NCBI GenBank assembly: GCA_030429205.1
Contig: JAUICZ010000001.1
Location: 1,106,806-1,170,805, forward strand
Direction: 5' to 3'
DNA length: 64,000 nucleotides
DNA from: Bacteroidia bacterium
Lineage (GTDB): Bacteria > Bacteroidota > Bacteroidia > Chitinophagales > Chitinophagaceae
Part shown: positions 1 through 64,000 of the stretch, piece after piece
How positions within the stretch are numbered: the stretch's first letter is position 1
Layout of the letters: every line of letters starts with the position of its first letter
Notes under the pieces: generated by a model
The model's input: the letters and a program-made list of their open reading frames with translations, nothing else
Database searches by the model: none
Told to the model about the DNA's origin: nothing
Program-made: the position numbers and the translations under genes

Positions 1-138
1 AGTAAGACTCCAGAAGACTTTGATTTAATCAATAACTTACTAGAAATACAAAAAACAAAGACCATCTTGATGAATAATAGAGGTGTTCATTCTGTTTTAG
101 AAAACCAAATTGAAAAGTTTTTAGAAAATCCTAAATAG
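1..138 (+). CDS. dndC: C-terminal end of a protein, probably DndC (DNA sulfur modification)
   Basis: The reading frame is open from base 1 and gives 45 codons ending in TAG at 136-138. The stop directly abuts the ATG of the next gene, so the two are translationally adjacent in one operon. The visible peptide is a charged helical tail with no diagnostic motif. The name rests on gene order: in phosphorothioation operons the PAPS-reductase-like DndC immediately precedes dndD and dndE, which are recognisable here. The catalytic part lies outside the window, so the assignment is an inference. Confidence 0.6.
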   Translation, partial: SKTPEDFDLINNLLEIQKTKTILMNNRGVHSVLENQIEKFLENPK

Positions 139-2217
139 ATGCATATTAGTAAAATAACCTTAAGCGACTATAGGATATATAATGGAGTACAAGAGGTCTG
201 TTTTCGTAAAGACGACATCCAAAATGTATATATTATATCTGGGAACAATGGTTTTGGTAAAACAACATTATTGAACTCTTTGGTGTGGTGTTTATACGGG
301 AAGCAAATGGTTGATGTTGATGATAAATTTAAAACAGAGATATACGAAGTAGGTGGATACAGGAAATATGCAAGTAGTAACTTGAATAAACTAGCACAGG
401 AAGAAGGGAAAGATTCCTATAGTGTAACCATTGATATTTCTGATATTTCAATCCCTTCTCTTATATGCAATAGCCTCCAAGTAATAAGGTCTTTTAATAC
501 GACAAAACAATCTGAGCGAATAGAAATACTGATAGATGGAATGGAAAATGAATTAACCAGAGAAGTAGGTCAAGAAATTTTTATCAGCGATTTTATTCTT
601 CCAAAAGAAATAGCAAAGTTCTTCTTTTTTGATGCAGAAAAAATTGTTGCTTTAGCAGAAATCAAGTCTATTAGCGATAAAAGAAAATTAAGCAAAGCAT
701 ATTCTGAGGTTTTAGGAATAAAAAAATATGAAGATTTAAAGACAAACCTTGAAGACTTACGTGTACGACTAAGGAAAGATAGTCCTACAAATAAGGAAAG
801 GACTAAGTATAAAGAACTGCTTAAAGAAGTGACTAATGCAAAAGATCTTATTACTGAATACGGTGATCAGGTTCAAGACTTATTGGAAGAAAAAGATATC
901 AAAAAGAAAAAGTCTGAACAATATCAAGAAAAGCTGATTAGAGAAGGAAACTCTTTGACGGTCGACGGACTCAAAAAAATGAGAAAGGATAAAGATCAGC
1001 TAGCCAAAGAGTATATAGAAGTTAAAAGCCAATTCAAGTCATTATTAGATTTGGCTCCATTCGCACTTGCAGGTAAATTGTTCGAGCAATCTAGGAATCA
1101 AATACTAAAAGAAAGTGAAAATAAGACAGGGGCGTTTAATGCGGCTATTATAAAAGCAAAGGCAAAGAAGATAAAGGCAGATTTAATTAAACAAACAAAA
1201 CAGCTAAACTTGCCTTTAGTGACACAAAAAGAGTTAGCAACATTTGTTGAAAATCGTACAATTAAACATTTCAGTAAATCCAATGATAATCATGAGAACG
1301 CAGTCTTGCTGGACTTTACTGATGAAGAAAAACAAGAGGTAGAAGCTGTTTATAACAATTTGAGATTCTCTTATTCTTTATCAATAAAAGAAATTACTAA
1401 GAAATATAAGCGCAATCGTAACTCGTATAATAAAATTATAAGAGAGCTTGCCGATGCTGAAACAAAAGAGAATGACCTGCTCATTAAAGAAATAAGACAA
1501 CAGAAAACACAAGTAGATAATCAGATTGATGAAATTGATGCAAAAGTCTTGAAGTTAAATGTTGATGTAGGAGTACTTCAAAAAGAGTTAATACGCAAAA
1601 CTGCTATACTTTCGGCATTGGGTAAAAAAATAGAAGTCTATGAAGTGGATAAGGAAAAAGATAAGACTGCTGAACGATTGGTCAAGGAGTTAGAAACTTT
1701 TATTTATAGGCTGAAAGAAGAGAAAAAATCTTCCTTAGAAGATAGAATAAAAACGACGTTGAATGAACTTATGCACAAAAAAGGCTTTGTTAACAATGTA
1801 GAGGTTGAAATAATAGAAGACCTTATTGATATAAAGCTATTCGATAACAATGGCAAAGAAATTGAAAAAGAAACACTTTCAAAAGGTGAGCAGCAACTGT
1901 ACGCTACAGCCTTATTAAAGTCACTTGTTGATGAATCTAATATTGAGTTTCCTGTATTTATCGACTCCCCATTGCAAAAGTTTGATACGCAACATGCGAA
2001 AAATATTATTGCTGAATTCTATCCCGGAATTTCAGATCAAGTAGTATTATTCCCATTAGTCGAAAAAGAATTAACTAAACCTGAATATGATTTGCTGTTG
2101 CCAAGAGTAAAAGCAACATATCTAATAAATAATAAGAAGGAGTATTCCTCAGAAATAGTAGAGGTGAAGGTTGATAAATTATTTCAGGAAACAAAAAGGA
2201 TATATGAGCGCGTTTAA
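139..2217 (+). CDS. dndD: DndD-like SMC/RecN-type ATPase of the DNA phosphorothioation system
   Basis: The 692-residue protein has a P-loop at residues 35-43 (GNNGFGKTT), a long charged coiled-coil middle (about 195-530), an ABC-type signature near 580-585 (LSKGEQ) and a Walker B aspartate near 609 (FIDSP). This is the layout of DndD, the ATPase that works with DndC and DndE to replace a non-bridging phosphate oxygen of the DNA backbone by sulfur. The length is close to that usual for DndD. Its start abuts the preceding stop and its end overlaps the next gene by 14 bases, so the genes are co-translated. A generic SMC-like ATPase is the alternative, but the DndE neighbour makes DndD the better call. 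Confidence 0.85.
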   Translation: MHISKITLSDYRIYNGVQEVCFRKDDIQNVYIISGNNGFGKTTLLNSLVWCLYGKQMVDVDDKFKTEIYEVGGYRKYASSNLNKLAQEEGKDSYSVTIDISDISIPSLICNSLQVIRSFNTTKQSERIEILIDGMENELTREVGQEIFISDFILPKEIAKFFFFDAEKIVALAEIKSISDKRKLSKAYSEVLGIKKYEDLKTNLEDLRVRLRKDSPTNKERTKYKELLKEVTNAKDLITEYGDQVQDLLEEKDIKKKKSEQYQEKLIREGNSLTVDGLKKMRKDKDQLAKEYIEVKSQFKSLLDLAPFALAGKLFEQSRNQILKESENKTGAFNAAIIKAKAKKIKADLIKQTKQLNLPLVTQKELATFVENRTIKHFSKSNDNHENAVLLDFTDEEKQEVEAVYNNLRFSYSLSIKEITKKYKRNRNSYNKIIRELADAETKENDLLIKEIRQQKTQVDNQIDEIDAKVLKLNVDVGVLQKELIRKTAILSALGKKIEVYEVDKEKDKTAERLVKELETFIYRLKEEKKSSLEDRIKTTLNELMHKKGFVNNVEVEIIEDLIDIKLFDNNGKEIEKETLSKGEQQLYATALLKSLVDESNIEFPVFIDSPLQKFDTQHAKNIIAEFYPGISDQVVLFPLVEKELTKPEYDLLLPRVKATYLINNKKEYSSEIVEVKVDKLFQETKRIYERV

Positions 2218-2605
2218 TACGATAACTACTTCTGCTGAAAACAAAGTTGTAGTAGCTGAATTGACCCGTAAGCTAAATCTAGGAGCTGAAAATGTGATCG
2301 CTAGAATTGCAATAGGCTATTCTTTATCTACTGGTGAAAAGTTTAAACCGACAGATGCTTTAGACTCTAAAGGGAAACAGTATTCTAAGAAAACGTTACT
2401 AGGTGAATTCTTGCCTCACTATATTGCAATGATCTGTACGCATTATAGTATTTACAAAACAGACAAAGATGTACCTAAGTACATTAAAATCCATCTAGAT
2501 CATGGGTTAAAGAAAATAGCGCAAGAGTTCAATACTAGTAAATCCCTAACAGGGATCGATTTCATATTCAATAATGTTAAGAAAGGCCTTTTATTTGTAC
2601 AATAA
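2204..2605 (+). CDS. dndE: DndE, DNA sulfur modification protein
   Basis: This is a small basic protein of 133 residues that begins inside the end of dndD (ATG at 2204, stop of dndD at 2217). The sequence around AENVIARIAIGYSL in the first third and the helical remainder resemble the DndE family, a small protein that binds nicked DNA in the phosphorothioation complex. The in-frame upstream TTG at 2171 was rejected because ATG is preferred and the family is of this length. No DndFGH restriction genes follow. They may lie to the left of the window or be replaced by the three genes that come next. Confidence 0.8.
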   Translation: MSAFNTITTSAENKVVVAELTRKLNLGAENVIARIAIGYSLSTGEKFKPTDALDSKGKQYSKKTLLGEFLPHYIAMICTHYSIYKTDKDVPKYIKIHLDHGLKKIAQEFNTSKSLTGIDFIFNNVKKGLLFVQ

Positions 2606-2615
2606 CTAATAATTA

Positions 2616-4835
2616 ATGCTGAAGAGTGAAGATATATCATTTACAGTAGATGCGGGTATCATAAATAGGTTAGGACTTGAGTTAGTTGCTAAATCAGAGA
2701 CAGCTTTAGCTGAACTGATCAAAAATGCATATGATGCTGATGCTAACGTTGTGAGTTTGTATTTCGAAAATGCTTGGCAAGAAGGAGGGACGTTGACCAT
2801 CGTAGATGATGGAGTAGGCATGAATAGAGAGCAGATTATTAAAGGTTTTATGCGCCTTGCAACCACTGATAAATTACATAACTCTGTTTCTGAGAAGTAT
2901 AAACGACCTAAAGCAGGTAGAAAAGGTATTGGGCGATTTTCCACTCAAAGACTTGGCGAGAAACTTCGGATTCAAACTCAAACTTCGGATGAAAATATAG
3001 GGTATGAGCTAGTAATAGATTGGGATAATTATGTTACTGATAAAGAAATACGAGAAGTTAAAAATAAATTACAACAGGTAGAAAGACTAGACGACAAAGA
3101 GTCTGGAACAACATTAATTATTGATGAATTGAGAGAACGATGGTCAGAAGCAGACATAAAGAGAGTTTATCGGTATGTAGCTGAGTTGTTGCAGCCTAAC
3201 CTATTGAAAGTTAAAGGGAATAAGGGAGTAGTTGAACAAGATAAAAATGAAGGATTTGAAGTTCAGTTCTTTCGCAGGGATGAAGAAAAAAAAGATTGGG
3301 ATGAAGTAGCTGATGCACAGATTATGATGTTTGATAGAGCCTTGGTAACCTTTACTGGATATATAGGAAAAAATGGTGATGGACATTGTAGTATAGATTC
3401 AAAAACTTTCAAAATTAATGGTGAAGAACAAAGCCTAAATGATAGAATAATTGTTGATGGTAGCCCATTTGAATTGCTAAAAGGGTCAAAAATTATTTTT
3501 AAAGTTTACTATTTTATTGGCGGTGATAGAAACCTATATTATGGTATCACAAAGCCAGAACTCAAAGTGATTTTAGATTATTTAAATAGAAACGGTGGTG
3601 TTAAATTATACAGGAACGGCTTTAGGGTCGCAAAATATGGTAATGTTGATAACGATTGGCTTAGTATTGAAAATAATGCCAGAATAGGCAAAGGTGTCCC
3701 ATTTAAGAATAATAGGTTATTAGGTTTTGTACAGTTGACTGACCCTGAAGGGGAAGTCTTTGATGAGGCTGCTGGACGTGAAGGGCTTATTGAAAAAAAA
3801 GCCTTTGAACAAATGCAGCAGTTTGTGTCTTCAGCCTTAATACAAGGGTTTACCAATTTTTCTTCTTGGTTTCGCACTACAGATGAATTTAAAGCGGCAA
3901 ACCCTGACAAAAAAACATCAGCCACATCTAGTTCTGTAAAACAAATAGCAGAAGATTTAAAAGATGCAGCTAAAACTTTATCAGATCCAGATGCCCCGGA
4001 ACAAGATAAGGTAAAGGCTACTATTGCACTTGAACAAGCAACGAAGAAATTTGTAAATGAAACTAATGCTGCGGTTAATGAACTGGAAATGATGAGAGTG
4101 CTCGCAGGTACAGGGCTTACTATTGCAGAGTTTGTTCACGAAATTCAACAGATAATACCTTCTTTAAAAGGATACATTTCTGACCTGCTGAAAAAAGAAT
4201 TAGATAATAATCTGCTTGACGACTTGCAAAATATGGAGGAAGTAATTGATTCACTAGAAGCATATACTTCTTATTTTGATGAGTCACTGTCAAAGAATGT
4301 TATAAGACAATTAGAACCGATTGATATAAGAAAAGTAGTAGGGAAATTTAGAGAAATTACAAATTCTGATCTTGATAGAAGAAAAATAGAGTTGGTGTTT
4401 AACGCAAAAGGTAAGGATTTGATTACGACACCAATGCATCCATCCGAATGGAATACGATTCTACAAAACTTATATTCTAATGCTAAAAAGGCGATCAATA
4501 AGTCGAAAGTAAAGAAAGGGCAAATATTAATTCGCGCGGAACGCTCTAGTGATGGAAAAAGTTTGTTACTTGAATTTCAAGATAATGGCACTGGAATTCC
4601 TAGTAAGTATAAAGAAAGAGTTTTTGATGCTTTTTTTACAACATATGATCCTATTAAGGCTGCAGCCAATGATATAGGAACCGGTACTGGTTTGGGGCTT
4701 TATATCATTAAGCAGATGGTGAAAAATAGAGAAGGGGCTATTTCAGTTAGTGAGCCGGCACAAAACTATAAAACCAACATACGCATCGAATTACCATTAG
4801 CAACTATAGACGAATTAAAAACGCATGGCTATTAA
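2616..4835 (+). CDS. Double-GHKL histidine kinase: MORC/Hsp90-like N-terminus plus kinase C-terminus
   Basis: The 739-residue protein holds two GHKL ATP-binding modules. The N-terminal one has the N-box asparagine at about 37 (KNAYDADA), a DDGVGM box at 64-69 and a glycine loop at 103-106 (KGIG), as in MORC, MutL and Hsp90 ATPases. The C-terminal half is a histidine kinase: a candidate phospho-accepting His508 (EFVHEIQQ), an N-box (YSNAKKA), DNGTGIP at 656-662 and a GTGTGLGL loop near 690. No membrane segment is visible, so it is cytoplasmic. It starts 10 bases after dndE and overlaps the receiver-domain gene by 11 bases. I infer a two-component signalling pair attached to the phosphorothioation operon, with the first GHKL module acting as sensor or clamp. 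I know of no named system with exactly this set. Confidence 0.8.
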   Translation: MLKSEDISFTVDAGIINRLGLELVAKSETALAELIKNAYDADANVVSLYFENAWQEGGTLTIVDDGVGMNREQIIKGFMRLATTDKLHNSVSEKYKRPKAGRKGIGRFSTQRLGEKLRIQTQTSDENIGYELVIDWDNYVTDKEIREVKNKLQQVERLDDKESGTTLIIDELRERWSEADIKRVYRYVAELLQPNLLKVKGNKGVVEQDKNEGFEVQFFRRDEEKKDWDEVADAQIMMFDRALVTFTGYIGKNGDGHCSIDSKTFKINGEEQSLNDRIIVDGSPFELLKGSKIIFKVYYFIGGDRNLYYGITKPELKVILDYLNRNGGVKLYRNGFRVAKYGNVDNDWLSIENNARIGKGVPFKNNRLLGFVQLTDPEGEVFDEAAGREGLIEKKAFEQMQQFVSSALIQGFTNFSSWFRTTDEFKAANPDKKTSATSSSVKQIAEDLKDAAKTLSDPDAPEQDKVKATIALEQATKKFVNETNAAVNELEMMRVLAGTGLTIAEFVHEIQQIIPSLKGYISDLLKKELDNNLLDDLQNMEEVIDSLEAYTSYFDESLSKNVIRQLEPIDIRKVVGKFREITNSDLDRRKIELVFNAKGKDLITTPMHPSEWNTILQNLYSNAKKAINKSKVKKGQILIRAERSSDGKSLLLEFQDNGTGIPSKYKERVFDAFFTTYDPIKAAANDIGTGTGLGLYIIKQMVKNREGAISVSEPAQNYKTNIRIELPLATIDELKTHGY

Positions 4836-5916
4836 ATACTTATATATCGACGATGAAACAAAGGCTAAGGTGGAAGGCATAAACAAACTTTTAAACGCAT
4901 CACCCAAACAGCTAGAGGTTAAACATGAACAACCTAATACTTGGAATGAGCAAGTGAATACGCTCATCGGAGAACAGTATCTTAATCAATATGATGGATT
5001 ATTGTTAGACTTAAAATTGGAGTTTTCCAAAGGCGAGGAGAATAATGTTAAGTATTATGGGTCTGATTTAGCACAAACTATTAGAACAGCTGTAAAGGCG
5101 GGTCAAATAAAAGACCTTCCTATACTACTATGTTCTACTGATGATAAATTAAGAGGCTTTTTTGATAGAACTAGTATTGATCTGTTTGATAAAAGATATA
5201 ACAAGCATAAAGAGCTTTCTCTTCCTAATACTATTCTTGAATTTGTAAGTTTTGCTGAAGCTTATCAATTATTAAATGCGGGTGTTCCTCTAAAAGATTT
5301 ACTAGGAGCTTCTGATTATTTAGAAACAGACCTTGTTGCAATACAATCTACTTATAACACATTTGCCACATCTCATGAGAAAGCTATCTTCTTGTTTTAT
5401 CAAATAATACAAAAAACAGGATTGTTGATTGATGAAGACTTGTTAGCTATACGCTTAGGAGTAGATAAAGAAAAATCTGCTGATTGGCCAGTTTTATTAG
5501 AACAACTATCAAAACTGTTTAAATATAATGGTGTCCTCTCTACTGCATTTGATAGGTGGTGGCAAAAAGACTTATTATTTTGGTGGAAGGAACAATTTAA
5601 AAAAGGGATAAAAATTACGTCAGCAAAAGATAGAACAGAGCAGCTCAAAACTTTTTTTAAGTTGAAAGAATTAACTCCGCTGGAATTGCCTGAACATCAT
5701 AAGTATAATACGTTTTGGTATAAATGTAAACTATCTAATTATCCCTTAGAAAGCGCTGATGGTCTACGAACACTTGAGCAACCCAAATACGTCTGGCATG
5801 AGCCCTCTTATATTTCTATGGCATATCTAATGTCTGAGGAACGTAATACTAAAGATATTAAAGCGGTGCTTGGTGCGAACGAACAGGCAATATTCGATAG
5901 CCTTAATGAACAATAA
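4825..5916 (+). CDS. Receiver-domain protein with an uncharacterised C-terminal domain
   Basis: Residues 1-125 look like a response-regulator receiver: the acidic pair D9-D10 (YIDDE), the candidate phosphorylated D62 at the end of a hydrophobic strand (LLLDLKL), S104/T105 (LCSTDD) and K123 (LFDKRY). The remaining 240 residues are rich in tryptophan and lysine and match no output domain that I recognise; no helix-turn-helix is evident. The gene overlaps the upstream kinase by 11 bases, which supports a cognate kinase/receiver pair. The output could be a protein-interaction or effector activity and not transcription. The receiver call is fairly secure; the function of the C-terminus is unknown. 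Confidence 0.7.
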   Translation: MAIKYLYIDDETKAKVEGINKLLNASPKQLEVKHEQPNTWNEQVNTLIGEQYLNQYDGLLLDLKLEFSKGEENNVKYYGSDLAQTIRTAVKAGQIKDLPILLCSTDDKLRGFFDRTSIDLFDKRYNKHKELSLPNTILEFVSFAEAYQLLNAGVPLKDLLGASDYLETDLVAIQSTYNTFATSHEKAIFLFYQIIQKTGLLIDEDLLAIRLGVDKEKSADWPVLLEQLSKLFKYNGVLSTAFDRWWQKDLLFWWKEQFKKGIKITSAKDRTEQLKTFFKLKELTPLELPEHHKYNTFWYKCKLSNYPLESADGLRTLEQPKYVWHEPSYISMAYLMSEERNTKDIKAVLGANEQAIFDSLNEQ

Positions 5917-5925
5917 AAAAGATAT

Positions 5926-6657
5926 ATGAACTTCCACCATGTCATCAATGAATATTTAAAAATATTGGAGAAACATAAAGATCAACTATATAGTATTCAT
6001 ATTTACCCAGAAGTACTAAAAGGTATAAGAGATACAATTAGTGATGATGACGGGATTTTTAGTTACTCCTCAGAACCAATAAAAATCAAACTATCTAGGT
6101 CTTGGATTCCTGGTCATACATTTCCTAGAGATCTAAATGAACTAGAGGTTATATTACATGTCAAAGATGAAATAAAAATCAAAAAGTCCCTTACTCAAAT
6201 TGAAGACCCAATGGTACAGCTTAAAGAGTTTAATATTATTATTAATTCTGGCAATTATACTACCTCTTGGCATTTAGATAGACATTTGGATGGGGATGGT
6301 AGTAAGGGTAAATATACTCATCCTATATACCATTGGACTTTTGGAGGTTATCATTTAGAGAAACTATATGAAACTAAGAACTTTGGCGATTCGATATTAA
6401 TGAGAACTCCAAGGCTGATGCACCCACCATTGGACTTTATTCTAGGTCTTGACTTTATTTTCAAACATTTTATCCCAAATGACAAGTTAGAAATATTAGA
6501 TGATCCAGTTTATTTAGATATCATTAAGCAGTTACAAACTCATTTATGGAAGCCTTACTCTTTAGCATTTGCTAAAAATTATTGTGAGAGACTATATGCC
6601 GATAGAGAAAAATTAGGTTTTGATGATACATTTGTAAATTCTGTAATTCAAAGCTAG
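5926..6657 (+). CDS. Uncharacterised protein with HxDxH motif, last gene of the Dnd-linked operon
   Basis: This is a 243-residue soluble protein of unknown family. The most striking part is the centre: W115-H116-L-D118-R-H120 followed by DGDG, then HPIYHW (H132, H136) and a later PRLMHPP stretch. Clustered histidines and aspartates suggest a metal-binding or hydrolytic site, but no known catalytic pattern is matched exactly. The gene begins nine bases after the receiver gene and ends the operon. By position it is a likely effector or partner of the kinase/receiver pair; that is an inference only. Confidence 0.6.
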   Translation: MNFHHVINEYLKILEKHKDQLYSIHIYPEVLKGIRDTISDDDGIFSYSSEPIKIKLSRSWIPGHTFPRDLNELEVILHVKDEIKIKKSLTQIEDPMVQLKEFNIIINSGNYTTSWHLDRHLDGDGSKGKYTHPIYHWTFGGYHLEKLYETKNFGDSILMRTPRLMHPPLDFILGLDFIFKHFIPNDKLEILDDPVYLDIIKQLQTHLWKPYSLAFAKNYCERLYADREKLGFDDTFVNSVIQS

Positions 6658-6819
6658 AAGTTAGCTATTTGTATATTGTATTTATCGAAATGTCTAATTT
6701 ATTAGTTTCTTTAGTAGACTTCTGTTATTTAATATTAGATTATTAAAGTATAGCAATTAATAGATGTATAATGATATATTCTCTTTTAATTGTTTGAAAT
6801 TTTGGGGATAGTTACCGAA

Positions 6820-8028
6820 CTAGCCAATCACAGCGTCCAGCGCATCATCGGCATCTTTATGGATGAAATTAGCCTGATAGCCAATCGTGGTTGTGATTGA
6901 GCTGTGACGGTATAGCTTTTGCAGCATTTGAATAGAGATTTTGTCGCTGGATATATTGCCGAAAGTATGCCGGGCAATGTGCATGGTCAATTTCTTTTTG
7001 AGCTTCATCTTGCCGGCGATTTCTTTTAGGGCTGTATTGAGTTTTTTGTCCTCGTAAGAAGTTATTCTCTGAACATCATATTCATTCTTCAAATCCTCAA
7101 TGCGGTCTAGTTCAGGAAATACAGTTCTATATGTATCTTCTCTATGCCGATATTGTTCTAGAATTCTGAGTGCTTTTTCCGAGGTTTTGAGCGACCCGGC
7201 CTTTTTATTTTTACCCATTGCATAATGCAAGCGCATATCCTTAAAGTCATTCCAAGTTAGTCTAAGGACATCAGATACACGCATTCCGGCAAAGTAAAAA
7301 GAGAACAACCATACATTTCGAGCATGATTTAAATGTGGGGTGGAGGAGAGATCAAGCTGTTCAAGGGTCTCTACTTCTTCTTTGTTCAGGCCGATCTTGA
7401 TAGACTGCGGAAACTTAATCGGTACTTTGTCTTTGCCAAAGGGATAATATTTTGCATCCACAATGTTGCTTTTAATGGCTAGATTGAAAATCGTCCGTAT
7501 AAGGATAAGGTGATTGATAATGGTGCGTTCAGATACTTTTCGTACACCTTTGAGGTAAGCTCGATAGCGGTTTAGAAGGTCGACAGTAATTTCCTGAAAA
7601 GAGATGTCCCTTTCTTTTAGGAACGCCTTAAAATGTTTTAGGCGTGGTTTTTCGGTGTTTACACGATTATATTTTCCACTCTGATCCAAATTTTCAATGT
7701 AGCTATTAGCAAGACTAAAGAAGCTGGAAGGCTTGGTTTTAATATTGTCTTTAATCACCTTCGGCGATATATCTTTTTTATCAACTTCAAACTCAATAAG
7801 CTTTGCTTCTGCTTCGGCCAGCTTAACACTTAAGAGGTTGTTGATACGCCTCGAATTAGGGTGTGACTTTTTAACACGCCTTTCCTTTTTATCCCAAAAC
7901 TTTGGGTCTATTGCATGACCTAAATGTGAGATAGATTTACTGGTGCCTTTGATGATCTGCAAGGCAAGAGGATGTAAGCCGTCTTTGTTGGATTTTGTTC
8001 GTAGAATAATCTTTACACTAGCCATCAA
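6820..8028 (-). CDS. Tyrosine recombinase (site-specific integrase) of the island
   Basis: This 402-residue phage-integrase-family protein has an Arm/SAM-like N-terminus (to about 200) and a catalytic domain with Arg250 (AGMRVSD), a lysine near 273-276, His350-x-x-Arg353 (HIARHTFGN), His375 and nucleophile Tyr384 (TTIGYQ). All catalytic positions are present, so it should be active. It lies about 155 bases from a tRNA-Met fragment at 8184-8230 that acts as its attachment site, and reads away from it. It is the last gene of the island and presumably mobilises the phosphorothioation operon to its left. Confidence 0.92.
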   Translation of the reverse strand: MMASVKIILRTKSNKDGLHPLALQIIKGTSKSISHLGHAIDPKFWDKKERRVKKSHPNSRRINNLLSVKLAEAEAKLIEFEVDKKDISPKVIKDNIKTKPSSFFSLANSYIENLDQSGKYNRVNTEKPRLKHFKAFLKERDISFQEITVDLLNRYRAYLKGVRKVSERTIINHLILIRTIFNLAIKSNIVDAKYYPFGKDKVPIKFPQSIKIGLNKEEVETLEQLDLSSTPHLNHARNVWLFSFYFAGMRVSDVLRLTWNDFKDMRLHYAMGKNKKAGSLKTSEKALRILEQYRHREDTYRTVFPELDRIEDLKNEYDVQRITSYEDKKLNTALKEIAGKMKLKKKLTMHIARHTFGNISSDKISIQMLQKLYRHSSITTTIGYQANFIHKDADDALDAVIG

Positions 8029-8061
8029 CCTTTGTTTTGTAGTGTAAAGTTACGAAATTTG

Positions 8062-8081
8062 GGTCGAAAATAGGTCGAAAA
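8062..8081. repeat. Paired direct repeat GGTCGAAAA, 11-bp period, at the integrase promoter
   Basis: Two copies of GGTCGAAAA at 8062-8070 and 8073-8081 sit between the integrase start (8028) and the attachment site. One helical turn separates them. Such pairs suit an arm-type integrase or repressor binding site. A very similar pair with a different core (GGTACAAC) lies at 8304-8322 in the same orientation. Confidence 0.55.
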
Positions 8082-8183
8082 ATAATCGTTTTACTGTGTT
8101 TTGCTCTGTATTGGTAATGTCTTGAAAGTGCTTCTTAATAAGGTCTTTAAGCATATATGAGATCATATTAAACCAGTAAAATT

Positions 8184-8230
8184 AGGATTCATAACCCTGA
8201 GGTCGAGGGTTCAACTCCCTCTCTCGCTAC
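8184..8230 (+). other. Attachment site: 3' part of a tRNA-Met (CAT) gene
   Basis: The stretch reads as the 3' half of a tRNA: an anticodon loop with CAT at 8190-8192, the 3' anticodon stem CCCTG, a variable loop, a T-arm with GAGGG/CCCTC around TTCAACT, and the 3' acceptor strand TCTCGCT. The matching 5' half (an acceptor strand like AGCGAGA, and a D-arm) is absent upstream, and the 5' anticodon stem already fails to pair. Tyrosine integrases commonly insert at the 3' end of tRNA genes and leave such a duplicate. The intact tRNA should lie beyond the left edge of the window. The CCC in the stem and the acceptor sequence are compatible with initiator tRNA. Confidence 0.8.
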
Positions 8231-8236
8231 TAGATT

Positions 8237-8261
8237 AAAAGCCGCTTTTATAGCGGCTTTT
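8237..8261 (+). terminator. Rho-independent terminator after the tRNA-Met end
   Basis: A perfect 10-bp hairpin (AAAAGCCGCT, five-base loop, AGCGGCTTTT) lies directly downstream of the tRNA fragment and is followed by more T residues. It probably belonged to the original tRNA gene. Confidence 0.8.
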
Positions 8262-8615
8262 GTAGTTTTTGAGCATTTACATTTATTGCGTTGTCTTATA
8301 GTTGGTACAACATAGGTACAACTTTTGCTGTATTATTTTGGTCTCTTTTAAGCCTTATTGGCTTCGCCGTTTTTCTATTTACCCCATTCATATTAAATAT
8401 TTCATCGCTTCATTTTGCTTATTCCTACGGCTAAGGTAGCCTCGGTTCCGTTGTGAAATGGACCACAATGGATTTGCTTCATAGCTGAATTCCTCCATTG
8501 TGACAACGTGCCCCTTTGGCTTTTTCCTTGCCTGGGAATTAAGCCAATTCCGATGATTTATTACTTAATCCGTCTGATACACAAAACCAAATTATCAGGC
8601 ACAAATCAAAAGATT
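8262..8615. other. Gene-poor stretch at the island junction
   Basis: I see no convincing gene here. It holds the paired repeat GGTACAAC at 8304-8311 and 8315-8322 (11-bp period), and a perfect 9-bp inverted repeat CACAATGGA / TCCATTGTG at 8464-8472 and 8494-8502 with a 21-base spacer. The latter may be a leader hairpin or operator for the small gene that starts at 8616. Confidence 0.5.
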
Positions 8616-8990
8616 ATGAGAACTGTAAAAAGTAATCAGAAAAATGGGGCAGCAAGCAAGACAAACACTCCTGCTCAAACACAAAAAGTAAGTGAAACTT
8701 CAACAGCGAAACAGCAGCCGAAAGTTTCGTTAGAAGATCGAATTCAAAAGGTCGAAGAGTTGCGGTCTTTAACCGGGAAGAGACAACGCACCGTTGACAC
8801 GTATCATCAACTTCGAACCTTTCAGTTTGGAAGTGATGAGAATTGTACGCTTGTTCTAACCGACAGTCAGGGTCAGAAATTTGCGACGAACAATTCAGCA
8901 CTCATCTCAATGTTGACAGATTATTTTGCAACATTGTTGAATGACAAAGTTTCAGAGTTGGATGATGAGATATTAACATTCAAGTTGTAA
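8616..8990 (+). CDS. Small hypothetical protein of a mobile element
   Basis: This is a 124-residue soluble protein. Its first 35 residues are polar and low-complexity (Lys, Gln, Thr, Ser); residues 40-120 form a compact predicted domain beginning VSLEDRIQKVEEL. I chose ATG at 8616 because the in-frame extension upstream has a non-protein-like composition. I do not recognise the family. Its place beside an attachment site and upstream of ssb and ardC genes suggests plasmid or ICE origin. A strong palindromic terminator follows immediately. Confidence 0.55.
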   Translation: MRTVKSNQKNGAASKTNTPAQTQKVSETSTAKQQPKVSLEDRIQKVEELRSLTGKRQRTVDTYHQLRTFQFGSDENCTLVLTDSQGQKFATNNSALISMLTDYFATLLNDKVSELDDEILTFKL

Positions 8991-9006
8991 TGTGAAATAC
9001 TATTTT

Positions 9007-9044
9007 AAAGAGAGCCTACTCGTTATAACGAGTAGGCTCTCTTT
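9007..9044. terminator. Perfect 38-bp palindrome, probable bidirectional terminator
   Basis: The 19-base arms, beginning AAAGAGAGCCTACTCG on the left, are fully complementary with no spacer. A-run and T-run flanks make it usable as a terminator on either strand. It follows the stop of the small gene by 16 bases. Confidence 0.75.
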
Positions 9045-9249
9045 ATGACTTATGACGATTTTTTATTCCTTCAAATGTTAGAACTTAAGAAGGTGTGTAT
9101 TCATCCTAATAACATTTAATTATTACTGTCCAAAATGGATTAGTACATAAATTCCTTAACTTTAATATGTCTAAACACCATCACTGATATCCACCATGTA
9201 TGTCGAATATCAGTTTAGTTTCTTGTTAGTTAAAGACTAAACAGCGAAT

Positions 9250-10824
9250 ATGAATAGATATATCATTACTTGTATTGCCCTATTGTTTTTCAACTTAACT
9301 AATGCACAGGTGCCAGAACCAACCATTTTGACTCTTGGAAGCTTAAATGGTGATATTCTTGAAAGCTTATATCCGCATAGAGTGAGTACATATGATGGAG
9401 GCTTTATTATTGCTGTAAGTAGTAATTCAAAAAATGGAAATATTACTAATGTCTGTTCAAATTATAGTAGACGGAATATCTTTCTAAAATATAACTCAGA
9501 TGGCTCAATACTTGAATGGAGTAAATGTATTGAGAATAACTTGGATACTATATATAATTATGTCTTTCCCCAAAAGAATGGTGATTATATATATGCAGGG
9601 TTTACCAACAACTCCGCCGTGCCTGATCCAAGGTCAGTTGTAATGTTTAGGGAGAGTAGTTCCGGGAGTAAAATTTGGGGCCCAAAATCTTACGGCGGTA
9701 GTGGCAGTGAGATTTTGAGGCATGTAATTCAAACCAAAGATGATGGTTTTTTGCTTCTCTCTTCAACAAACTCAGCAGATGGTGACGTCGGTAAACATTT
9801 CGGAGGTCAATTTAATAATGATACTTGGGCTTTGAAATTAGATAGTAATGGTAATGTACTTTGGAGTAGCGTGTTTGGTGGTACCGACGAGGAACAACCG
9901 GCAAAGGTTATAGAGCGACAAAATGGGAAGGGCTATTATTTGGTGTCATACACACTGTCCTCTGACAGTGATTGCATTAATAACCATGGGAGTGTGGATT
10001 TACTTGTTGTAAACATTGATACTGCGGGTAATAAAAAATGGAGTAAATGTTATGGTGGAAGCGATAATGATGGTGAATTGGGGCTATGTGCAATATTGAC
10101 CTCTAGTAATGACTTGCTAGTTGCTGTGCATACCTCATCGTCCGATGGTGATATAACAGCTACATCGGGATATTCAGGTGTTTGGTTGGCAACTATTGAC
10201 TCTTTTGGTTCGATACTTTCTCAAAATACATACGGAACAGGAACTACAGGGATATATCCATACGATTTGTGTCAGGCAAATGATAATAGCATATGGATAG
10301 TTGGAGGCTCTTTTTATAAGGGACAATATGTCAACGATGAGTTTGGAAAAAGAGATGCATTTATTATGCATCTGAATTCGGATGGTAGTTTTCTGAATTC
10401 AAAAGTAATAGGAAGTATTAAAAATGATGAAGGACGTATAATTCACGCTTTGTCGGATAATACAGTTTTTGTTGCTGGTGTATTCGAAGAGGAAATCAAA
10501 GGAAATTTACCGATTGATTGGCTTGCTGGAGATGATCTTTTTGTCACCAAGCTTGCTCCATGGCCTGTATATATTTATACGAATAACCAAAACGAAAGCA
10601 TAAAAATATATCCTAATCCGGCAACTAATGAATTATTTGTTGAACTGAAGGATATATCAAAACATTCAAAATTTCAGTTACTGGATGTTACTGGACGAAT
10701 TGTATATGAAAGCAAAGTAAAAAAGAAACTGAAAATAGATGTCACTTTATTTCAACGAGGGACATATATTCTAAAGATAAAATCAGATGTAAATACTACA
10801 ACATCAAAGATAGAACTTCTGTAA
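9250..10824 (+). CDS. Secreted repeat protein with T9SS sorting domain
   Basis: The 524-residue protein has a signal peptide (about residues 1-19, ending TNAQ), then roughly 400 residues of repeating blade-like units with motifs such as LDSNGNVLWSSVFGG and IDTAGNKKWSKCYGG. These are typical of bacterial beta-propeller-like surface proteins. Residues about 450-524 are a T9SS type A sorting tail (IYPNPATNELFV, then GRIVYES and GTYILKI). It should be exported and attached to or released from the cell surface. It is followed after 16 bases by another T9SS protein, so the two are probably one operon. No enzymatic motif is seen. Confidence 0.8.
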   Translation: MNRYIITCIALLFFNLTNAQVPEPTILTLGSLNGDILESLYPHRVSTYDGGFIIAVSSNSKNGNITNVCSNYSRRNIFLKYNSDGSILEWSKCIENNLDTIYNYVFPQKNGDYIYAGFTNNSAVPDPRSVVMFRESSSGSKIWGPKSYGGSGSEILRHVIQTKDDGFLLLSSTNSADGDVGKHFGGQFNNDTWALKLDSNGNVLWSSVFGGTDEEQPAKVIERQNGKGYYLVSYTLSSDSDCINNHGSVDLLVVNIDTAGNKKWSKCYGGSDNDGELGLCAILTSSNDLLVAVHTSSSDGDITATSGYSGVWLATIDSFGSILSQNTYGTGTTGIYPYDLCQANDNSIWIVGGSFYKGQYVNDEFGKRDAFIMHLNSDGSFLNSKVIGSIKNDEGRIIHALSDNTVFVAGVFEEEIKGNLPIDWLAGDDLFVTKLAPWPVYIYTNNQNESIKIYPNPATNELFVELKDISKHSKFQLLDVTGRIVYESKVKKKLKIDVTLFQRGTYILKIKSDVNTTTSKIELL

Positions 10825-10840
10825 CCATAAAAATATTACT

Positions 10841-13800
10841 ATGAGAATATTACTCCTATTTGTGCTTTGTTTAATAAGTACAAAAGCCTTCTCTCAAGGT
10901 GAAGCAATGATTATTAAGGATACAACAGTCAGTTTTGATTCTGCTACGAGCTATGCTTATTCGAAACTAGAAGTTGTATTGCCAGATCAGTACTCGGAAG
11001 CAGGTGTGTTGACTGAGTTTAACAAATGGAAGCGTTTTTATGAAGGAAGAATTGCATTAAATGCGCCGCATGGAAGTAGCATGTTTAATGCATTAAATGA
11101 TGCTACTCATTATTTTCTAACAAACCAAGAGGATTATTGCCCCAGTCAAGGATATACAGGAAATTGGGAGTGCATAGGGCCTTTTAATGATTATTATAGT
11201 CCTAGTGTTACTGAATATCAAGGAAGAATTGATGCAGTATGGGTACATCCCGATACTATGGGTATAATGCTTGCAGGAGCTCAAACAGGTGGACTCTGGA
11301 AAACAACAGATACCGGACATACTTGGCAAAACATAACAGATCCTACTTCTGGAACTGCAGTTATACCTGGTACAATGGGAGCACCGTTAATTGCTGTTGA
11401 CCCACTAAATTTTGATACGATATACATAGCAGCTCAGATTGATATTACAACAACATTGAGGACATCGGGCTCATATGAGAAGGGGGGGTACTCTTTAGGG
11501 TTGGCCTATACTCCAGATGGGGGGAGTACATGGATTCTTGATCCTACTTTTAATTCGTTAAATAATTTAGCATCATCATATGGCAGTTCCCTGGATAAAT
11601 ACCACGTAATCAAAGTAGCCTATATGCCAGGCACTGATAAATTATTCGCACTCACGAATAAGAAGCTATTATATAAGCCAAATTCATCAAGTAATTGGCA
11701 AGATATTACACCAAGTGGATTGCCTGCAGGATACAGGATAAACGACTTTGAATTTACGAATTCAAGTACTGGTAAATTAGTATTCTGCTCAAGTACCAAA
11801 AGCAATGTTTTTTATTTAGGGACATACGATTTAAATCTAACTACGCCGGCTTGGTCTGCTCTAGTTTCATTAAGTGTGCCTACTCCATACAGGCAAACTG
11901 ATGATCATGCCGTTGTAGATATGTCAATTGATGGAAATGATATTGCATATTTGAATTTGAATGCAGACACGATGAATACCTCTACAAATACATCTGTAGG
12001 GCAAAGGCAACTACTTATTAAAACTCCTATAAACTCTGCGAGTATTACTATAAAGAATAGAAATTTTGTCTGCCCATTAATCCATGGCGATGGTAAGGAT
12101 AAACCACTTGAACATATACAAGTATCTACCGCTAACTCTGATATTATTTATGCATCAAATCATGATGCATACCATAACTTCTTTAAATCAACTGATGAAG
12201 GAGAAACAATTTCAAGTATTCAGGGAAATACCCATGCAGACGGTCGTTGTTTTACTTTGTATTCAGCAACAACCTCAACTAACGGTATTGATGATATTCT
12301 TGTAGGAGGGAGTGATGGAGGTATAGTTATGAAACGTTCAGGGGAAACTTCCTTCGAAAGTATAACCGGATCAGGGTTAGCAATTACTCAGTTTTTTGGA
12401 ATGGCTAATACCGAAGCAGATGAAGATATAATGACAGCTGGTGCGCAGGACAATGGTGGTTTTTCCTACATAAAAGGTAGAACAAACAAATGGCAAAGAG
12501 AGAGTGGTGGAGATAATTATCTCACCAAATTCGCAAATAATGGAGCCTTGCAAGCCTATATGGAAGGGAACCCAACGAGCTCACTATATCATTATACATT
12601 CAATTTGACAAATAACACTGTAAGTACACCTTCATTTGCCTCCCCAACAGATTTTGGCAATACCTCTTGTGCATATTGTGAACAAAATACACATCGAAGA
12701 GAGTTGTATTTCGATATGAGTAACATTGCATATGTTGCGTATCGAGAAAATTGGAAAAAACCGTTAAGTAGTGGGAGTTGGAGTGAAACCTTTACGGAGG
12801 CACCAAGGAAAGATATCCGCGCTGGTGCTTTTATATTCAAAGAGCCTAATAAGGATACTGTTTATATCTCATATCGAAAACATGCAGATGCGGATCCTTC
12901 AACTGCAGGTGAAGGGCGGTTATTTTTTAGTAATGATGCCCAAGCAATAACTTCACCGTCTCAATGGGATAATATCACACATTCACTTGTTCAATATCAC
13001 AGAATAAACGATATCGTTACCGAACCGGGGAACATGAGTCGAATTTGGACAGCGCATGGTGATATAGATTTCAATATGATTAATGTTGGACCTAGTTCAA
13101 TGCTTGCAAGGGTTATGTATTCTGATGATTACGGGAATACATGGGATTATACAAATTATTCAAAAGGTCTCCCTGCGGTACCTATTAACTGTATTGTTTA
13201 TCAAGAAGGAACAGATGACAGACTTTTTTGCGGTACTGATGTTGGTGTTTTTGTTTGGAACAAAGATGATGCTCAATGGTATTGTTTTAACAACGGTATG
13301 CCTCCGTGTATTGTTACAAAACTTGAGTTTAACTACTGTGCAGGCAAGTTGAGAGCCTCCACATATGGCAGAGGGGTCTGGGAAACTCCATTATACTCAA
13401 GCTCTAACCTGCATGTAATTCCCCGACCAACAAAAGTGGTTTCCACAAACACAACATGGTCATCCAGTCAATATCTATTAAGCAGTGTAAAAGTTGAATC
13501 TGGTGCTACATTAACAATTTCGGGTTCGAGTACCACGGTGTATATGCCTAAAAATGGAGAAATACTAGTTAAACCTGGTGGTAAACTCGTTGTTAATGGA
13601 GCGACAATCACCAATGGCTGCGAGGATTGTATGTGGAATGGAATTAGAGCAGAGGGCGATCCTTCGGAATCTCAGATATCAACCAAACAAGCTGTAGTTG
13701 AGCTTGTTGATGCAACTATTGAACATGCAAAAATTGCATTAGCAAACCATAGTTCGGAAGGAATACCAAGTTTAACTACGGGTGGAATAATAGAAGCTAT

Positions 13801-16102
13801 AAATACACATTTTCTAAATAATGCTAAATCAGTATCAATTGAACATTACACGTATAAAACTGCCTGGTCAGTATTGTTGAAAAATTATCAGGCAAGTTTT
13901 CTAGAATGTACCTTCGAAATAAATGATGATTTTAAGGGTGGTACGGTAAATCCATTTAGCTCTCATGTAGTAATGCAGGATGTTAATGGCCCTGCATTTA
14001 GGGGGTGCGAATTCTATAATAGAAACACTGGTAGTCTGTATAAAGGAATAGGAGAAGGAATAAGAGCCTTATTCTCTGGTTTTACAGTGAAAGCATACTG
14101 TGATCCGTCTACATCACCATGTACCAGTGTTAGAAGTAAATTCACTGGTTTCTCAAACGGTATCTATATCGGCAAAGTTAGAACTGATCTATATGCTTAT
14201 ATAATTGATAGAGCTGATTTTGATTCATGTGGGGTAGGGATTAAATTGGATGGTCCATCTGTAGGAGTATCTAGCAGAAATCATTTTAATATAGGTACAG
14301 GTAAAGTAGTCAATTTAGAAATAACAACCGATTGCCATAAGAATATAGGTATTTGGGGAGAGTGGTCGTACAAACCTACAATTGAGGATAATGAATTTGA
14401 AGGTGTGACATTTGTTGGTCAGCATGCTGATCATGAGAATATAGGAGTATTAATGGATAATAGCGGGGAAGAAATACTGCTTATCTACAAGAATGATTTC
14501 CACGACCTTGATTATGCAGCGGTTGCTAGAGGAAAGAACTCTGAAAACTATTGGCAACCTATTAAGGGTATAAAATATGAATGTAATATCTTCGAAGACA
14601 ATGATTACGATATTGTAGTCAGAGAGAAGGGTACAGCTACAGGAACTAATATTCAGAATGTTGCTTATAGCCAAGGTTCTGCATTACGGTCAGCAGGGAA
14701 TGTGTTCGTGAATACCACTTCTGATAACCATTTTGTCAATACCGTTTCTTTCTGGCCTTACAATGTTTATTACCATTCTAGTGGAACTACTGAGCCTAAC
14801 GTTCACCCTACATACTCTGGTCTCAGCCCTATTTTTACTGGAAATGCACATATTTGTAATACACGTTACCCCACTGGCACAACAACAGGAAACAGAGATT
14901 TGCCATTAAGTTCAGGTGACTTGGGCACAGCAAAAGCATCATTTACTGCCAATAATAATGACTTAAAAGACAAGATGAATGATTATATAAGCTTGTTAGA
15001 TGGTGGTGATACAGACGGTCTGGTTGATGATATAAATAATGCAACAGATGCTGACACACCAACTCTAAAAACAACGCTTTTGAATAACTCTCCTTATCTG
15101 ACCAAGACAGCACTCTATACACTTGCAGATGTAGACATCTTATCGCATACAGGTTTGATTGAAATTTTAGAAGAGAACCCGGAAGTGTTAAGGGACCTGG
15201 ATTTCTTGTATAAACTTGAGAATGAAATTTCAAACCCTTTATCAAGTACTCAAATAGATGATCTTAAAACGGTAGCTGAAACACCTAGTGAACGATCAGA
15301 TAAAGAAGCTGAAATTGCCTATTACCAGACAATGGTTGCTGATTTAGGAAATTTGGTTGTTTCTCACTATTTGTTGGATACATCAGGTACCGATATTGAT
15401 AGTATACCTGTTTGGTTGGATTCAATTGGTACACTCCAGGCTGCTTATCTGAAGATTGCCCACTATACAGGAATTGGTGATTATACGACAGCGGGTTCTA
15501 TATTGAGTAATATTCCTACCGATTTTTCTTTAACGACCGAGCAAAGTAATCAATACAGTCTGTTTTCTAATTTATGGGCGATTATAGATGATGTATACAG
15601 CGATGATAGAACGATTAGTGAACTTACTACACAAGAAGTATCAGATATCGAAGATATTTATGATGATGCAGAAGCAGACGGCAAGCAGATACAAGTGGAA
15701 ATAGATATTATATGGAACCAGGACGAACCTGTTATGAAACAGCCTTGTGATTTCGATACTGTACCAAAGGAGGGCGGGAAACATGGCCGAGGGAATTCAT
15801 CACAGAGTGGTGATAAGAATATTGGTGAATTATCTTCTGTTAGCCGAAACAACACAATTAAGGTATATCCCAACCCAGCCAGAGATTATGTCATCTTTGA
15901 CTTTAAGCTAAGTCAAAATGTGTCTGATGCTACATTAAATGTTACAAGCCCTTCTGGTCGTTTGGTATATAATAAACTTGTCCAATCAAATAATCAGAGT
16001 GTTGAATGGGATACGCATTCTGTACCATCGGGCATATACATTTATGAACTTAAAGATGGTAATCAAACATTAGATATTGGAAAAGTAGTAATTGCCAAAT
16101 AA
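10841..16102 (+). CDS. Giant surface protein: BNR/sortilin-like propeller, beta-helix, T9SS tail
   Basis: The 1753-residue protein begins with a signal peptide (MRILLLFVLCLISTKAFSQ). Residues about 90-860 carry BNR/sialidase-type blades (GGLWKTTDTGHTWQN, YSDDYGNTWDY, STYGRGVWETPL), as in VPS10/sortilin and exo-sialidase-like propellers. Residues about 870-1350 are rich in right-handed beta-helix features, with single-turn repeats of Asn, Gly and aromatic residues. The end (about 1670-1753, VYPNPARDYVIFDF to GIYIYELKDG) is a T9SS sorting tail. Catalytic sialidase residues are not evident, so binding or adhesion is more likely than glycosidase activity. It forms an operon with the upstream gene. 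Confidence 0.8.
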   Translation: MRILLLFVLCLISTKAFSQGEAMIIKDTTVSFDSATSYAYSKLEVVLPDQYSEAGVLTEFNKWKRFYEGRIALNAPHGSSMFNALNDATHYFLTNQEDYCPSQGYTGNWECIGPFNDYYSPSVTEYQGRIDAVWVHPDTMGIMLAGAQTGGLWKTTDTGHTWQNITDPTSGTAVIPGTMGAPLIAVDPLNFDTIYIAAQIDITTTLRTSGSYEKGGYSLGLAYTPDGGSTWILDPTFNSLNNLASSYGSSLDKYHVIKVAYMPGTDKLFALTNKKLLYKPNSSSNWQDITPSGLPAGYRINDFEFTNSSTGKLVFCSSTKSNVFYLGTYDLNLTTPAWSALVSLSVPTPYRQTDDHAVVDMSIDGNDIAYLNLNADTMNTSTNTSVGQRQLLIKTPINSASITIKNRNFVCPLIHGDGKDKPLEHIQVSTANSDIIYASNHDAYHNFFKSTDEGETISSIQGNTHADGRCFTLYSATTSTNGIDDILVGGSDGGIVMKRSGETSFESITGSGLAITQFFGMANTEADEDIMTAGAQDNGGFSYIKGRTNKWQRESGGDNYLTKFANNGALQAYMEGNPTSSLYHYTFNLTNNTVSTPSFASPTDFGNTSCAYCEQNTHRRELYFDMSNIAYVAYRENWKKPLSSGSWSETFTEAPRKDIRAGAFIFKEPNKDTVYISYRKHADADPSTAGEGRLFFSNDAQAITSPSQWDNITHSLVQYHRINDIVTEPGNMSRIWTAHGDIDFNMINVGPSSMLARVMYSDDYGNTWDYTNYSKGLPAVPINCIVYQEGTDDRLFCGTDVGVFVWNKDDAQWYCFNNGMPPCIVTKLEFNYCAGKLRASTYGRGVWETPLYSSSNLHVIPRPTKVVSTNTTWSSSQYLLSSVKVESGATLTISGSSTTVYMPKNGEILVKPGGKLVVNGATITNGCEDCMWNGIRAEGDPSESQISTKQAVVELVDATIEHAKIALANHSSEGIPSLTTGGIIEAINTHFLNNAKSVSIEHYTYKTAWSVLLKNYQASFLECTFEINDDFKGGTVNPFSSHVVMQDVNGPAFRGCEFYNRNTGSLYKGIGEGIRALFSGFTVKAYCDPSTSPCTSVRSKFTGFSNGIYIGKVRTDLYAYIIDRADFDSCGVGIKLDGPSVGVSSRNHFNIGTGKVVNLEITTDCHKNIGIWGEWSYKPTIEDNEFEGVTFVGQHADHENIGVLMDNSGEEILLIYKNDFHDLDYAAVARGKNSENYWQPIKGIKYECNIFEDNDYDIVVREKGTATGTNIQNVAYSQGSALRSAGNVFVNTTSDNHFVNTVSFWPYNVYYHSSGTTEPNVHPTYSGLSPIFTGNAHICNTRYPTGTTTGNRDLPLSSGDLGTAKASFTANNNDLKDKMNDYISLLDGGDTDGLVDDINNATDADTPTLKTTLLNNSPYLTKTALYTLADVDILSHTGLIEILEENPEVLRDLDFLYKLENEISNPLSSTQIDDLKTVAETPSERSDKEAEIAYYQTMVADLGNLVVSHYLLDTSGTDIDSIPVWLDSIGTLQAAYLKIAHYTGIGDYTTAGSILSNIPTDFSLTTEQSNQYSLFSNLWAIIDDVYSDDRTISELTTQEVSDIEDIYDDAEADGKQIQVEIDIIWNQDEPVMKQPCDFDTVPKEGGKHGRGNSSQSGDKNIGELSSVSRNNTIKVYPNPARDYVIFDFKLSQNVSDATLNVTSPSGRLVYNKLVQSNNQSVEWDTHSVPSGIYIYELKDGNQTLDIGKVVIAK

Positions 16103-16122
16103 CATTATCATTTAATAGATGT

Positions 16123-16150
16123 AAAGCCCTGCATATGTGGGGCTTTTTTT
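16123..16150 (+). terminator. Rho-independent terminator of the T9SS gene pair
   Basis: A hairpin with arms AAAGCCC and GGGCTTT and a T-run lies 20 bases after the stop of the giant gene. Confidence 0.75.
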
Positions 16151-16202
16151 ATGTATCTAATAAACACCATAGGAAAATATTCCTTGACAGCAGGTATTAT
16201 TT

Positions 16203-16221
16203 AGGATAGAAGCTCTATCCT
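16203..16221. promoter_or_regulatory. Inverted repeat upstream of first ssb
   Basis: A perfect 8-bp inverted repeat AGGATAGA-AGC-TCTATCCT sits 39 bases before the ssb start. It has operator-like size, and no T-run follows, so a terminator is unlikely. Confidence 0.4.
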
Positions 16222-16259
16222 GCAAACACCCCCAATGTATCTAATGAAAGGAATACTCC

Positions 16260-16628
16260 ATGAGTACCAATAACCATGTGGCTTTAAAAGGCCGCTTGGG
16301 TGCAGACCCTAAACTTGTTCAACTCGAAGGCAAGTGCTTTGCCTCTTTTTCAATTGCCACACAGGACCGTTATCAGGACAAGGATCAAAATTTCAAAACC
16401 CTTGATACCGTATGGCACCGTTGCCTTGTGTTTAATGCGAGCCTTGTTGGTATTGCTGAGAAGCTGAAAAAAGGTGCTTTGATCAAAGTCACCGGAACAT
16501 TGAGCTATCGTTCTTTTGAAGCTCTGCTTGCGGATAATAAAACAATCAAAAAGCAGGAAACCTCGGTCATTGCGCACCATATTGAGCCTTTGCCTTCATC
16601 TTCCGCTGCTTCACAAACTCCCTCTTAA
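16260..16628 (+). CDS. ssb: Single-stranded DNA-binding protein (mobile-element type), copy 1
   Basis: This 122-residue OB-fold protein opens NHVALKGRLGADPKLV and has the SSB-like stretch FASFSIATQDRY, then VWHRCLVFNASL. It lacks the long acidic C-terminal tail of housekeeping SSB. A purine-rich Shine-Dalgarno-like AAAGGA lies upstream, unlike most genes in the window and consistent with foreign DNA. A second ssb follows 240 bases later and an ardC fragment after that, an arrangement of conjugative elements. The two SSBs are clear homologues but differ substantially. Confidence 0.85.
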   Translation: MSTNNHVALKGRLGADPKLVQLEGKCFASFSIATQDRYQDKDQNFKTLDTVWHRCLVFNASLVGIAEKLKKGALIKVTGTLSYRSFEALLADNKTIKKQETSVIAHHIEPLPSSSAASQTPS

Positions 16629-16748
16629 CAATAATTGCGTTTGGGTATGGTCTGTTTTCTAGCTCTTTCATCGATTAAGTAAACAATCAAGGGGCCGAAT
16701 TCTGGCCGATACCTCAAGCGCATGTCAATGGCGCAGCCCTGTCGGGTT

Positions 16749-16796
16749 ATCAGCATTGAAATTTTAAACAAGTGAAAATTTCTAATGCCTGCTGAT
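16749..16796. repeat. Long hairpin between the two ssb genes
   Basis: Arms ATCAGCATT-GAAATTTT and AAAATTTC-T-AATGC-CTG-CTGAT enclose a nine-base loop; the inner 8 bp are perfect and the outer part has a small bulge. It lies in a 239-base gene-free stretch that otherwise shows no gene. It could be a transfer or replication structure, or an mRNA processing element. Confidence 0.45.
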
Positions 16797-16867
16797 GACA
16801 TCCCCTTGAAGGCTCGTCCTTTGTTGAATTCGTCATATTTACTTTAACCAATGAAAGGAGCAAAAAC

Positions 16868-17224
16868 ATGGCATACAATAACTCAGTTATATTAACGGGA
16901 AACCTTGGAACCGAAGCACGGATCATAGAACAGGACGGCACAACATTCGTCGCAGTGTCTATGGCCACTGCCGATAGTTATAAAGACGAGGCAGAGCAAT
17001 GGGTTCAAAAGGAAACGATCTGGCACAATATCCTGGCCTTTTCTCCGCATGTTGTGCAACAGCTTAAAGCCATCAAGCAAGGGACCCGCATACAAGTACA
17101 TGGTTCACTGTCTTACAAGGAGTTCCCCTTTGTCCTTGAAGATGGCCGTACTGTGAACAAGAAAGAGGTGAGTATCATTGCTCATAAGGTTGAGTTGAAG
17201 CCTCTGGTTAAAAAGCAGCAATAA
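16868..17224 (+). CDS. ssb: Single-stranded DNA-binding protein (mobile-element type), copy 2
   Basis: The 118-residue OB-fold protein opens NNSVILTGNLGTEARII, followed by FVAVSMATADSY and ETIWHNILAFSPHV. Like copy 1 it is short and lacks the acidic interaction tail. AAAGGAG precedes its ATG. Tandem divergent ssb genes upstream of ardC point to an integrated plasmid or ICE backbone. A terminator with a TTCG loop follows. Confidence 0.85.
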   Translation: MAYNNSVILTGNLGTEARIIEQDGTTFVAVSMATADSYKDEAEQWVQKETIWHNILAFSPHVVQQLKAIKQGTRIQVHGSLSYKEFPFVLEDGRTVNKKEVSIIAHKVELKPLVKKQQ

Positions 17225-17251
17225 GCTTTTTAAAAACACATCTTACTCAAG

Positions 17252-17275
17252 GGCACTCTTCGGAGTGTCTTTTTC
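17252..17275 (+). terminator. Rho-independent terminator with TTCG loop
   Basis: GGCACTC-TTCG-GAGTGTC (one G-T pair) followed by TTTTTC, located 27 bases after the second ssb. Confidence 0.8.
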
Positions 17276-17312
17276 TTTTGGGAAGAAAAGGAAGGGGAGA
17301 CCCCTCACGCCC

Positions 17313-17376
17313 GTCAACCGTATCCCCAACTTCCGCACTATCGTTTGTGCAGGTCGGGTGATGCCCCTCGGTTGAC
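17313..17376. repeat. Spaced inverted repeat in a C-rich leader before ardC
   Basis: GTCAACCG at 17313-17320 and CGGTTGAC at 17369-17376 form a perfect 8-bp inverted repeat with a 48-base spacer, inside a C-rich stretch (about 17296-17398) unlike its surroundings. It could be a transfer origin or a structured leader; nothing decides between them. Confidence 0.35.
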
Positions 17377-17490
17377 CGACGTACACCCCCCTTTTTTTGT
17401 GGTCAGCAAGGATTTATGGCGCACCCCACCAGCGCTGAAGCACTGGTGAGCTACGACCACAAACCCAAACACTATTTTAAGGAGGAAACA

Positions 17491-17964
17491 TTGTCCAAAT
17501 CCACCAACAAAAAAGAAGAGTTTTATCAAACCATCACCAATGCAATCATAGAACTATTGGAAAAAGTCAGTTTAGAGGATTATCAACCGCCATTTGCTGC
17601 CCTTGCTGCTCAAGGACTCCCTATAAACCCTTTCACCGAAAACCAATATCAAGGTGTTAATATTCCCTGTCTCTGGTTCTATCAGCAGAAAAAGGGATTT
17701 AACTCCAACCATTGGGCGACATTCAAACAATGGAAAGAAAAAGGGGCTTCCGTTCGCAAGGGTGAAAAAGGAAGCACGATATGTTTTTACAAGACCTTGC
17801 TAATCGATGAAGAAAACGAGCAAGGCGAAGATGTCACCAACAAAATCCCTATGATGAAACTTTACACCGTCTTTAATGCACAGCAGGTAGATGGCTATGA
17901 GCATCAGGAAAACCCGCCACCCAATGAAACAGACCTCGTAAAGCGTATTGGGATTCTAGTTTGA
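17491..17964 (+). pseudogene. ardC: ArdC-type antirestriction gene, 3'-truncated
   Basis: The visible 157 residues are the ArdC N-terminal ssDNA-binding domain: NPFTENQYQGVNIPCLWF, then HWATFKQWKEKGASVRKGEKG and YTVFNAQQVDGYE. The C-terminal zinc-metallopeptidase domain (HExxH region), which normally follows, is missing: after ETDLVKRI the frame runs into five foreign residues and a TGA. I chose the TTG at 17491 because a strong AAGGAGG lies eight bases upstream; an in-frame ATG at 17416 would add 25 residues unlike the family. The breakpoint is near 17945. It is almost certainly nonfunctional as a peptidase. Confidence 0.8.
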
Positions 17965-18776
17965 CTGATTGCATAGCCGTAGATATAGATAGCCTTTTTT
18001 CGTGTAGAAAAGAGAAAGGTGCTGAACTTAAATCTAGATTTAAAAGCGAATACGATGTAAGAAAGCATTTTAATGCCAGTCCTGATTGTGTATTAATAGC
18101 GGTACTGAATGGTCACGATTGGATGTTAGAAAGTTTTTGGGCTTCATCCAGAATGTCAATCTTGAAAAAACTGCGGGTGCTAGGTTTTAGTATTTGCACC
18201 GGGCCTACATTTTCCGTTACTGCATTAACTACAGATAATACAGTGCTACCACACTCTCATAATGTAGCAATGCTTATGAGACACAATAGAGTATTGTCAG
18301 AAATTATAGAAGTTGGCATGTCAGCTGTACCTAACTTGTATTGGGTTGATGGTGATCAATATCAGATTAATAAGTGGACTAGCTGGTTGATTGATAATAA
18401 AGGGGTGAATTATATATCTAGAGATTTTACTTCAACAAGAAACTGGAAGGTTGTTGAAAGAAAAGTTATTGAGTTGTTGGAAATATTAGCTCCCACTAAC
18501 CGTACTTTCCACATATTGATTGTTGGTGCTGGTAATGCCAACGCGGGAAAAATTGCAAAAATGATCTCTGTAGCTGGCCATAAGGTCTCGTTTATAACAT
18601 CATCTCCAATAATGAAAACTATTTATGGCTCAGGCTATTATATTACTGGTGATAAGGTTCTAAAAGATAAACCAATAGATAAGTCTGTAATGTCAAAAAG
18701 AGAGTTGTTGAAATATAATATTTCATTATTTGAAGAACACTTACAAGCGAGCCTCAAATCTGAAAACGCTGTATAA
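17961..18776 (+). CDS. Hypothetical protein fused at a recombination junction, start lost
   Basis: A frame of about 271 residues begins at TTG 17961, but it is open upstream to 17928 without an ATG, so the original start was probably lost when this DNA joined the ardC gene. The body reads like an alpha/beta barrel protein (GFSICTGPTFSV, PNLYWVDGDQ, VNYISRDFTSTR, FHILIVGAGNAN). It weakly recalls DUF4417-type proteins, but I cannot assign it. Its base composition is clearly more AT-rich than the ssb/ardC stretch. It may be an inactive remnant. Confidence 0.5.
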   Translation: MTDCIAVDIDSLFSCRKEKGAELKSRFKSEYDVRKHFNASPDCVLIAVLNGHDWMLESFWASSRMSILKKLRVLGFSICTGPTFSVTALTTDNTVLPHSHNVAMLMRHNRVLSEIIEVGMSAVPNLYWVDGDQYQINKWTSWLIDNKGVNYISRDFTSTRNWKVVERKVIELLEILAPTNRTFHILIVGAGNANAGKIAKMISVAGHKVSFITSSPIMKTIYGSGYYITGDKVLKDKPIDKSVMSKRELLKYNISLFEEHLQASLKSENAV

Positions 18777-18843
18777 ATAAATCAGCCCTGTAATTCTATA
18801 AAAATGTACAGAAGTTTGTTTTACCTATGTTTAACCTGAAAAG

Positions 18844-18877
18844 AAAAACGACCTGCTGAATTTCTTCGCAAGTCGTT
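18844..18877 (-). terminator. Terminator of tRNA-Phe
   Basis: On the minus strand, AACGAC-TTGC...GCAGGTCGTT forms a hairpin with one mismatch followed by TTTTTC, starting 12 bases after the tRNA 3' end. Confidence 0.65.
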
Positions 18878-18888
18878 GATTTTGTTTG

Positions 18889-18961
18889 TGGTGTGGGGCG
18901 GGATCGAACCGCCGACACAAGGATTTTCAGTCCTTTGCTCTACCAACTGAGCTACCGCACC
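18889..18961 (-). tRNA. tRNA-Phe (GAA)
   Basis: On the minus strand a complete 73-base cloverleaf is visible: 5' acceptor GGTGCGG with 3' CCACACC (one C-A mismatch), D-arm GCTC/GAGC, anticodon arm AAGGA-CTGAAAA-TCCTT with anticodon GAA, and T-arm GGCGG-TTCGATC-CCGCC. CCA is only partly encoded. Its 3' end faces the decayed mobile region on the left. Confidence 0.95.
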
Positions 18962-19022
18962 AACCGTTATTGGGATGGCAAAAATAGAACTAATCTTTTA
19001 ATTACCAAAAGCATTTTTTTAA

Positions 19023-20375
19023 TTATAGTTTTTCCACCTTTTCCCGATACACTATTCCATTGTCGTCAGCCACTGTCAGCATGTATAAGCCGCTGGATAA
19101 CATACCTATATCCAGTGTTAGTCCGCTCATGAAATTACCGTCTAATACTGCTTGTCCGGTAAGTGAACAGAGCTTATAAGAATAGTTTTTAAATATGTCA
19201 GTCACCACAATATGCAGGGTGTTCTTTGTAGGGTTAGGGTAGCTTGCTACTTTGGTTCCATCTTTTAAAATGCTTGTTACACCTGAGTAGTTAGGATCAT
19301 ATATCTCAATGATCTTATCTACAAAGCTACCTGTTCCACCGGCGTTCGAGTTACTGGTAGAGATATATATTCTGCCGTCAGGGTCAATACATACGGCTCT
19401 TATTCTGTTGCCGCTTACCAGGCTTATTGGGTTAATAGTGGTTACATCATCGAAGGTACTGTTCAGTTTCAATTGATACAGGTTACGGTTTTTTAAAGTC
19501 CCCATCAGTATAGATTCCTTCAATTGCGGAAACATAGGGTGATTGTAATAATCAATCCCACTAACGGCGAGTGTCGGTGTCCATGCATGTATGGGTTCTA
19601 CAACATTCGAGTCATTGCAAAAAGTAGTTTCGGCGCTATTATCGCAGTACCCTTTTACTGTCGGCCAGCCATAGTTACGTCCTTTCATTAGGATGTTAAC
19701 TTCATCGTCTGTAGACGGCCCGTGCTCAGAACTATATATCCTGTTATTTGCATAAACCAATCCCTGTGCGTTTCGGTGTCCCCAGCTCCATACCGGAGAG
19801 TTGGGGTCCGGGTTATCAGCAGGAATAGTACCATCCAGGTTAATGCGCAGCGTTTTACCATTCAGTGCCGATACATCCTGGGCAATACTCTGGTTCGCTG
19901 CATCGCCCGTGGTTATATATAGTTTGTTATCTACTATCAACAGCCGGCAACCATTATGAATATTAGTACCATCAATACCTTCAATAAGTGTCGTGGGGTT
20001 TGCTAAAACATCAGAACTGCTGTAGTGTGTGTATCTGACTATACGCTCTTTGTAGCCATTATCAATATAATTATAAGCGACATATAAAAAATGGGTATTG
20101 TTAAAATCGGGGTGTAAAGCCATGCCCAGCATACCACCTTCGTTTTGTATCACCGTATTTGTTTCGTGGTAGAGCGTGTCCAGTTGTTTTGTGGAGGGGT
20201 CTAGTCTGCAGATATACCCGTTCTTTTGAGTGAACCATATATGATTATCCGGACCATATACCAACTCCCAGGGAATGAATAAATTATCAGCCACAACACG
20301 TGTGGTCATCTGTGCATCCGACTTGCAGCTGCTGAATAATAGAGCAATAAATAATAATGTAAATAAATGCTTCAT
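19023..20375 (-). CDS. PQQ-type sugar dehydrogenase (GSDH family) with T9SS tail
   Basis: This 450-residue exported protein matches the soluble glucose/sorbosone dehydrogenase propeller: DNLFIPWELVYGPD, GGMLGMALHPDF, the catalytic-histidine region NIHNGCRL, WSWGHRNAQGL, SSEHGPSTDDEVN and NYGWPTVKG. Such enzymes oxidise aldoses in the periplasm or outside the cell with PQQ. Residues about 370-450 form a T9SS sorting tail (ASYPNPTKNTLHIVV, SGLYMLTV). The leader contains both a possible lipobox (LFSSC) and a possible signal-peptidase I site after DAQ; the T9SS tail favours the latter. It stands alone, divergent from pnuC. Confidence 0.85.
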   Translation of the reverse strand: MKHLFTLLFIALLFSSCKSDAQMTTRVVADNLFIPWELVYGPDNHIWFTQKNGYICRLDPSTKQLDTLYHETNTVIQNEGGMLGMALHPDFNNTHFLYVAYNYIDNGYKERIVRYTHYSSSDVLANPTTLIEGIDGTNIHNGCRLLIVDNKLYITTGDAANQSIAQDVSALNGKTLRINLDGTIPADNPDPNSPVWSWGHRNAQGLVYANNRIYSSEHGPSTDDEVNILMKGRNYGWPTVKGYCDNSAETTFCNDSNVVEPIHAWTPTLAVSGIDYYNHPMFPQLKESILMGTLKNRNLYQLKLNSTFDDVTTINPISLVSGNRIRAVCIDPDGRIYISTSNSNAGGTGSFVDKIIEIYDPNYSGVTSILKDGTKVASYPNPTKNTLHIVVTDIFKNYSYKLCSLTGQAVLDGNFMSGLTLDIGMLSSGLYMLTVADDNGIVYREKVEKL

Positions 20376-20432
20376 ACTACTAAAGTTAAGATATCTATAG
20401 GGTTATAACGTTTAGCCACTATTTTTGTTGCT

Positions 20433-21047
20433 ATGTCTTTATCGGGTATAGCATATGAATTTACGGTACAGCTGATGCAAACTACTGTTACAGAGGCTAT
20501 CGCTGTGGTGTTTGGTATCATCAGTGTAGTATTGGCCAACAGGAATCATGTATTACTGTACCCTACAGGTATCATCAGTACAACATTGTTCATATACATT
20601 ATGGCCAGTGTGGGTTTGTACGCAGAAACATTATTGAATGGTTATTATCTGGTGATGAGTATTTACGGATGGGCGCGTTGGCAAAAAAATAAAGAAAACA
20701 TGAGTGCTGTAGCGATATCGCATAATAACAAAACAGATTGGCTGGTCACAGCAGGTATTGTTGCTGGTGGGTTTATAATATTATACTTAACCCTTAGTAA
20801 TTTTACAGATTCTAATGTTCCTCTTCTGGATGCAATTGTCACTTCTTTTGCATGGGCGGGCATGTGGCTTTTGGCAAAACATAAAATAGAGAATTGGGTA
20901 CTGCTAAACATTTCTAATGCGATAGCTGTTCCCTTATTGGTATATAAAGGATTGCCAATGACGGCTTTGCTAACGGTGATATTATTTACAGTGGCAGTGT
21001 TTGGATACTTTAGATGGCGTAAGCTGTATAGACAACAACATGGGTGA
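20433..21047 (+). CDS. pnuC: Nicotinamide riboside transporter PnuC
   Basis: The 204-residue protein has about seven hydrophobic segments and the PnuC hallmarks EAIAVVFGIISVVLANRN, YPTGIIST and YGWARW. It imports nicotinamide riboside, which the overlapping downstream kinase would trap by phosphorylation. A TATTTTTG promoter element at 20420-20427 lies only five bases before this ATG, so translation might be leaderless or start at the next ATG (20475). Confidence 0.9.
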   Translation: MSLSGIAYEFTVQLMQTTVTEAIAVVFGIISVVLANRNHVLLYPTGIISTTLFIYIMASVGLYAETLLNGYYLVMSIYGWARWQKNKENMSAVAISHNNKTDWLVTAGIVAGGFIILYLTLSNFTDSNVPLLDAIVTSFAWAGMWLLAKHKIENWVLLNISNAIAVPLLVYKGLPMTALLTVILFTVAVFGYFRWRKLYRQQHG

Positions 21048-21576
21048 TATAAAAAAGATAGTGGTTATTGGTCCTGAAAGCACAGGAAAGAGTACACTGA
21101 GTGAGGCCTTGGCTAAAGAGTTGAAAACAACCTGGGCCAAAGAAGTTGCCAGAGAATACTTAGAGCATTTATCTGCAGAAGGAAAGACATACGGTGAGGA
21201 TGATCTGCAGGCGATTGCCATATTACAGGTTTTAGAAGAAGAAGAAGCATTGCATAGAGCCACTAAGTATGCTATTTGTGATACAGACTTGCAGGTGATA
21301 AGAGTATGGAGCGAAGCCAGGTATGGTAGGTGTAATAAATGGATATTAGAGCAGATTGCAGAAAGAACCTGTGACATGTATCTGCTCACTAATATTGATA
21401 TGCCTTGGGAGGATGACCCTTTAAGAGAACACCCGGCTCCTGAAGAGCGAGCATACTTTTATAATTTATACAGAGATATAGTACAACAGTCTGGTAAACC
21501 GTGGGTAGATATCAGCGGTACACACGATGAAAGAGTAAGTAAGGCTCTGGAGGCTATACATCATCAATGGAAATAG
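21040..21576 (+). CDS. nadR: NadR-type ribosylnicotinamide kinase (P-loop ATPase)
   Basis: The 178-residue protein begins with a P-loop (VVIGPESTGKSTL, residues about 8-20) and has CDTDLQVIRVWSEARYG and the PWEDDPLREH stretch typical of the C-terminal kinase domain of NadR. The N-terminal repressor and NMN adenylyltransferase domains of enterobacterial NadR are absent, as is common in Bacteroidota. Its ATG overlaps the pnuC stop by eight bases, so import and phosphorylation of nicotinamide riboside are coupled. The start at 21040 is preferred over an upstream TTG. Confidence 0.85.
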   Translation: MGDIKKIVVIGPESTGKSTLSEALAKELKTTWAKEVAREYLEHLSAEGKTYGEDDLQAIAILQVLEEEEALHRATKYAICDTDLQVIRVWSEARYGRCNKWILEQIAERTCDMYLLTNIDMPWEDDPLREHPAPEERAYFYNLYRDIVQQSGKPWVDISGTHDERVSKALEAIHHQWK

Positions 21577-21588
21577 TATTTTTATAGT

Positions 21589-22209
21589 ATGCTGTTAGAG
21601 ATACATCCCGATAATCCGCAACCGCGTTTGATAAACGAGGTGGTACAGGTATTGAGAAATGGCGGGGTGATCATTTACCCTACAGATACTATTTACGGTA
21701 TCGGCTGTGACATCTACAACCCAAAAGCAGTAGAGCGTGTGTGCCGGATAAAAGGGGTAGACCCTAAGAAGGCTCAGTTCTCTTTTGTATGTTCAGACCT
21801 CAGTCATATATCCGATTATACAAAGAGTATAGATACCCCCACATTCAGGTTGCTGAAAGCAGCATTGCCGGGCCCGTTTACTTTTATACTCAAAGCCAGT
21901 AAACAGGTACCCAAACTTTTAAAAACTAAAAAAGATACGGTAGGTATCCGCGTGCCGCAGCACAACATCTGCAACATGATAGTAGCAGAGCTGGGCAACC
22001 CCATCATGAGTACCTCTTTACCGACAGATGATGATGTAGAATACTATACTGATCCTTATTTGATGGAAGAGAAATTCGGGAACATGGTCGATATAGTGAT
22101 AGACGGGGGACATGGTAATTTAGCCGCATCAACAGTAATAGATTGTACTACTAACGAGCCTGAAATGATAAGAGAAGGTGCAGGCGATTGGGAATCGTTA
22201 TTGTATTAA
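21589..22209 (+). CDS. Sua5/YciO/YrdC family threonylcarbamoyl-AMP synthase-like protein
   Basis: The 206-residue protein has the YrdC fold signatures GGVIIYPTDTIYGIGCD, KKAQFSFVCSDLSHI, ALPGPFTFILK and VGIRVPQH. Family members make threonylcarbamoyl-adenylate for the t6A modification of tRNA. This one is closer in style to the YciO subfamily, whose exact role is less certain. It starts 12 bases after the kinase gene and is followed after 22 bases by ligA, so all four genes may be one transcript. Confidence 0.85.
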   Translation: MLLEIHPDNPQPRLINEVVQVLRNGGVIIYPTDTIYGIGCDIYNPKAVERVCRIKGVDPKKAQFSFVCSDLSHISDYTKSIDTPTFRLLKAALPGPFTFILKASKQVPKLLKTKKDTVGIRVPQHNICNMIVAELGNPIMSTSLPTDDDVEYYTDPYLMEEKFGNMVDIVIDGGHGNLAASTVIDCTTNEPEMIREGAGDWESLLY

Positions 22210-22231
22210 CAGACACAGTTTTTCATACAAC

Positions 22232-24370
22232 ATGTATACAACACAAGACGAGCAAAGACTATATAATTTAGCCAAAGAGCTATTGGCATCCGATAGTGAT
22301 AACAAAGAAAGAGTTAGTGAGTTGAGAGATGTCATTAACTATGCAGATAGAAGATATTATGTGCAAGACGAACCTGTACTGGCAGATGTGGAATATGATA
22401 CGCTGTTTAAAAAGCTGAAAGATATCGAAGCTAAACACCCGGAGCTGGTAACGCCTGATTCGCCTACACAAAGAGTAGGTTCATCTTTAATTACAGCTAC
22501 TACTTCTTCTTCTACAACAACGACTACCACTAAGTCACCGAAAAACTTCCCGACGGTGAGCCACTTAGTGCCCATGTTAAGCTTAGATAATACTTATAAT
22601 GCAGATGACCTGAATGATTGGGATAAGCGTTGTAAAGAGTATGCAGGTACAGATAATATTGAGTATTGTGTAGAGCCTAAATATGATGGTGCCAGTATCT
22701 CTTTGATATACGAGAACGGCCAACTGGTGCGTGGTGCTACCCGTGGCGATGGTGTGCAGGGAGAGGAGATAACCACTAATGCAAAGCTCATTCGTTCATT
22801 GCCTTTGTCTGCTGCATTTAATAATGATAGTATTGAGCAGGTAGAGATACGTGGTGAAGTAGTGATACACAAAGATGTTTTTGCAAAGTTCAACGAGCAG
22901 CGAACAGCTGAAGGTTTAGCACCTTTGGCAAACCCTCGTAATGCAGCATCAGGAACATTAAGAATGTTAGACCCGCAAGAGGTGTCTAAGCGTAAACTAA
23001 GTGCTGTTGTATACCACATCAGCGACTATACTTTAGATGAAGGTAAAGAAGCACCTGCTGCTTTAACCAATCACTACGATGCTTTGCAGTGGTTGTATGG
23101 TTTAGGTTTTCCTACGCCTGTAAAAGAGATGAAGGTGTGCAAGAGTATTGATGAAGTGATAGCTTTTTGTGCAGCATTTGAAGAGCGCAGGGATGACCTG
23201 CCATTTGAAGTAGACGGGTTGGTAGTAAAAGTGAACAGCTTTGACACACAAGATAAAATGGGCATGACATCGCACCACCCACGCTGGGCAGTAGCTTATA
23301 AATTTAAAGCAAGGCAGGCTACCAGCAAGTTGTTAGATGTAGACTATCAGGTAGGGCGTACGGGTGCTATTACACCGGTAGCAAAAATAGAGCCCACACC
23401 TATAGGTGGCGTTACGGTAAGCTCTATTTCTTTATTTAACGAAGACGTAGTAAAAGAAAAGAATCTGCGTAAAGGCGACACTGTTTTGATAGAGCGTGCG
23501 GGTGATGTAATACCATACATTGTAAAATCATTACCTGAGCTGCGTGATGGAAGTGAAGAGGAGATCGTATTCCCGAAAGAATGCCCTGTATGCCATGATA
23601 GATTAGTGCGCCCCGAAGGAGAGGCGGTATGGCGTTGTAATAATATTAGTTGCGAAGCACAAGTGGTAGAACGCATTATACACTTTGCCAGTAAAGCAGC
23701 AATGGATATACGCAACTTAGGAGAGTCGAACATCCGTAAGTTTTATGAACTGGAATTACTGAAAGACATACCGGGTATTTACAAAATAAACTGGGATGCG
23801 GTATTGGCGCTGGAAGGCTTTAAAGAAAAGTCTGTCAACAACTTGAAAGAAGCTATAGAAAAATCTAAGGAGCAACCGCTGAACAGGGTGATATTTGGTT
23901 TAGGCATCCGATATGTGGGAGAGACCACAGCCAAAACTTTAGCGTCTGCCGTACAGCATTTAAAAGACCTGAAAGACTGGAACGAAGAGCAGCTATCTGC
24001 GTTAGAAGATATTGGGCCTAAGGTAGCATCGTCTGTAGTACAGTTCTTTAAAAATGAAGACAACCTGCACATGCTAGATGAACTGGAGCAGGCTGGGTTG
24101 AGTTTAGAGAATAAGCATTTCGGCAACAAGCAGTCGGGTGGAGTACTGGAAGGGAAAACCTTCTTGTTCACGGGTACGCTCACCAAGTTTAAACGCAGCG
24201 ATGCAGAAGCGATGGTAGAGCAACGTGGTGGTAAAAAGCTGAGTGGTGTCAGCAGTAAGCTGAACTACTTAGTAGTAGGTACAGACGCAGGCTCTAAGCT
24301 GGAGAAAGCTAAGAAGCTGGGTACGGTAACTATCCTGAACGAAGATGAGTTTCTGGAAATGCTGCAATAA
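22232..24370 (+). CDS. ligA: NAD-dependent DNA ligase LigA
   Basis: The 712-residue ligase is complete: the N-terminal NAD-binding domain (YYVQDEPVLADVEYD), active-site Lys150 in EPKYDG, an OB-fold (DYQVGRTGAITPVAKIEP), a four-Cys zinc finger (CPVCHDRL to CNNISC), HhH motifs, and a C-terminal BRCT domain from about residue 637 (GKTFLFTGTL). It seals nicks in replication and repair. Unusual is a Ser/Thr-rich insertion at residues 86-103 just before FPTVSHLVPMLSL, where other LigA proteins have only a few residues. ATG 22232 fits the family start. Confidence 0.97.
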   Translation: MYTTQDEQRLYNLAKELLASDSDNKERVSELRDVINYADRRYYVQDEPVLADVEYDTLFKKLKDIEAKHPELVTPDSPTQRVGSSLITATTSSSTTTTTTKSPKNFPTVSHLVPMLSLDNTYNADDLNDWDKRCKEYAGTDNIEYCVEPKYDGASISLIYENGQLVRGATRGDGVQGEEITTNAKLIRSLPLSAAFNNDSIEQVEIRGEVVIHKDVFAKFNEQRTAEGLAPLANPRNAASGTLRMLDPQEVSKRKLSAVVYHISDYTLDEGKEAPAALTNHYDALQWLYGLGFPTPVKEMKVCKSIDEVIAFCAAFEERRDDLPFEVDGLVVKVNSFDTQDKMGMTSHHPRWAVAYKFKARQATSKLLDVDYQVGRTGAITPVAKIEPTPIGGVTVSSISLFNEDVVKEKNLRKGDTVLIERAGDVIPYIVKSLPELRDGSEEEIVFPKECPVCHDRLVRPEGEAVWRCNNISCEAQVVERIIHFASKAAMDIRNLGESNIRKFYELELLKDIPGIYKINWDAVLALEGFKEKSVNNLKEAIEKSKEQPLNRVIFGLGIRYVGETTAKTLASAVQHLKDLKDWNEEQLSALEDIGPKVASSVVQFFKNEDNLHMLDELEQAGLSLENKHFGNKQSGGVLEGKTFLFTGTLTKFKRSDAEAMVEQRGGKKLSGVSSKLNYLVVGTDAGSKLEKAKKLGTVTILNEDEFLEMLQ

Positions 24371-24373
24371 GTT

Positions 24374-25264
24374 TTATACAAGAGAAGAGGTGGCGTTCAT
24401 CTCTTCTTCTTTCTCTTTGGTCATGTCGCGGGTAACTTTTGCATAACCATTCAGTTCGCCTGTCAGTTCATTACGCAATGCAGTGATAACCACATTAGCC
24501 CAAAACTTAGTACCATCTTTTTTTATACGCCAGCCTTCGCTGGTAGCACGGCCCATTGTTTCGGCTTGCTTTAAAAGTGTTTCCGGTATTAGTGCTTTAC
24601 GCTCCTCTTCTGGGTAAAAAACAGAGAAGTGCCTACCGATAATCTCGTCAGCAGTATAACCTTTTAGTTTGTGTGCTCCTTTGTTCCAGTCAATAATAAT
24701 GCCGTTGGTGTTCAGCATAATTATAGAATAATCATCTACCTCGTTTACAAATGTTTTATACAGGTTGGATACATTATCTGTTTTTGTGGCCTGATTAGAC
24801 AAATCGCGTTCATACTCTGAAATTGTTTTTTCAGCCGCCATTCTTTCAGACAGGTCGCGAGTGATTTTTATAAATCCTATATGGTTGCCGTCTTTATCGT
24901 TTATGCTGGTAATGACAACACCTGCCCAAAACTTATCATCATATTTTGCAAACCGCCAGCCTTCGTGTTCGGCACGGCCTTCTTTACGAGCCTTTTCCAA
25001 TAATTGTGCAGGTAAAGATGTTGCCTGGTCTTCTTTAGAAAAAAATACGCTGAAGTGCTTGCCAATTACTTCTGCTGCAGTGTATCCCTTAATTCTTTCA
25101 GCACCTTTATTCCATGATTTTATTTGCCCTTCAGCATCAAGTATAAATATGGCGTAATCGCTTATTTGAGATATAAGAGAATCAAAAGAAAGGTCGGAGA
25201 TATTTACTATTTTATCAAATGACATTTGATCTTTGTTTTTATCGCTACTGGTAGTCATCGGCAC
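24374..25264 (-). CDS. Protein with two PAS domains and no output domain
   Basis: The 296-residue cytoplasmic protein contains two closely similar PAS/PAC units (about 25-145 and 165-285), each with the pattern WNKGAxxxKGYTAxEVIGxHFSVF and GWRxxKxxxKFWAxVVIT. They end in ITRDLSER and VTRDMTKE, the usual entry to a kinase coiled coil, but no kinase or GGDEF domain follows. It may act as a sensor partner for a kinase elsewhere. It is convergent with ligA, with only three bases between them. Confidence 0.85.
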   Translation of the reverse strand: MPMTTSSDKNKDQMSFDKIVNISDLSFDSLISQISDYAIFILDAEGQIKSWNKGAERIKGYTAAEVIGKHFSVFFSKEDQATSLPAQLLEKARKEGRAEHEGWRFAKYDDKFWAGVVITSINDKDGNHIGFIKITRDLSERMAAEKTISEYERDLSNQATKTDNVSNLYKTFVNEVDDYSIIMLNTNGIIIDWNKGAHKLKGYTADEIIGRHFSVFYPEEERKALIPETLLKQAETMGRATSEGWRIKKDGTKFWANVVITALRNELTGELNGYAKVTRDMTKEKEEEMNATSSLV

Positions 25265-25392
25265 ATATATAAATTAACGCAAATGTTTAACGAATGGTTA
25301 CGTTGATCATAATAAACTTAAACAAAATAATGCGCTAAATCATACAAATACAATGCCATTATTAAGTTTGTTTTTACTAAGAAAACATATTA

Positions 25393-25424
25393 TTTGAGCT
25401 TATAACGCCACTGTACTACCTTTG
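25393..25424 (+). promoter_or_regulatory. Bacteroidota-type promoter of metH
   Basis: TTTG at 25393-25396 and TACCTTTG at 25417-25424 are separated by 20 bases, an exact match to the Bacteroidota -33/-7 consensus. The metH ATG is at 25448. I saw no cobalamin or SAM riboswitch in the short leader. Confidence 0.75.
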
Positions 25425-25447
25425 CACGCGTTACACGGAAATTTTAT

Positions 25448-28129
25448 ATGACAGATAGGAATACCTTTTTAAGATTAAGCGGACTTGAACCACTGGTAGT
25501 GCGCCCCGACAGCAATTTTGTGAATGTAGGTGAACGTACTAATGTGACGGGCTCGCGCAGGTTTGCCAGGCTTATTCGTGAAGATAAATACGAAGAGGCG
25601 TTATCTGTTGCCCGCCAGCAGGTAGAAAATGGTGCGCAGATTTTGGATGTGAACATGGATGATGCCCTTTTAGATGGTGTACAGGTCATGACCAAGTTCA
25701 TCAACCTGTTGCAGGCAGAACCCGATATAGCCAAAATCCCTATCATGCTCGACTCGTCGAAGTTCGAGATCATAGAAGCAGGGTTGAAGTGTATACAAGG
25801 TAAATGTGTAGTGAACTCTATCTCTTTAAAAGAAGGTGAAGAGAAGTTTTTGCATCAGGCACGTATCTGTAAAAACTTTGGTGCAGCCGTAGTGGTGATG
25901 GCTTTTGACGAGCAGGGACAGGCAGATACCTTACAACGCAGGGTAGACATCTGCCAGCGTGCATATGATATACTGACACAACAAGTAGGCTACGAAGCGC
26001 AGGATATCATCTTCGACCCGAACATATTTGCGATTGCGACAGGTATTGAAGAACACAATAGCTACGCACTTGATTTTATAGAAGCTACCCGCATCATTAA
26101 ACAGCGCATGCCGCATGTGAAAGTGAGCGGTGGGGTGAGTAATGTATCGTTCTCCTTTAGAGGGAACGAGGCAGTGCGTGAGGCGATGCACAGTGTGTTC
26201 TTATATCATGCCATCCGTGCAGGTATGGACATGGGTATCGTGAATGCAGGGCAGCTACAGATATACGATGACATAGAACCGCAACTAAAAGAGTTGTGCG
26301 AAGATGTGATACTGAACCGTAACGATGAGGCTACGGACAAGTTGTTGGCTTTTGCAGAAACGGTAAAACAATCAGACAAGAAAGAAAAGAAAACAGACGA
26401 ATGGCGTAATGCTGATGTGGTAGAGCGTTTGAAACACTCGCTGGTACACGGTATTACCGATTATATAGATGAGGATACCGAAGAGGCACGTTTGAGGTAT
26501 GATAAGCCGCTGGAAGTGATTGAAGGTCCGTTGATGGACGGTATGAATGTAGTGGGCGACTTGTTTGGTAGTGGTAAGATGTTTTTACCGCAGGTAGTAA
26601 AGAGTGCCCGTGTGATGAAGAAGAGTGTGGCGTATCTGTTCCCGTTTATTGAAGAAGAAAAGAAGAAAAACCCGCAGCCTGAAAAAGGTGGTGCAGCTAA
26701 AATATTAATGGCCACTGTAAAAGGTGACGTGCACGATATTGGTAAGAACATCGTAGGTGTGGTATTAGGTTGTAACGGGTACGAGGTGATAGATATGGGT
26801 GTGATGGTGCCAGCCGATAAGATACTGGACGAAGCAGAAAAGCACGATGTAGATATCATCGGGCTGAGTGGATTGATCACACCATCGCTGGATGAGATGG
26901 TACACGTTGCTAAAGAGATGAAGCGTCGTGAGATGAAGCAGCCATTATTGATTGGTGGTGCGACTACATCACGGATGCACACGGCAGTGAAAATAGCCGG
27001 GCAGTACGATAATGGTGTAGTGCATGTTTTGGATGCCAGCCGTAGTGTGACCATTGCAGGTAACTTATTGAAGAAAGAAGCTAAGGCTGGTTTCTTACAA
27101 GGCGTTAATGATGAGTACAAACAGCTAAGGGCAGACTTTGAGAAAAAACGAGGCACTAAAGAATACATTTCTTTCGAGCAGGCGCAGCAAAATGCAACAC
27201 ATATCGATTGGGATAATTACACACCACCTGCACCGAGCTTCATTGGTACAAAAGAGTTGGATAACTACAACCTTGCAGAGATACGTGAGTATATAGACTG
27301 GAATCCATTCTTTATAGCATGGGAGATGAAAGGTAAGTTTCCGCAGATACTGGAAGACGAACATTCAGGTGCAGAAGCTACCAAGCTGTACAACGATGCC
27401 AACGCTATGCTGGATAAGATCATAGAAGAAGGGTGGTTAACGGCAAGAGGCGTAGTAGGTTTTTGGGAAGCACATAAAGTAGCTGCCGATACCATTGAAC
27501 TGAAAGATGATAAAGGACATGAATTGTGTTTCTTAGAAAGTATAAGACAGCAACAAAAGAAAGCAGCGGGGCAACCAAGCTTCTCATTGTCTGACTATAT
27601 ACAACCTGCCGAAAAAGGTACAGACTATATGGGTGCCTTTGCAGTGAGCATGCATGGTATAGAACCGCATATACAGAAGTTTATTGATGAGCATGATGAC
27701 TACAATAAGATCATGCTGCAGGCAATGGCAGATAGATTGGCAGAAGCCTTTGCAGAACTATTGCACAAGCGTACACGCACAGAGTTCTGGGGTTATGCTA
27801 AAGATGAGGTGTTGACTAATGAAGATATTGTAAAAGAAAAGTATCAGGGTATACGCCCGGCACCGGGTTATCCGGCCTGCCCGGACCATACAGAAAAACA
27901 CAAATTGTTTAAACTGCTGAATGCTACAGAAGCTACAGGTATCAAACTAACGGAATCGTTGGCTATGTATCCGGCAGCATCAGTTTGCGGTTGGTACTTC
28001 AGCCACCCCGAGAGCCGATATTTTGGTATTGGTAAAATTCAGCACGATCAACTGGAAGATTATGCACGCCGTAAAGGCATGAGCATAGAGGAAGCAACAA
28101 AATGGTTATCACCCATACTTGAAGGTTAA
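25448..28129 (+). CDS. metH: Methionine synthase MetH, lacking the homocysteine-binding domain
   Basis: The 893-residue protein starts directly with the pterin-binding domain ([15 protein letters not shown]), followed by the cobalamin-binding module with GDVHDIGKN (His429 coordinating cobalamin), [11 protein letters not shown] and [14 protein letters not shown], and the AdoMet reactivation domain with [12 protein letters not shown]. It transfers the methyl group from methyltetrahydrofolate via cobalamin. The N-terminal zinc/homocysteine domain of full-length MetH (about 330 residues) is absent. In several Bacteroidota it is a separate gene, but none is adjacent here, so a partner must be encoded elsewhere. 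Confidence 0.95.
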
Positions 28130-28821
28130 TGACAGAAGCAGCACATAGAGAACAAGTGACGGAACAAAGAGGAACAAACTCTAAGGTATTAAGGGCATTG
28201 GCCAATGTAGTATCATATATACTACACCCGATGTTTATGCCCGTGGTGATGACGTATGTATTATACATCCTTAGCCCGGTTACATTTGCACAGTACGAAA
28301 AGAAAGATGATATTTTGTTAGGTGGAGGGGTAGACCTTGTATTGATACAAATAGCGATCAGTACGGTGGTTTTTCCTTTGATAGTGGTATTGATATTAAA
28401 GGGGCTGGGTATGATAAGTAGCATACAAATGCGTACCCGTAAAGAACGCATCATTCCGTTGATTGCATCTATGGTTTTTTACTGGTGGATCAGCCATGTA
28501 TTTAAAAGCAACAATGCGCCGGTTATATTACAAACTGTATTACGCGGTGCATACTGGGGGTTGATATTGGTGTTTCTAGCCAGTATATTCTTTAAGGTAA
28601 GTATGCACACTGCGGCAGCGGGCGGCATGCTGGGTATTTTAACTTTATTGCTCATCACCAGCCCGGTAGAAATGAGTATACCGTTCTTCATAAGTATCAT
28701 AGTAGCAGGTATTATTGGTACAGCCAGATTAATGCTGGGGGCACATACTACTTTTGAGGTGGTAGTAGGTTATATCATAGGTTTTGTAGCACAGTTTGCT
28801 GCCTATTGGTGGGTTATATAA
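28129..28821 (+). CDS. PAP2-superfamily-like membrane protein
   Basis: This 230-residue integral membrane protein has about six hydrophobic segments. It retains traces of PAP2 phosphatase motifs: KVSMHTAAAGG (SxH motif) and ARLMLGAHTTFEV (R-x5-H-x3-E, where catalytic enzymes have D). The first motif is weak. It may be a divergent lipid phosphatase or an inactive relative. The ATG overlaps the metH stop (TAATG), so the two are translationally coupled, although no functional link is obvious. Confidence 0.6.
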   Translation: MTEAAHREQVTEQRGTNSKVLRALANVVSYILHPMFMPVVMTYVLYILSPVTFAQYEKKDDILLGGGVDLVLIQIAISTVVFPLIVVLILKGLGMISSIQMRTRKERIIPLIASMVFYWWISHVFKSNNAPVILQTVLRGAYWGLILVFLASIFFKVSMHTAAAGGMLGILTLLLITSPVEMSIPFFISIIVAGIIGTARLMLGAHTTFEVVVGYIIGFVAQFAAYWWVI

Positions 28822-28831
28822 CAGCTGCTGC

Positions 28832-30031
28832 CTATGTTTGGTTAAACACATCTTTCCGGTTTGTTGAGTCTTGTTCTTTGCGTTTTGCTCTGAGTTTCTC
28901 CAGGTATTTTGTGCTGGGATATTCGGCCACCCAATAGGTAAGGTATGCCAGTAGTATTGATGCGGCAATACCTACATACCAATAGTACATGATCCTTATT
29001 TCGAAAAAGCCTAACCCGTAATAGTATGCAACAGCACCAACTATGTACAAGGCTGCACTGTGCGAAACATATAAGGTGTAGCTGTAAGCACCGATACGTT
29101 CCAGCCACTTTATCCTGATATTGTTTTTTAAGAAACCAAATAACAACAGGTAACATATCGCTATCATCATGAAGCCCATGTATTTGTTATGTAGCTGACC
29201 GAATAGATATGACTTTGTTATCACCGCCACCTCAAAGAGCAATAGTATTAATGCAAACATTACCCATTTGTTCAGCTTAAAACTATTCAACAGTTTGTCT
29301 TTGTGCTTATACATCAGTACACCCACCCAAAAGTATATGCCAAAATCTATAAAGAACTGAAGAGGTATGGGGTCATGAAAAATATTATAACAAACTGCGC
29401 CTTTCATTGCCCATCCAATTGCGTATAAGCCAACCGTAAAAGCAGTGTACCACCTGAAGCGGACCAAAAAGAAAGGAGCTATGAGGTAGAATATCACCTC
29501 TAATGGTAAAGACCAGTATTGTGTGGTAATATAGTTGTGTGTCGGGTTATACAATAAGTTATTGATGATCGTTACAGGATCTATATATGCCAGATAATGT
29601 TCTTGTAGTGCAGGTTCAAAAGCTGTGGCATGGTAATAAATTTCAGGTGCCAGCAACCTGATGACATGAAATGCTAATATGGCAAGGAGCATACCTAGCA
29701 CATAGGTTGGGTACAAACGTATAAACCTGCGCTTTAAAAAAGACAGGTAAGATGTATTTCCTGAAACACTGTGAGCTATTGAAAACCCTGATAATATAAA
29801 GAACAGTATGACCGATTCTGTACTGAGGTTTACATGTTGCATTACCAGTACATGCGTCCACTCCCACCAGCTCCAATTGCTTTGCGGGTTTACATGTGCC
29901 ACGTAATCTGCTGTATCGGTGAATAACATACCACGAGAGTGGTTCAGTACTACATACAAAGCCGCAATCCCACGTAGCGCATTAATGATTTGCCAATTTA
30001 TCTTGAGTGTGGATGATTGCTTTTGTTGCAC
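28832..30031 (-). CDS. Acyltransferase family 3 membrane protein
   Basis: The 399-residue protein has about ten membrane segments and the acyltransferase-3 signatures: INALRGIAALYVVLNHSRG near the N-terminus (conserved RG and H), LFFILSGFSIAHS and FLKRRFIRLYPTY. Such enzymes O-acetylate or acylate surface polysaccharides, lipids or antibiotics. No glycan cluster surrounds it, so the substrate cannot be guessed. It is convergent with the metH operon. Confidence 0.9.
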   Translation of the reverse strand: MQQKQSSTLKINWQIINALRGIAALYVVLNHSRGMLFTDTADYVAHVNPQSNWSWWEWTHVLVMQHVNLSTESVILFFILSGFSIAHSVSGNTSYLSFLKRRFIRLYPTYVLGMLLAILAFHVIRLLAPEIYYHATAFEPALQEHYLAYIDPVTIINNLLYNPTHNYITTQYWSLPLEVIFYLIAPFFLVRFRWYTAFTVGLYAIGWAMKGAVCYNIFHDPIPLQFFIDFGIYFWVGVLMYKHKDKLLNSFKLNKWVMFALILLLFEVAVITKSYLFGQLHNKYMGFMMIAICYLLLFGFLKNNIRIKWLERIGAYSYTLYVSHSAALYIVGAVAYYYGLGFFEIRIMYYWYVGIAASILLAYLTYWVAEYPSTKYLEKLRAKRKEQDSTNRKDVFNQT

Positions 30032-30138
30032 CGGTTTATATAGTTTTTGCTATCGGGCACAATGAAACAAAAATTAATGTGATAATCCTAAGAAGTAACA
30101 CATAGTTACGCTGTCTTAACATTGTAGATGTCAATTGC

Positions 30139-30867
30139 TTAGTAGGTAATCTCCCTGATAATACGGCGGTTGACCCTGCCGTCTTCTGTTTCTATGGCTG
30201 ATGTGAAGTTGCCATATTCATCGTACTCATATTTTGTTTGGAAAGAGTACTCTCCTTCTCTATCTTTTATTTTTACCCAAACAGGATTGTTGAGTTCGTC
30301 GTGCATCACAACAATGCTAGCCACCTTTTCACCCTTGTTGTCTATTGCATTGCTATACCTGATATTACCATCGGTGCTGTAGCTATGAACATCACTAAAA
30401 GTAGCTGCACCGTTTTTATCAAATGAATTTTCGATGATGATTCGTCCTTGCTTATCGGTGTGTTGCTCTATTCTTGAGCCGTCATAGTTATGCAGTATAA
30501 TGGTGCCATCGTCTTTAAATTCTTTTGATGCAATTTTTACATGGGTATCAAAATGGTGCATAAAGGTGCTTACATAACTATTTTTCAGGTCTTCGGGTTG
30601 TATGGATTGCATAACTGTCCAGCGCTTTTGATTTCCTTTAGGTTGCGGATATTTAAAGTAGTAACTAATGGTTCTTACCTGCTCCTCATAATTGTACTCT
30701 ATTAAAAAATAGTCGTAATCGTTCACTTTCGGCTCGATACCTACAAAGTGTTGTTTCACCATTTTAGGTTGGCCTTTAAAAGTGTAGATATCGGGGTAGA
30801 TGGATAGCTTCTGCGCTTGAACGTTAGCAAAGCTAAAAATGGCTATGAAGGTTATCAGGTATCTCAT
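30139..30867 (-). CDS. Secreted YD-repeat-like protein, paralogue 1 of 3
   Basis: The 242-residue protein has a signal peptide (MRYLITFIAIFSFANVQAQ) and a beta-rich body that ends in the motif FQTKYEYDEYGNFTSAIE, which resembles a single RHS/YD repeat. It shares signal, length and C-terminal motif with the next two upstream genes. The three form a tandem family on the minus strand. Function is unknown; an envelope or periplasmic role is likely. Confidence 0.75.
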   Translation of the reverse strand: MRYLITFIAIFSFANVQAQKLSIYPDIYTFKGQPKMVKQHFVGIEPKVNDYDYFLIEYNYEEQVRTISYYFKYPQPKGNQKRWTVMQSIQPEDLKNSYVSTFMHHFDTHVKIASKEFKDDGTIILHNYDGSRIEQHTDKQGRIIIENSFDKNGAATFSDVHSYSTDGNIRYSNAIDNKGEKVASIVVMHDELNNPVWVKIKDREGEYSFQTKYEYDEYGNFTSAIETEDGRVNRRIIREITY

Positions 30868-30932
30868 TATTCCATAGGTTGATGAGATTTAAAGATATTA
30901 AAAATAGATTAAAAACAAAATATGAATAGCCC

Positions 30933-31649
30933 TTAGTAACTGATCATTCTTAATACCTTTTGCTGCAACACACCTCCGTTGTACATCTCTGCCTGTGTGA
31001 AATTCCCATGCTCGTCGTAGGTGTACTTATATGTATGTGTTGTAGTTTGTTTGTCTATGGGTGTGTGTGTGGTCACTTTAATGGGATTGCCGTGTTCGTC
31101 CAGCTCATGTTTAAAAACATAATACACTATCTCGTGCGCTGTGTTGATAGCTGTTATAGAGAGCACCGTATCCCCCTCGTAAGCATATATATTGCGGTCT
31201 CCTTTTTCTGTGTCGTACATCTTATCTATCTGGCGCAAATGCCCTGCCTTGTCGTATTCATACACCTCGTAATCTTGCTCATTGTTCTGAGCATCTAACA
31301 ACATAACTTTCATAGGCTTACCATCTTGCAGGTATTTTATGTAGTGGTTGTTTTGATTGTTGACGGGCAGGTATTCTGTAATATCCTGTTTGGTACGATC
31401 GTTATTGGTGATGTAAGTGCCCAGTAGCATCAATCTGTTATCGTTGCTAAAGGTTCGTATGGTGTATGCCCTGTCTCCGTTGGTTTCGTAAATGGAATAG
31501 GTAATGAGCTGATCCGTAGCAGCATCAACCGTATACACTTTTGCTTGTTTTATATGACCATTAAAATGCAGCACATCGGGCCCGGTTTCTTTAACCTGTG
31601 CCCATGCATTGCCAACGAACAACAACATCAGTAAAAGCAAATATCTCAT
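30933..31649 (-). CDS. Secreted YD-repeat-like protein, paralogue 2 of 3
   Basis: The 238-residue protein has a signal peptide ending NAWAQ, the segment KETGPDVLHFNGHIKQAKVY shared with paralogue 3, and YDKAGHLRQIDK plus KYTYDEHGNFTQAEMY as YD-like repeats. It lies between its two relatives with gaps of 65 and 53 bases. No catalytic motif is evident. Confidence 0.75.
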   Translation of the reverse strand: MRYLLLLMLLFVGNAWAQVKETGPDVLHFNGHIKQAKVYTVDAATDQLITYSIYETNGDRAYTIRTFSNDNRLMLLGTYITNNDRTKQDITEYLPVNNQNNHYIKYLQDGKPMKVMLLDAQNNEQDYEVYEYDKAGHLRQIDKMYDTEKGDRNIYAYEGDTVLSITAINTAHEIVYYVFKHELDEHGNPIKVTTHTPIDKQTTTHTYKYTYDEHGNFTQAEMYNGGVLQQKVLRMISY

Positions 31650-31702
31650 ACAACAGTAAGTATTACTACTGCTAAGATAGGGAACACAATGTGAAGGCCT
31701 TC

Positions 31703-32443
31703 TTAATTGTACTGTATCTCTCTGTACTGGGTATTCATCAGCTTACCATCTCGATACATTTCTACCTGTGTGTAGTTGCTGTGATTATCGTAAGTGTACT
31801 TAAAGGTGAACACCTTAGGCTCTTGCTTACCCCAACCATCTGAAATAGTAATTTTTACAGGGTTATGGTGTTGGTCCAGAAGGTAAGTGTCTGTACGCCC
31901 CTGAATACCGTCTTTATCTAAAAACTTGCGAATGATATGGTTGTCTCCGTATATATACATTTCAGAAGTGCCATTTGCGGCATCATCCCAATGGTTTACT
32001 GTAGACAACCTGCCCTGCTCGTCGTAAGTGAAAGTCTTTAGCGTATGCACCTCATCTTTAGTAGCATCTGCATATAACTCTTTTACGACGTTCCCGTTTT
32101 CTAACACATTAGTGCGGTTTCTTCTTTCGGCATGTTCTCCCTCTACAATTTTATTTTGTTGTGTTCCTTCGGCGTTCGTCTCGAATGAGGTATAGCTAAC
32201 ACGCTCTTGATGATTCCACACTTCCATGCTGTAGTCGTCGTTACTCTTAAAGGTGTATTTGGTATATCCTGCAAGCGGTTGCCCTTCTGCATCTTTAAAG
32301 TAAATTTTAGCCTCTGCCACATTCCCGTTAAAACACATTGGGTTAGGGCCTGTTTCTTTTATATGATCGCTCATTTTACCATCGCCTGCGATAGCCGTAA
32401 GCGTCATTGCCATTACTGCGAATAAAGAAATCATAGGTTTCAT
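31703..32443 (-). CDS. Secreted YD-repeat-like protein, paralogue 3 of 3
   Basis: The 246-residue protein starts MKPMISLFAVMAMTLTAIAG (signal peptide); an in-frame extension to 32500 lacks a signal and was rejected. KETGPNPMCFNGNVAEAKIY and FKYTYDNHSNYTQVEMYRDG match paralogue 2 closely. The pair looks like a more recent duplication than paralogue 1. Confidence 0.75.
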   Translation of the reverse strand: MKPMISLFAVMAMTLTAIAGDGKMSDHIKETGPNPMCFNGNVAEAKIYFKDAEGQPLAGYTKYTFKSNDDYSMEVWNHQERVSYTSFETNAEGTQQNKIVEGEHAERRNRTNVLENGNVVKELYADATKDEVHTLKTFTYDEQGRLSTVNHWDDAANGTSEMYIYGDNHIIRKFLDKDGIQGRTDTYLLDQHHNPVKITISDGWGKQEPKVFTFKYTYDNHSNYTQVEMYRDGKLMNTQYREIQYN

Positions 32444-32699
32444 AATGGTATCAATTTTAGTGGAATGTATGAAGTTAATAAATATATAGATGTAATTCAA
32501 TAGTAATATTGTTACCTCGGCCAGGCAAAGCGCTACCGCTCTTCAAATGACAAAATCTGTACAAACCTATCCGGAAGGTTGAACGTCTTATCGTAATAGA
32601 AGGTGTGCTGCATTCTGTTTTATAATATCGCATTTGTAAAATGTATTGTTGATAGCATATTTGCCGGTACACATAACCCGAAACCAAACCGTTTGCCAT

Positions 32700-33104
32700 A
32701 TGAAATTACCTGTCATGGTGTTTTGTTTGCTGATAACCGTCAGTAGCATTGCACAACCTACCGACCACCACATCAGCATCAAAGGTTCTTACCTGAATGT
32801 TGCTGTAGCCAGCTACCGAGAAACAGTAACGGTGCAACTCACCTGTACTACTGCCAGGCAAGGAGAAACCCGTGTAAAGTATTATTTGTGTAAAGATGTT
32901 GGTAACGATACGGTGTGCCATCATGTGGCTACGCTGAGGCTTAAAGATAAGCAAGAGCCTGTTGAATATAATATTACCCCGGCCAAACCAGGCAGCGGCA
33001 AGTACTACGCAGCCTTTGATTACTATAACGATGTTGATGAGCAGCCAGTAAGGCATACAGACACTTATCCGCATAGGTTTGTTGCGGTAGATTTTAAACC
33101 CTGA
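32700..33104 (+). CDS. Small secreted protein, copy A of a duplicated pair
   Basis: The 134-residue protein has a signal peptide (MKLPVMVFCLLITVSSIAQ) and a beta-sandwich-like domain with SIKGSYLNVAVASYRETVTV, four cysteines and a C-terminal YPHRFVAVDFKP. A homologue of the same length on the other strand at 51637-52041 shares roughly three quarters of its residues. The sequence just upstream (AAACCGTTTGCCA) is also shared. I do not recognise the family; an extracellular or periplasmic binding role is possible. Confidence 0.75.
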   Translation: MKLPVMVFCLLITVSSIAQPTDHHISIKGSYLNVAVASYRETVTVQLTCTTARQGETRVKYYLCKDVGNDTVCHHVATLRLKDKQEPVEYNITPAKPGSGKYYAAFDYYNDVDEQPVRHTDTYPHRFVAVDFKP

Positions 33105-33163
33105 TATGTGTTGAGTGTGTTGCATGTCGTTATATATAGTGGTGCAGGTTTGTACCATGATTG

Positions 33164-33814
33164 TTAACTTTTGTTGAGGATAACAGATTTTTTTTCGGGA
33201 GGGGAGGACAACCATGCCTGTTGCCCCGCCGAGTGTGTAACCAGTGCCTCGCTGCGCAAATACCAGGGAATATTGTTGTGCTCTGTGGCCGGTTGTTGTG
33301 CCTCTGCTATGAGTATGTTTACCTGTTGTTGCAGGGTGGGGGCGTTCACGAAATACTGCTGACCCTCTCGCGTATTTTGGCTGGTGCACATGCCCTTGCT
33401 GAGCAGGAAGTTGTAAAACATCTCCAACCGCGTATCTAAGTCTATAGCTTTGAGGATGGCGAAGGGGTGCAGATCGTCCTCTACCTGTGTGGCGCCGTAT
33501 TTTGTTTTGATGAAGCGCTTGCGCTTGTACTGCCCCGTAGCCATTTTGGCGAGTATGTCTCGCTTTTGGTTGATGCTCAGCAGCTCGTGCCGCAGCTTGC
33601 CTGCTTCTTCCTGCTCTACTTCTTTTATGGCACGGCTGCGGATGGCATCTTCTGTAGCCTCCAGCCAGGCAGAGATATCTTCTCGGGCGAGTAGCCGCGA
33701 TGCCGCACTGGCGAGCGACTGTACCCCCGCACGCGGGTAGGTGAGTTTGTACGCCAGCTCGGGGTCTTTACTGCGCAGATAATTCATGGCAAATTGCATG
33801 TGTTTCGGTTTCAT
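33164..33814 (-). CDS. Orphan phage terminase small-subunit-like protein
   Basis: The 216-residue protein begins MKPKHMQFAMNYLRSKDPELAYKL, the helix-turn-helix layout of terminase small subunits (terminase_2 type). It continues with AASRLLAREDISAWL and a charged helical middle. No large terminase, portal or capsid gene is nearby, so it is not part of a prophage. It has its own strong promoter with a palindromic operator over the predicted start site, suggesting tight, perhaps self-regulated, expression. It may be a domesticated DNA-binding protein. Confidence 0.75.
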   Translation of the reverse strand: MKPKHMQFAMNYLRSKDPELAYKLTYPRAGVQSLASAASRLLAREDISAWLEATEDAIRSRAIKEVEQEEAGKLRHELLSINQKRDILAKMATGQYKRKRFIKTKYGATQVEDDLHPFAILKAIDLDTRLEMFYNFLLSKGMCTSQNTREGQQYFVNAPTLQQQVNILIAEAQQPATEHNNIPWYLRSEALVTHSAGQQAWLSSPPEKKSVILNKS

Positions 33815-33898
33815 AACTGTGATATGGTTTTATGCCCTGCACGGGGAGGAAGGTGTGCATACGGGCGGGTTAAATACTATAACCCCGAGGTATCGGGA

Positions 33899-33959
33899 TC
33901 ATGATATTTCAATATAAAATATCATGACAAAAATACATTATTTACTTGTTTTAAGCAAA
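33899..33959 (-). promoter_or_regulatory. Promoter and operator of the terminase-like gene
   Basis: On the minus strand TTTG (33956-33959), a 20-base spacer and TATTTTTG (33928-33935) form an exact Bacteroidota promoter. Directly downstream, over the expected start point, lies a perfect 11-bp inverted repeat TCATGATATTT / AAATATCATGA (33899-33909 and 33917-33927, seven-base loop). That is the position of a repressor operator. The remaining part of the 33815-34171 gap shows nothing else. Confidence 0.7.
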
Positions 33960-34171
33960 TAAATAAATGCTGTTACCAATTGTGTGTAATTTTGCCAAAA
34001 CGGTTGCACAGGTTTTGCAGTTTTGACAAGTTGACAGTAAATAGATGGTAGTTTTTAGGGGTGGGTTGCAGGGGACTTGTAAAGGCGAATATGTACGACA
34101 GATTTCAGGCTGTGGAGTAGTAAGCACACATTGATAATATTAAATAGCCTGATGAGATGAATCATAAAAGC

Positions 34172-36715
34172 TTATTTTTTTAATGATACTTTTTTTATTT
34201 TTTTTGTGATTAAGTTGTATATCCAGTCGATACGATTTTTGTATAGTGATAAATTGATAATTACCAAATCATCGTAATACTTGCACCCTCTATGATCAAA
34301 ACCATAATTTTCATAATGTATTTCGTCAGTATCAACATATGTTATACATACGCCTTTGCATTTTTGAAATTGTGATTTATCAGCTTTTATATAATTGATA
34401 TTAACGCCCTCGAACAGGCAATCTTTGAAAATTGTGTTTTGAAACTTTGTTGACTCTGATCTAGGCTTTTCTGTAGATAAAGGTCTCACGATACATTTAT
34501 CTAGATTACACTTTTCAAATATGCTGCTACTTATGTGAATAGTTAAATTAGAATAGTTTGAGTTTTTCATTCTCGAATTCTCTATTGCCAATTTTAAAAC
34601 GTTACTATCGGATTGAAAACTACATTTATTGAATGTCGATTGTTCCTGCATTATTGTACCTGTAGACTCTAAGGTTGAAACACCGACACAGACACAAGTA
34701 TTAAAGTCAATATTACAATCACATTTATTAAATACTGTATATTTAAATTCAGTATGTATAAATGTTACATTATTAAATTTACACGTGTTAAACTCAGTTT
34801 TGCTCAAGCTGTAATCATCAATAGAAACATTGGTTAATTTGAGTTTTTCGTGTTTTTGATCTGAATAAATGTACGCACACGTAATATTTCTTCTAAAGTC
34901 TTTATTGTCAGTTGTATTTAATTTCCTATATAGCTTGTTTTTTATCTCTTTGTCTATATGGCCATAAGATCCAATAAAATATAATATTTCTTTAGGTATG
35001 CTTGATGTGTTGAATTTATAATCAAATGTATTTGACTTTATAGAGTTTTTTAAATTTTTTGCAACAAAAAACTCCATAAAAGATTTGTGAACGAACCTAA
35101 AAGTATCATCTTCTGTTCTTGTAATAAATGAACATATTTGTACGTCAGAAATAATATCTTGAAGAGATACTTTGTCGAACTCTTTTTCTAGATTTAAAGC
35201 TACAACGTCGCTGCTTTCTATTAGCGATTTTAGTTCTTTGAAGCTTAGTTCTAGTACTTGTTTTTCAAACATTGCTAAAGCAATTATTTCAGCATAATTA
35301 CTACGTTGTTCTTGAGTCAAAAGTTGCCTTATAACACCTTTCTCCCAGTCTAAATCCAAGTTTATATTTGTATATACCTCATATAGCGATGCAGGGGTGA
35401 ATTCTATAACACCATTATTTTGATATTTCTCACCTTGCGAAATAATAGTGTCTTTTATCATTTTTAGTAATAAAGGCTTAGACATTAACTCGCTTAAATC
35501 ATAAATATTTAGGAGAAACTTTTTAATGTCTTCCCATGTTGATTTACATTTTTCGAGAAAGTCTGAATTAAACTTCTTAAGAAAGTTGTCTATTTGTTTA
35601 TCATCAAAGCTGTTGAGTGTAATAGTAGAAATCTCTATTATGTGGCAATCAGTAGTATCATTTGGTATGTAAGACTTACGAAGTGATTGGTACATATTAT
35701 TGATTGCTTTGAGGTTTTGAGTGGTTGAATATTTATTATTCCTGCCTAACTGCTTTATTTTAGGTGTATTACTCTGAAGCATGTCGATATAACTGTTGTA
35801 TTCCTTGTTGCTAACATAATAAGAAGGTCTACATGTTAATATTGAGGTGCAGTTTGATTTAAGTATTGGAGATATTGCCTTGAAGTTTTTTAATCTAACT
35901 GATTCATTATACTGAGTGCTCATTTCATCAAAGCCATCTAACAGGAAAAAGAAATTACCTTGCTCAATTTCACTTTTAAGAAGGTCAATTGGGATATCTC
36001 TTCTAAAAGTTTTATAGAACATATTTATAAGGAATTCGTCAGAACTCTTATATTTATTAAAACTTTTCAATTCTAAATAGAAAGGTTTCTTATTAATTTC
36101 TTCTTGCAAGAACTTTTTTGTTAACTGATAAAAAAGTCTTTGTAGGAGAGTAGTTTTACCGGATCCATAATCAGCTAATACACTTAGTACAAAAGATGAG
36201 TACGTTGCCTTTTTTACAATGTAAGCTTCAATGTTAGAGATTTCCTTTCTAGTCTCTGTATATGTAGCACTTATTGGTATATATTGAGTATATATTTCCT
36301 TTCTTTCATACTCTTTTTTCAGGTCAATGTAAGCACTATTTAAGTTTAAAATTTCCTGTTCTAACTCCTGAACAGTTAGAAATGATATAGTGCCAGAAGA
36401 TAGTTTCTTGGAGTTTGCTGTAAAGTTTCTATTTGTAATGAGAATACCTTTATTAAAGTCTACTTTTGTTTTTAATGCATTTATTGTACTTACAAAGTCC
36501 TGTGAAACTTGGTTAGAAACATTACCGGAGTCTAAGTATTTGCATTCTATTAGGATACTCATCTCGCCTGCACCATCAATATATTTATGTGCTTCAATGT
36601 CTATTTGCTGACCCTCAATATTTATATTTCTATTTGTGGAAAATCCTAAATTTTGATATAATTTCTCAATATAGTTTTCAAATGCTCTCCCTTTTCTTGT
36701 GTTTTGGTTTTTCAT
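34172..36715 (-). CDS. Mrr-like nuclease / NACHT NTPase with pentapeptide-like C-terminus (defence type)
   Basis: In this 847-residue protein, residues 1-125 are an Mrr/restriction-like nuclease domain with D39 (QQIDIEAH) and E57-C-K59 (LIECKY). Residues about 165-420 are a NACHT STAND ATPase: Walker A at 183-189 (GSGKTT), Walker B FFFLLDGFDE with D260, and TCRPSYY at 294-300. The last 200 residues (about 640-800) repeat short units with C-x-F and N-x-x-F spacing, as in pentapeptide repeats. Bacterial NACHT proteins are established antiphage sensors; nuclease fusions act by DNA degradation after oligomerisation. All catalytic residues are present. The gene is strongly AT-rich and single, which suggests transfer. 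Confidence 0.85.
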   Translation of the reverse strand: MKNQNTRKGRAFENYIEKLYQNLGFSTNRNINIEGQQIDIEAHKYIDGAGEMSILIECKYLDSGNVSNQVSQDFVSTINALKTKVDFNKGILITNRNFTANSKKLSSGTISFLTVQELEQEILNLNSAYIDLKKEYERKEIYTQYIPISATYTETRKEISNIEAYIVKKATYSSFVLSVLADYGSGKTTLLQRLFYQLTKKFLQEEINKKPFYLELKSFNKYKSSDEFLINMFYKTFRRDIPIDLLKSEIEQGNFFFLLDGFDEMSTQYNESVRLKNFKAISPILKSNCTSILTCRPSYYVSNKEYNSYIDMLQSNTPKIKQLGRNNKYSTTQNLKAINNMYQSLRKSYIPNDTTDCHIIEISTITLNSFDDKQIDNFLKKFNSDFLEKCKSTWEDIKKFLLNIYDLSELMSKPLLLKMIKDTIISQGEKYQNNGVIEFTPASLYEVYTNINLDLDWEKGVIRQLLTQEQRSNYAEIIALAMFEKQVLELSFKELKSLIESSDVVALNLEKEFDKVSLQDIISDVQICSFITRTEDDTFRFVHKSFMEFFVAKNLKNSIKSNTFDYKFNTSSIPKEILYFIGSYGHIDKEIKNKLYRKLNTTDNKDFRRNITCAYIYSDQKHEKLKLTNVSIDDYSLSKTEFNTCKFNNVTFIHTEFKYTVFNKCDCNIDFNTCVCVGVSTLESTGTIMQEQSTFNKCSFQSDSNVLKLAIENSRMKNSNYSNLTIHISSSIFEKCNLDKCIVRPLSTEKPRSESTKFQNTIFKDCLFEGVNINYIKADKSQFQKCKGVCITYVDTDEIHYENYGFDHRGCKYYDDLVIINLSLYKNRIDWIYNLITKKIKKVSLKK

Positions 36716-36854
36716 AATAACAAATTGCTGGAGTATTCAATTTTATTTCAGACTATAGTGTAATGTTAAGATGTGGTGCTGATAAATGTATTTATAAATA
36801 AAGCTATTCACAACCGTGAAAATCACCCCCTCTTACACTCCCAACAATTAAACC

Positions 36855-36863
36855 TATCTTTAC
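36855..36863 (+). promoter_or_regulatory. Predicted promoter of RNA cassette, copy 1
   Basis: TATCTTTAC at this place corresponds to TACCTTTAC in the second cassette (54276-54284, minus strand). The preceding CTCCCAACAATTAAAC block is also shared, as is the palindromic GTGAAAATCAC further upstream. Conservation of the whole block across the copies supports a common promoter. The -33 element is not a clear TTTG. Confidence 0.5.
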
Positions 36864-36865
36864 GG

Positions 36866-37037
36866 TTGAAAATATTGTAAGCGTAACTGCTTTCGTCTTG
36901 ACTGGAAACCTAGGAAATTTCAAAGTGCACAAGACAAAGTAAGGACGCTCACGCTAAGGCGTGGGCTCTCTTATTCGTGCACAGGCCTCCTAGGGCCTCC
37001 AGTCGGTAAGTTGAGTTCCACGCCCGTTTTTTTACGG
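36866..37037 (+). ncRNA. Candidate structured RNA leader, copy 1
   Basis: The RNA can fold into nested helices: GACTGGA (36900-36906) with TCCAGTC (36998-37004), CCTAGGA (36909-36915) with TCCTAGG (36988-36994), GTGCAC (36925-36930) with GTGCAC (36977-36982), and GCTCACGC (36947-36954) with GCGTGGGC (36959-36966). The second copy keeps each helix with compensatory changes. GGCGTGG (36958-36964) can alternatively pair with CCACGCC (37018-37024), directly before seven T residues (37027-37033), which would make a terminator. This gives a switch-like choice. It precedes a 75-codon gene. I match it to no RNA family that I know. Confidence 0.6.
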
Positions 37038-37097
37038 TCGGTGCTCAGGTATCCTAAATAAGCCTATCAATTTATTGTGATACTAAACCGTAACTGT

Positions 37098-37325
37098 ATG
37101 AATACTTTCACCACCCGCTTTGCGGGGTTCGAGTTCAGCGGCACCCAGGTGTCAGCCTACATTTTTTCGATAGACACTTTTGTGATCTCTTTAAAAGACG
37201 GGCGCGTCGTCCGCTTCACTACCGACGACCCCGAGCTGTTCGAACGCTGGCTACAACATCATGGTGCCCGCAACATCAACGACAAGGTAGGCTCTATGAT
37301 CTATAACTTTTATTTTGAGGAGTAG
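37098..37325 (+). CDS. 75-aa conserved small protein of the RNA cassette, copy 1
   Basis: The 75-residue protein (MNTFTTRFAGFEFSGTQVSA at its start) has a strand-rich first half, the core FVISLKDGRVVRFTTDDPE and an acidic end. It vaguely recalls DUF2442-type small domains but I cannot assign it. The second copy at 53811-54038 encodes the identical protein although the DNA differs at eight codons and the stop, all silent. That shows the frame is real and under purifying selection. Codons are more GC-rich than in the flanking genes. ATG is preferred over an upstream GTG at 37077. It is preceded by the structured RNA. Confidence 0.8.
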   Translation: MNTFTTRFAGFEFSGTQVSAYIFSIDTFVISLKDGRVVRFTTDDPELFERWLQHHGARNINDKVGSMIYNFYFEE

Positions 37326-37334
37326 TGGTTTGCC

Positions 37335-37611
37335 TTACTTCTTTTTCCGCAAAAAGAAGTAACAAGAAAAGGCGCCGAGACCTAAAGCTTCAACGGTCTC
37401 GGTTGTTACCTTGATGGGCTGTTGAGCTTCGGCACTGCCAGGCGGTAGTATTACTAGTTAAGAGAATAGCGTATTCATTGTTGATGCACAGTAGTACTAT
37501 AGTTACATCGGAGCAAGCCAAAATCTGGAGGTAATAAGATTTTGGTGTCTTTGAAGCCTGTGCTGAACTTGATTCAGTATCGTTCTTTCTTTAGACAAGT
37601 AAAGAAAGAAC
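37335..37611. repeat. Palindrome-rich intergenic element (REP/MITE-like)
   Basis: In the 390-base gap there are three perfect inverted repeats: TTACTTCTTTTT-CCGC-AAAAAGAAGTAA (37335-37362), CCGAGACC / GGTCTCGG (37375-37382 and 37395-37402) and GTTCTTTCTTTA-GACAAG-TAAAGAAAGAAC (37582-37611). The two outer hairpins are alike in size and composition and could be the ends of a small element. No gene is visible between them. The first hairpin could also terminate the small gene. Confidence 0.5.
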
Positions 37612-37715
37612 AGAGAAAAACTTTGGTGCTAAAAGAAAGAGGGGAGAATATAACACTAAACCAAGCACAGTATAACCATCTATATTTCACCTATCTTTAA
37701 ACAAACATTCAACTT

Positions 37716-38042
37716 ATGATAGCCAACACACCACAGCCACCATATTATGTAGTCATCTTTAGTAGTGTACGTACCGATGTAGAAGATGGATATCAGGAAA
37801 TGGCACAGGAGATGGAAGACCTCGCCAGGATACAACCCGGCTTTCTGGGTATGGAGCATGTACGAGAGAACGGTTTAGGGCTCACCCTATCTTACTGGCA
37901 AAGCGAAGAGGCTATTAAAAGCTGGAAAGAGAATGAGCGGCATATGCTGGCGCAAAGCTATGGCAAGGCAAAATGGTATCGTGCATACAAAACACGCGTA
38001 TGCAAGGTAGAGCGCGACTATGAGTTTTTTACTTCCTTATAA
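37716..38042 (+). CDS. Antibiotic biosynthesis monooxygenase (ABM) domain protein
   Basis: This 108-residue single-domain protein has the ferredoxin-like ABM pattern: YYVVIFSSVRTD, then QPGFLGMEHVRENG and LTLSYWQSEEAIKSWKEN. Family members are heme-degrading or quinone-type monooxygenases, or of unknown function. It precedes the two Crp/Fnr genes by 41 bases, but a separate promoter lies in between. The substrate is not predictable. Confidence 0.85.
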   Translation: MIANTPQPPYYVVIFSSVRTDVEDGYQEMAQEMEDLARIQPGFLGMEHVRENGLGLTLSYWQSEEAIKSWKENERHMLAQSYGKAKWYRAYKTRVCKVERDYEFFTSL

Positions 38043-38056
38043 ACTGCTATTTCTTG

Positions 38057-38064
38057 TATATTTG
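38057..38064 (+). promoter_or_regulatory. -7 element of the Crp/Fnr pair
   Basis: TATATTTG matches TAnnTTTG and lies 20 bases before the ATG at 38084, giving a leader of about 15 bases. Confidence 0.5.
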
Positions 38065-38083
38065 AATACATAATATACCCCTC

Positions 38084-38662
38084 ATGCACGACGTACTCAG
38101 AAATTTTATTAAAGAATTTGGTATGCTCACTGATGGCGAGATAGACATCATTGTAGATAATGCCAATATCAAATCGTTCAAAAAAGGCACGGTGCTTTTG
38201 CGCGAAGGGCAGGTAGCCCGCGAGTGTTATTTCGTTTTAAAAGGGCTCGTGCGCGAGTACTACATTAAAGACGGCGAAGAAAGAACCACCAACTTTTTTA
38301 CAGAGCTGGAGCCGGTGAATTCTTTTACCAGCCATACCAGCGGTAAAGCCTCCAAACATTTTTTGGTGTGTGTAGAAGACTGTGCACTGACCGTAGGTAA
38401 CGATTCTCTTGAACAGGAAATGTGCCAACGCATACCAAGGCTGGAATCTATCATCCGTCAGGAGGTGGAGAACAACACAGGTAAAATGCAGGACGAGATG
38501 GCGAAGTTCATTACGTCTACCCCCGAGGAGTTATATGCCGACTTGGTAGAAAACCGCCCCGAACTGCTGAACCGTGTACCGCAACACCAGATTGCCAGCT
38601 ACTTAGGCGTAAAGCCCGAGACACTCAGCAGAATAAGAAAAAGGATGCTCACCGCTAAGTAA
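38084..38662 (+). CDS. Crp/Fnr family transcription regulator, paralogue 1
   Basis: The 192-residue protein has a cyclic-nucleotide-binding-like beta-barrel (residues about 20-115: FKKGTVLLREGQVARECYFVLKGLVREYY), a long dimer helix, and a C-terminal winged helix (HQIASYLGVKPETLSRIRKRM). The recognition helix keeps the E-x-x-S-R pattern of FNR, which reads TTGA half-sites. No Fe-S cysteine set is present, so it is not an FNR oxygen sensor. A near copy follows after 35 bases. An FNR-like box TTGAC-N4-GTCAA stands upstream of the neighbouring dehydrogenase gene. Confidence 0.9.
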   Translation: MHDVLRNFIKEFGMLTDGEIDIIVDNANIKSFKKGTVLLREGQVARECYFVLKGLVREYYIKDGEERTTNFFTELEPVNSFTSHTSGKASKHFLVCVEDCALTVGNDSLEQEMCQRIPRLESIIRQEVENNTGKMQDEMAKFITSTPEELYADLVENRPELLNRVPQHQIASYLGVKPETLSRIRKRMLTAK

Positions 38663-38697
38663 ACAGCGTTTGTCTTTAATCAGTTAATACAATACTC

Positions 38698-39276
38698 ATG
38701 TACGACGAGGTCAGAAAATTTGTTGCCAATTTTGAAATGCTAACCCCTGAGGAGGTGGACATCATTGTAGACAACACCAACATCAGAGAATACAAGAAAG
38801 GAGACTTCATACTGCGCGAAGGGCAAATGGCAAAAGAATGCTACATGGTATTAAAGGGGCTTGTACGCGAATACTATATTGTAGATGGTGAAGAAAAGAC
38901 GACCAACTTTTTTTCAGAGATGGAACCTGTCAACTCTTTTTCCAGCCGCAAGAACAACATAGCCTCCAAACATTTTCTTGTTTGTGCGGAAGATTGTGCC
39001 GTAACCGTCAGCACCAACTCGCTGGAAGCAGAAATGTGCGCACTCATACCAAGGCTCGGGGGTATTATTAGAGATGCAGTAGAAAAAGAAACAGGGAAGA
39101 TGCAGGATGAAATGGCAAAATTTATCACTTCCACGCCCGAAGATCGGTATAAAGATTTGGTAGAAAACCGTCCCGAATTGTTGAACCGCGTACCGCAACA
39201 CCAGATAGCCAGCTACTTAGGTGTAAAGCCCGAGACACTCAGCCGAATAAGAAAAAGGATGCTTACCGCTAAATAA
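38698..39276 (+). CDS. Crp/Fnr family transcription regulator, paralogue 2
   Basis: This 192-residue protein has the same length as paralogue 1. The last 30 residues, including the whole recognition helix, are identical between the two, so both should bind the same DNA sites. The sensory barrels differ more (for instance SSRKNNIASKHFLVCAEDCAV), which suggests different signals converging on one regulon. It is the downstream partner in a likely two-gene operon and is convergent with the dehydrogenase gene, 16 bases away. Confidence 0.9.
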   Translation: MYDEVRKFVANFEMLTPEEVDIIVDNTNIREYKKGDFILREGQMAKECYMVLKGLVREYYIVDGEEKTTNFFSEMEPVNSFSSRKNNIASKHFLVCAEDCAVTVSTNSLEAEMCALIPRLGGIIRDAVEKETGKMQDEMAKFITSTPEDRYKDLVENRPELLNRVPQHQIASYLGVKPETLSRIRKRMLTAK

Positions 39277-39292
39277 ACATCCCTTCTCATTT

Positions 39293-40261
39293 TTATATAG
39301 AAAGAACCAGATTACCTCGCTTTCTGCCACTATCTACAACACGGTGGGCTTCCACTATATCTTCCATTGCATACCTGCGCTCAATTACAAAATTGTAACC
39401 CATCTCCGGTATTATTTCTGTCAACTCACGCAACATCTTGTTCAATTCCTTTACAGGTTTTAAACCTGTAGCATCAAACTTCGCTTTTTTACCCCTGAAC
39501 TTATTACCTAACATCGGTATCAAAACATCACAACTAAGCACCGGGCACATATATACACCATTTTCTGTCAATACCTTCTTCGATTTTCTAAAAGTAGTTT
39601 TTTCAACAGTGTCATATACCACATCGTACTGCACATTACCATTGGTAAAATCTTCTTGTGTGTAGTCTATTACATAGTCAGCTCCTAAGGATTTTACAAA
39701 CTCTACATTTCTTGTACTGCATACACCAGTTACCTCTGCACCCATATATTTAGCCAACTGTACAGCGGCCACACCCAAACTACCTGATGCCCCGTTAACC
39801 AGTACTTTCTGCCCTGCCTTTACTTGCCCTAAATTCTTCAGGAAATTCAAAGACGTTAAAGGACCATCACACATAATAGCAGCCTCTTCAAAAGACCAGA
39901 AGTCCGGCATTGGTAATACTACCCCTTCTGTTGATACGGTCACAAACTCTGCATTAGTACCAAATGCAGTTCCTGCTTCCCCAAACACAGCGTCACCCAC
40001 TTCATACCCTTGCACGTTACTACCCATGGCTGCAACTACACCTGCAAAACATGCTCCCGGTATATCGTTTTTAGGTTTTGATAACCCTAAAAACAACCTT
40101 GCCATTTTAGGTGTGCCACTACGCATCATTGCTCCTGCCCTGGAGATGCAAGCACCATGTACTTTGATCAATAATTCGTTGTCTTTCGGTGTTGGCATTG
40201 CAACCTCTTGTACTTGTAATACTTCAGGACCGCCATACTTTGTTACTACTACTGCTTTCAT
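39293..40261 (-). CDS. MDR-type NAD(P)-dependent dehydrogenase / quinone reductase
   Basis: This 322-residue medium-chain dehydrogenase has a GroES-like N-terminus (KAVVVTKYGGPEVLQV) and a Rossmann domain with KVLVNGASGSLGVAAVQLAKYMGAEV. The structural and catalytic zinc cysteines of alcohol dehydrogenase are absent, as in quinone/enone reductases. It reduces quinones or reactive carbonyls with NAD(P)H. Its promoter region holds two palindromes, one FNR-like, pointing to regulation by the adjacent Crp/Fnr pair and by a second factor. Confidence 0.88.
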   Translation of the reverse strand: MKAVVVTKYGGPEVLQVQEVAMPTPKDNELLIKVHGACISRAGAMMRSGTPKMARLFLGLSKPKNDIPGACFAGVVAAMGSNVQGYEVGDAVFGEAGTAFGTNAEFVTVSTEGVVLPMPDFWSFEEAAIMCDGPLTSLNFLKNLGQVKAGQKVLVNGASGSLGVAAVQLAKYMGAEVTGVCSTRNVEFVKSLGADYVIDYTQEDFTNGNVQYDVVYDTVEKTTFRKSKKVLTENGVYMCPVLSCDVLIPMLGNKFRGKKAKFDATGLKPVKELNKMLRELTEIIPEMGYNFVIERRYAMEDIVEAHRVVDSGRKRGNLVLSI

Positions 40262-40334
40262 TACTTATGCTTTTGCTTCTTTAATAATTGAGATTATGAA
40301 TACTATTAAACCCATGATTTTGATGTTTTTCAGA

Positions 40335-40411
40335 ACACAACGTTGTGTCTGTTTCAACTTCATGATGCAAAAGTATTGGCGCGCAAAAACCTGTGCATTG
40401 ACAAAAGTCAA
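40335..40411 (-). promoter_or_regulatory. Promoter of the MDR gene with FNR-like box and palindromic operator
   Basis: On the minus strand the -7 element TACTTTTG is at 40368-40375. The box TTGAC-AAAA-GTCAA (40398-40411) is centred near 40404.5, about 41 bases upstream of the expected start point; no TTTG is seen at the -33 spacing. Downstream of the start point lies a perfect 14-bp palindrome ACACAACGTTGTGT (40335-40348). The layout suggests activation by a Crp/Fnr protein from a class II position and repression by another regulator. Confidence 0.6.
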
Positions 40412-40459
40412 TAAATGAGAAAAGAGAGAAAATTTATTTAAGAATAGTATTACGGCTAA

Positions 40460-40981
40460 CTACTTAATAGCTCTAAAGGTTAAGCTAAGTCGTCCGTTAT
40501 CAGTATCAGCCTTAGGAATGGCATGCTGCCATTCATCTTGAATTTGTTGTATCATATATACCAAACATCCTGACACTAAGTTGTAATTCAAATATTTTTC
40601 GGGGTCTGTTATATTGCGAAACCTCAACGCCCTCGTTGCTCCGAGTGAAACTATAGCCACTCCCGTATTATCCTCTAAAATGTCAGTTTGGTCAGAATGG
40701 TAACCCATTTTCGACTTACCATCCATATAATAATTAATAAGACAATTATTAGGCTTGAAGCCAACAACGGTTTCCAGTTTATTGATAATGGCTTCTAATT
40801 CGGGTAAAAACTCCCGGTAAGGGTAATGGATCTGTGAATAATTATAGGCTTTACCAAAGCTGGCGGTTTTACGAGCTTTCATTCTTTCATCCCAGTCCAC
40901 CTTTTCGATCAACGTATCAAAAATGCTGCCCGGGTTTTCTATAAAATCTTCTATGTGTAATATTCCATCCATAACTACCAT
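40460..40981 (-). CDS. alkB: AlkB-like 2-oxoglutarate/Fe(II) dioxygenase
   Basis: The 173-residue protein carries the dioxygenase iron ligands H-x-D (MGYHSDQTD) and a distal His (EWQHAIPK), followed by the 2-oxoglutarate-binding arginines in GRLSLTFR. NYYMDGKSKMGYHSD is the classical AlkB signature. It should oxidatively demethylate alkylated DNA or RNA bases. ATG at 40972 (three codons in) is an equally good start. It stands between unrelated genes on the same strand. Confidence 0.9.
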   Translation of the reverse strand: MVVMDGILHIEDFIENPGSIFDTLIEKVDWDERMKARKTASFGKAYNYSQIHYPYREFLPELEAIINKLETVVGFKPNNCLINYYMDGKSKMGYHSDQTDILEDNTGVAIVSLGATRALRFRNITDPEKYLNYNLVSGCLVYMIQQIQDEWQHAIPKADTDNGRLSLTFRAIK

Positions 40982-41014
40982 TGTAAGATACGGATATACT
41001 CATTACAAAGAATA

Positions 41015-42169
41015 CTAACTCAACACAGGATGCCGCTTAAATTCTTTATTCCTGTTAAACAGGTAACGATAGGTAGCCAGTCTACGGCTAACAGTAGTAC
41101 CTAAGCTTTCAGCTATTTTCATCATCTTGGGGTTCCAATCGCCTATCCACTGCATTTCAAAATCTTCGTAGAGTCGTTTCCCCTGTATCACATTGGCAGC
41201 TTCTACTATCAGGTAACCGTCTACTCCTTTACTCTGAAACTCAGGTATCACTCCGAACACCAAACCTGTAAAGCGGTTAGGCTTGTTAAAGCTTTTCATC
41301 CATAGCAAGCGTAGCTTTTGCAGCAAGCCCAGTTTGCCATTAAAATGTTTGAAGAATTGGTTCACATCGGGCAGGTTGATCCAAAAGGCAACAGGCTCAT
41401 CTTTATAATAGGCAAACCACATTACCTCTTCATCCATTACAGGTTTCATGCCCGCCATCATTTTGGTAACAGTACGGTCGTCTATTTGCTTACCACCAAA
41501 GTGCGATGCCCATGCTTTGTTGTAGATATAGGCAAAGTCTTTCCCGTATTTATCCAGCTCTGCTTTTTTAATGTGTCTGGCACTGAAGTTTTTATCCTGA
41601 CTTACCTCGTCGTGCGTGTGGTAAAATTTATCCTGTAGCTTGTTCTGTACTTTTAAAGAATAGCACAGCTGGTAGTAAAAAACCTGAAAGCCGTAACGCT
41701 CAAACAGTTGCTGATAATACGGTCGGTTATAGTTCATTTTATACAGCGGCTCTTGAAAGCCCTCTACCTGTAGCCCCCACCAGCTATCGCGCTCTCCAAA
41801 GTTGATAGGGCCATCCATCGCCTCCATACCTTGCTCTTGTAACCATTGCTTACAATGGTCAAACATATGGTTGGCAGCACCCTGGTCATCGACGCACTCA
41901 AAAAAGCCTATGCCACCTGTTGGCTGGTCTTCTTTATACTTCTTGTTGACGAATGCCGCAATTCTCCCGATCACCTTGCCTTGCTCGTTCTTCAATATCC
42001 AACGCTTGCAAACACCTTTTCTGAAGGCTTTGTTCTTTTGTTCGTCAAAAACCTCTTCTATGTCTTTATCCAGCGGGCGTATCCAGTTGGGGTCATCCTT
42101 ATATATATCTACGGCTAGTTCTCTGAATAGCTTCTTATCTGCTTCTGTATGTACTTCGTGCATCTGCAT
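41015..42169 (-). CDS. GNAT-type N-acetyltransferase-like protein (YghO style)
   Basis: The 384-residue protein has a first half with KRWILKNEQGKVIGRIAAFVNKKY and GGIGFFECVDDQGAANHMFDHCKQWL, a GNAT-like core, and a second half with NRFTGLVFGVIPEFQSKGVDGYLI, an acetyl-CoA-loop-like stretch. Family members are conserved in Bacteroidota without a known substrate. I chose ATG 42169 because a TATCTTTG promoter element at 42198-42205 puts transcription start just after the upstream in-frame start at 42208. Confidence 0.7.
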   Translation of the reverse strand: MQMHEVHTEADKKLFRELAVDIYKDDPNWIRPLDKDIEEVFDEQKNKAFRKGVCKRWILKNEQGKVIGRIAAFVNKKYKEDQPTGGIGFFECVDDQGAANHMFDHCKQWLQEQGMEAMDGPINFGERDSWWGLQVEGFQEPLYKMNYNRPYYQQLFERYGFQVFYYQLCYSLKVQNKLQDKFYHTHDEVSQDKNFSARHIKKAELDKYGKDFAYIYNKAWASHFGGKQIDDRTVTKMMAGMKPVMDEEVMWFAYYKDEPVAFWINLPDVNQFFKHFNGKLGLLQKLRLLWMKSFNKPNRFTGLVFGVIPEFQSKGVDGYLIVEAANVIQGKRLYEDFEMQWIGDWNPKMMKIAESLGTTVSRRLATYRYLFNRNKEFKRHPVLS

Positions 42170-42197
42170 GGCTAAAACCAAATCAATTCTACCATGC

Positions 42198-42205
42198 AAA
42201 GATAA
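42198..42205 (-). promoter_or_regulatory. -7 element of the GNAT gene
   Basis: TATCTTTG on the minus strand, 28 bases before the chosen ATG; it decides against the longer start. Confidence 0.5.
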
Positions 42206-42298
42206 CACCTTGCCTATTAGTTAAAATATTCCCAACTATTCATTAGCCTTAATCATATACTTATCAACCCGTTATATTTTTTCTTAGTTTGCATACTT

Positions 42299-44329
42299 AT
42301 GCTTTGGCTGTGGATCATACTGGCATTATTACTGGCTGGCGTTGCGGGGTACTTCTCGTATCGGGCAGACCAAAGGCGTGCCGTAGACCGTCCGTGGATT
42401 TTAGCAGCACTGAGAGGTGCGGTTGTTTTCCTAACCGCTCTGCTGCTATTAGCACCTGTATTTACCATTTCTAAGAACGATACGCTGAAACCTATAGTTG
42501 TAATGCTGCAAGACAACTCTCGTTCTATAGCAAATGCATTGGGAGCAGACAGTACTGCTTATCAAAAAAACATGACCGACCTGATCGGCCGATTGAGTGA
42601 TGATTACAAAGTAGTTATCTGGAATCTGGATGGAAACTCATCGCAAGACAGTTTGTTCCGATACAATAATGAGGTAACAGACATTACTACTGCGTTGGAT
42701 AAAGTACAGGAGTTTTACGGCACACAAAACTTAGGCGCTGTTGTATTAGCAACAGACGGACTGTACAACCAAGGGGTAAACCCAAACGACCATCAGTTAT
42801 CAAAAGGTAGTTTATATACCATTGGTATTGGTGATACTACTACACAAAAAGACATCAGGATAGCACGTACTTATGCTAACAAAACGGTATCGCTGAATAA
42901 CACCTTCGAGATACGTGCAGATATTGTAGCTGACAAATCGAGAGGGTATAACAACACCATCCGTGTTACAGAGAATGGCAATGCATTAGGCAGCACAACG
43001 GTCAGCATTAATACAGATAATTACGACCGTTCTGTCAGCTTCAACATTAAAGCAGATAAAGCGGGGTTGCATCACTATGTCATCACTGCTCCTGCGCAAG
43101 ACGGAGAAGTGAACACCACCAATAACAGGCGCGATGTATTTGTAGAGGTAGTAGACGAACAGAAACACATACTTATAGCCGGCTATGCGCCACACCCGGA
43201 TATTAAAGCCATTACTTCTGCACTTAGCGGGTTAGAGAATTACAAGATAACAGTACGTACAGGAAATGATCTGCCCAGCCTTTTGGACGATTATGACATA
43301 CTGATACTGCAACAACTACCGGGGAGAAATTATAAGTACAACCCAACCCTACAAAAAACGAATAAGCCCACCTGGTACATACTGGGTCCGCAAAGCGACA
43401 ATGCTGCACTTACAACAATGAAGAAACCGGCAGCGCTCAACATCAACCCGCAAAGTACACGCTACATATATCCTAAGTACAACAGAACTTTCAATGCCTT
43501 TACCCTGCCTAAAAACATTGCTGAGGTGACGGATAAAATGCCACCGCTGCTTATTGCCGGCGGCATGATAAAACCATTCCCACAATCGCAAACATTGTTT
43601 ACAGATAAAGGTGGTAACGGTACTCCTTTATGGACATTATTACAAGGTAAAACACCTACAGCCATGCTCACCGCAGATGGTTTGTGGCGCTGGCGCATGT
43701 ACGAGTACAAGAACTTTGGCAATACAGAGGTGATAGATGAATGCATCCGTAAGACCGTCGCTTTCTTATCAACAGCTGACAACAAAAAAACATTCAGGGT
43801 TACACAACCTAAATATATATGGAACGATCAGGAGGCAATATACTTCAACGCCTATGTGCTGAATGCAAATGGTGAGAATATAAACGAGCCCGAAGTGACA
43901 CTCACCATCAGCGACAGTAGCGGTAACGAAGAGGTGTTTTCTTTTGAACGTAGCGGTAGCAACTACCAGCTAAATATTGGGGTACGTGCAGGTGGCACCT
44001 ATATGTATGTGGCCAAAACACAATACGGTGGCAGAACCCATACAGAAACAGGTAGTTTTCATATAGAAAGCATACCGCTGGAGTTAATGGAAACGGGTGC
44101 CGACTACGCGGGCTTATACAGCCTTGCTCAAAAGAACAATGGTGTCTTCTTTACTAGTCAACAGCTAGCATCTGTATACGATAGCATTACCAACAACATC
44201 AACATAAAACCTGTTATTGAAACCAATATAGAGACGGTACCACTGATTGACAGAAAGTGGTTCTTCTTTTTAATACTGCTGTTTGCTGTGGCTGAATGGT
44301 TGCTACGTAAGTACTGGCTGGCGCAGTAA
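42299..44329 (+). CDS. VWA-domain membrane protein
   Basis: The 676-residue protein has two N-terminal membrane helices (residues about 1-22 and 36-55), a von Willebrand A domain with the metal site QDNSRSI (DxSxS) at about 73-80 and ATDGLYNQG, two Ig-like regions, and a C-terminal helix (WFFFLILLFAVAEWLL). The topology resembles Bat/glutamine-amidotransferase-like VWA proteins that sit in the inner membrane with the VWA domain facing outward. It probably supports envelope protein assembly or stress functions. It stands alone, convergent with the exonuclease gene. Confidence 0.8.
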   Translation: MLWLWIILALLLAGVAGYFSYRADQRRAVDRPWILAALRGAVVFLTALLLLAPVFTISKNDTLKPIVVMLQDNSRSIANALGADSTAYQKNMTDLIGRLSDDYKVVIWNLDGNSSQDSLFRYNNEVTDITTALDKVQEFYGTQNLGAVVLATDGLYNQGVNPNDHQLSKGSLYTIGIGDTTTQKDIRIARTYANKTVSLNNTFEIRADIVADKSRGYNNTIRVTENGNALGSTTVSINTDNYDRSVSFNIKADKAGLHHYVITAPAQDGEVNTTNNRRDVFVEVVDEQKHILIAGYAPHPDIKAITSALSGLENYKITVRTGNDLPSLLDDYDILILQQLPGRNYKYNPTLQKTNKPTWYILGPQSDNAALTTMKKPAALNINPQSTRYIYPKYNRTFNAFTLPKNIAEVTDKMPPLLIAGGMIKPFPQSQTLFTDKGGNGTPLWTLLQGKTPTAMLTADGLWRWRMYEYKNFGNTEVIDECIRKTVAFLSTADNKKTFRVTQPKYIWNDQEAIYFNAYVLNANGENINEPEVTLTISDSSGNEEVFSFERSGSNYQLNIGVRAGGTYMYVAKTQYGGRTHTETGSFHIESIPLELMETGADYAGLYSLAQKNNGVFFTSQQLASVYDSITNNINIKPVIETNIETVPLIDRKWFFFLILLFAVAEWLLRKYWLAQ

Positions 44330-44330
44330 T

Positions 44331-45704
44331 TTACTCGTAAGAGATACACTTTTCGGGAAAATCGTTGGCATGCTTAAATACCAGATTGCGTATATAGTCG
44401 TTATCCTGAAAAGGCTCTAAGGTTTTCTCGAGCTCATCAATATCTTCCAACACATTTTCGTTTTTGATGTAACCCATACCAGAGAAGCTACCTTGTTTTA
44501 CGAGTATGCAGCTTTGCTCTTTTCTGCCCATACCTTTATCAAGCAAAACAAAAGTTGGTAATTGCTCTTGCAGGTATTGTACGGCTGCGTCTATTTTGGT
44601 GTTGTACTTTTCTACATCTTCAGAACCTAAACATGCACCTTCACAATATTCAGCATACATGCTATCACTACAATCATCGGTACGTGCCAGATTGCATAGG
44701 CGTGCACACAGTCCAAACTCCTGTATCAATTCTCTCACACGGTTATGCCCTTCTATAATGGTATTGAAAGTATATACCGGCTTGAATACGTTTTTGTTCT
44801 TTTCTATTGCAATACGCTTATAACCATTCTGGTCTTCGTACACATACAGTCCAAAACGCGGTATGTATCCGCGCTGGCTTCTGTTATGCGAAGGCCACAA
44901 CCTGCGTATCTCCGTACTTTCCAGTATCTGCGCCATCAAATCTGTAGCACATTCTGTATAAGTGATCTTATGTATCTCTTTTAAGAAATCCTGCTTTTGC
45001 CTGCTGGGTTTGTTATTGCTGAAGTGGCTCTTTACGCGCTTATTCAGGTTCACGGCCTTACCCACATATATTACCTTGCCTTTTGCATTGTGAAAGTAAT
45101 ATACCCCTGGCATCATCGGCAGTTTTTCTACCTGCTCAGCAGGAACGTTAGGTGGCAAGTATTGCTCTTTGTTGCGGCCTTTCAGCATGTTTTGTATCTC
45201 ACCCTTCAGGTCTTTTGCTACCAACATACCAAAGAGTTCTGCCGTTGCGGTAGCATCACCACCGGCCCTGTGCGCATTAGTGAGTGGTATACCTACCTGA
45301 TGACACAACTTACCTAAGCTATAGCTTTTTAAACCAGGCAATATCTTTCTGGACAGGCGTACCGTACATAGCTTTTTAGTATTCAGCTCGTATCCCACTT
45401 CTGCCAGTTGATGTTTCAGGAAACTATAATCGAAATTGACGTTGTGCGCAACAAATACTTTGTCTTTCAACAGGTTGTATATCTCCCCTGCCACCTCTTC
45501 AAAATCAGGGGCATCTGCCACCATCTCATTACTAATGCCGGTCAGCTTTTGTATGAAATAAGGGATCTCTTTATGGGGGTTAACCAGCGTCTCATATGTA
45601 TGCAATACCCGCATACCATCATGTACTACAACGGCCACCTCAGTTATACCATTTGCGGCGGCATAACTTCCCGTTGTTTCTATGTCAACAATTGCATACT
45701 GCAT
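44331..45704 (-). CDS. DEDDh exonuclease fused to GIY-YIG (UvrC-like) endonuclease
   Basis: The 457-residue fusion has residues 1-170 as a DnaQ-type 3'-5' exonuclease (AIVDIETTG, HNVNFDYSFLKH, AHRAGGDATATAEL), then a GIY-YIG nuclease (MPGVYYFHNAKGKVIYVGKAVNLNKRVKSH, about 200-280) and a UvrC-like region with cysteines (CARLCNLARTDDC, CEGACLG). Such fusions occur in Bacteroidota and actinobacteria and are thought to act in DNA repair or editing. The longer frame to 45830 was rejected because MQYAIVDIETTG is the natural start. Confidence 0.9.
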   Translation of the reverse strand: MQYAIVDIETTGSYAAANGITEVAVVVHDGMRVLHTYETLVNPHKEIPYFIQKLTGISNEMVADAPDFEEVAGEIYNLLKDKVFVAHNVNFDYSFLKHQLAEVGYELNTKKLCTVRLSRKILPGLKSYSLGKLCHQVGIPLTNAHRAGGDATATAELFGMLVAKDLKGEIQNMLKGRNKEQYLPPNVPAEQVEKLPMMPGVYYFHNAKGKVIYVGKAVNLNKRVKSHFSNNKPSRQKQDFLKEIHKITYTECATDLMAQILESTEIRRLWPSHNRSQRGYIPRFGLYVYEDQNGYKRIAIEKNKNVFKPVYTFNTIIEGHNRVRELIQEFGLCARLCNLARTDDCSDSMYAEYCEGACLGSEDVEKYNTKIDAAVQYLQEQLPTFVLLDKGMGRKEQSCILVKQGSFSGMGYIKNENVLEDIDELEKTLEPFQDNDYIRNLVFKHANDFPEKCISYE

Positions 45705-45785
45705 TTGATAATTAAAGATATAGAAAAACGCGCTGATAATTCTGCTATAGTTTTTATTAATTATATTGCAACGCAAATTTAATTT

Positions 45786-46688
45786 ATGGTAGCGTCTCCT
45801 ATAACAGGCAACAGTTCTACGCTTGTACATACTATACCTGTGCAGAGAATTATTGATGATTACAAAGACTTATACAATATTAGTATAGAACGTCATTTTG
45901 ACGGGATGAATAATGTTGAAGTATATAAATGTCCGGATACAGGATATCGTTTCTTTTATCCGTACTCTGTAATAGGAGATGAACAGCTATATGATGACTT
46001 ACAACAATACGACTGGTACTATCCTGAGTGGAAATGGGAGTACAACGAAGCACCCAAATATATAGATAAGGGGAGCAAGGTACTTGAAGTAGGCTGTGGA
46101 GAGGGCAACTTCTTAAAATATATTACTAAAGAACTGGATTGTGATGTAACTGGTATTGAGCTAAACGCACAAGCAGTTGAAAAAGGCAGAGCTGCAGGTT
46201 TGAACATGCATCAGGAGCTGGTACAAGACCATGCAATAAACCACGCAGGTGTATACGATGTTGTTTGCTTCTTTCAGGTATTAGAACATATAGCTGACAT
46301 AAAAGCTTTTTTAGACGCTTGTGTAAAATGTGTAAGACCTGGCGGAAGGGTTTTGATAGCAGTACCGAATAACGATCCCTATTTTCATAAAGTGATCAAA
46401 GACTATGCACTTAATATTCCACCACACCATATGGGATGGTGGAACACAGAAAGCCTTACTAAGATCGCCCCTTATTTTGGGTTGGAGGCTGATAAAGTGT
46501 ACTACGATAACATATCTACCGCTAATATACCCACACTAACCAACATATACATTAGCGAGAAAGCATACAAAAAACCATTGAAGCGCCAACTGATGCGTTT
46601 GATGAAACCCGTATACTGGGCATGGTTTTTACTAACTAAAAACACTATACCCGATAACCATATACTGGCAGTGTATACCAAGAAGTAA
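45786..46688 (+). CDS. Class I SAM-dependent methyltransferase
   Basis: The 300-residue protein contains SAM-binding motif I KVLEVGCGEGNFLKYI (about 97-112), then VTGIELNAQAVEKG, VVCFFQVLEHIADIKAFL and RPGGRVLIAVPN. The N-terminal 90 residues contain YKCPDTGYRFFYPYSVIGDEQLYDDL, as in methyltransferases that act on glycans or small molecules. The substrate is unknown. Confidence 0.9.
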   Translation: MVASPITGNSSTLVHTIPVQRIIDDYKDLYNISIERHFDGMNNVEVYKCPDTGYRFFYPYSVIGDEQLYDDLQQYDWYYPEWKWEYNEAPKYIDKGSKVLEVGCGEGNFLKYITKELDCDVTGIELNAQAVEKGRAAGLNMHQELVQDHAINHAGVYDVVCFFQVLEHIADIKAFLDACVKCVRPGGRVLIAVPNNDPYFHKVIKDYALNIPPHHMGWWNTESLTKIAPYFGLEADKVYYDNISTANIPTLTNIYISEKAYKKPLKRQLMRLMKPVYWAWFLLTKNTIPDNHILAVYTKK

Positions 46689-46691
46689 GGG

Positions 46692-46913
46692 TTAGTTGTT
46701 TTTCTTGCTGCTTCTTTTCTGAATAAAATCTTGAACCAGATTACCTACCAATGCCCCCATTAGTGCTCCGTAAATAGTCATGCTGACGGGATTAGATTTT
46801 ATGGGGCAACTACCTGTGGTACAGCCTATATTGTACCAGTACAAATAACCGGCAATTACCCCCACTATCAAACCCACAATGGTTAAACTATTACGACGGA
46901 TACGTGATAACAT
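46692..46913 (-). CDS. Small membrane protein, DUF6132-like
   Basis: The 73-residue protein has two hydrophobic segments around YWYNIGCTTGSCPIKSNPVSM. The C-x4-C pair in GCTTGSCPI is typical of small Bacteroidota membrane proteins classed as DUF6132, often near thioredoxin or rhodanese genes. No such neighbour is present here. The basic C-terminus (RSSKKN) is cytoplasmic. Confidence 0.7.
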   Translation of the reverse strand: MLSRIRRNSLTIVGLIVGVIAGYLYWYNIGCTTGSCPIKSNPVSMTIYGALMGALVGNLVQDFIQKRSSKKNN

Positions 46914-46970
46914 GCAGTAAAAGTACCCTAAAATTTACAGGCAAACTGTAATGTATGTTACAGTACTAAC

Positions 46971-47690
46971 TTACCGTTTGGCGAGGTATAAAGTAGCCGT
47001 CCCCGTTACATCATATACATTATCTACTCCCGTTCGAGTATTATAAAAGTTATAGTCTGCCCTGAGTATGTTTTTATGCTCGTCGTATTTGTAACTGATG
47101 TTCAATGTAAACTCATTGCCTTTTATACCGGATTTATACACCAGCCTGCCGTTTTTAAATTCTGAGTAATACAGCAATATATTAGATGGAAAATATTTAC
47201 CGTTAGAGATCAACTCAATAAAGCTCTCTCTTGAAAAATCAAAATCTAACTGCAATTTTGCCTGCGGGTCTTTTGTAATGACAAACGGTGGCTTTGTTTC
47301 AGTTTTTGAATAACTGACCAACCAGCCGTCTATTTTATTTATACGTTCTGTACCGTAACCTATAAAAATGGTTTTGCTGGTGCTGACGTCACCTAAACTA
47401 ACAGTAACAGTATAAATACCCGGCTGTTGATATACATGTATCCCCTGCGGACCAGTTGTATCTACGGTACCGTCGCCATAATCGAACTTGTATTTTGCAA
47501 AAGAGTCTCTTGTATTGAAAAATATCTTTGAGTATATATACAAGTCTCCATCGACAAACAACGGCAAAGATTGTTGTTGGGGATTAGTTTGTGTTGGCTG
47601 TGGTTCCGGCTCCGGAATAATATTTTCTTTTTCTTTTTTACATCCTGTAACTGCAACCAGACAAAGTAAAGCGATCAATAGGTTTTTCAT
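46971..47690 (-). CDS. PKD-domain lipoprotein
   Basis: The 239-residue protein has a lipoprotein signal (MKNLLIALLCLVAVTGC) followed by a proline-rich linker (EPEPQPTQT). A PKD-like domain follows (FDYGDGTVDT, IYTVTVSLGD, about 68-115), then a C-terminal beta-rich domain ending in a barrel-like stretch. It should sit on the outer membrane. No partner gene is seen. Confidence 0.8.
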   Translation of the reverse strand: MKNLLIALLCLVAVTGCKKEKENIIPEPEPQPTQTNPQQQSLPLFVDGDLYIYSKIFFNTRDSFAKYKFDYGDGTVDTTGPQGIHVYQQPGIYTVTVSLGDVSTSKTIFIGYGTERINKIDGWLVSYSKTETKPPFVITKDPQAKLQLDFDFSRESFIELISNGKYFPSNILLYYSEFKNGRLVYKSGIKGNEFTLNISYKYDEHKNILRADYNFYNTRTGVDNVYDVTGTATLYLAKR

Positions 47691-47760
47691 AATAGGAGTT
47701 GGTTAATGAGCTTTAAAAATAAAGCTTAATACAATTCTGATTGTCTTATAAGTGTCAACA

Positions 47761-47790
47761 AAAAAGCCCCTGCAAATAATGCAGAGGCTT
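47761..47790 (-). terminator. Terminator of etfA
   Basis: On the minus strand AAGCCTCTGCA / TGCAGGGGCTT with a T-run lies 24 bases after the etfA stop. Confidence 0.8.
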
Positions 47791-47813
47791 CTATACTGTT
47801 ACTTACTGTTGAG

Positions 47814-48791
47814 TTATCCTTGGGCTGCCTTAAAACTTTTTACAGCATCTATCAGGCGTGGTAATACTTCTGCCTGGTCACCGATAACACCGTAATCTGC
47901 TGCTTTAAAGAATGGCGCTTCAGGGTCTTTGTTGATCACAACGATCACTTTAGAACCGTTCACACCGGCAAGGTGTTGTATCGCACCACTGATACCTACT
48001 GCAATGTACAGGTTCGGACGGATGGTACCACCAGTTTGTCCAACGTGCTCGTGGTGTGGTCTCCAATGGCTATCTGCCACAGGGCGGCTACATGCCAATG
48101 TTGCACCTAGTTCTTTAGCCAACTCTTCAAGTGGTCCCCAGTTTTCCGGCCCTTTCATACCACGGCCACCACTTACTACAAGTTCAGCTTCCGGCAAAGG
48201 CACTTCACCTTTCACTACATCTTTACCTGTTACTGTAATACCAAAGTCTTTATCATCAAAAGCAACATCGAGTACTTCTACAGCTGCGCTGCCTTCACCT
48301 TTTGTTACTGCAAACGTGTTAGGTATTAGTGTTACCACTTTCATATCGCTGTTGATGGTAACATTCGCAAATGCCTTACCCGAGAAAACTAATTTTTTCA
48401 CTGTAAAACCATTGCTAAGATCCGGTTGTGCAACTGCACCTGCTACCATACCCGCTTTCAAGCGTGCTGCTAATCTTGGTGCTACTGCTTTACCCGTCAC
48501 ATCGTGCAAACCAACGATCACTTTTGCGCCTTCTTTCTCTGCTGCTGCTGCCAATGCTCTTGTATAGGCACGTGCATTCAGGTTGTTCAAACGCTCGTCT
48601 GCCACATGCAATACTTTTGTTGCGCCATAAGCACCCAACTCTGCCATAGCATCGTTACTGCAAGCACCCAATACCACTGCTGTAGCGTTTGTACCCATAG
48701 CCTCTGCTATACCTGCTGCGTATTGTACAGACTCAAATGTCTTTTTCTTAAAAACTCCTTCTTCGTGTTCTGCTAAAACTATTACAGACAT
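47814..48791 (-). CDS. etfA: Electron transfer flavoprotein alpha subunit
   Basis: The 325-residue protein has the FAD-binding C-terminal half GGRGMKGPENWGPLEELAKELGA, SRPVADSHWRP, VGQTGGTIRPNLYIAVGISGAIQHLAG and INKDPEAPFFKAADYG. With EtfB it carries electrons from acyl-CoA dehydrogenases to the quinone pool. It follows etfB after 50 bases on the same strand and ends in a clear terminator. Confidence 0.95.
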   Translation of the reverse strand: MSVIVLAEHEEGVFKKKTFESVQYAAGIAEAMGTNATAVVLGACSNDAMAELGAYGATKVLHVADERLNNLNARAYTRALAAAAEKEGAKVIVGLHDVTGKAVAPRLAARLKAGMVAGAVAQPDLSNGFTVKKLVFSGKAFANVTINSDMKVVTLIPNTFAVTKGEGSAAVEVLDVAFDDKDFGITVTGKDVVKGEVPLPEAELVVSGGRGMKGPENWGPLEELAKELGATLACSRPVADSHWRPHHEHVGQTGGTIRPNLYIAVGISGAIQHLAGVNGSKVIVVINKDPEAPFFKAADYGVIGDQAEVLPRLIDAVKSFKAAQG

Positions 48792-48841
48792 AATATTTTT
48801 TATTTAGACCGACTTGTTTGCCGGAGCGTTATCAATTTAGA

Positions 48842-49585
48842 TTAGATGACTTTTGCCTCGTTATGTAATAAGCTTACTAACTCGTCCATATTCTCGGCAT
48901 CTACCATTTTCACACCGCCTTTTGCCGGTGGTAATTCGTAAGAGCTGATCTCTGTAACTGTATCAACAGCTGCAGGCTCCACCACTTTCAATGGTTTTGT
49001 ACGTGCTGCCATGATACCGCGCATGTTCGGGATACGCGCTTCTGCCATACCTTTTTGGCAAGACACTACTAATGGCAAACCAGCTGTGTTCATTTCCTGC
49101 CCGCCTTCTATCTCTCTGTTGATGGTTGCTGTACCATCTGCAATATCCATCTTGGTAGCAAAACCAACATAGTTCATATCCAGTAGTTCAGCTATCATAG
49201 CGCCAACTGCGCCGTTGTTATAGTCGATGCTTTCTTTACCACACAATACAAGATCGTACCCTTCGCTCTTAGCATATTCAGCAATTTGTGCTGCTACTAC
49301 ATACGGGTCGCTACTGTCTGTGTTGATGCGGATAGCCTCATCGCCACCCAGAGCCAAAGCCTTACGGATGATCGGGTCAGCATCTTGCGTACCAACAGTT
49401 ACTAAATGAACAGCAGATGCGGTACCTGCCTCTTTCAATTCAAGCGCACGTACCAAAGCATACCACTCGTCGTATGGGTTGATGATGTAGGTAACACCAT
49501 CTTTCTGGAAACTTTTGTTGTCATCGCTAAACGCGATCTTAGAAGTTGTGTCAGGAACCTGACTGATGCACACTAATATCTTCAT
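48842..49585 (-). CDS. etfB: Electron transfer flavoprotein beta subunit
   Basis: The 247-residue protein has VCISQVPDTTSKI at the start, INPYDEWYALVRALELKE, the AMP-binding DLVLCGKESIDYNNGAVG, and the recognition-loop stretch LPLVVSCQKGMAEARIPNMRGIMAART. It is the first gene of the etfBA operon. A TATTTTTG promoter element lies at 49640-49647, 54 bases upstream. Confidence 0.95.
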   Translation of the reverse strand: MKILVCISQVPDTTSKIAFSDDNKSFQKDGVTYIINPYDEWYALVRALELKEAGTASAVHLVTVGTQDADPIIRKALALGGDEAIRINTDSSDPYVVAAQIAEYAKSEGYDLVLCGKESIDYNNGAVGAMIAELLDMNYVGFATKMDIADGTATINREIEGGQEMNTAGLPLVVSCQKGMAEARIPNMRGIMAARTKPLKVVEPAAVDTVTEISSYELPPAKGGVKMVDAENMDELVSLLHNEAKVI

Positions 49586-49639
49586 ATCAGAAGTATTTTT
49601 TTCTATGATTTATCTACAATATAAATGTAAAATGGTTGG

Positions 49640-49647
49640 CAAAAATA
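49640..49647 (-). promoter_or_regulatory. -7 element of etfBA
   Basis: TATTTTTG on the minus strand matches TAnnTTTG; the -33 element is weak. Confidence 0.5.
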
Positions 49648-49683
49648 CGGCAAAAAGCTGGCTATTCCGAGTAAACAAGGCAT

Positions 49684-49707
49684 AAAAAAAGCCCCGTAAA
49701 CGGGGCT
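49684..49707 (-). terminator. Terminator of the zinc-ribbon gene
   Basis: On the minus strand AGCCCCGT-TT-ACGGGGCT is followed by a seven-base T-run, 25 bases after the stop. Confidence 0.85.
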
Positions 49708-49731
49708 CTTCAGTTATTTAACAGACCTTAA

Positions 49732-50487
49732 TTAGTCGATCTTTACTTTTTCATGTAGTGTTTCATCTACCAATACACGACCGCAGTGCTCACAAGCAAT
49801 TACTTTCTTGTGCTGACGGATCTCGCTCTGGCGCTGTGGAGGTATTACATTGAAACATCCACCGCAAGAATCACGCTCAATAGCTACAACAGACAAACCG
49901 TTGCGGTAGCTACCGCGGATACGCTCGTATGCTGTAAGCAGGCGAGGATCTACTTTTTCCTTAGCCTCTTCTGACTTTGCTAATAGTAGCTGCTCTTCCT
50001 TCTCTGTTTCTGCGATGATCTTATCCAGCTCTTCTCTCTTTTCTCTCAACTGATCTTCTACATCAGCCATTTTCTCTTGTGTAGCTTCTTTCTGCTCGTT
50101 ACGGTTCTTCAACTCATAACCCGCATCTTTAATGTGCTTTTCGTTCAGCTTCACTTCCAGCTCACACATCTCCAACTCTTTGTTGATGGCTTCAAACTCA
50201 CGATTGTTCTTAACATTATCCTGTTGCTTCTCATATTTCTTGATCAGCTCCTGAGCATTTTTCTTAGCCTCGGTCTTTTCCGCCACAAAGCTGTTGATGC
50301 TTTCAATCTCTGCATCTATATTATTGACACGTGTTTGTAAACCAGCCACGTTATCTTCAAGGTCTTTCACTTCCATTGGCAACTCACCCTGCAATGTTTT
50401 GATCTCATCTATTTTAGAATCGATCTTTTGTAGTGTAAGTAATGCTACGAGTTTTTCTTCAACCGAAAATTCTTTAACTCTTGCCAT
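49732..50487 (-). CDS. Coiled-coil protein with C-terminal C4 zinc ribbon
   Basis: In this 251-residue protein, residues about 15-190 form a long helical hairpin rich in Glu and Lys, and the end has a zinc ribbon with CGGC (about 207-210) and CEHC (about 233-236). This is the DUF164/CdsZ family, implicated in RNA or protein quality control. It overlaps nothing but is only three bases from the upstream Nif3-like gene; the pairing of these two genes is common in Bacteroidota. Confidence 0.85.
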   Translation of the reverse strand: MARVKEFSVEEKLVALLTLQKIDSKIDEIKTLQGELPMEVKDLEDNVAGLQTRVNNIDAEIESINSFVAEKTEAKKNAQELIKKYEKQQDNVKNNREFEAINKELEMCELEVKLNEKHIKDAGYELKNRNEQKEATQEKMADVEDQLREKREELDKIIAETEKEEQLLLAKSEEAKEKVDPRLLTAYERIRGSYRNGLSVVAIERDSCGGCFNVIPPQRQSEIRQHKKVIACEHCGRVLVDETLHEKVKID

Positions 50488-50490
50488 ATA

Positions 50491-51591
50491 TTAATAATAA
50501 TAATTTACCGGATTTGTGGATAAATTTGATAAAAGAGTGGCAAAATTAGGGAATTTTTTATTAATAATATCCTGAAATATTTCATTTGTGAACTGCTCGC
50601 TCTCGTAGTGCCCTATATCGGCTATAACTATCTGCCCGTCAGCGTCGAAGAACTGGTGGTATTTAAAATCTCCCGTAATAAATACATCTGCCCCTGCGGC
50701 TATGGCATTGCCCAGTAAAAAACTGCCCGATCCCCCGCAGACAGCCACTTTCCGCACATCTTTGCCCTGCAAAGCAGTATGGCGAATGCAGTGTGTATGC
50801 ATGTTCTCCTTCACGTATTCCAGAAAATCCTGCTCTGTCATGGGGGCAATCAGCTCACCTAGCATACCTGCCCCCAAATCTTGATTGATATTATCTATAG
50901 CTACCATTTCGTAGGCTACCTCCTCGTACGGATGGGCATTGAACAGGGCTTTTAACACTGCCGAACGGCGTGCTTTGTCTACCAATACCTCTATTTTCTG
51001 CTCTTCTACCGCCTCTCTTTCGCCACCAGCCTTGCCGATTGCAGGGTTGCTGCCCGCTGACGGTTTGAAAGTGCCGGTACCTGCCGTATTAAAACTACAC
51101 TCAGAATATTGACCTACCTGACCCGCACCTGCGGCAAACAGTGCATCGCGCACAGGATCTACAGCATTTAACGGAGCATAGGTATATAGTTTATACAAAG
51201 TACCACCCATGGCAGATAGGATGCTGGTTTTTTGCAGCCCCAGCTTCTCACATATCTTGGCATTGACACCATTGCGTACATTATCCAGATTGGTGTGGCA
51301 GGCGTATATATTGATGTCGTTTTTGATGGCCTTTTGTACTATACGCTCGATGTAGTTACGACCGCTGATCTGCTTGAGCCCCGAGAACAATAGGGGGTGG
51401 TGCGCCACGATCAAATTAGCACCGCGCTGCATGGCCTCGTCCAGAATAGCCTCTGTAACATCCAGCGTGATGAGTGCGGCACGAGCCTCGTCGTTGGGAT
51501 TACCGATTTGCAGTCCGCTATTGTCGTACCCCTCTTGATACGTGGGTGGCGCAAAAGCTTCTATGGCTTGTATAATGTCTTTTACCAGCAT
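50491..51591 (-). CDS. Nif3-like dinuclear metal centre protein
   Basis: The 366-residue protein has the metal-ligand stretches NLIVAHHPLLFSGLKQ, YACHTNLDNVRNG, and, near the end, FITGDFKYHQFFDADG and VIADIGHYESE. A central insertion (about 130-230, HPYEEVAYEM) is the PII-like domain of the YqfO subgroup. Members were once annotated as GTP cyclohydrolase I type 2; the true activity is uncertain. It is in an operon with the zinc-ribbon protein. Confidence 0.9.
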   Translation of the reverse strand: MLVKDIIQAIEAFAPPTYQEGYDNSGLQIGNPNDEARAALITLDVTEAILDEAMQRGANLIVAHHPLLFSGLKQISGRNYIERIVQKAIKNDINIYACHTNLDNVRNGVNAKICEKLGLQKTSILSAMGGTLYKLYTYAPLNAVDPVRDALFAAGAGQVGQYSECSFNTAGTGTFKPSAGSNPAIGKAGGEREAVEEQKIEVLVDKARRSAVLKALFNAHPYEEVAYEMVAIDNINQDLGAGMLGELIAPMTEQDFLEYVKENMHTHCIRHTALQGKDVRKVAVCGGSGSFLLGNAIAAGADVFITGDFKYHQFFDADGQIVIADIGHYESEQFTNEIFQDIINKKFPNFATLLSNLSTNPVNYYY

Positions 51592-51636
51592 GGTATAAAA
51601 GTAAAGAAAAGCCGGCTTTCTGATGATACAACATAC

Positions 51637-52041
51637 CTATGGTTTAAAATCGACGGCAACGTATTTGTTCGGGTAGGTGTCTGTTCGCCTGACGTGTTGA
51701 TCGTCATCATCTTTATAAAAATAAAAAGCACCATAGTATTTACCACTACCCAGGCGGCCGGGGGTGATATTATACTCTATACTTTCCTGTGTACTGCGCA
51801 GCCTGCGAGTGGCAACATAGTGGCAAACAGTATCTCTGTCGGTGGCTTTACATAAATAATACTTTACGCGGGTTTCTCCCTGCCTTGCAGTAGTGCAGGT
51901 AAGTTTTACTGTTACCGTTTCGCGATAACTGGCTACAGCAACATTCAAGTAAGAGCCCTTGATGCTAATGGGCTGATCGGTGGTTTGTGCCTTGCTGCTA
52001 TTGAGGAGTAGCAAGCAAAACAAAAGGGCAGGCAACTTCAT
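51637..52041 (-). CDS. Small secreted protein, copy B of a duplicated pair
   Basis: The 134-residue protein is a homologue of the one at 32700-33104 with the same architecture: a signal peptide ending SSKAQ, SIKGSYLNVAVASYRETVTV and YPNKYVAVDFKP. Conservation is strongest in the central strands and weakest near DVDEQ/DDDDQ. The motif AAACCGTTTGCCA before the start is shared with the other copy. No other gene of the neighbourhood is duplicated with it. Confidence 0.75.
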   Translation of the reverse strand: MKLPALLFCLLLLNSSKAQTTDQPISIKGSYLNVAVASYRETVTVKLTCTTARQGETRVKYYLCKATDRDTVCHYVATRRLRSTQESIEYNITPGRLGSGKYYGAFYFYKDDDDQHVRRTDTYPNKYVAVDFKP

Positions 52042-52338
52042 TTGGCAAACGGTTTAGTTTCAGGTTCAATGTACCGACACAACGTGTTACGGAAGTGTCT
52101 GATTCTTTAAAATGACGTTTTCATCAATTGAACGGTACATATTGTGTAATAAAACGTTCTGAGTCTCTCAAAACGTATGTGCCTATTGTCATTTATCGGT
52201 ACAAATATTATTAACCTTTGGTTTGTTTTTTAGCTACAATACTACTTGTGCTGCCCGACAACAGAGAATTGATGCATAATAACAATACAGGCATAAACTG
52301 TATCTTGCTCTATCATTTAGTTCATTAAAACAAAACTT

Positions 52339-53793
52339 ATGGCCCTGAGCTTAAAACCTTCATATACCGAAGACTACCCTATTCAAGACTTAACTACCAC
52401 TCAATTTTTAGGATTACTTGTAATCACTGCTGAAAGATTTGGCTGGCAGATTCAACATATTAGCGACAGAGGTATAATAGCCTATACTGACAGCGGAGCA
52501 TTTGCCTCGAACGCACTTATTACTATTACCATTGAAGATGGTATTGCCACTTTTAAAAGCGAGTCTACCAGTACAGCATTGGTGAGTACCCACAAGAAGA
52601 AATATGTTACTCAATTTATAGAAGCCATATCTCAAAACACATATGAAGTTGAAGAACTGGATGAAAAATACAACGAACTGAAAGAGCATTTTCCTGCTCC
52701 GGAAGACGATGCACTTACCTTACCTCCTGAATCTACACAAGACAAGTTTAAGAACTTCTTTTCCATCTTTGTACCTGTACCCGGCTATTTTGTTACACCA
52801 ATAATCATCAACCTTAACATACTTATATTCATCATCATGGTGCTGAAAGGGGTGGATATTATATCGCCTACCTCTGAGTCTCTGATATACTGGGGCGCCA
52901 ACTTCAGACCAATAACCTTAGACGGGCAGCCATGGAGATTACTAACGTCTTGCTTTCTGCATATTGGTATTTTCCACTTATTAATGAACATGTATGCCTT
53001 ATTATATATCGGTATTCTACTGGAGCACAGGCTGGGGACAGCCCGCTATCTTACAGCATATCTTCTAGCAGGTATTGCCGCAAGCATAACTAGCCTGTGG
53101 TGGCACGACCTCACTGTTAGTGCAGGTGCATCAGGAGCGATATTTGGTATGTACGGGCTTTTTCTTGCACTGTTAACTACTAATATCATCAGCAAAAACC
53201 AACGTAAAGCACTGCTGACCAGTATTGGAATTTTTGTGGCTTACAACCTGATGAACGGTGTAAAAGAAGGCGTTGATAACGCTGCACATATTGGCGGTTT
53301 ATTAAGTGGTGCTATCATCGGTTTTGCATTTGTACCCAGCTTAAAACAACAAGCATCAAAACAAACAACTAACATCACTATTGCCGGGTTGACAGTATTA
53401 CTTTTGGGCTGTTCATTCTTTGCTTTAAAAACCATACCTAACGACATAGGCACTTATCAAACAAAAATGGAGCAGTTTATAACTTTTGAAGAAGAGGCTC
53501 TGAGCCTATACACCCTACCCGATAAAGCAACAGAAGAAGATTTTCTACTGGCGGTAGAACAAAAAGGCATCGCCAACTGGAAAAACTGTTTACAACTACT
53601 GTACGAAATAGAGCAGCTGAACATACCCGACAACTTACAAGAAAGAAACAAACAACTGATAGCTTACTGCAACATGCGGATCAGCAGTTATGGCTTGCTT
53701 CTAAAGAAGTTCGTTGAAGAAACAAAAGCCTACGACGATAAGATAATAGAGTACAACCAACAGATAGACTCTATCATCAGCAACCTGAACTAA
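52339..53793 (+). CDS. Rhomboid-family intramembrane serine protease
   Basis: In the 484-residue protein, residues about 1-140 form a soluble N-terminal domain, followed by six to seven membrane helices with HIGIFHLLMNMYAL, catalytic Ser265 (GASGAIFG) and His317 (NAAHIGG). The rest (about 350-484) is an extended coiled-coil tail after a seventh helix. Rhomboids cleave membrane-anchored substrates within the bilayer. Both catalytic residues are intact. The N- and C-terminal extensions are a Bacteroidota-style elaboration. Confidence 0.92.
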   Translation: MALSLKPSYTEDYPIQDLTTTQFLGLLVITAERFGWQIQHISDRGIIAYTDSGAFASNALITITIEDGIATFKSESTSTALVSTHKKKYVTQFIEAISQNTYEVEELDEKYNELKEHFPAPEDDALTLPPESTQDKFKNFFSIFVPVPGYFVTPIIINLNILIFIIMVLKGVDIISPTSESLIYWGANFRPITLDGQPWRLLTSCFLHIGIFHLLMNMYALLYIGILLEHRLGTARYLTAYLLAGIAASITSLWWHDLTVSAGASGAIFGMYGLFLALLTTNIISKNQRKALLTSIGIFVAYNLMNGVKEGVDNAAHIGGLLSGAIIGFAFVPSLKQQASKQTTNITIAGLTVLLLGCSFFALKTIPNDIGTYQTKMEQFITFEEEALSLYTLPDKATEEDFLLAVEQKGIANWKNCLQLLYEIEQLNIPDNLQERNKQLIAYCNMRISSYGLLLKKFVEETKAYDDKIIEYNQQIDSIISNLN

Positions 53794-53810
53794 TGACAGG
53801 GAAAACACCA

Positions 53811-54038
53811 TCACTCCTCAAAATAAAAGTTATAGATCATAGAGCCGACCTTGTCGTTGATGTTGCGGGCGCCATGGTGTTGTAGCCAGCGTTCAAACAG
53901 CTCGGGGTCGTCGGTAGTGAAGCGGACGACGCGCCCGTCTTTTAAAGAGATCACAAATGTGTCTATAGAAAAAATGTAGGCCGACACCTGTGTGCCGCTG
54001 AACTCGAACCCCGCAAAGCGGGTGGTGAAAGTATTCAT
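53811..54038 (-). CDS. 75-aa conserved small protein of the RNA cassette, copy 2
   Basis: The protein is identical to that at 37098-37325 over all 75 residues. The DNA differs at eight sense codons (for example ACC/ACA, TCA/TCG, GTA/GTC) and in the stop (TAG against TGA), all silent. This rules out a very recent copy and shows selection on the protein. It lies downstream of the second structured RNA, again with GC-richer codons than its neighbours, and ends 17 bases after the convergent rhomboid gene. Confidence 0.8.
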   Translation of the reverse strand: MNTFTTRFAGFEFSGTQVSAYIFSIDTFVISLKDGRVVRFTTDDPELFERWLQHHGARNINDKVGSMIYNFYFEE

Positions 54039-54097
54039 ACAGTTACGGTTTAGTATCACAATAAATTGATAGGTTTATTTAGGATACCGAGACCCGA

Positions 54098-54274
54098 CCG
54101 TAAAAAAACGGGCGTGGAACTCAACTCACCGCCATAGAGGTCCTAGGAGACCCGAGACACGAATAAGAGAGCCCACGCCTTTAACGTGAGCGTTCTTACC
54201 TCGTCTTGTGTCTCTTGAAATTTCCTAGGTTCCTATGACAAGACGAAAGCAATTACGCTTTCAATATTTTCAAC
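54098..54274 (-). ncRNA. Candidate structured RNA leader, copy 2
   Basis: On the minus strand the same helices as in copy 1 are present with changed bases: GTCATAG (54233-54239) pairs with CTATGGC (54131-54137), GAGACAC (54208-54214) with GTGTCTC (54154-54160), and GCTCACG (54185-54191) with CGTGGGC (54171-54177). The alternative pairing GGCGTGG (54173-54179) with CCACGCC (54111-54117) again ends in a seven-base T-run (54102-54108). The predicted promoter TACCTTTAC is at 54276-54284. Confidence 0.6.
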
Positions 54275-54275
54275 C

Positions 54276-54284
54276 GTAAAGGTA
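54276..54284 (-). promoter_or_regulatory. Predicted promoter of RNA cassette, copy 2
   Basis: TACCTTTAC on the minus strand, preceded by the CTCCCAACAATTAAAC block shared with copy 1. Between it and the divergent SieB-like gene is the shared palindrome GTGAAAATCAC; nothing else is conserved with copy 1 in that gap. Confidence 0.5.
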
Positions 54285-54395
54285 AGTTTAATTGTTGGGA
54301 GTGTGGAAGGGGTGATTTTCACGTATACGCTTTATATAGATTCGGCTTATCTTTATTATAAGACACTTATAAATACCTATATAAGCTAAAATTTT

Positions 54396-55004
54396 ATGGA
54401 AAAGATTATTGAGAAGTTATTCGATATAAAGAAAATACCTGTTAAGTTCTTTTTTGTAATATGGATATGTAGCTTGTTATTATTATTCCTTCCAGCAAAG
54501 ATTGTCGAAAAACTAAAGCTCGATGAATTTATTGCCGAATATGGAAAATATGTAGGGCTTGCATTTATTTTTTGTTCGGCATTCTTAATTGTTACATTGG
54601 TAAGTTTTTTAACAAAAAGAGGCAAGAGTAAGCGTTATATAAAAAGTATCGAAGAAACTATATTGAAAAGTATAAATAATTTAGACAGCCATGAAAAGGC
54701 CTTATTAAGGGAGTTCGTAATAAATGGTAAAAGTGCATTGCAGTTGCCTTTTGATAATGATACTGTACAAGGTTTAGTAAACAAACATGTCATTTATCAA
54801 ATTTCAGATACTGGGTTTGCGTACCGTGATGGAATGTTTTTTTCATATTCAATTACAGGTTTTGCAGATGACCATCTGACTAATAATATGCTAGATATAC
54901 CTAGTGATATTAGTGATGCTGATAGAGACAGAATACTAAATAGTAGACCGGTATGGGCAATGGAACGTGCGAAATGGGATAACATTAGAAATGCAAGATG
55001 GTAG
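54396..55004 (+). CDS. SieB-like superinfection exclusion membrane protein
   Basis: This 202-residue protein has two membrane helices (residues about 17-33 and 52-70: FFFVIWICSLLLLFLP and YVGLAFIFCSAFLIVTLV), then a helical cytoplasmic domain with LDSHEKALLREFVINGKSAL. This is the layout of superinfection-exclusion B family proteins, which abort infection by certain phages from the inner membrane. It is AT-rich, has no operon partner, and is divergent from the second RNA cassette. The assignment rests on architecture and sequence style. Confidence 0.65.
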   Translation: MEKIIEKLFDIKKIPVKFFFVIWICSLLLLFLPAKIVEKLKLDEFIAEYGKYVGLAFIFCSAFLIVTLVSFLTKRGKSKRYIKSIEETILKSINNLDSHEKALLREFVINGKSALQLPFDNDTVQGLVNKHVIYQISDTGFAYRDGMFFSYSITGFADDHLTNNMLDIPSDISDADRDRILNSRPVWAMERAKWDNIRNARW

Positions 55005-55016
55005 GTTTATTTCAAT

Positions 55017-55871
55017 CTACCCCAACTCCCCCCACAACTTCACCACTTCTACAGCTTCTTTAACATCGTGTACGCGTAAAATATTGGCGCCTTGTTGCAG
55101 GGCTACCATGTGCAGGGCGGTTGTTCCGTTGAGTGCTTCCTCTGGTGTAGTGCCCAGTGTTTTCCATATCATGCCCTTGCGGGAGATGCCCGCCAGTATA
55201 GGTTTGCCCAACATACGGAAAGTGTGTAGCTGGCTGAGTAAGGCAAAATTGTGTTCTTTGGTTTTTCCAAACCCAAAGCCCGGGTCTATAATAATATCGG
55301 TAATGCCCAGTTCGGTACAGGCATCCACCGTTTTGCGCAGGTAGTTGCGTACTTCAAATACCACATCATCGTATCTCGGGTCGTTTTGCATGGTTTGTGG
55401 TGTGCCGCGCATGTGCATAGCAATATAAGGCACTTTCAGTTCGGCTACCGTTTGCAGCATATTATCATCTAAACTCCCTGCACTCACATCATTAATAATA
55501 GCTGCGCCCGCCGCAACAGATTCCTTTGCCGTTGCAGCATTATAAGTATCTACAGATAACCATGCTTCGGGGAACCGTTTATTGATGGCTTCCACCGCCG
55601 GTAATATGCGCTTGAGTTCTTCGTCAGCACTAATCAGTTCTGCCCCCGGGCGGGTAGAAGCCCCGCCAACGTCTAATATAGTTGCCCCTTCTTCCAGCAT
55701 TTTTTCTGCATTGCGCAGCAGCCCGTCGGTATCGCTGTCTTTGCCCTGCGTGTAAAAACTATCGGGCGTAGCATTCAAAATGCCCATGATTACAGGCGTT
55801 GAGAGGTCTAACAGGCGACCTTTGCTCTGTATCAGAGATTGTACGGGTAAAACTGTATTTTTGGAACTCAT
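55017..55871 (-). CDS. folP: Dihydropteroate synthase
   Basis: The 284-residue protein has the DHPS signatures PVIMGILNATPDSFY, GATILDVGGASTRPGA, INDVSAGSLD, IAMHMRGTPQTM, IIIDPGFGFGKTKEHN, GISRKGMIWKTLG and ILRVHDVKEAVE. It condenses p-aminobenzoate with the pterin pyrophosphate in folate synthesis and is the sulfonamide target. ATG 55871 is chosen over a longer frame. It is divergent from the DUF1599 gene, whose start lies only 20 bases away. Confidence 0.96.
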   Translation of the reverse strand: MSSKNTVLPVQSLIQSKGRLLDLSTPVIMGILNATPDSFYTQGKDSDTDGLLRNAEKMLEEGATILDVGGASTRPGAELISADEELKRILPAVEAINKRFPEAWLSVDTYNAATAKESVAAGAAIINDVSAGSLDDNMLQTVAELKVPYIAMHMRGTPQTMQNDPRYDDVVFEVRNYLRKTVDACTELGITDIIIDPGFGFGKTKEHNFALLSQLHTFRMLGKPILAGISRKGMIWKTLGTTPEEALNGTTALHMVALQQGANILRVHDVKEAVEVVKLWGELG

Positions 55872-55891
55872 TGGCTGAAAAATACAATACA

Positions 55892-56452
55892 TTGAGTAGC
55901 GACACAACAACAAATACAATACAGCAATATCAGGATGTGGTAACACAGTGTAAAGACTTGTTTGTAAAAAAGGCGAGCGACTATGGTACGTCGTGGAGGG
56001 TACTGCGTCCTATATCTATTGTCGATCAGATATACATCAAGGCATGGCGCATCCGCCAGATACAGGAGAAAGGCGAACAGAAGATTGCGGACAGCATCGA
56101 GAGTGAATTCATAGGTATTGTGAACTATGGCATCATAGCATTGATACAACTGGCGATGGGTGATAGTGAGGAAATAGAATTGAGCGCAGAGCAGGCGAAA
56201 GCGGCTTACGAAAAATATTCAGGAGAGGTGGAAGCACTAATGATGCAGAAGAACCACGATTATGGTGAAGCATGGAGAGATATGTCTCAACCATCGTTTG
56301 TCGACCTGATATTAGTGAAGCTGTTACGCATTAAACAAATACTGGCGAACGATGGACACACACAAGTGTCTGAAGGTATAGACGCCAACTTTACTGATAT
56401 AGTGAACTATGGCATCTTTGCCCTGATAAAAATAGGCGAGGCAAAAGGTTAA
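55892..56452 (+). CDS. DUF1599 (Nmad1) family protein
   Basis: The 187-residue protein consists of two internal repeats with the pattern KASDYGTSWRVLRPISIVDQIYIKAWRIRQI and KNHDYGEAWRDMSQPSFVDLILVKLLRIKQI. Each is followed by IVNYGIIALI or IVNYGIFALI. The family was proposed to act in nucleotide modification. No ATG exists near the domain start; TTG at 55892 is the likely start. It shares a very short divergent promoter region with folP. Confidence 0.85.
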   Translation: MSSDTTTNTIQQYQDVVTQCKDLFVKKASDYGTSWRVLRPISIVDQIYIKAWRIRQIQEKGEQKIADSIESEFIGIVNYGIIALIQLAMGDSEEIELSAEQAKAAYEKYSGEVEALMMQKNHDYGEAWRDMSQPSFVDLILVKLLRIKQILANDGHTQVSEGIDANFTDIVNYGIFALIKIGEAKG

Positions 56453-56518
56453 CATTTTTTTACCTATTGCTGTTATTATCTTGTCTGTCTTAAAACCAAC
56501 AAACACGAGCATACTGTT

Positions 56519-57634
56519 ATGAAATACTTTCTTTGGATCATCAGAATTGTAGTAGGGGTATTATTCATTTTCTCAGGATTGGTAAAAGCGAACGACCCGC
56601 TGGGACTCAGCTATAAAATGGATGAGTTCTTCGAAGTGTGGGGCATGTTTTGGGCTATGCCTTTATCCTTACCGTTGTCTATAGTGATGATAGCCTTCGA
56701 GATCATAGCTGGTGTGGCAGTGTTGATCGGGTATGCTTACAGGGTATTCTCGTTTTTGTTGTTCCTGCTAATTGCATTCTTCACTTTCTTAACGGCATAT
56801 GTACTCTTCTCGGGTAATATTAAAGAGTGCGGTTGCTTTGGCGATTGTATTAAAATAACTAACGAAGAAACCTTCTGGAAAGATGTGGCATTGCTGGTGT
56901 TAGGTTTTGTATTGGTGATATATCGTAAACGCATTAAGCCTGTATTGTCGGGTTATCCCGGTACGGCTGTTATGATACTCACTGCCTTCTTCGCGTTTGG
57001 TGTACAGGTGTATGCGCTGGAGCATTTACCTTTTTACGATTGCCTTCCATATAAAGTGGGTGTAGATATTAATGTTGATAATAAAATACCACCAAATGCT
57101 ATACCGGATGAATATGATGATGTATTTATTTATGAGAAAAATGGTATAAAGAAAGAGTTTACAGTAGCTAATTATCCTTGGAAAGATTCTACATGGCATT
57201 ATGTTGATAGGATACAGCGACTAGTTAAAAAAGGAAATGCTGTACCAAAGATTCAAGACTTTTTCATTTCGGATCATGACGGTAATGAATATACTGATTA
57301 CATATTGACCAAAGAGGGCTACTCTTTCCTTTGGTTTGTAAAATCCCCTGAAAAAGCTCGTACCGATAATATGGATGAGCTAAAAGAACTGGCTAAAGCT
57401 GCTCAGAAAAAAGGAGTACCATTCTACATGTTATCATCTGCCAATAAAGAAATAACTGTGAACTTTATTAAAGAAAATGACTTAGAAGGAATTAATATTG
57501 AAATATTGGTTTTGGATGGTACAGTCAGTAAAACGGCTATGCGTTCCAACCCCGGTTTAATGCTCATTAAAAAAGGTGTGATACAGGGTAAGTGGAGTTT
57601 CCGCGACTATCCTGGTATTGATGTGATTCAATAA
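56519..57634 (+). CDS. DoxX-like membrane protein with thioredoxin-like C-terminus
   Basis: In the 371-residue protein, residues 1-170 contain four to five membrane helices of the DoxX type (RIVVGVLFIFSGLVKANDPLGLSYKM) with cysteines in ECGCFGDC. The rest is extracytoplasmic and resembles BT_3928-type proteins, with a possible thioredoxin-like fold but no CxxC near its end. Similar proteins are linked to redox processes in the Bacteroidota envelope. It is followed by the ABC permease after 20 bases. Confidence 0.8.
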   Translation: MKYFLWIIRIVVGVLFIFSGLVKANDPLGLSYKMDEFFEVWGMFWAMPLSLPLSIVMIAFEIIAGVAVLIGYAYRVFSFLLFLLIAFFTFLTAYVLFSGNIKECGCFGDCIKITNEETFWKDVALLVLGFVLVIYRKRIKPVLSGYPGTAVMILTAFFAFGVQVYALEHLPFYDCLPYKVGVDINVDNKIPPNAIPDEYDDVFIYEKNGIKKEFTVANYPWKDSTWHYVDRIQRLVKKGNAVPKIQDFFISDHDGNEYTDYILTKEGYSFLWFVKSPEKARTDNMDELKELAKAAQKKGVPFYMLSSANKEITVNFIKENDLEGINIEILVLDGTVSKTAMRSNPGLMLIKKGVIQGKWSFRDYPGIDVIQ

Positions 57635-57654
57635 AGCATTGCCTATCTTTAAGG

Positions 57655-58704
57655 GTGTTTCGTTTTTTACTCAGGCGCATACGGTATAGCATATTGGTAT
57701 TGCTGGGTGTGGTTACGTTGGTGTTCTTTCTGTTCAACGTGCTGCCCGGAGACCCTGCACGTTTGGTGATGGGTGAGCGTACCGATAAAGCATCTATCGA
57801 GAATGCCCGTAAGGAAATGAATCTGGACAAACCTTTGTTCACCCGTTACTTCTTATACCTGAATGATATTTCACCCATCAGCGTTCATCCTAAAGCAGAG
57901 CAGGAGAAATACAATTTTGTTCAATTGATACCGTTGGGTGAAAATGCATTGGTGTTAAAGTCGCCCTACCTGGGTCGGTCGTACACCACAAAAAAGAAAG
58001 TGAATACTGCACTTGCAGAGGCCTTGCCTGGTACGGTGATATTGGCTTTGGCAGCCATGTTACTAGCAACGGTTGGGGGCATATTTTTGGGAGTAGTAGC
58101 AGCACTTAAAAAAGATACCTGGTTGGATACTTCGTCTATTGCGGCAAGTGTGGCCGGTGTGTCTATGCCATCTTTTTTTGCGGGGCTCATCATTGCATAT
58201 GTGTTTGGTTACTTGTTGCATAGCTATACAGGATTAAACATGACGGGTAGCTTATGGGAGTACGATGTGTTTAAAGGAAGGCATTTAGCATTGCAAAATT
58301 TGATACTGCCTGCACTGGCACTAGGTATCCGTCCGTTGGCGATTATTACCCAGCTAACGCGTAGTGCGGTACTGGATGTTTTGTCGCAGGACTATATACG
58401 CACGGCTTATGCAAAAGGCTTATCAACCAGACAAGTAGTATGGCGCCATGCATTGCCTAATGCACTGAACCCTGTAGTTACTGCAGTATCAGGCTGGCTG
58501 GCAGAGTTACTGGCGGGTTCTTTCTTTATAGAATTTATTTTCGGGTGGAAAGGTGTTGGTAAGATAACGGTGGATGCATTGGAGAAATTTGACTTCCCGA
58601 TGGTGATGGGTGCAGTATTGCTGACTGCGTGCCTGTTCATCCTCATTAACCTGCTAACAGATATCTTGTATGCTAAACTAGACCCGAGGGTAAGGTTGAG
58701 TTAG
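57655..58704 (+). CDS. DppB-type ABC transporter permease
   Basis: The 349-residue inner-membrane permease has about six membrane helices, starting with RIRYSILVLLGVVTLVFFLF and NVLPGDPARLVMG, and the EAA-loop sequence DYIRTAYAKGLSTRQVVWRHALPNALNPVV. It resembles peptide/nickel (Dpp/Opp) permeases. No ATPase, second permease or binding protein is next to it, so the rest of the transporter is elsewhere. It starts at GTG 57655. Confidence 0.88.
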   Translation: MFRFLLRRIRYSILVLLGVVTLVFFLFNVLPGDPARLVMGERTDKASIENARKEMNLDKPLFTRYFLYLNDISPISVHPKAEQEKYNFVQLIPLGENALVLKSPYLGRSYTTKKKVNTALAEALPGTVILALAAMLLATVGGIFLGVVAALKKDTWLDTSSIAASVAGVSMPSFFAGLIIAYVFGYLLHSYTGLNMTGSLWEYDVFKGRHLALQNLILPALALGIRPLAIITQLTRSAVLDVLSQDYIRTAYAKGLSTRQVVWRHALPNALNPVVTAVSGWLAELLAGSFFIEFIFGWKGVGKITVDALEKFDFPMVMGAVLLTACLFILINLLTDILYAKLDPRVRLS

Positions 58705-59228
58705 TTGAAAACTATAGTCGTGCTATCGATAAAGCTATTGTCTAATGAGGTTTTGCCGGATATGTAAAAAATATAACTGCCTTTTATTGTAGAACTATCA
58801 CCGTCTATCATGACGATACCATAGAAAAATCCACTGCTTGAAGTAATAAGCTCGCTATAGAACAAACCCCTTCTTTCAAGGAAATTATCACCTGCAACAA
58901 TAGTATCCATTTTATAATAATAGTCTCTATTGCAGTGAATTTTCAAGTCACCGGTATTAATTGTTTCTGCGTAAAATAGCTCCATACTTAAGTTGCTTAT
59001 GTCGCAGTCTTTCGGGGATGTGTCTATTGTTTCACTCGTTGGTTCTATCCTAAATTGATAGCCGCTGGTGATATTGTTTTTTAGGATAGGCTGACTAATA
59101 ATGTCCACACCATTGTAGTGGATTATATATGATGCTCCATTACAAACCTTTAACTTATTTTTTTGCATATTACAAGCAAGGAGAATGGTCATGGATAGAA
59201 CAGTGGTTAGGGAGATTACTTTTTTCAT
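58701..59228 (-). CDS. Lipoprotein, tandem paralogue 1 of 3
   Basis: The 175-residue protein has a lipobox (MTILLAC) and a beta-rich body that ends with GSYIFYISGKTSLDNSFIDSTTIVFN, a motif repeated almost unchanged in the next two genes. It overlaps the permease stop by four bases from the opposite strand. Function is unknown; an outer-membrane location is likely. Confidence 0.75.
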   Translation of the reverse strand: MKKVISLTTVLSMTILLACNMQKNKLKVCNGASYIIHYNGVDIISQPILKNNITSGYQFRIEPTSETIDTSPKDCDISNLSMELFYAETINTGDLKIHCNRDYYYKMDTIVAGDNFLERRGLFYSELITSSSGFFYGIVMIDGDSSTIKGSYIFYISGKTSLDNSFIDSTTIVFN

Positions 59229-59229
59229 G

Positions 59230-59742
59230 TTAGTTGAAAGTTATGGTTGAACTATCGATGAAGTTATTGCCTAATGATGTTTTGCCGGATACATAGAATG
59301 TGTATGCGCCTTTCAATAAAGCACTGTCAGTATAAAAGTTAATAACGGTAGGCTCTAGCTCCTTGTGCTCAAAACTATCAGGGGTAATGTCAAAGACATC
59401 TCTTCTAAGCAGGAAATTCTCTTCTTCTTGAATTGTAATGTTATCTCTTTTTAAAGCTCTGTTACAGAATACTTTAACATCAGAAGTGTCAATCACTTCT
59501 ACATAATTCAGTTTGAGCACAAGGTTTTGTACATCGCAGTTATGGGGGCTTACATCTTCGCTAACTCCGGTAGGGGTTAGTATTATTGAGAATCCATTTT
59601 GCTTAAAGCCATGTACTTGAGTTCTGCTTTTTATAGCTACTTTGTTTGTGTATATATTAGTTGTTGTTCCTCCTCCTTTGCATGTCTTTCTACATGAATA
59701 GGATGTGGTAATAAGAAATACAAGTAGTATAAGTTTATTCAT
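59230..59742 (-). CDS. Lipoprotein, tandem paralogue 2 of 3
   Basis: The 170-residue protein has a signal with Cys at residue 17 (TTSYSC), and GAYTFYVSGKTSLGNNFIDSSTITFN as its end. It shares the SPHNCDVQNLVLKLNYVEVIDTSD stretch with paralogue 1. Its start overlaps the stop of the upstream gene by eight bases, so the genes are translationally coupled. Confidence 0.75.
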   Translation of the reverse strand: MNKLILLVFLITTSYSCRKTCKGGGTTTNIYTNKVAIKSRTQVHGFKQNGFSIILTPTGVSEDVSPHNCDVQNLVLKLNYVEVIDTSDVKVFCNRALKRDNITIQEEENFLLRRDVFDITPDSFEHKELEPTVINFYTDSALLKGAYTFYVSGKTSLGNNFIDSSTITFN

Positions 59743-60232
59743 AAGTAACCATTGTGCTATCCAGAAAAGTGTTCCCTAACGAAGTGTTTCCGGAAATATA
59801 ATAAGTGTAGGTGCCTGATTTTGTACTATCTACTTTTATTAATAGCGTTCTATTATATAGTTCAAATGTATCAGTATGTTTTAGCAAGTTCTCTCCTTTT
59901 TTGAAAGTAATACCGTAATGGTATAAGTTGTGATCGCAGTAGATGCTAAGTGTTGAGTCAGAAATAGTTTCCTCGAATGTAACTATGTTGCCTTCTTTTG
60001 TACAACGTCCTTTTTTGTCGTTTGGAGTGATATTAGTTTCCTTTAACGGAGTAATACTAAGTGTATGTACATACATTAAACGCTTGCTGACGCCTGTTGG
60101 TTTCGCAATAACGGTTTTGCTATCGGGCTTTATAGAGTAACCATAATAACTGATGCTCTCGTGGCTATTACTGCATTGGCAGGAGTGGAAAAAAATAGCT
60201 GAAGAAATAATAATCAGGTATAGGTGTTTCAT
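59735..60232 (-). CDS. Lipoprotein, tandem paralogue 3 of 3
   Basis: The 165-residue protein has a lipobox-like signal (AIFFHSC) and GTYTYYISGNTSLGNTFLDSTMVTYE as its end. It is the first gene of the three-gene cluster. The three are diverged in the middle, as expected for old duplicates facing different partners. Confidence 0.75.
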   Translation of the reverse strand: MKHLYLIIISSAIFFHSCQCSNSHESISYYGYSIKPDSKTVIAKPTGVSKRLMYVHTLSITPLKETNITPNDKKGRCTKEGNIVTFEETISDSTLSIYCDHNLYHYGITFKKGENLLKHTDTFELYNRTLLIKVDSTKSGTYTYYISGNTSLGNTFLDSTMVTYE

Positions 60233-60432
60233 CCTTTAAATAAGTACAATATATGTGCCATTTTAAGTACTCTTTACGATGATAGATGGTGAAAATATTT
60301 CATATTAATGGAATTGGCCTAAATTTGCAGGCAATGTTATTTTTTGGTAACTAGTAGCCTACCAATTTGTTCATCACAGGTTAACTAATCATTAATTTTC
60401 CTTCTTATGCTTTCTAAGGCTTATAAGAAGAA

Positions 60433-60440
60433 TATTTTTG
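60433..60440 (+). promoter_or_regulatory. -7 element of the phosphate operon
   Basis: TATTTTTG matches TAnnTTTG, 36 bases before the DUF47 start. Confidence 0.5.
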
Positions 60441-60475
60441 CCGCTTAGTTGTCCTGTATAAACTAATAAATCAAT

Positions 60476-61123
60476 ATGGGTCTCGGATCATTTGTAAAAA
60501 TCTTCTTGCCTAAAGACAAAGTGTTCTATTCTCTTTTCGAAGAGGTAGTGAACAATCTTAAAAACATGTCTGAAATATTCATCAAAGCGATGAATGAAAC
60601 AGATTATAATAGGCGACTAGAGTTGCTGAAGAGTCTTGATGAATGGGAGAGCAGAAACGATGAAGTGACTCATAAGATATTCATTGAGCTGGGCAGTAAT
60701 TTTATTACGCCTTTCGATAGAGAAGATATTCACTATTTAGCTACTGCGCTGGATGACATAGCAGACTTTATGTGGGGTAGTGCCAAAAGAATGATGAACT
60801 ACGGCATAGAGGATATTGACGATGTAACAAAAAAGTTTGCGGATATCATCAACAGAGCTGTTTTGTCGTTGCATACAGGTATTCATGAGTTAAGAAACAT
60901 GAAAAACCTGCGTGCAGTAACAGAAGTTTGCGTAAACGTAAATAGTTTGGAAAACGAAGGAGATGACCTGCTGGATAAAGGCATGGTTCAACTTTTCTCA
61001 ACCGGAACAAACCCTATAGAGGTAATTAAGAAGAAAGACCTATACCAGATGCTGGAGACAGTAACTGATAAATGTGAAGACGCAGCAAACGTAATTGAAT
61101 CAATAATTATTAAATACGCTTAA
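60476..61123 (+). CDS. DUF47 (PhoU-like) Pit accessory protein
   Basis: The 215-residue all-helical protein has the motifs KSLDEWESRNDEVTHKIFIEL, ITPFDREDIHYLATALDDIADFMWG and ENEGDDLLDKGM typical of DUF47. Such proteins modulate the activity of the PiT transporter encoded next. It precedes the permease gene by 21 bases in one operon. Confidence 0.92.
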   Translation: MGLGSFVKIFLPKDKVFYSLFEEVVNNLKNMSEIFIKAMNETDYNRRLELLKSLDEWESRNDEVTHKIFIELGSNFITPFDREDIHYLATALDDIADFMWGSAKRMMNYGIEDIDDVTKKFADIINRAVLSLHTGIHELRNMKNLRAVTEVCVNVNSLENEGDDLLDKGMVQLFSTGTNPIEVIKKKDLYQMLETVTDKCEDAANVIESIIIKYA

Positions 61124-61144
61124 TAAGAACGGCAGCACAGTACT

Positions 61145-62584
61145 ATGGCATTCCTGATAACAATTATCGCATTAGCACTGATATTCGACTACATCAATGG
61201 TTTTCACGATGCGGCGAACTCGATTGCTACAGTAGTCTCAACAAAGGTTCTTACTCCGTTTCAGGCAGTACTTTGGGCAGCATTCTTCAACTTTGTTGCC
61301 TTTTTTATTTTTAAAGATCACGGGGTAGCTAATACAATTGCCAAAACGGTATTGGAAGAATATATTACCCTGGAAGTGATTATATCGGGCTTATTAGCCG
61401 CCATAGCATGGAACTTGCTGACATGGTGGTTTGGAATACCATCCAGTTCATCGCATACACTGATCGGTGGGTTTACAGGCGCGGCTATTGCTCATGCCGG
61501 TATGCAATCAATAAATCCTGACCCGGTTATTAAAACTGTCATTTTTATAGTAGTAGCACCAATAGTAGGTATGCTTATAGCATTTATCATATCTCTATGG
61601 TTTATAAACTCGTTTAAGAAAGGCCCTTTTGCCAAGATAGCAGCCTTCGTTGTTATAACAGCAGTTGTCGTTACACTCTATAACGTTTTAGAGACCAACC
61701 AACATAAGCTTTTGGGGATGACAGAAGCGACTGACTATACAGAAGAAGGGGTTAAAATGAAGAAGGTGCTTCATAACTCACCGGCTCATATGATGGGTAT
61801 TCGAAAAGGTGATGTTATTACGTCTATTAGTGAGAATAACATTAAAGATGCTCATGACTTAGATGTAAACCTAAGAAGCCATAAAAACGGAGAAGAGGTA
61901 AGTGTGACTTTGTTGCGCGATGGGAAACTAGTAGAAAAAATATCCACGTTTGATACGCATCATAATACTAAGTTGGGCTTAGTAGTTTTTTACGGTAACA
62001 ACTTCAAGTGGATATTGATGGGTGTTGTACTTTCTATCATGGCATTTTTCACAATGTTCTTGAATTCATTGAACGTAGCACGCTCAACAGTATGGCTAAA
62101 GCGTTTACAACTGGTATCTTCTGCAGCATTCAGTATTGGACATGGTGGTAATGATGCACAAAAAGTAATGGGTATTATTACTGTTGCGTTGATCGCGTAT
62201 GAAGGGAATAGCATTACCTCTTTCGACCAAATGCCTGTATGGGTGCCGCTGGCATGTTATTCTTCAATAGCTTTAGGTACCATGAGTGGTGGTTGGAAGA
62301 TCATTAAAACTATGGGTACGCGCATTACAAAAGTAACACCGTTTGAGGGTGTAGCTGCAGAAACTGCAGGTGCAGTCACCTTGTTCCTGACCGCCGGTTT
62401 AAAAATCCCGGTGAGTAGTACACATACTATTACAGGTTCTATCATTGGTGTGGGGGCTACTAAGCGTTTGTCTGCTGTTCGCTGGGGCGTAACACTTAAT
62501 TTGCTATGGGCATGGATACTAACTATACCTGTAAGTGCGGTACTGGCAGCCTTAGTGTATTACATATTTAGGTTATTTATCTAG
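61145..62584 (+). CDS. pit: PiT-family phosphate permease with an embedded PDZ domain
   Basis: The 479-residue permease has both PiT repeats: NGFHDAANSIATVVSTKVLTP near the start and GHGGNDAQKVMGIITVALIA in the second half, plus two copies of the P-S-S-S-H/V-S-S-T-H motif (IPSSSSHTLIGG, VPVSSTHTITG-like). Between them, residues about 195-268 form a PDZ-like domain (SPAHMMGIRKGDVITSISE, EEVSVTLLRDGK). It imports inorganic phosphate (or metal phosphate) by symport. The PDZ insertion is unusual and may regulate it or bind a protease or partner. Confidence 0.92.
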   Translation: MAFLITIIALALIFDYINGFHDAANSIATVVSTKVLTPFQAVLWAAFFNFVAFFIFKDHGVANTIAKTVLEEYITLEVIISGLLAAIAWNLLTWWFGIPSSSSHTLIGGFTGAAIAHAGMQSINPDPVIKTVIFIVVAPIVGMLIAFIISLWFINSFKKGPFAKIAAFVVITAVVVTLYNVLETNQHKLLGMTEATDYTEEGVKMKKVLHNSPAHMMGIRKGDVITSISENNIKDAHDLDVNLRSHKNGEEVSVTLLRDGKLVEKISTFDTHHNTKLGLVVFYGNNFKWILMGVVLSIMAFFTMFLNSLNVARSTVWLKRLQLVSSAAFSIGHGGNDAQKVMGIITVALIAYEGNSITSFDQMPVWVPLACYSSIALGTMSGGWKIIKTMGTRITKVTPFEGVAAETAGAVTLFLTAGLKIPVSSTHTITGSIIGVGATKRLSAVRWGVTLNLLWAWILTIPVSAVLAALVYYIFRLFI

Positions 62585-62636
62585 CCCTTAACAGAGATTT
62601 AATTGATTTAGTTAAGGCTGTCCCGTAGGTTTTCAG

Positions 62637-62644
62637 TATATTTG
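62637..62644 (+). promoter_or_regulatory. -7 element of the SWIM-finger gene
   Basis: TATATTTG matches TAnnTTTG exactly, 32 bases before the ATG at 62676. Confidence 0.5.
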
Positions 62645-62675
62645 ACGTTGCTTTTTTCAAAACCGAAGGGGTTAA

Positions 62676-64000
62676 ATGTCATTACCACCATTACTAAGAC
62701 ACGTATATAATCACGGAACAGAAGAGGTAATTCGAAGAGGTAAAAAGATCTTTTTTACTTCAGGCGTTCAGATGTTGGATGTAGACCATCTGCTTGAGCA
62801 AGTCCGTTTTCGTGTACGTAACGATATATATAGAAACTATTACACCGTTACCATTAATAAGTATATGGACAGGGAGCACTTGTCTGTAAGGTGCCAATGC
62901 CCGTATAACCTTGGGGAAATATGCAGGCACGAAGTAGCGGCTCTTTTTCAACTGAATGATCTATTGCAAAGCGGCTTTTTTGAGAATACTGATGTTAAGT
63001 ATGATCAAAAGCACACCGTGATACGCATGCGTCAGGTAAACATGCAGATGTTGCGCGTGTTTACTGCCAGCCACATCATGGAAGAGGCGGAGAGGATGGC
63101 GAACAGAACCTCGGCCATTATTACAGAGAAAAAGAATGACAGGGTAGAAGCAGAAGTGGCGGATGGTGATAATACCTATAAGGTAATCATCCGTCGTAAC
63201 GAAGAACGCTACTTTGATACCTCTTGTGGTTGTGAAGAAGACAATTACCCTATTTGTAAGCACAAGGCAGTTGTATTTTTACAAATACTAAAAGCATACG
63301 GCCATCAGTACTTTCAAAACCTGCAGGATTGGGATGTGCAGAAGAATAAGCTGTTGGGCTTATACGGCTACAGTTTAGATGATGATCTGACAGGGAAGTT
63401 TGAGTTTACTTATGAGAATGGTAAGCCGTTTTTAAGGGTGCTGGATAAAAGCATTAAGAAGGTAAATACCCCGATAAAAGAAGTAGTAAAAGAAGAGCGT
63501 AAACCGGTAGCCCCTGCTGCAGAAGTTGATGTGGCTACTGTAGAGAAAGAAGAGTTGCGTTTAGGGATAGTGCTGGATAAGAAAGTTAAGTGGTATCCGT
63601 TCCTGCAAGTCTCTTTAGTAAGTGGTATTGCAGACGATAATGAACAGGGCTTTGCTGACAAAGTAGAAAGCATAGAACTGCAGCAGTATGTAGATGCACA
63701 CAAATTTTCTATAGAAGAACGTGAGTTGATACCGATTGCCAGAAAATTTCACCCGGCAGAGTTGTTGAAATACCTGAAAAAGAACCTGCCTTTCGGAGAT
63801 CTGCTGGACGATTACACACAGGTATTGAAGGAGATACCCGAGCATGATGTAAAAGAACAGTTATGGGAATACTTGCTGCCTAAATATCATAAGCTGTTAG
63901 ACAGGTTTAGTGCACACCCTTTGTGTTTTATTAATGAAGATGCAAAAGGTATTTCTTCAAAGAGTATTACTGCTATTGAATTCAGCAATAAAAAAGCACA
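62676..64000 (+). CDS. SWIM zinc-finger protein, probable N-terminus of an SNF2 helicase (incomplete)
   Basis: The frame is open from ATG 62676 to the end of the window (441 codons seen). It has two SWIM-type zinc fingers, CQCPYNLGEICRHE (about residue 76) and CGCEEDNYPICKHK (about residue 188), followed by a helical region. This is the layout of the N-terminal part of Bacteroidota SNF2/SWI2 DNA helicases, whose ATPase domain would lie beyond the window. A SWIM-only protein cannot be excluded. Confidence 0.75.
   Translation, partial: MSLPPLLRHVYNHGTEEVIRRGKKIFFTSGVQMLDVDHLLEQVRFRVRNDIYRNYYTVTINKYMDREHLSVRCQCPYNLGEICRHEVAALFQLNDLLQSGFFENTDVKYDQKHTVIRMRQVNMQMLRVFTASHIMEEAERMANRTSAIITEKKNDRVEAEVADGDNTYKVIIRRNEERYFDTSCGCEEDNYPICKHKAVVFLQILKAYGHQYFQNLQDWDVQKNKLLGLYGYSLDDDLTGKFEFTYENGKPFLRVLDKSIKKVNTPIKEVVKEERKPVAPAAEVDVATVEKEELRLGIVLDKKVKWYPFLQVSLVSGIADDNEQGFADKVESIELQQYVDAHKFSIEERELIPIARKFHPAELLKYLKKNLPFGDLLDDYTQVLKEIPEHDVKEQLWEYLLPKYHKLLDRFSAHPLCFINEDAKGISSKSITAIEFSNKKA

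Follow-up and report, generated by a model that had tools for sequence, protein, structure and literature searches.

The plus strand of the window (the whole 64,000-nucleotide stretch analysed) carries a promoter-like element, a structured leader RNA and a 75-codon gene, in that order, and a second copy of the RNA and gene lies on the minus strand. The helices of the RNA are assigned to two predicted folds, A and B. The features are as follows.

36855–36862, plus strand: promoter-like −7 element TATCTTTA, identified by sequence, one base off TANNTTTG
36875–37033, plus strand: leader RNA copy 1, U-run end included (covariance-model match; U-run by sequence)
36895–36900 with 36930–36935, plus strand: pseudoknot a/a′, GTCTTG with CAAGAC (96.8% of cells paired)
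36900–36906 with 36998–37004, plus strand: helix P1 of fold A, which spans 36900–37004 (covariation)
36909–36915 with 36988–36994, plus strand: helix P2 of fold A (covariation)
36925–36930 with 36977–36982, plus strand: helix P3 of fold A (covariation)
36939–36974, plus strand: P4/P5 of fold A, the anti-terminator pairing of GTAAG..GCTCACGC with GGCGTGGGC..CTTAT (folding; near-invariant sequence)
36958–37033, plus strand: fold B, intrinsic terminator at 36958–37026 followed by the U-run (T7) at 37027–37033 (folding and covariation)
36983–36987 with 36994–36998, plus strand: hairpin P6, at the tip of fold B (covariation)
37098–37325, plus strand: 75-codon gene (P75 family), stop included
54264–54102, minus strand: leader RNA copy 2 (covariance-model match)
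54038–53811, minus strand: P75 gene copy 2, stop included, encoding a protein identical to that of copy 1

An earlier note, made from the letters alone, had described most of this arrangement. The promoter block that it claimed is present as the one-base variant of TANNTTTG, and the RNA, the T7 run and the 75-codon gene all lie where it placed them. Across a 519-base alignment spanning leader and gene, the two copies are 91.7% identical. As the note had observed, copy 2 retains helices through base changes on both arms (GACTGGA/TCCAGTC against GTCATAG/CTATGGC; GTGCAC/GTGCAC against GAGACAC/GTGTCTC), and the identical proteins are encoded with silent differences in eight sense codons and the stop. 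A large minus-strand gene (34172–36715) adjoins the locus; matches to Mrr_cat and NACHT in its N-terminal 371 residues make it a defence-like NTPase.

Covariance-model searches identified five copies of the leader RNA in the source genome. The first model, built from an alignment of twelve leaders found through initial protein searches, detected the RNA in 117 of the 294 genomes searched from the same family, the largest number of copies in one genome being eight; a second model, run on 395 genomes across the phylum, detected it in 52, of which 45 lie outside the family. An exact sequence pattern located at least 115 RNA loci in named genomes (L178–L292). The genera among the pattern loci listed, including Flavobacterium, Chryseobacterium, Pedobacter, Sphingobacterium, Chryseolinea and Algoriphagus, are ones that we take to belong to Bacteroidota, and the sole label from outside Bacteroidota among the matches listed is that of a metagenome bin called Proteobacteria (L259). 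When 68 pattern loci and one viral contig were tested with the covariance model, all 69 matched, and 67 of the 70 resulting matches entered the context set described below, two cut-off matches and one weak match being left out. On a contig classed as viral (L293, IMGVR_UViG_3300049216_000492), which may be a conjugative element, the RNA is followed by a response-regulator gene. The covariance-model and protein searches proposed in the earlier note yielded further homologues with the RNA beside the gene in other genera. Identical stretches comprising RNA, P75 and regulator occur in three different genomes (L043, L044 and L045), and the start of the P75 protein is the same in three others (L027, L222 and L230). 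Recent horizontal transfer of these stretches is likely, because they are shared between different genomes.

Searches of Rfam 15 at gathering score returned a tRNA as the sole match in the 64-kb window and no family matching the RNA at loci L190 and L215; at E values up to 5, loci L054, L067 and L077 gave a chance snoRNA match only. No known aptamer family was matched in the window or at the five other loci tested. A plasmid collection searched with one RNA gave no match, and we found no paper describing the leader RNA in the open-licence literature (supplements aside). Several structured RNAs of Bacteroidota (Flavo-1, 6S-flavo, Bacteroidales-1 and Bacteroid-trp) carry Rfam accessions according to the available part of PMC2864571; the leader RNA, in a comparison limited to such accessioned motifs, has no Rfam match. 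The available part of PMC8040213 describes HMP2_1032, a 106-bp candidate RNA near a TonB gene that is palindromic and found on both strands. It resembles the leader RNA in its Bacteroidetes origin, predicted terminator and proximity to a TonB gene; the leader RNA is set apart from it by this palindromic, two-stranded description only, and the two could be identical. The leader RNA is apparently an undescribed, widespread Bacteroidota family.

We examined the helices of fold A in an alignment of 100 distinct sequences, which includes the five copies of the source genome and was fitted to a P0–P5 model, favouring those helices; the pseudoknot and P6 lie outside the model. The ten strongest covarying column pairs all fall in P1, P2 and P3. 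Taken with the pseudoknot, helices P0–P3 contain 518 doubly changed cells, compared with 129 in shuffles, and 94.8% of their pairs are standard, compared with 74.4% in shuffles and 27–46% when the helices are slid. These counts bear out the contention of the earlier note that the structured RNA is under selection. One pair assigned to P1 is unpaired in 94 of the 100 sequences. P4 and P5 are near-invariant and therefore offer little covariation to test. Unpaired bases are also conserved in the consensus, which is no proof of a ligand.

The 3′ strand of P5 and the CTC..CTTAT that follows it are complementary to the bases directly before the U-run. Among terminator segments of RNAs selected by length and U-run criteria, a selection that favours U-run carriers, 149 of 150 fold with the P5 3′ arm paired to these bases (mean z −4.5). 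The U-run stands at the expected position in 141 of 164 RNAs and is absent by the criterion used in the other 23; five control windows gave 1 to 44. The alternative terminator that the earlier note had inferred therefore exists, not as a short local hairpin but as a long stem with the P5 3′ strand as its 5′ arm. Because P4/P5 and the terminator share this strand, they are mutually exclusive.

Covariation in the terminator stem of fold B was assessed in an alignment of 60 of 61 chosen segments. With P6 included, the stem holds 73 doubly changed cells compared with 24.9 in shuffles, most of them from P6. Counted separately, P6 holds 63 doubly changed cells compared with 20.9 in shuffles and is paired in 95.2% of cells; the number of doubly changed pairs in P6 alone was matched by 43 of 500 shuffles. 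Without P6, the 60 sequences show 25 doubly changed cells, compared with 6.2 in shuffles and 6 to 20 in slid controls, and 94.0% of cells are paired, compared with 26–58% when slid. Both-side changes include CTC/GAG, CCT/AGG and GTT/AAC. The stem varies little: double-sided changes affect 5 of its 18 pairs, and 50 of 500 shuffles reach that number. The loop of P6 is the 3′ strand of P2, and P6 and P2 could together form a pseudoknot, instead of P6 marking the second fold. A hairpin across the U-run that had been picked out by eye at several loci (P7) was rejected, its best complement scoring 6.8 compared with 6.45 in shuffles.

The two folds are closely balanced in computed energy. For fold A we took the RNA up to P1, and for fold B the terminator together with only the 5′ part. 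In 158 RNAs (selected by the same length and U-run criteria, without dereplication), the energies average −52.8 kcal/mol for fold A and −53.5 kcal/mol for fold B; in 73 of these RNAs the lower value belongs to fold A. In terminator-type riboswitches and attenuators, a central strand takes part either in an anti-terminator on its upstream side or in a terminator with a U-run on its downstream side. The leader RNA has this strand exchange in common with them; unlike known terminator-type riboswitches, its pseudoknotted P1–P5 domain matched no family. An intrinsic terminator thus precedes the gene and competes with a conserved anti-terminator fold, and two covarying, competing folds are the anatomy of a transcription attenuator. 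The suggestion of the earlier note that the RNA is of the regulatory-leader type is supported.

We noted that the sequence TANNTTTG, which we take to be the Bacteroidota −7 element, occurs no more than 60 bases upstream of the RNA in 114 of 168 relatives, compared with 2 on the reverse strand and 2 to 22 in windows farther upstream; with G or A as its last base, its commonest position is −27. The RNA is also co-oriented with the gene that follows it. At 181 loci, with ORFs called mechanically, the first downstream ORF of at least 100 amino acids lies on the same strand in 157 cases and on the opposite strand in 16, with none in 8; for ORFs of at least 150 amino acids, the counts are 136, 27 and 18. 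The nearest upstream ORF of at least 150 amino acids shows no strand bias (43 to 41). Genes of the modelled classes lie downstream on the same strand 152 times and on the opposite strand once, a count that carries no weight, since same-strand genes had served as seeds for the class profiles. The RNA most likely acts in cis. A free-standing small RNA acting in trans, its 3′ end simply marked by the U-run and the genes that follow incidental, would also have its own promoter element and a strong terminator, and a recognised target is missing downstream of 29 of 173 copies. We nevertheless judge it improbable, given the same-strand bias of the first downstream ORF, the presence of several copies per genome before different operons, and the conservation of a competing fold that a plain terminator would not need.

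The context set comprised 181 loci and was not random: 114 were mostly best-scoring matches in genomes of the family and 67 came from the exact pattern. Removal of identical RNAs left 173 loci, in which the downstream genes, in overlapping classes, include a SusC/TonB receptor at 51, a response regulator at 32, an ECF sigma factor at 30, P75 at 24, TlpA at 21 and an unnamed MNNAV family at 9, with none of the modelled classes at 29. Upstream lie a divergent XRE-type HTH gene at 93, another HTH gene on the same strand at 21, a same-strand XRE match at 1 and neither at 58. The XRE and HTH17 profiles were iterated in the way that had led a P75 profile astray into response regulators by means of a run-on frame. 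In Pfam searches, HTH_3 matched 45 of the 86 divergent ORFs taken from upstream of the RNA at 114 loci, and 138 of the 153 listed downstream ORFs gave Sigma70_r2 in 23, Plug in 18, FecR in 15, Redoxin in 15 and Response_reg in 12. Members of the unnamed family, most of which start MNNAVATP, stand directly behind the RNA at loci including L069, L099, L104, L105, L106, L112, L114 and L122.

At 16 named SusC loci, 15 of 29 further ORFs behind SusC match SusD-like_3, and both of the third genes in these operons that were scanned in full encode S9 peptidases. One locus tested over its full stretch (L190) has TraJ, TraK, TraM and TraN beside the RNA; the series of ORF sizes at L203 and L212 resembles that of L190, and no Tra match came from the individual proteins tested from L212, L214 and L219. 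RNA loci with a non-XRE HTH gene look like conjugative transposons. On a tree of the RNA, we counted 52 changes in the class of the following gene, compared with 112 with shuffled labels, indicating that contexts are inherited but often exchanged, within the tree resolution of a short molecule.

This diversity bears on the proposal of the earlier note that RNA and 75-codon gene form a cassette. A fixed two-part unit, for example one resembling a toxin–antitoxin system, would fit the RNA beside five of the seven P75 copies in the source genome and the recurrence of the pair in other genera. However, two of those seven copies lack the RNA, P75 stands behind only 24 of 173 RNAs, and the P75 family occurs with and without the RNA, many P75 loci showing none by blastn. 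The likeness to a type III toxin–antitoxin layout likewise fell away: no ToxN-like, toxin or defence match of weight was obtained, and most RNAs examined precede unrelated genes. The absence of tandem RNA repeats, which the note had itself remarked on, was confirmed (0 arrays in 36700–37400). A fixed cassette is already largely refuted by these context counts, and we give it scarcely any credence; the 75-codon gene here counts among the targets of the leader and does not define it.

An alignment of 28 P75 members gave no convincing family in Pfam, NCBIfam or PADLOC. DUF4880 (best Pfam E value 0.0098, 2 of 28 members) and KpsS (NCBIfam, 8.7e-5 for one of 28 members, taken as chance) were rejected, and the best scores were 0.48 in the PDB by sequence and 0.0083 in PADLOC. 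The AlphaFold model of P75 has three strands and two helices (mean pLDDT 77), and its best Foldseek match had an E value of 0.03. In genome G002, four P75 paralogues (L022, L024, L025 and L026) share the same GC-rich hairpin insert and stop after the RNVN codons; the exact pattern of the insert occurs nowhere else in G002 and is absent from G000. The insert could have spread by gene conversion, be a micro-insertion or represent a bypass-like element.

At 29 of 162 RNA loci, a small frame with a KPKNPV-like sequence directly before its stop lies within 550 bases behind the RNA, compared with 0 on the reverse strand, with a motif defined after examples had been seen. Carriers include L050, L057, L064, L068, L072, L077, L079, L083, L086 and L087. 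The N terminus of these frames is variable and the C terminus near-invariant ([FWY]A[KC]KP[KR]xP[VI]-stop). Used as a profile, the tail matched in 13 of 79 genomes of the family. The RNA accompanies 13 of 20 such loci, seven of which were sources of the profile; among the others it accompanies 6 of 13, two of these sharing one RNA. Because the residues beside the stop are invariant, the sequence suggests that the microprotein may be a leader, arrest or signal peptide. Translation could also control the RNA itself, with a ribosome on a short ORF inside it choosing the fold. Frames of at least six codons starting with ATG occur near the RNA in 110 of 179 cases, compared with 88 in the reverse complement, but mononucleotide shuffles hold more (mean 154.5), the start positions of the frames near the RNA scatter, and the conserved microprotein sits behind the terminator, not before it. 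A leader-peptide attenuator is thus very unlikely.

We consider it highly probable, on evidence that is computational throughout, that the RNA is a cis-acting leader regulating transcription elongation, that is, an attenuator. The computations support the RNA family, both folds, the terminator, the promoter element, the cis orientation and the variety of downstream genes; from these we infer a switch that works in cells, and its direction. The leader RNA would be transcribed from its own promoter. Folding of P1–P5 with the pseudoknot would sequester the strand GGCGUGGGCUC-N-CUUAU, which would alternatively pair with the downstream GUAAG-UUGAG-UUCCACGCC before the U-run to form the intrinsic terminator. 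A signal that shifts the balance between the folds would determine whether polymerase terminates or carries on into the following gene. The genes so controlled would be SusC/TonB importers and their ECF sigma factors, the response regulators of apparent conjugative transposons and, here, the 75-codon gene.

The leader is possibly a new riboswitch class. In a fuller version, which we advance tentatively and regard as doubtful, P1–P5 would be the ligand domain and the divergent XRE-type protein its partner, and the signal would be common to importers and conjugative transposons. That signal is perhaps peptide-related, in view of the SusCD operons with S9 peptidases and of the KPKNP[VI] microprotein encoded directly behind the RNA. 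The available part of a study of Flavobacterium psychrophilum reports 64 structured 5′ regions and a cobalamin riboswitch before a TonB-dependent transporter, and does not describe the leader RNA motif (PMC9723704). Like that riboswitch, the leader RNA precedes an outer-membrane importer in Bacteroidota; unlike it, the leader RNA has no Rfam match, and its targets include sigma factors and response regulators.

With two covarying folds, the attenuator model is open to direct testing. If the attenuator reading is true, this widespread RNA, present in up to eight copies per genome, would add to the known regulation of Bacteroidota a layer that is absent from Rfam, and a signal common to nutrient-uptake and conjugation genes would be unexpected.
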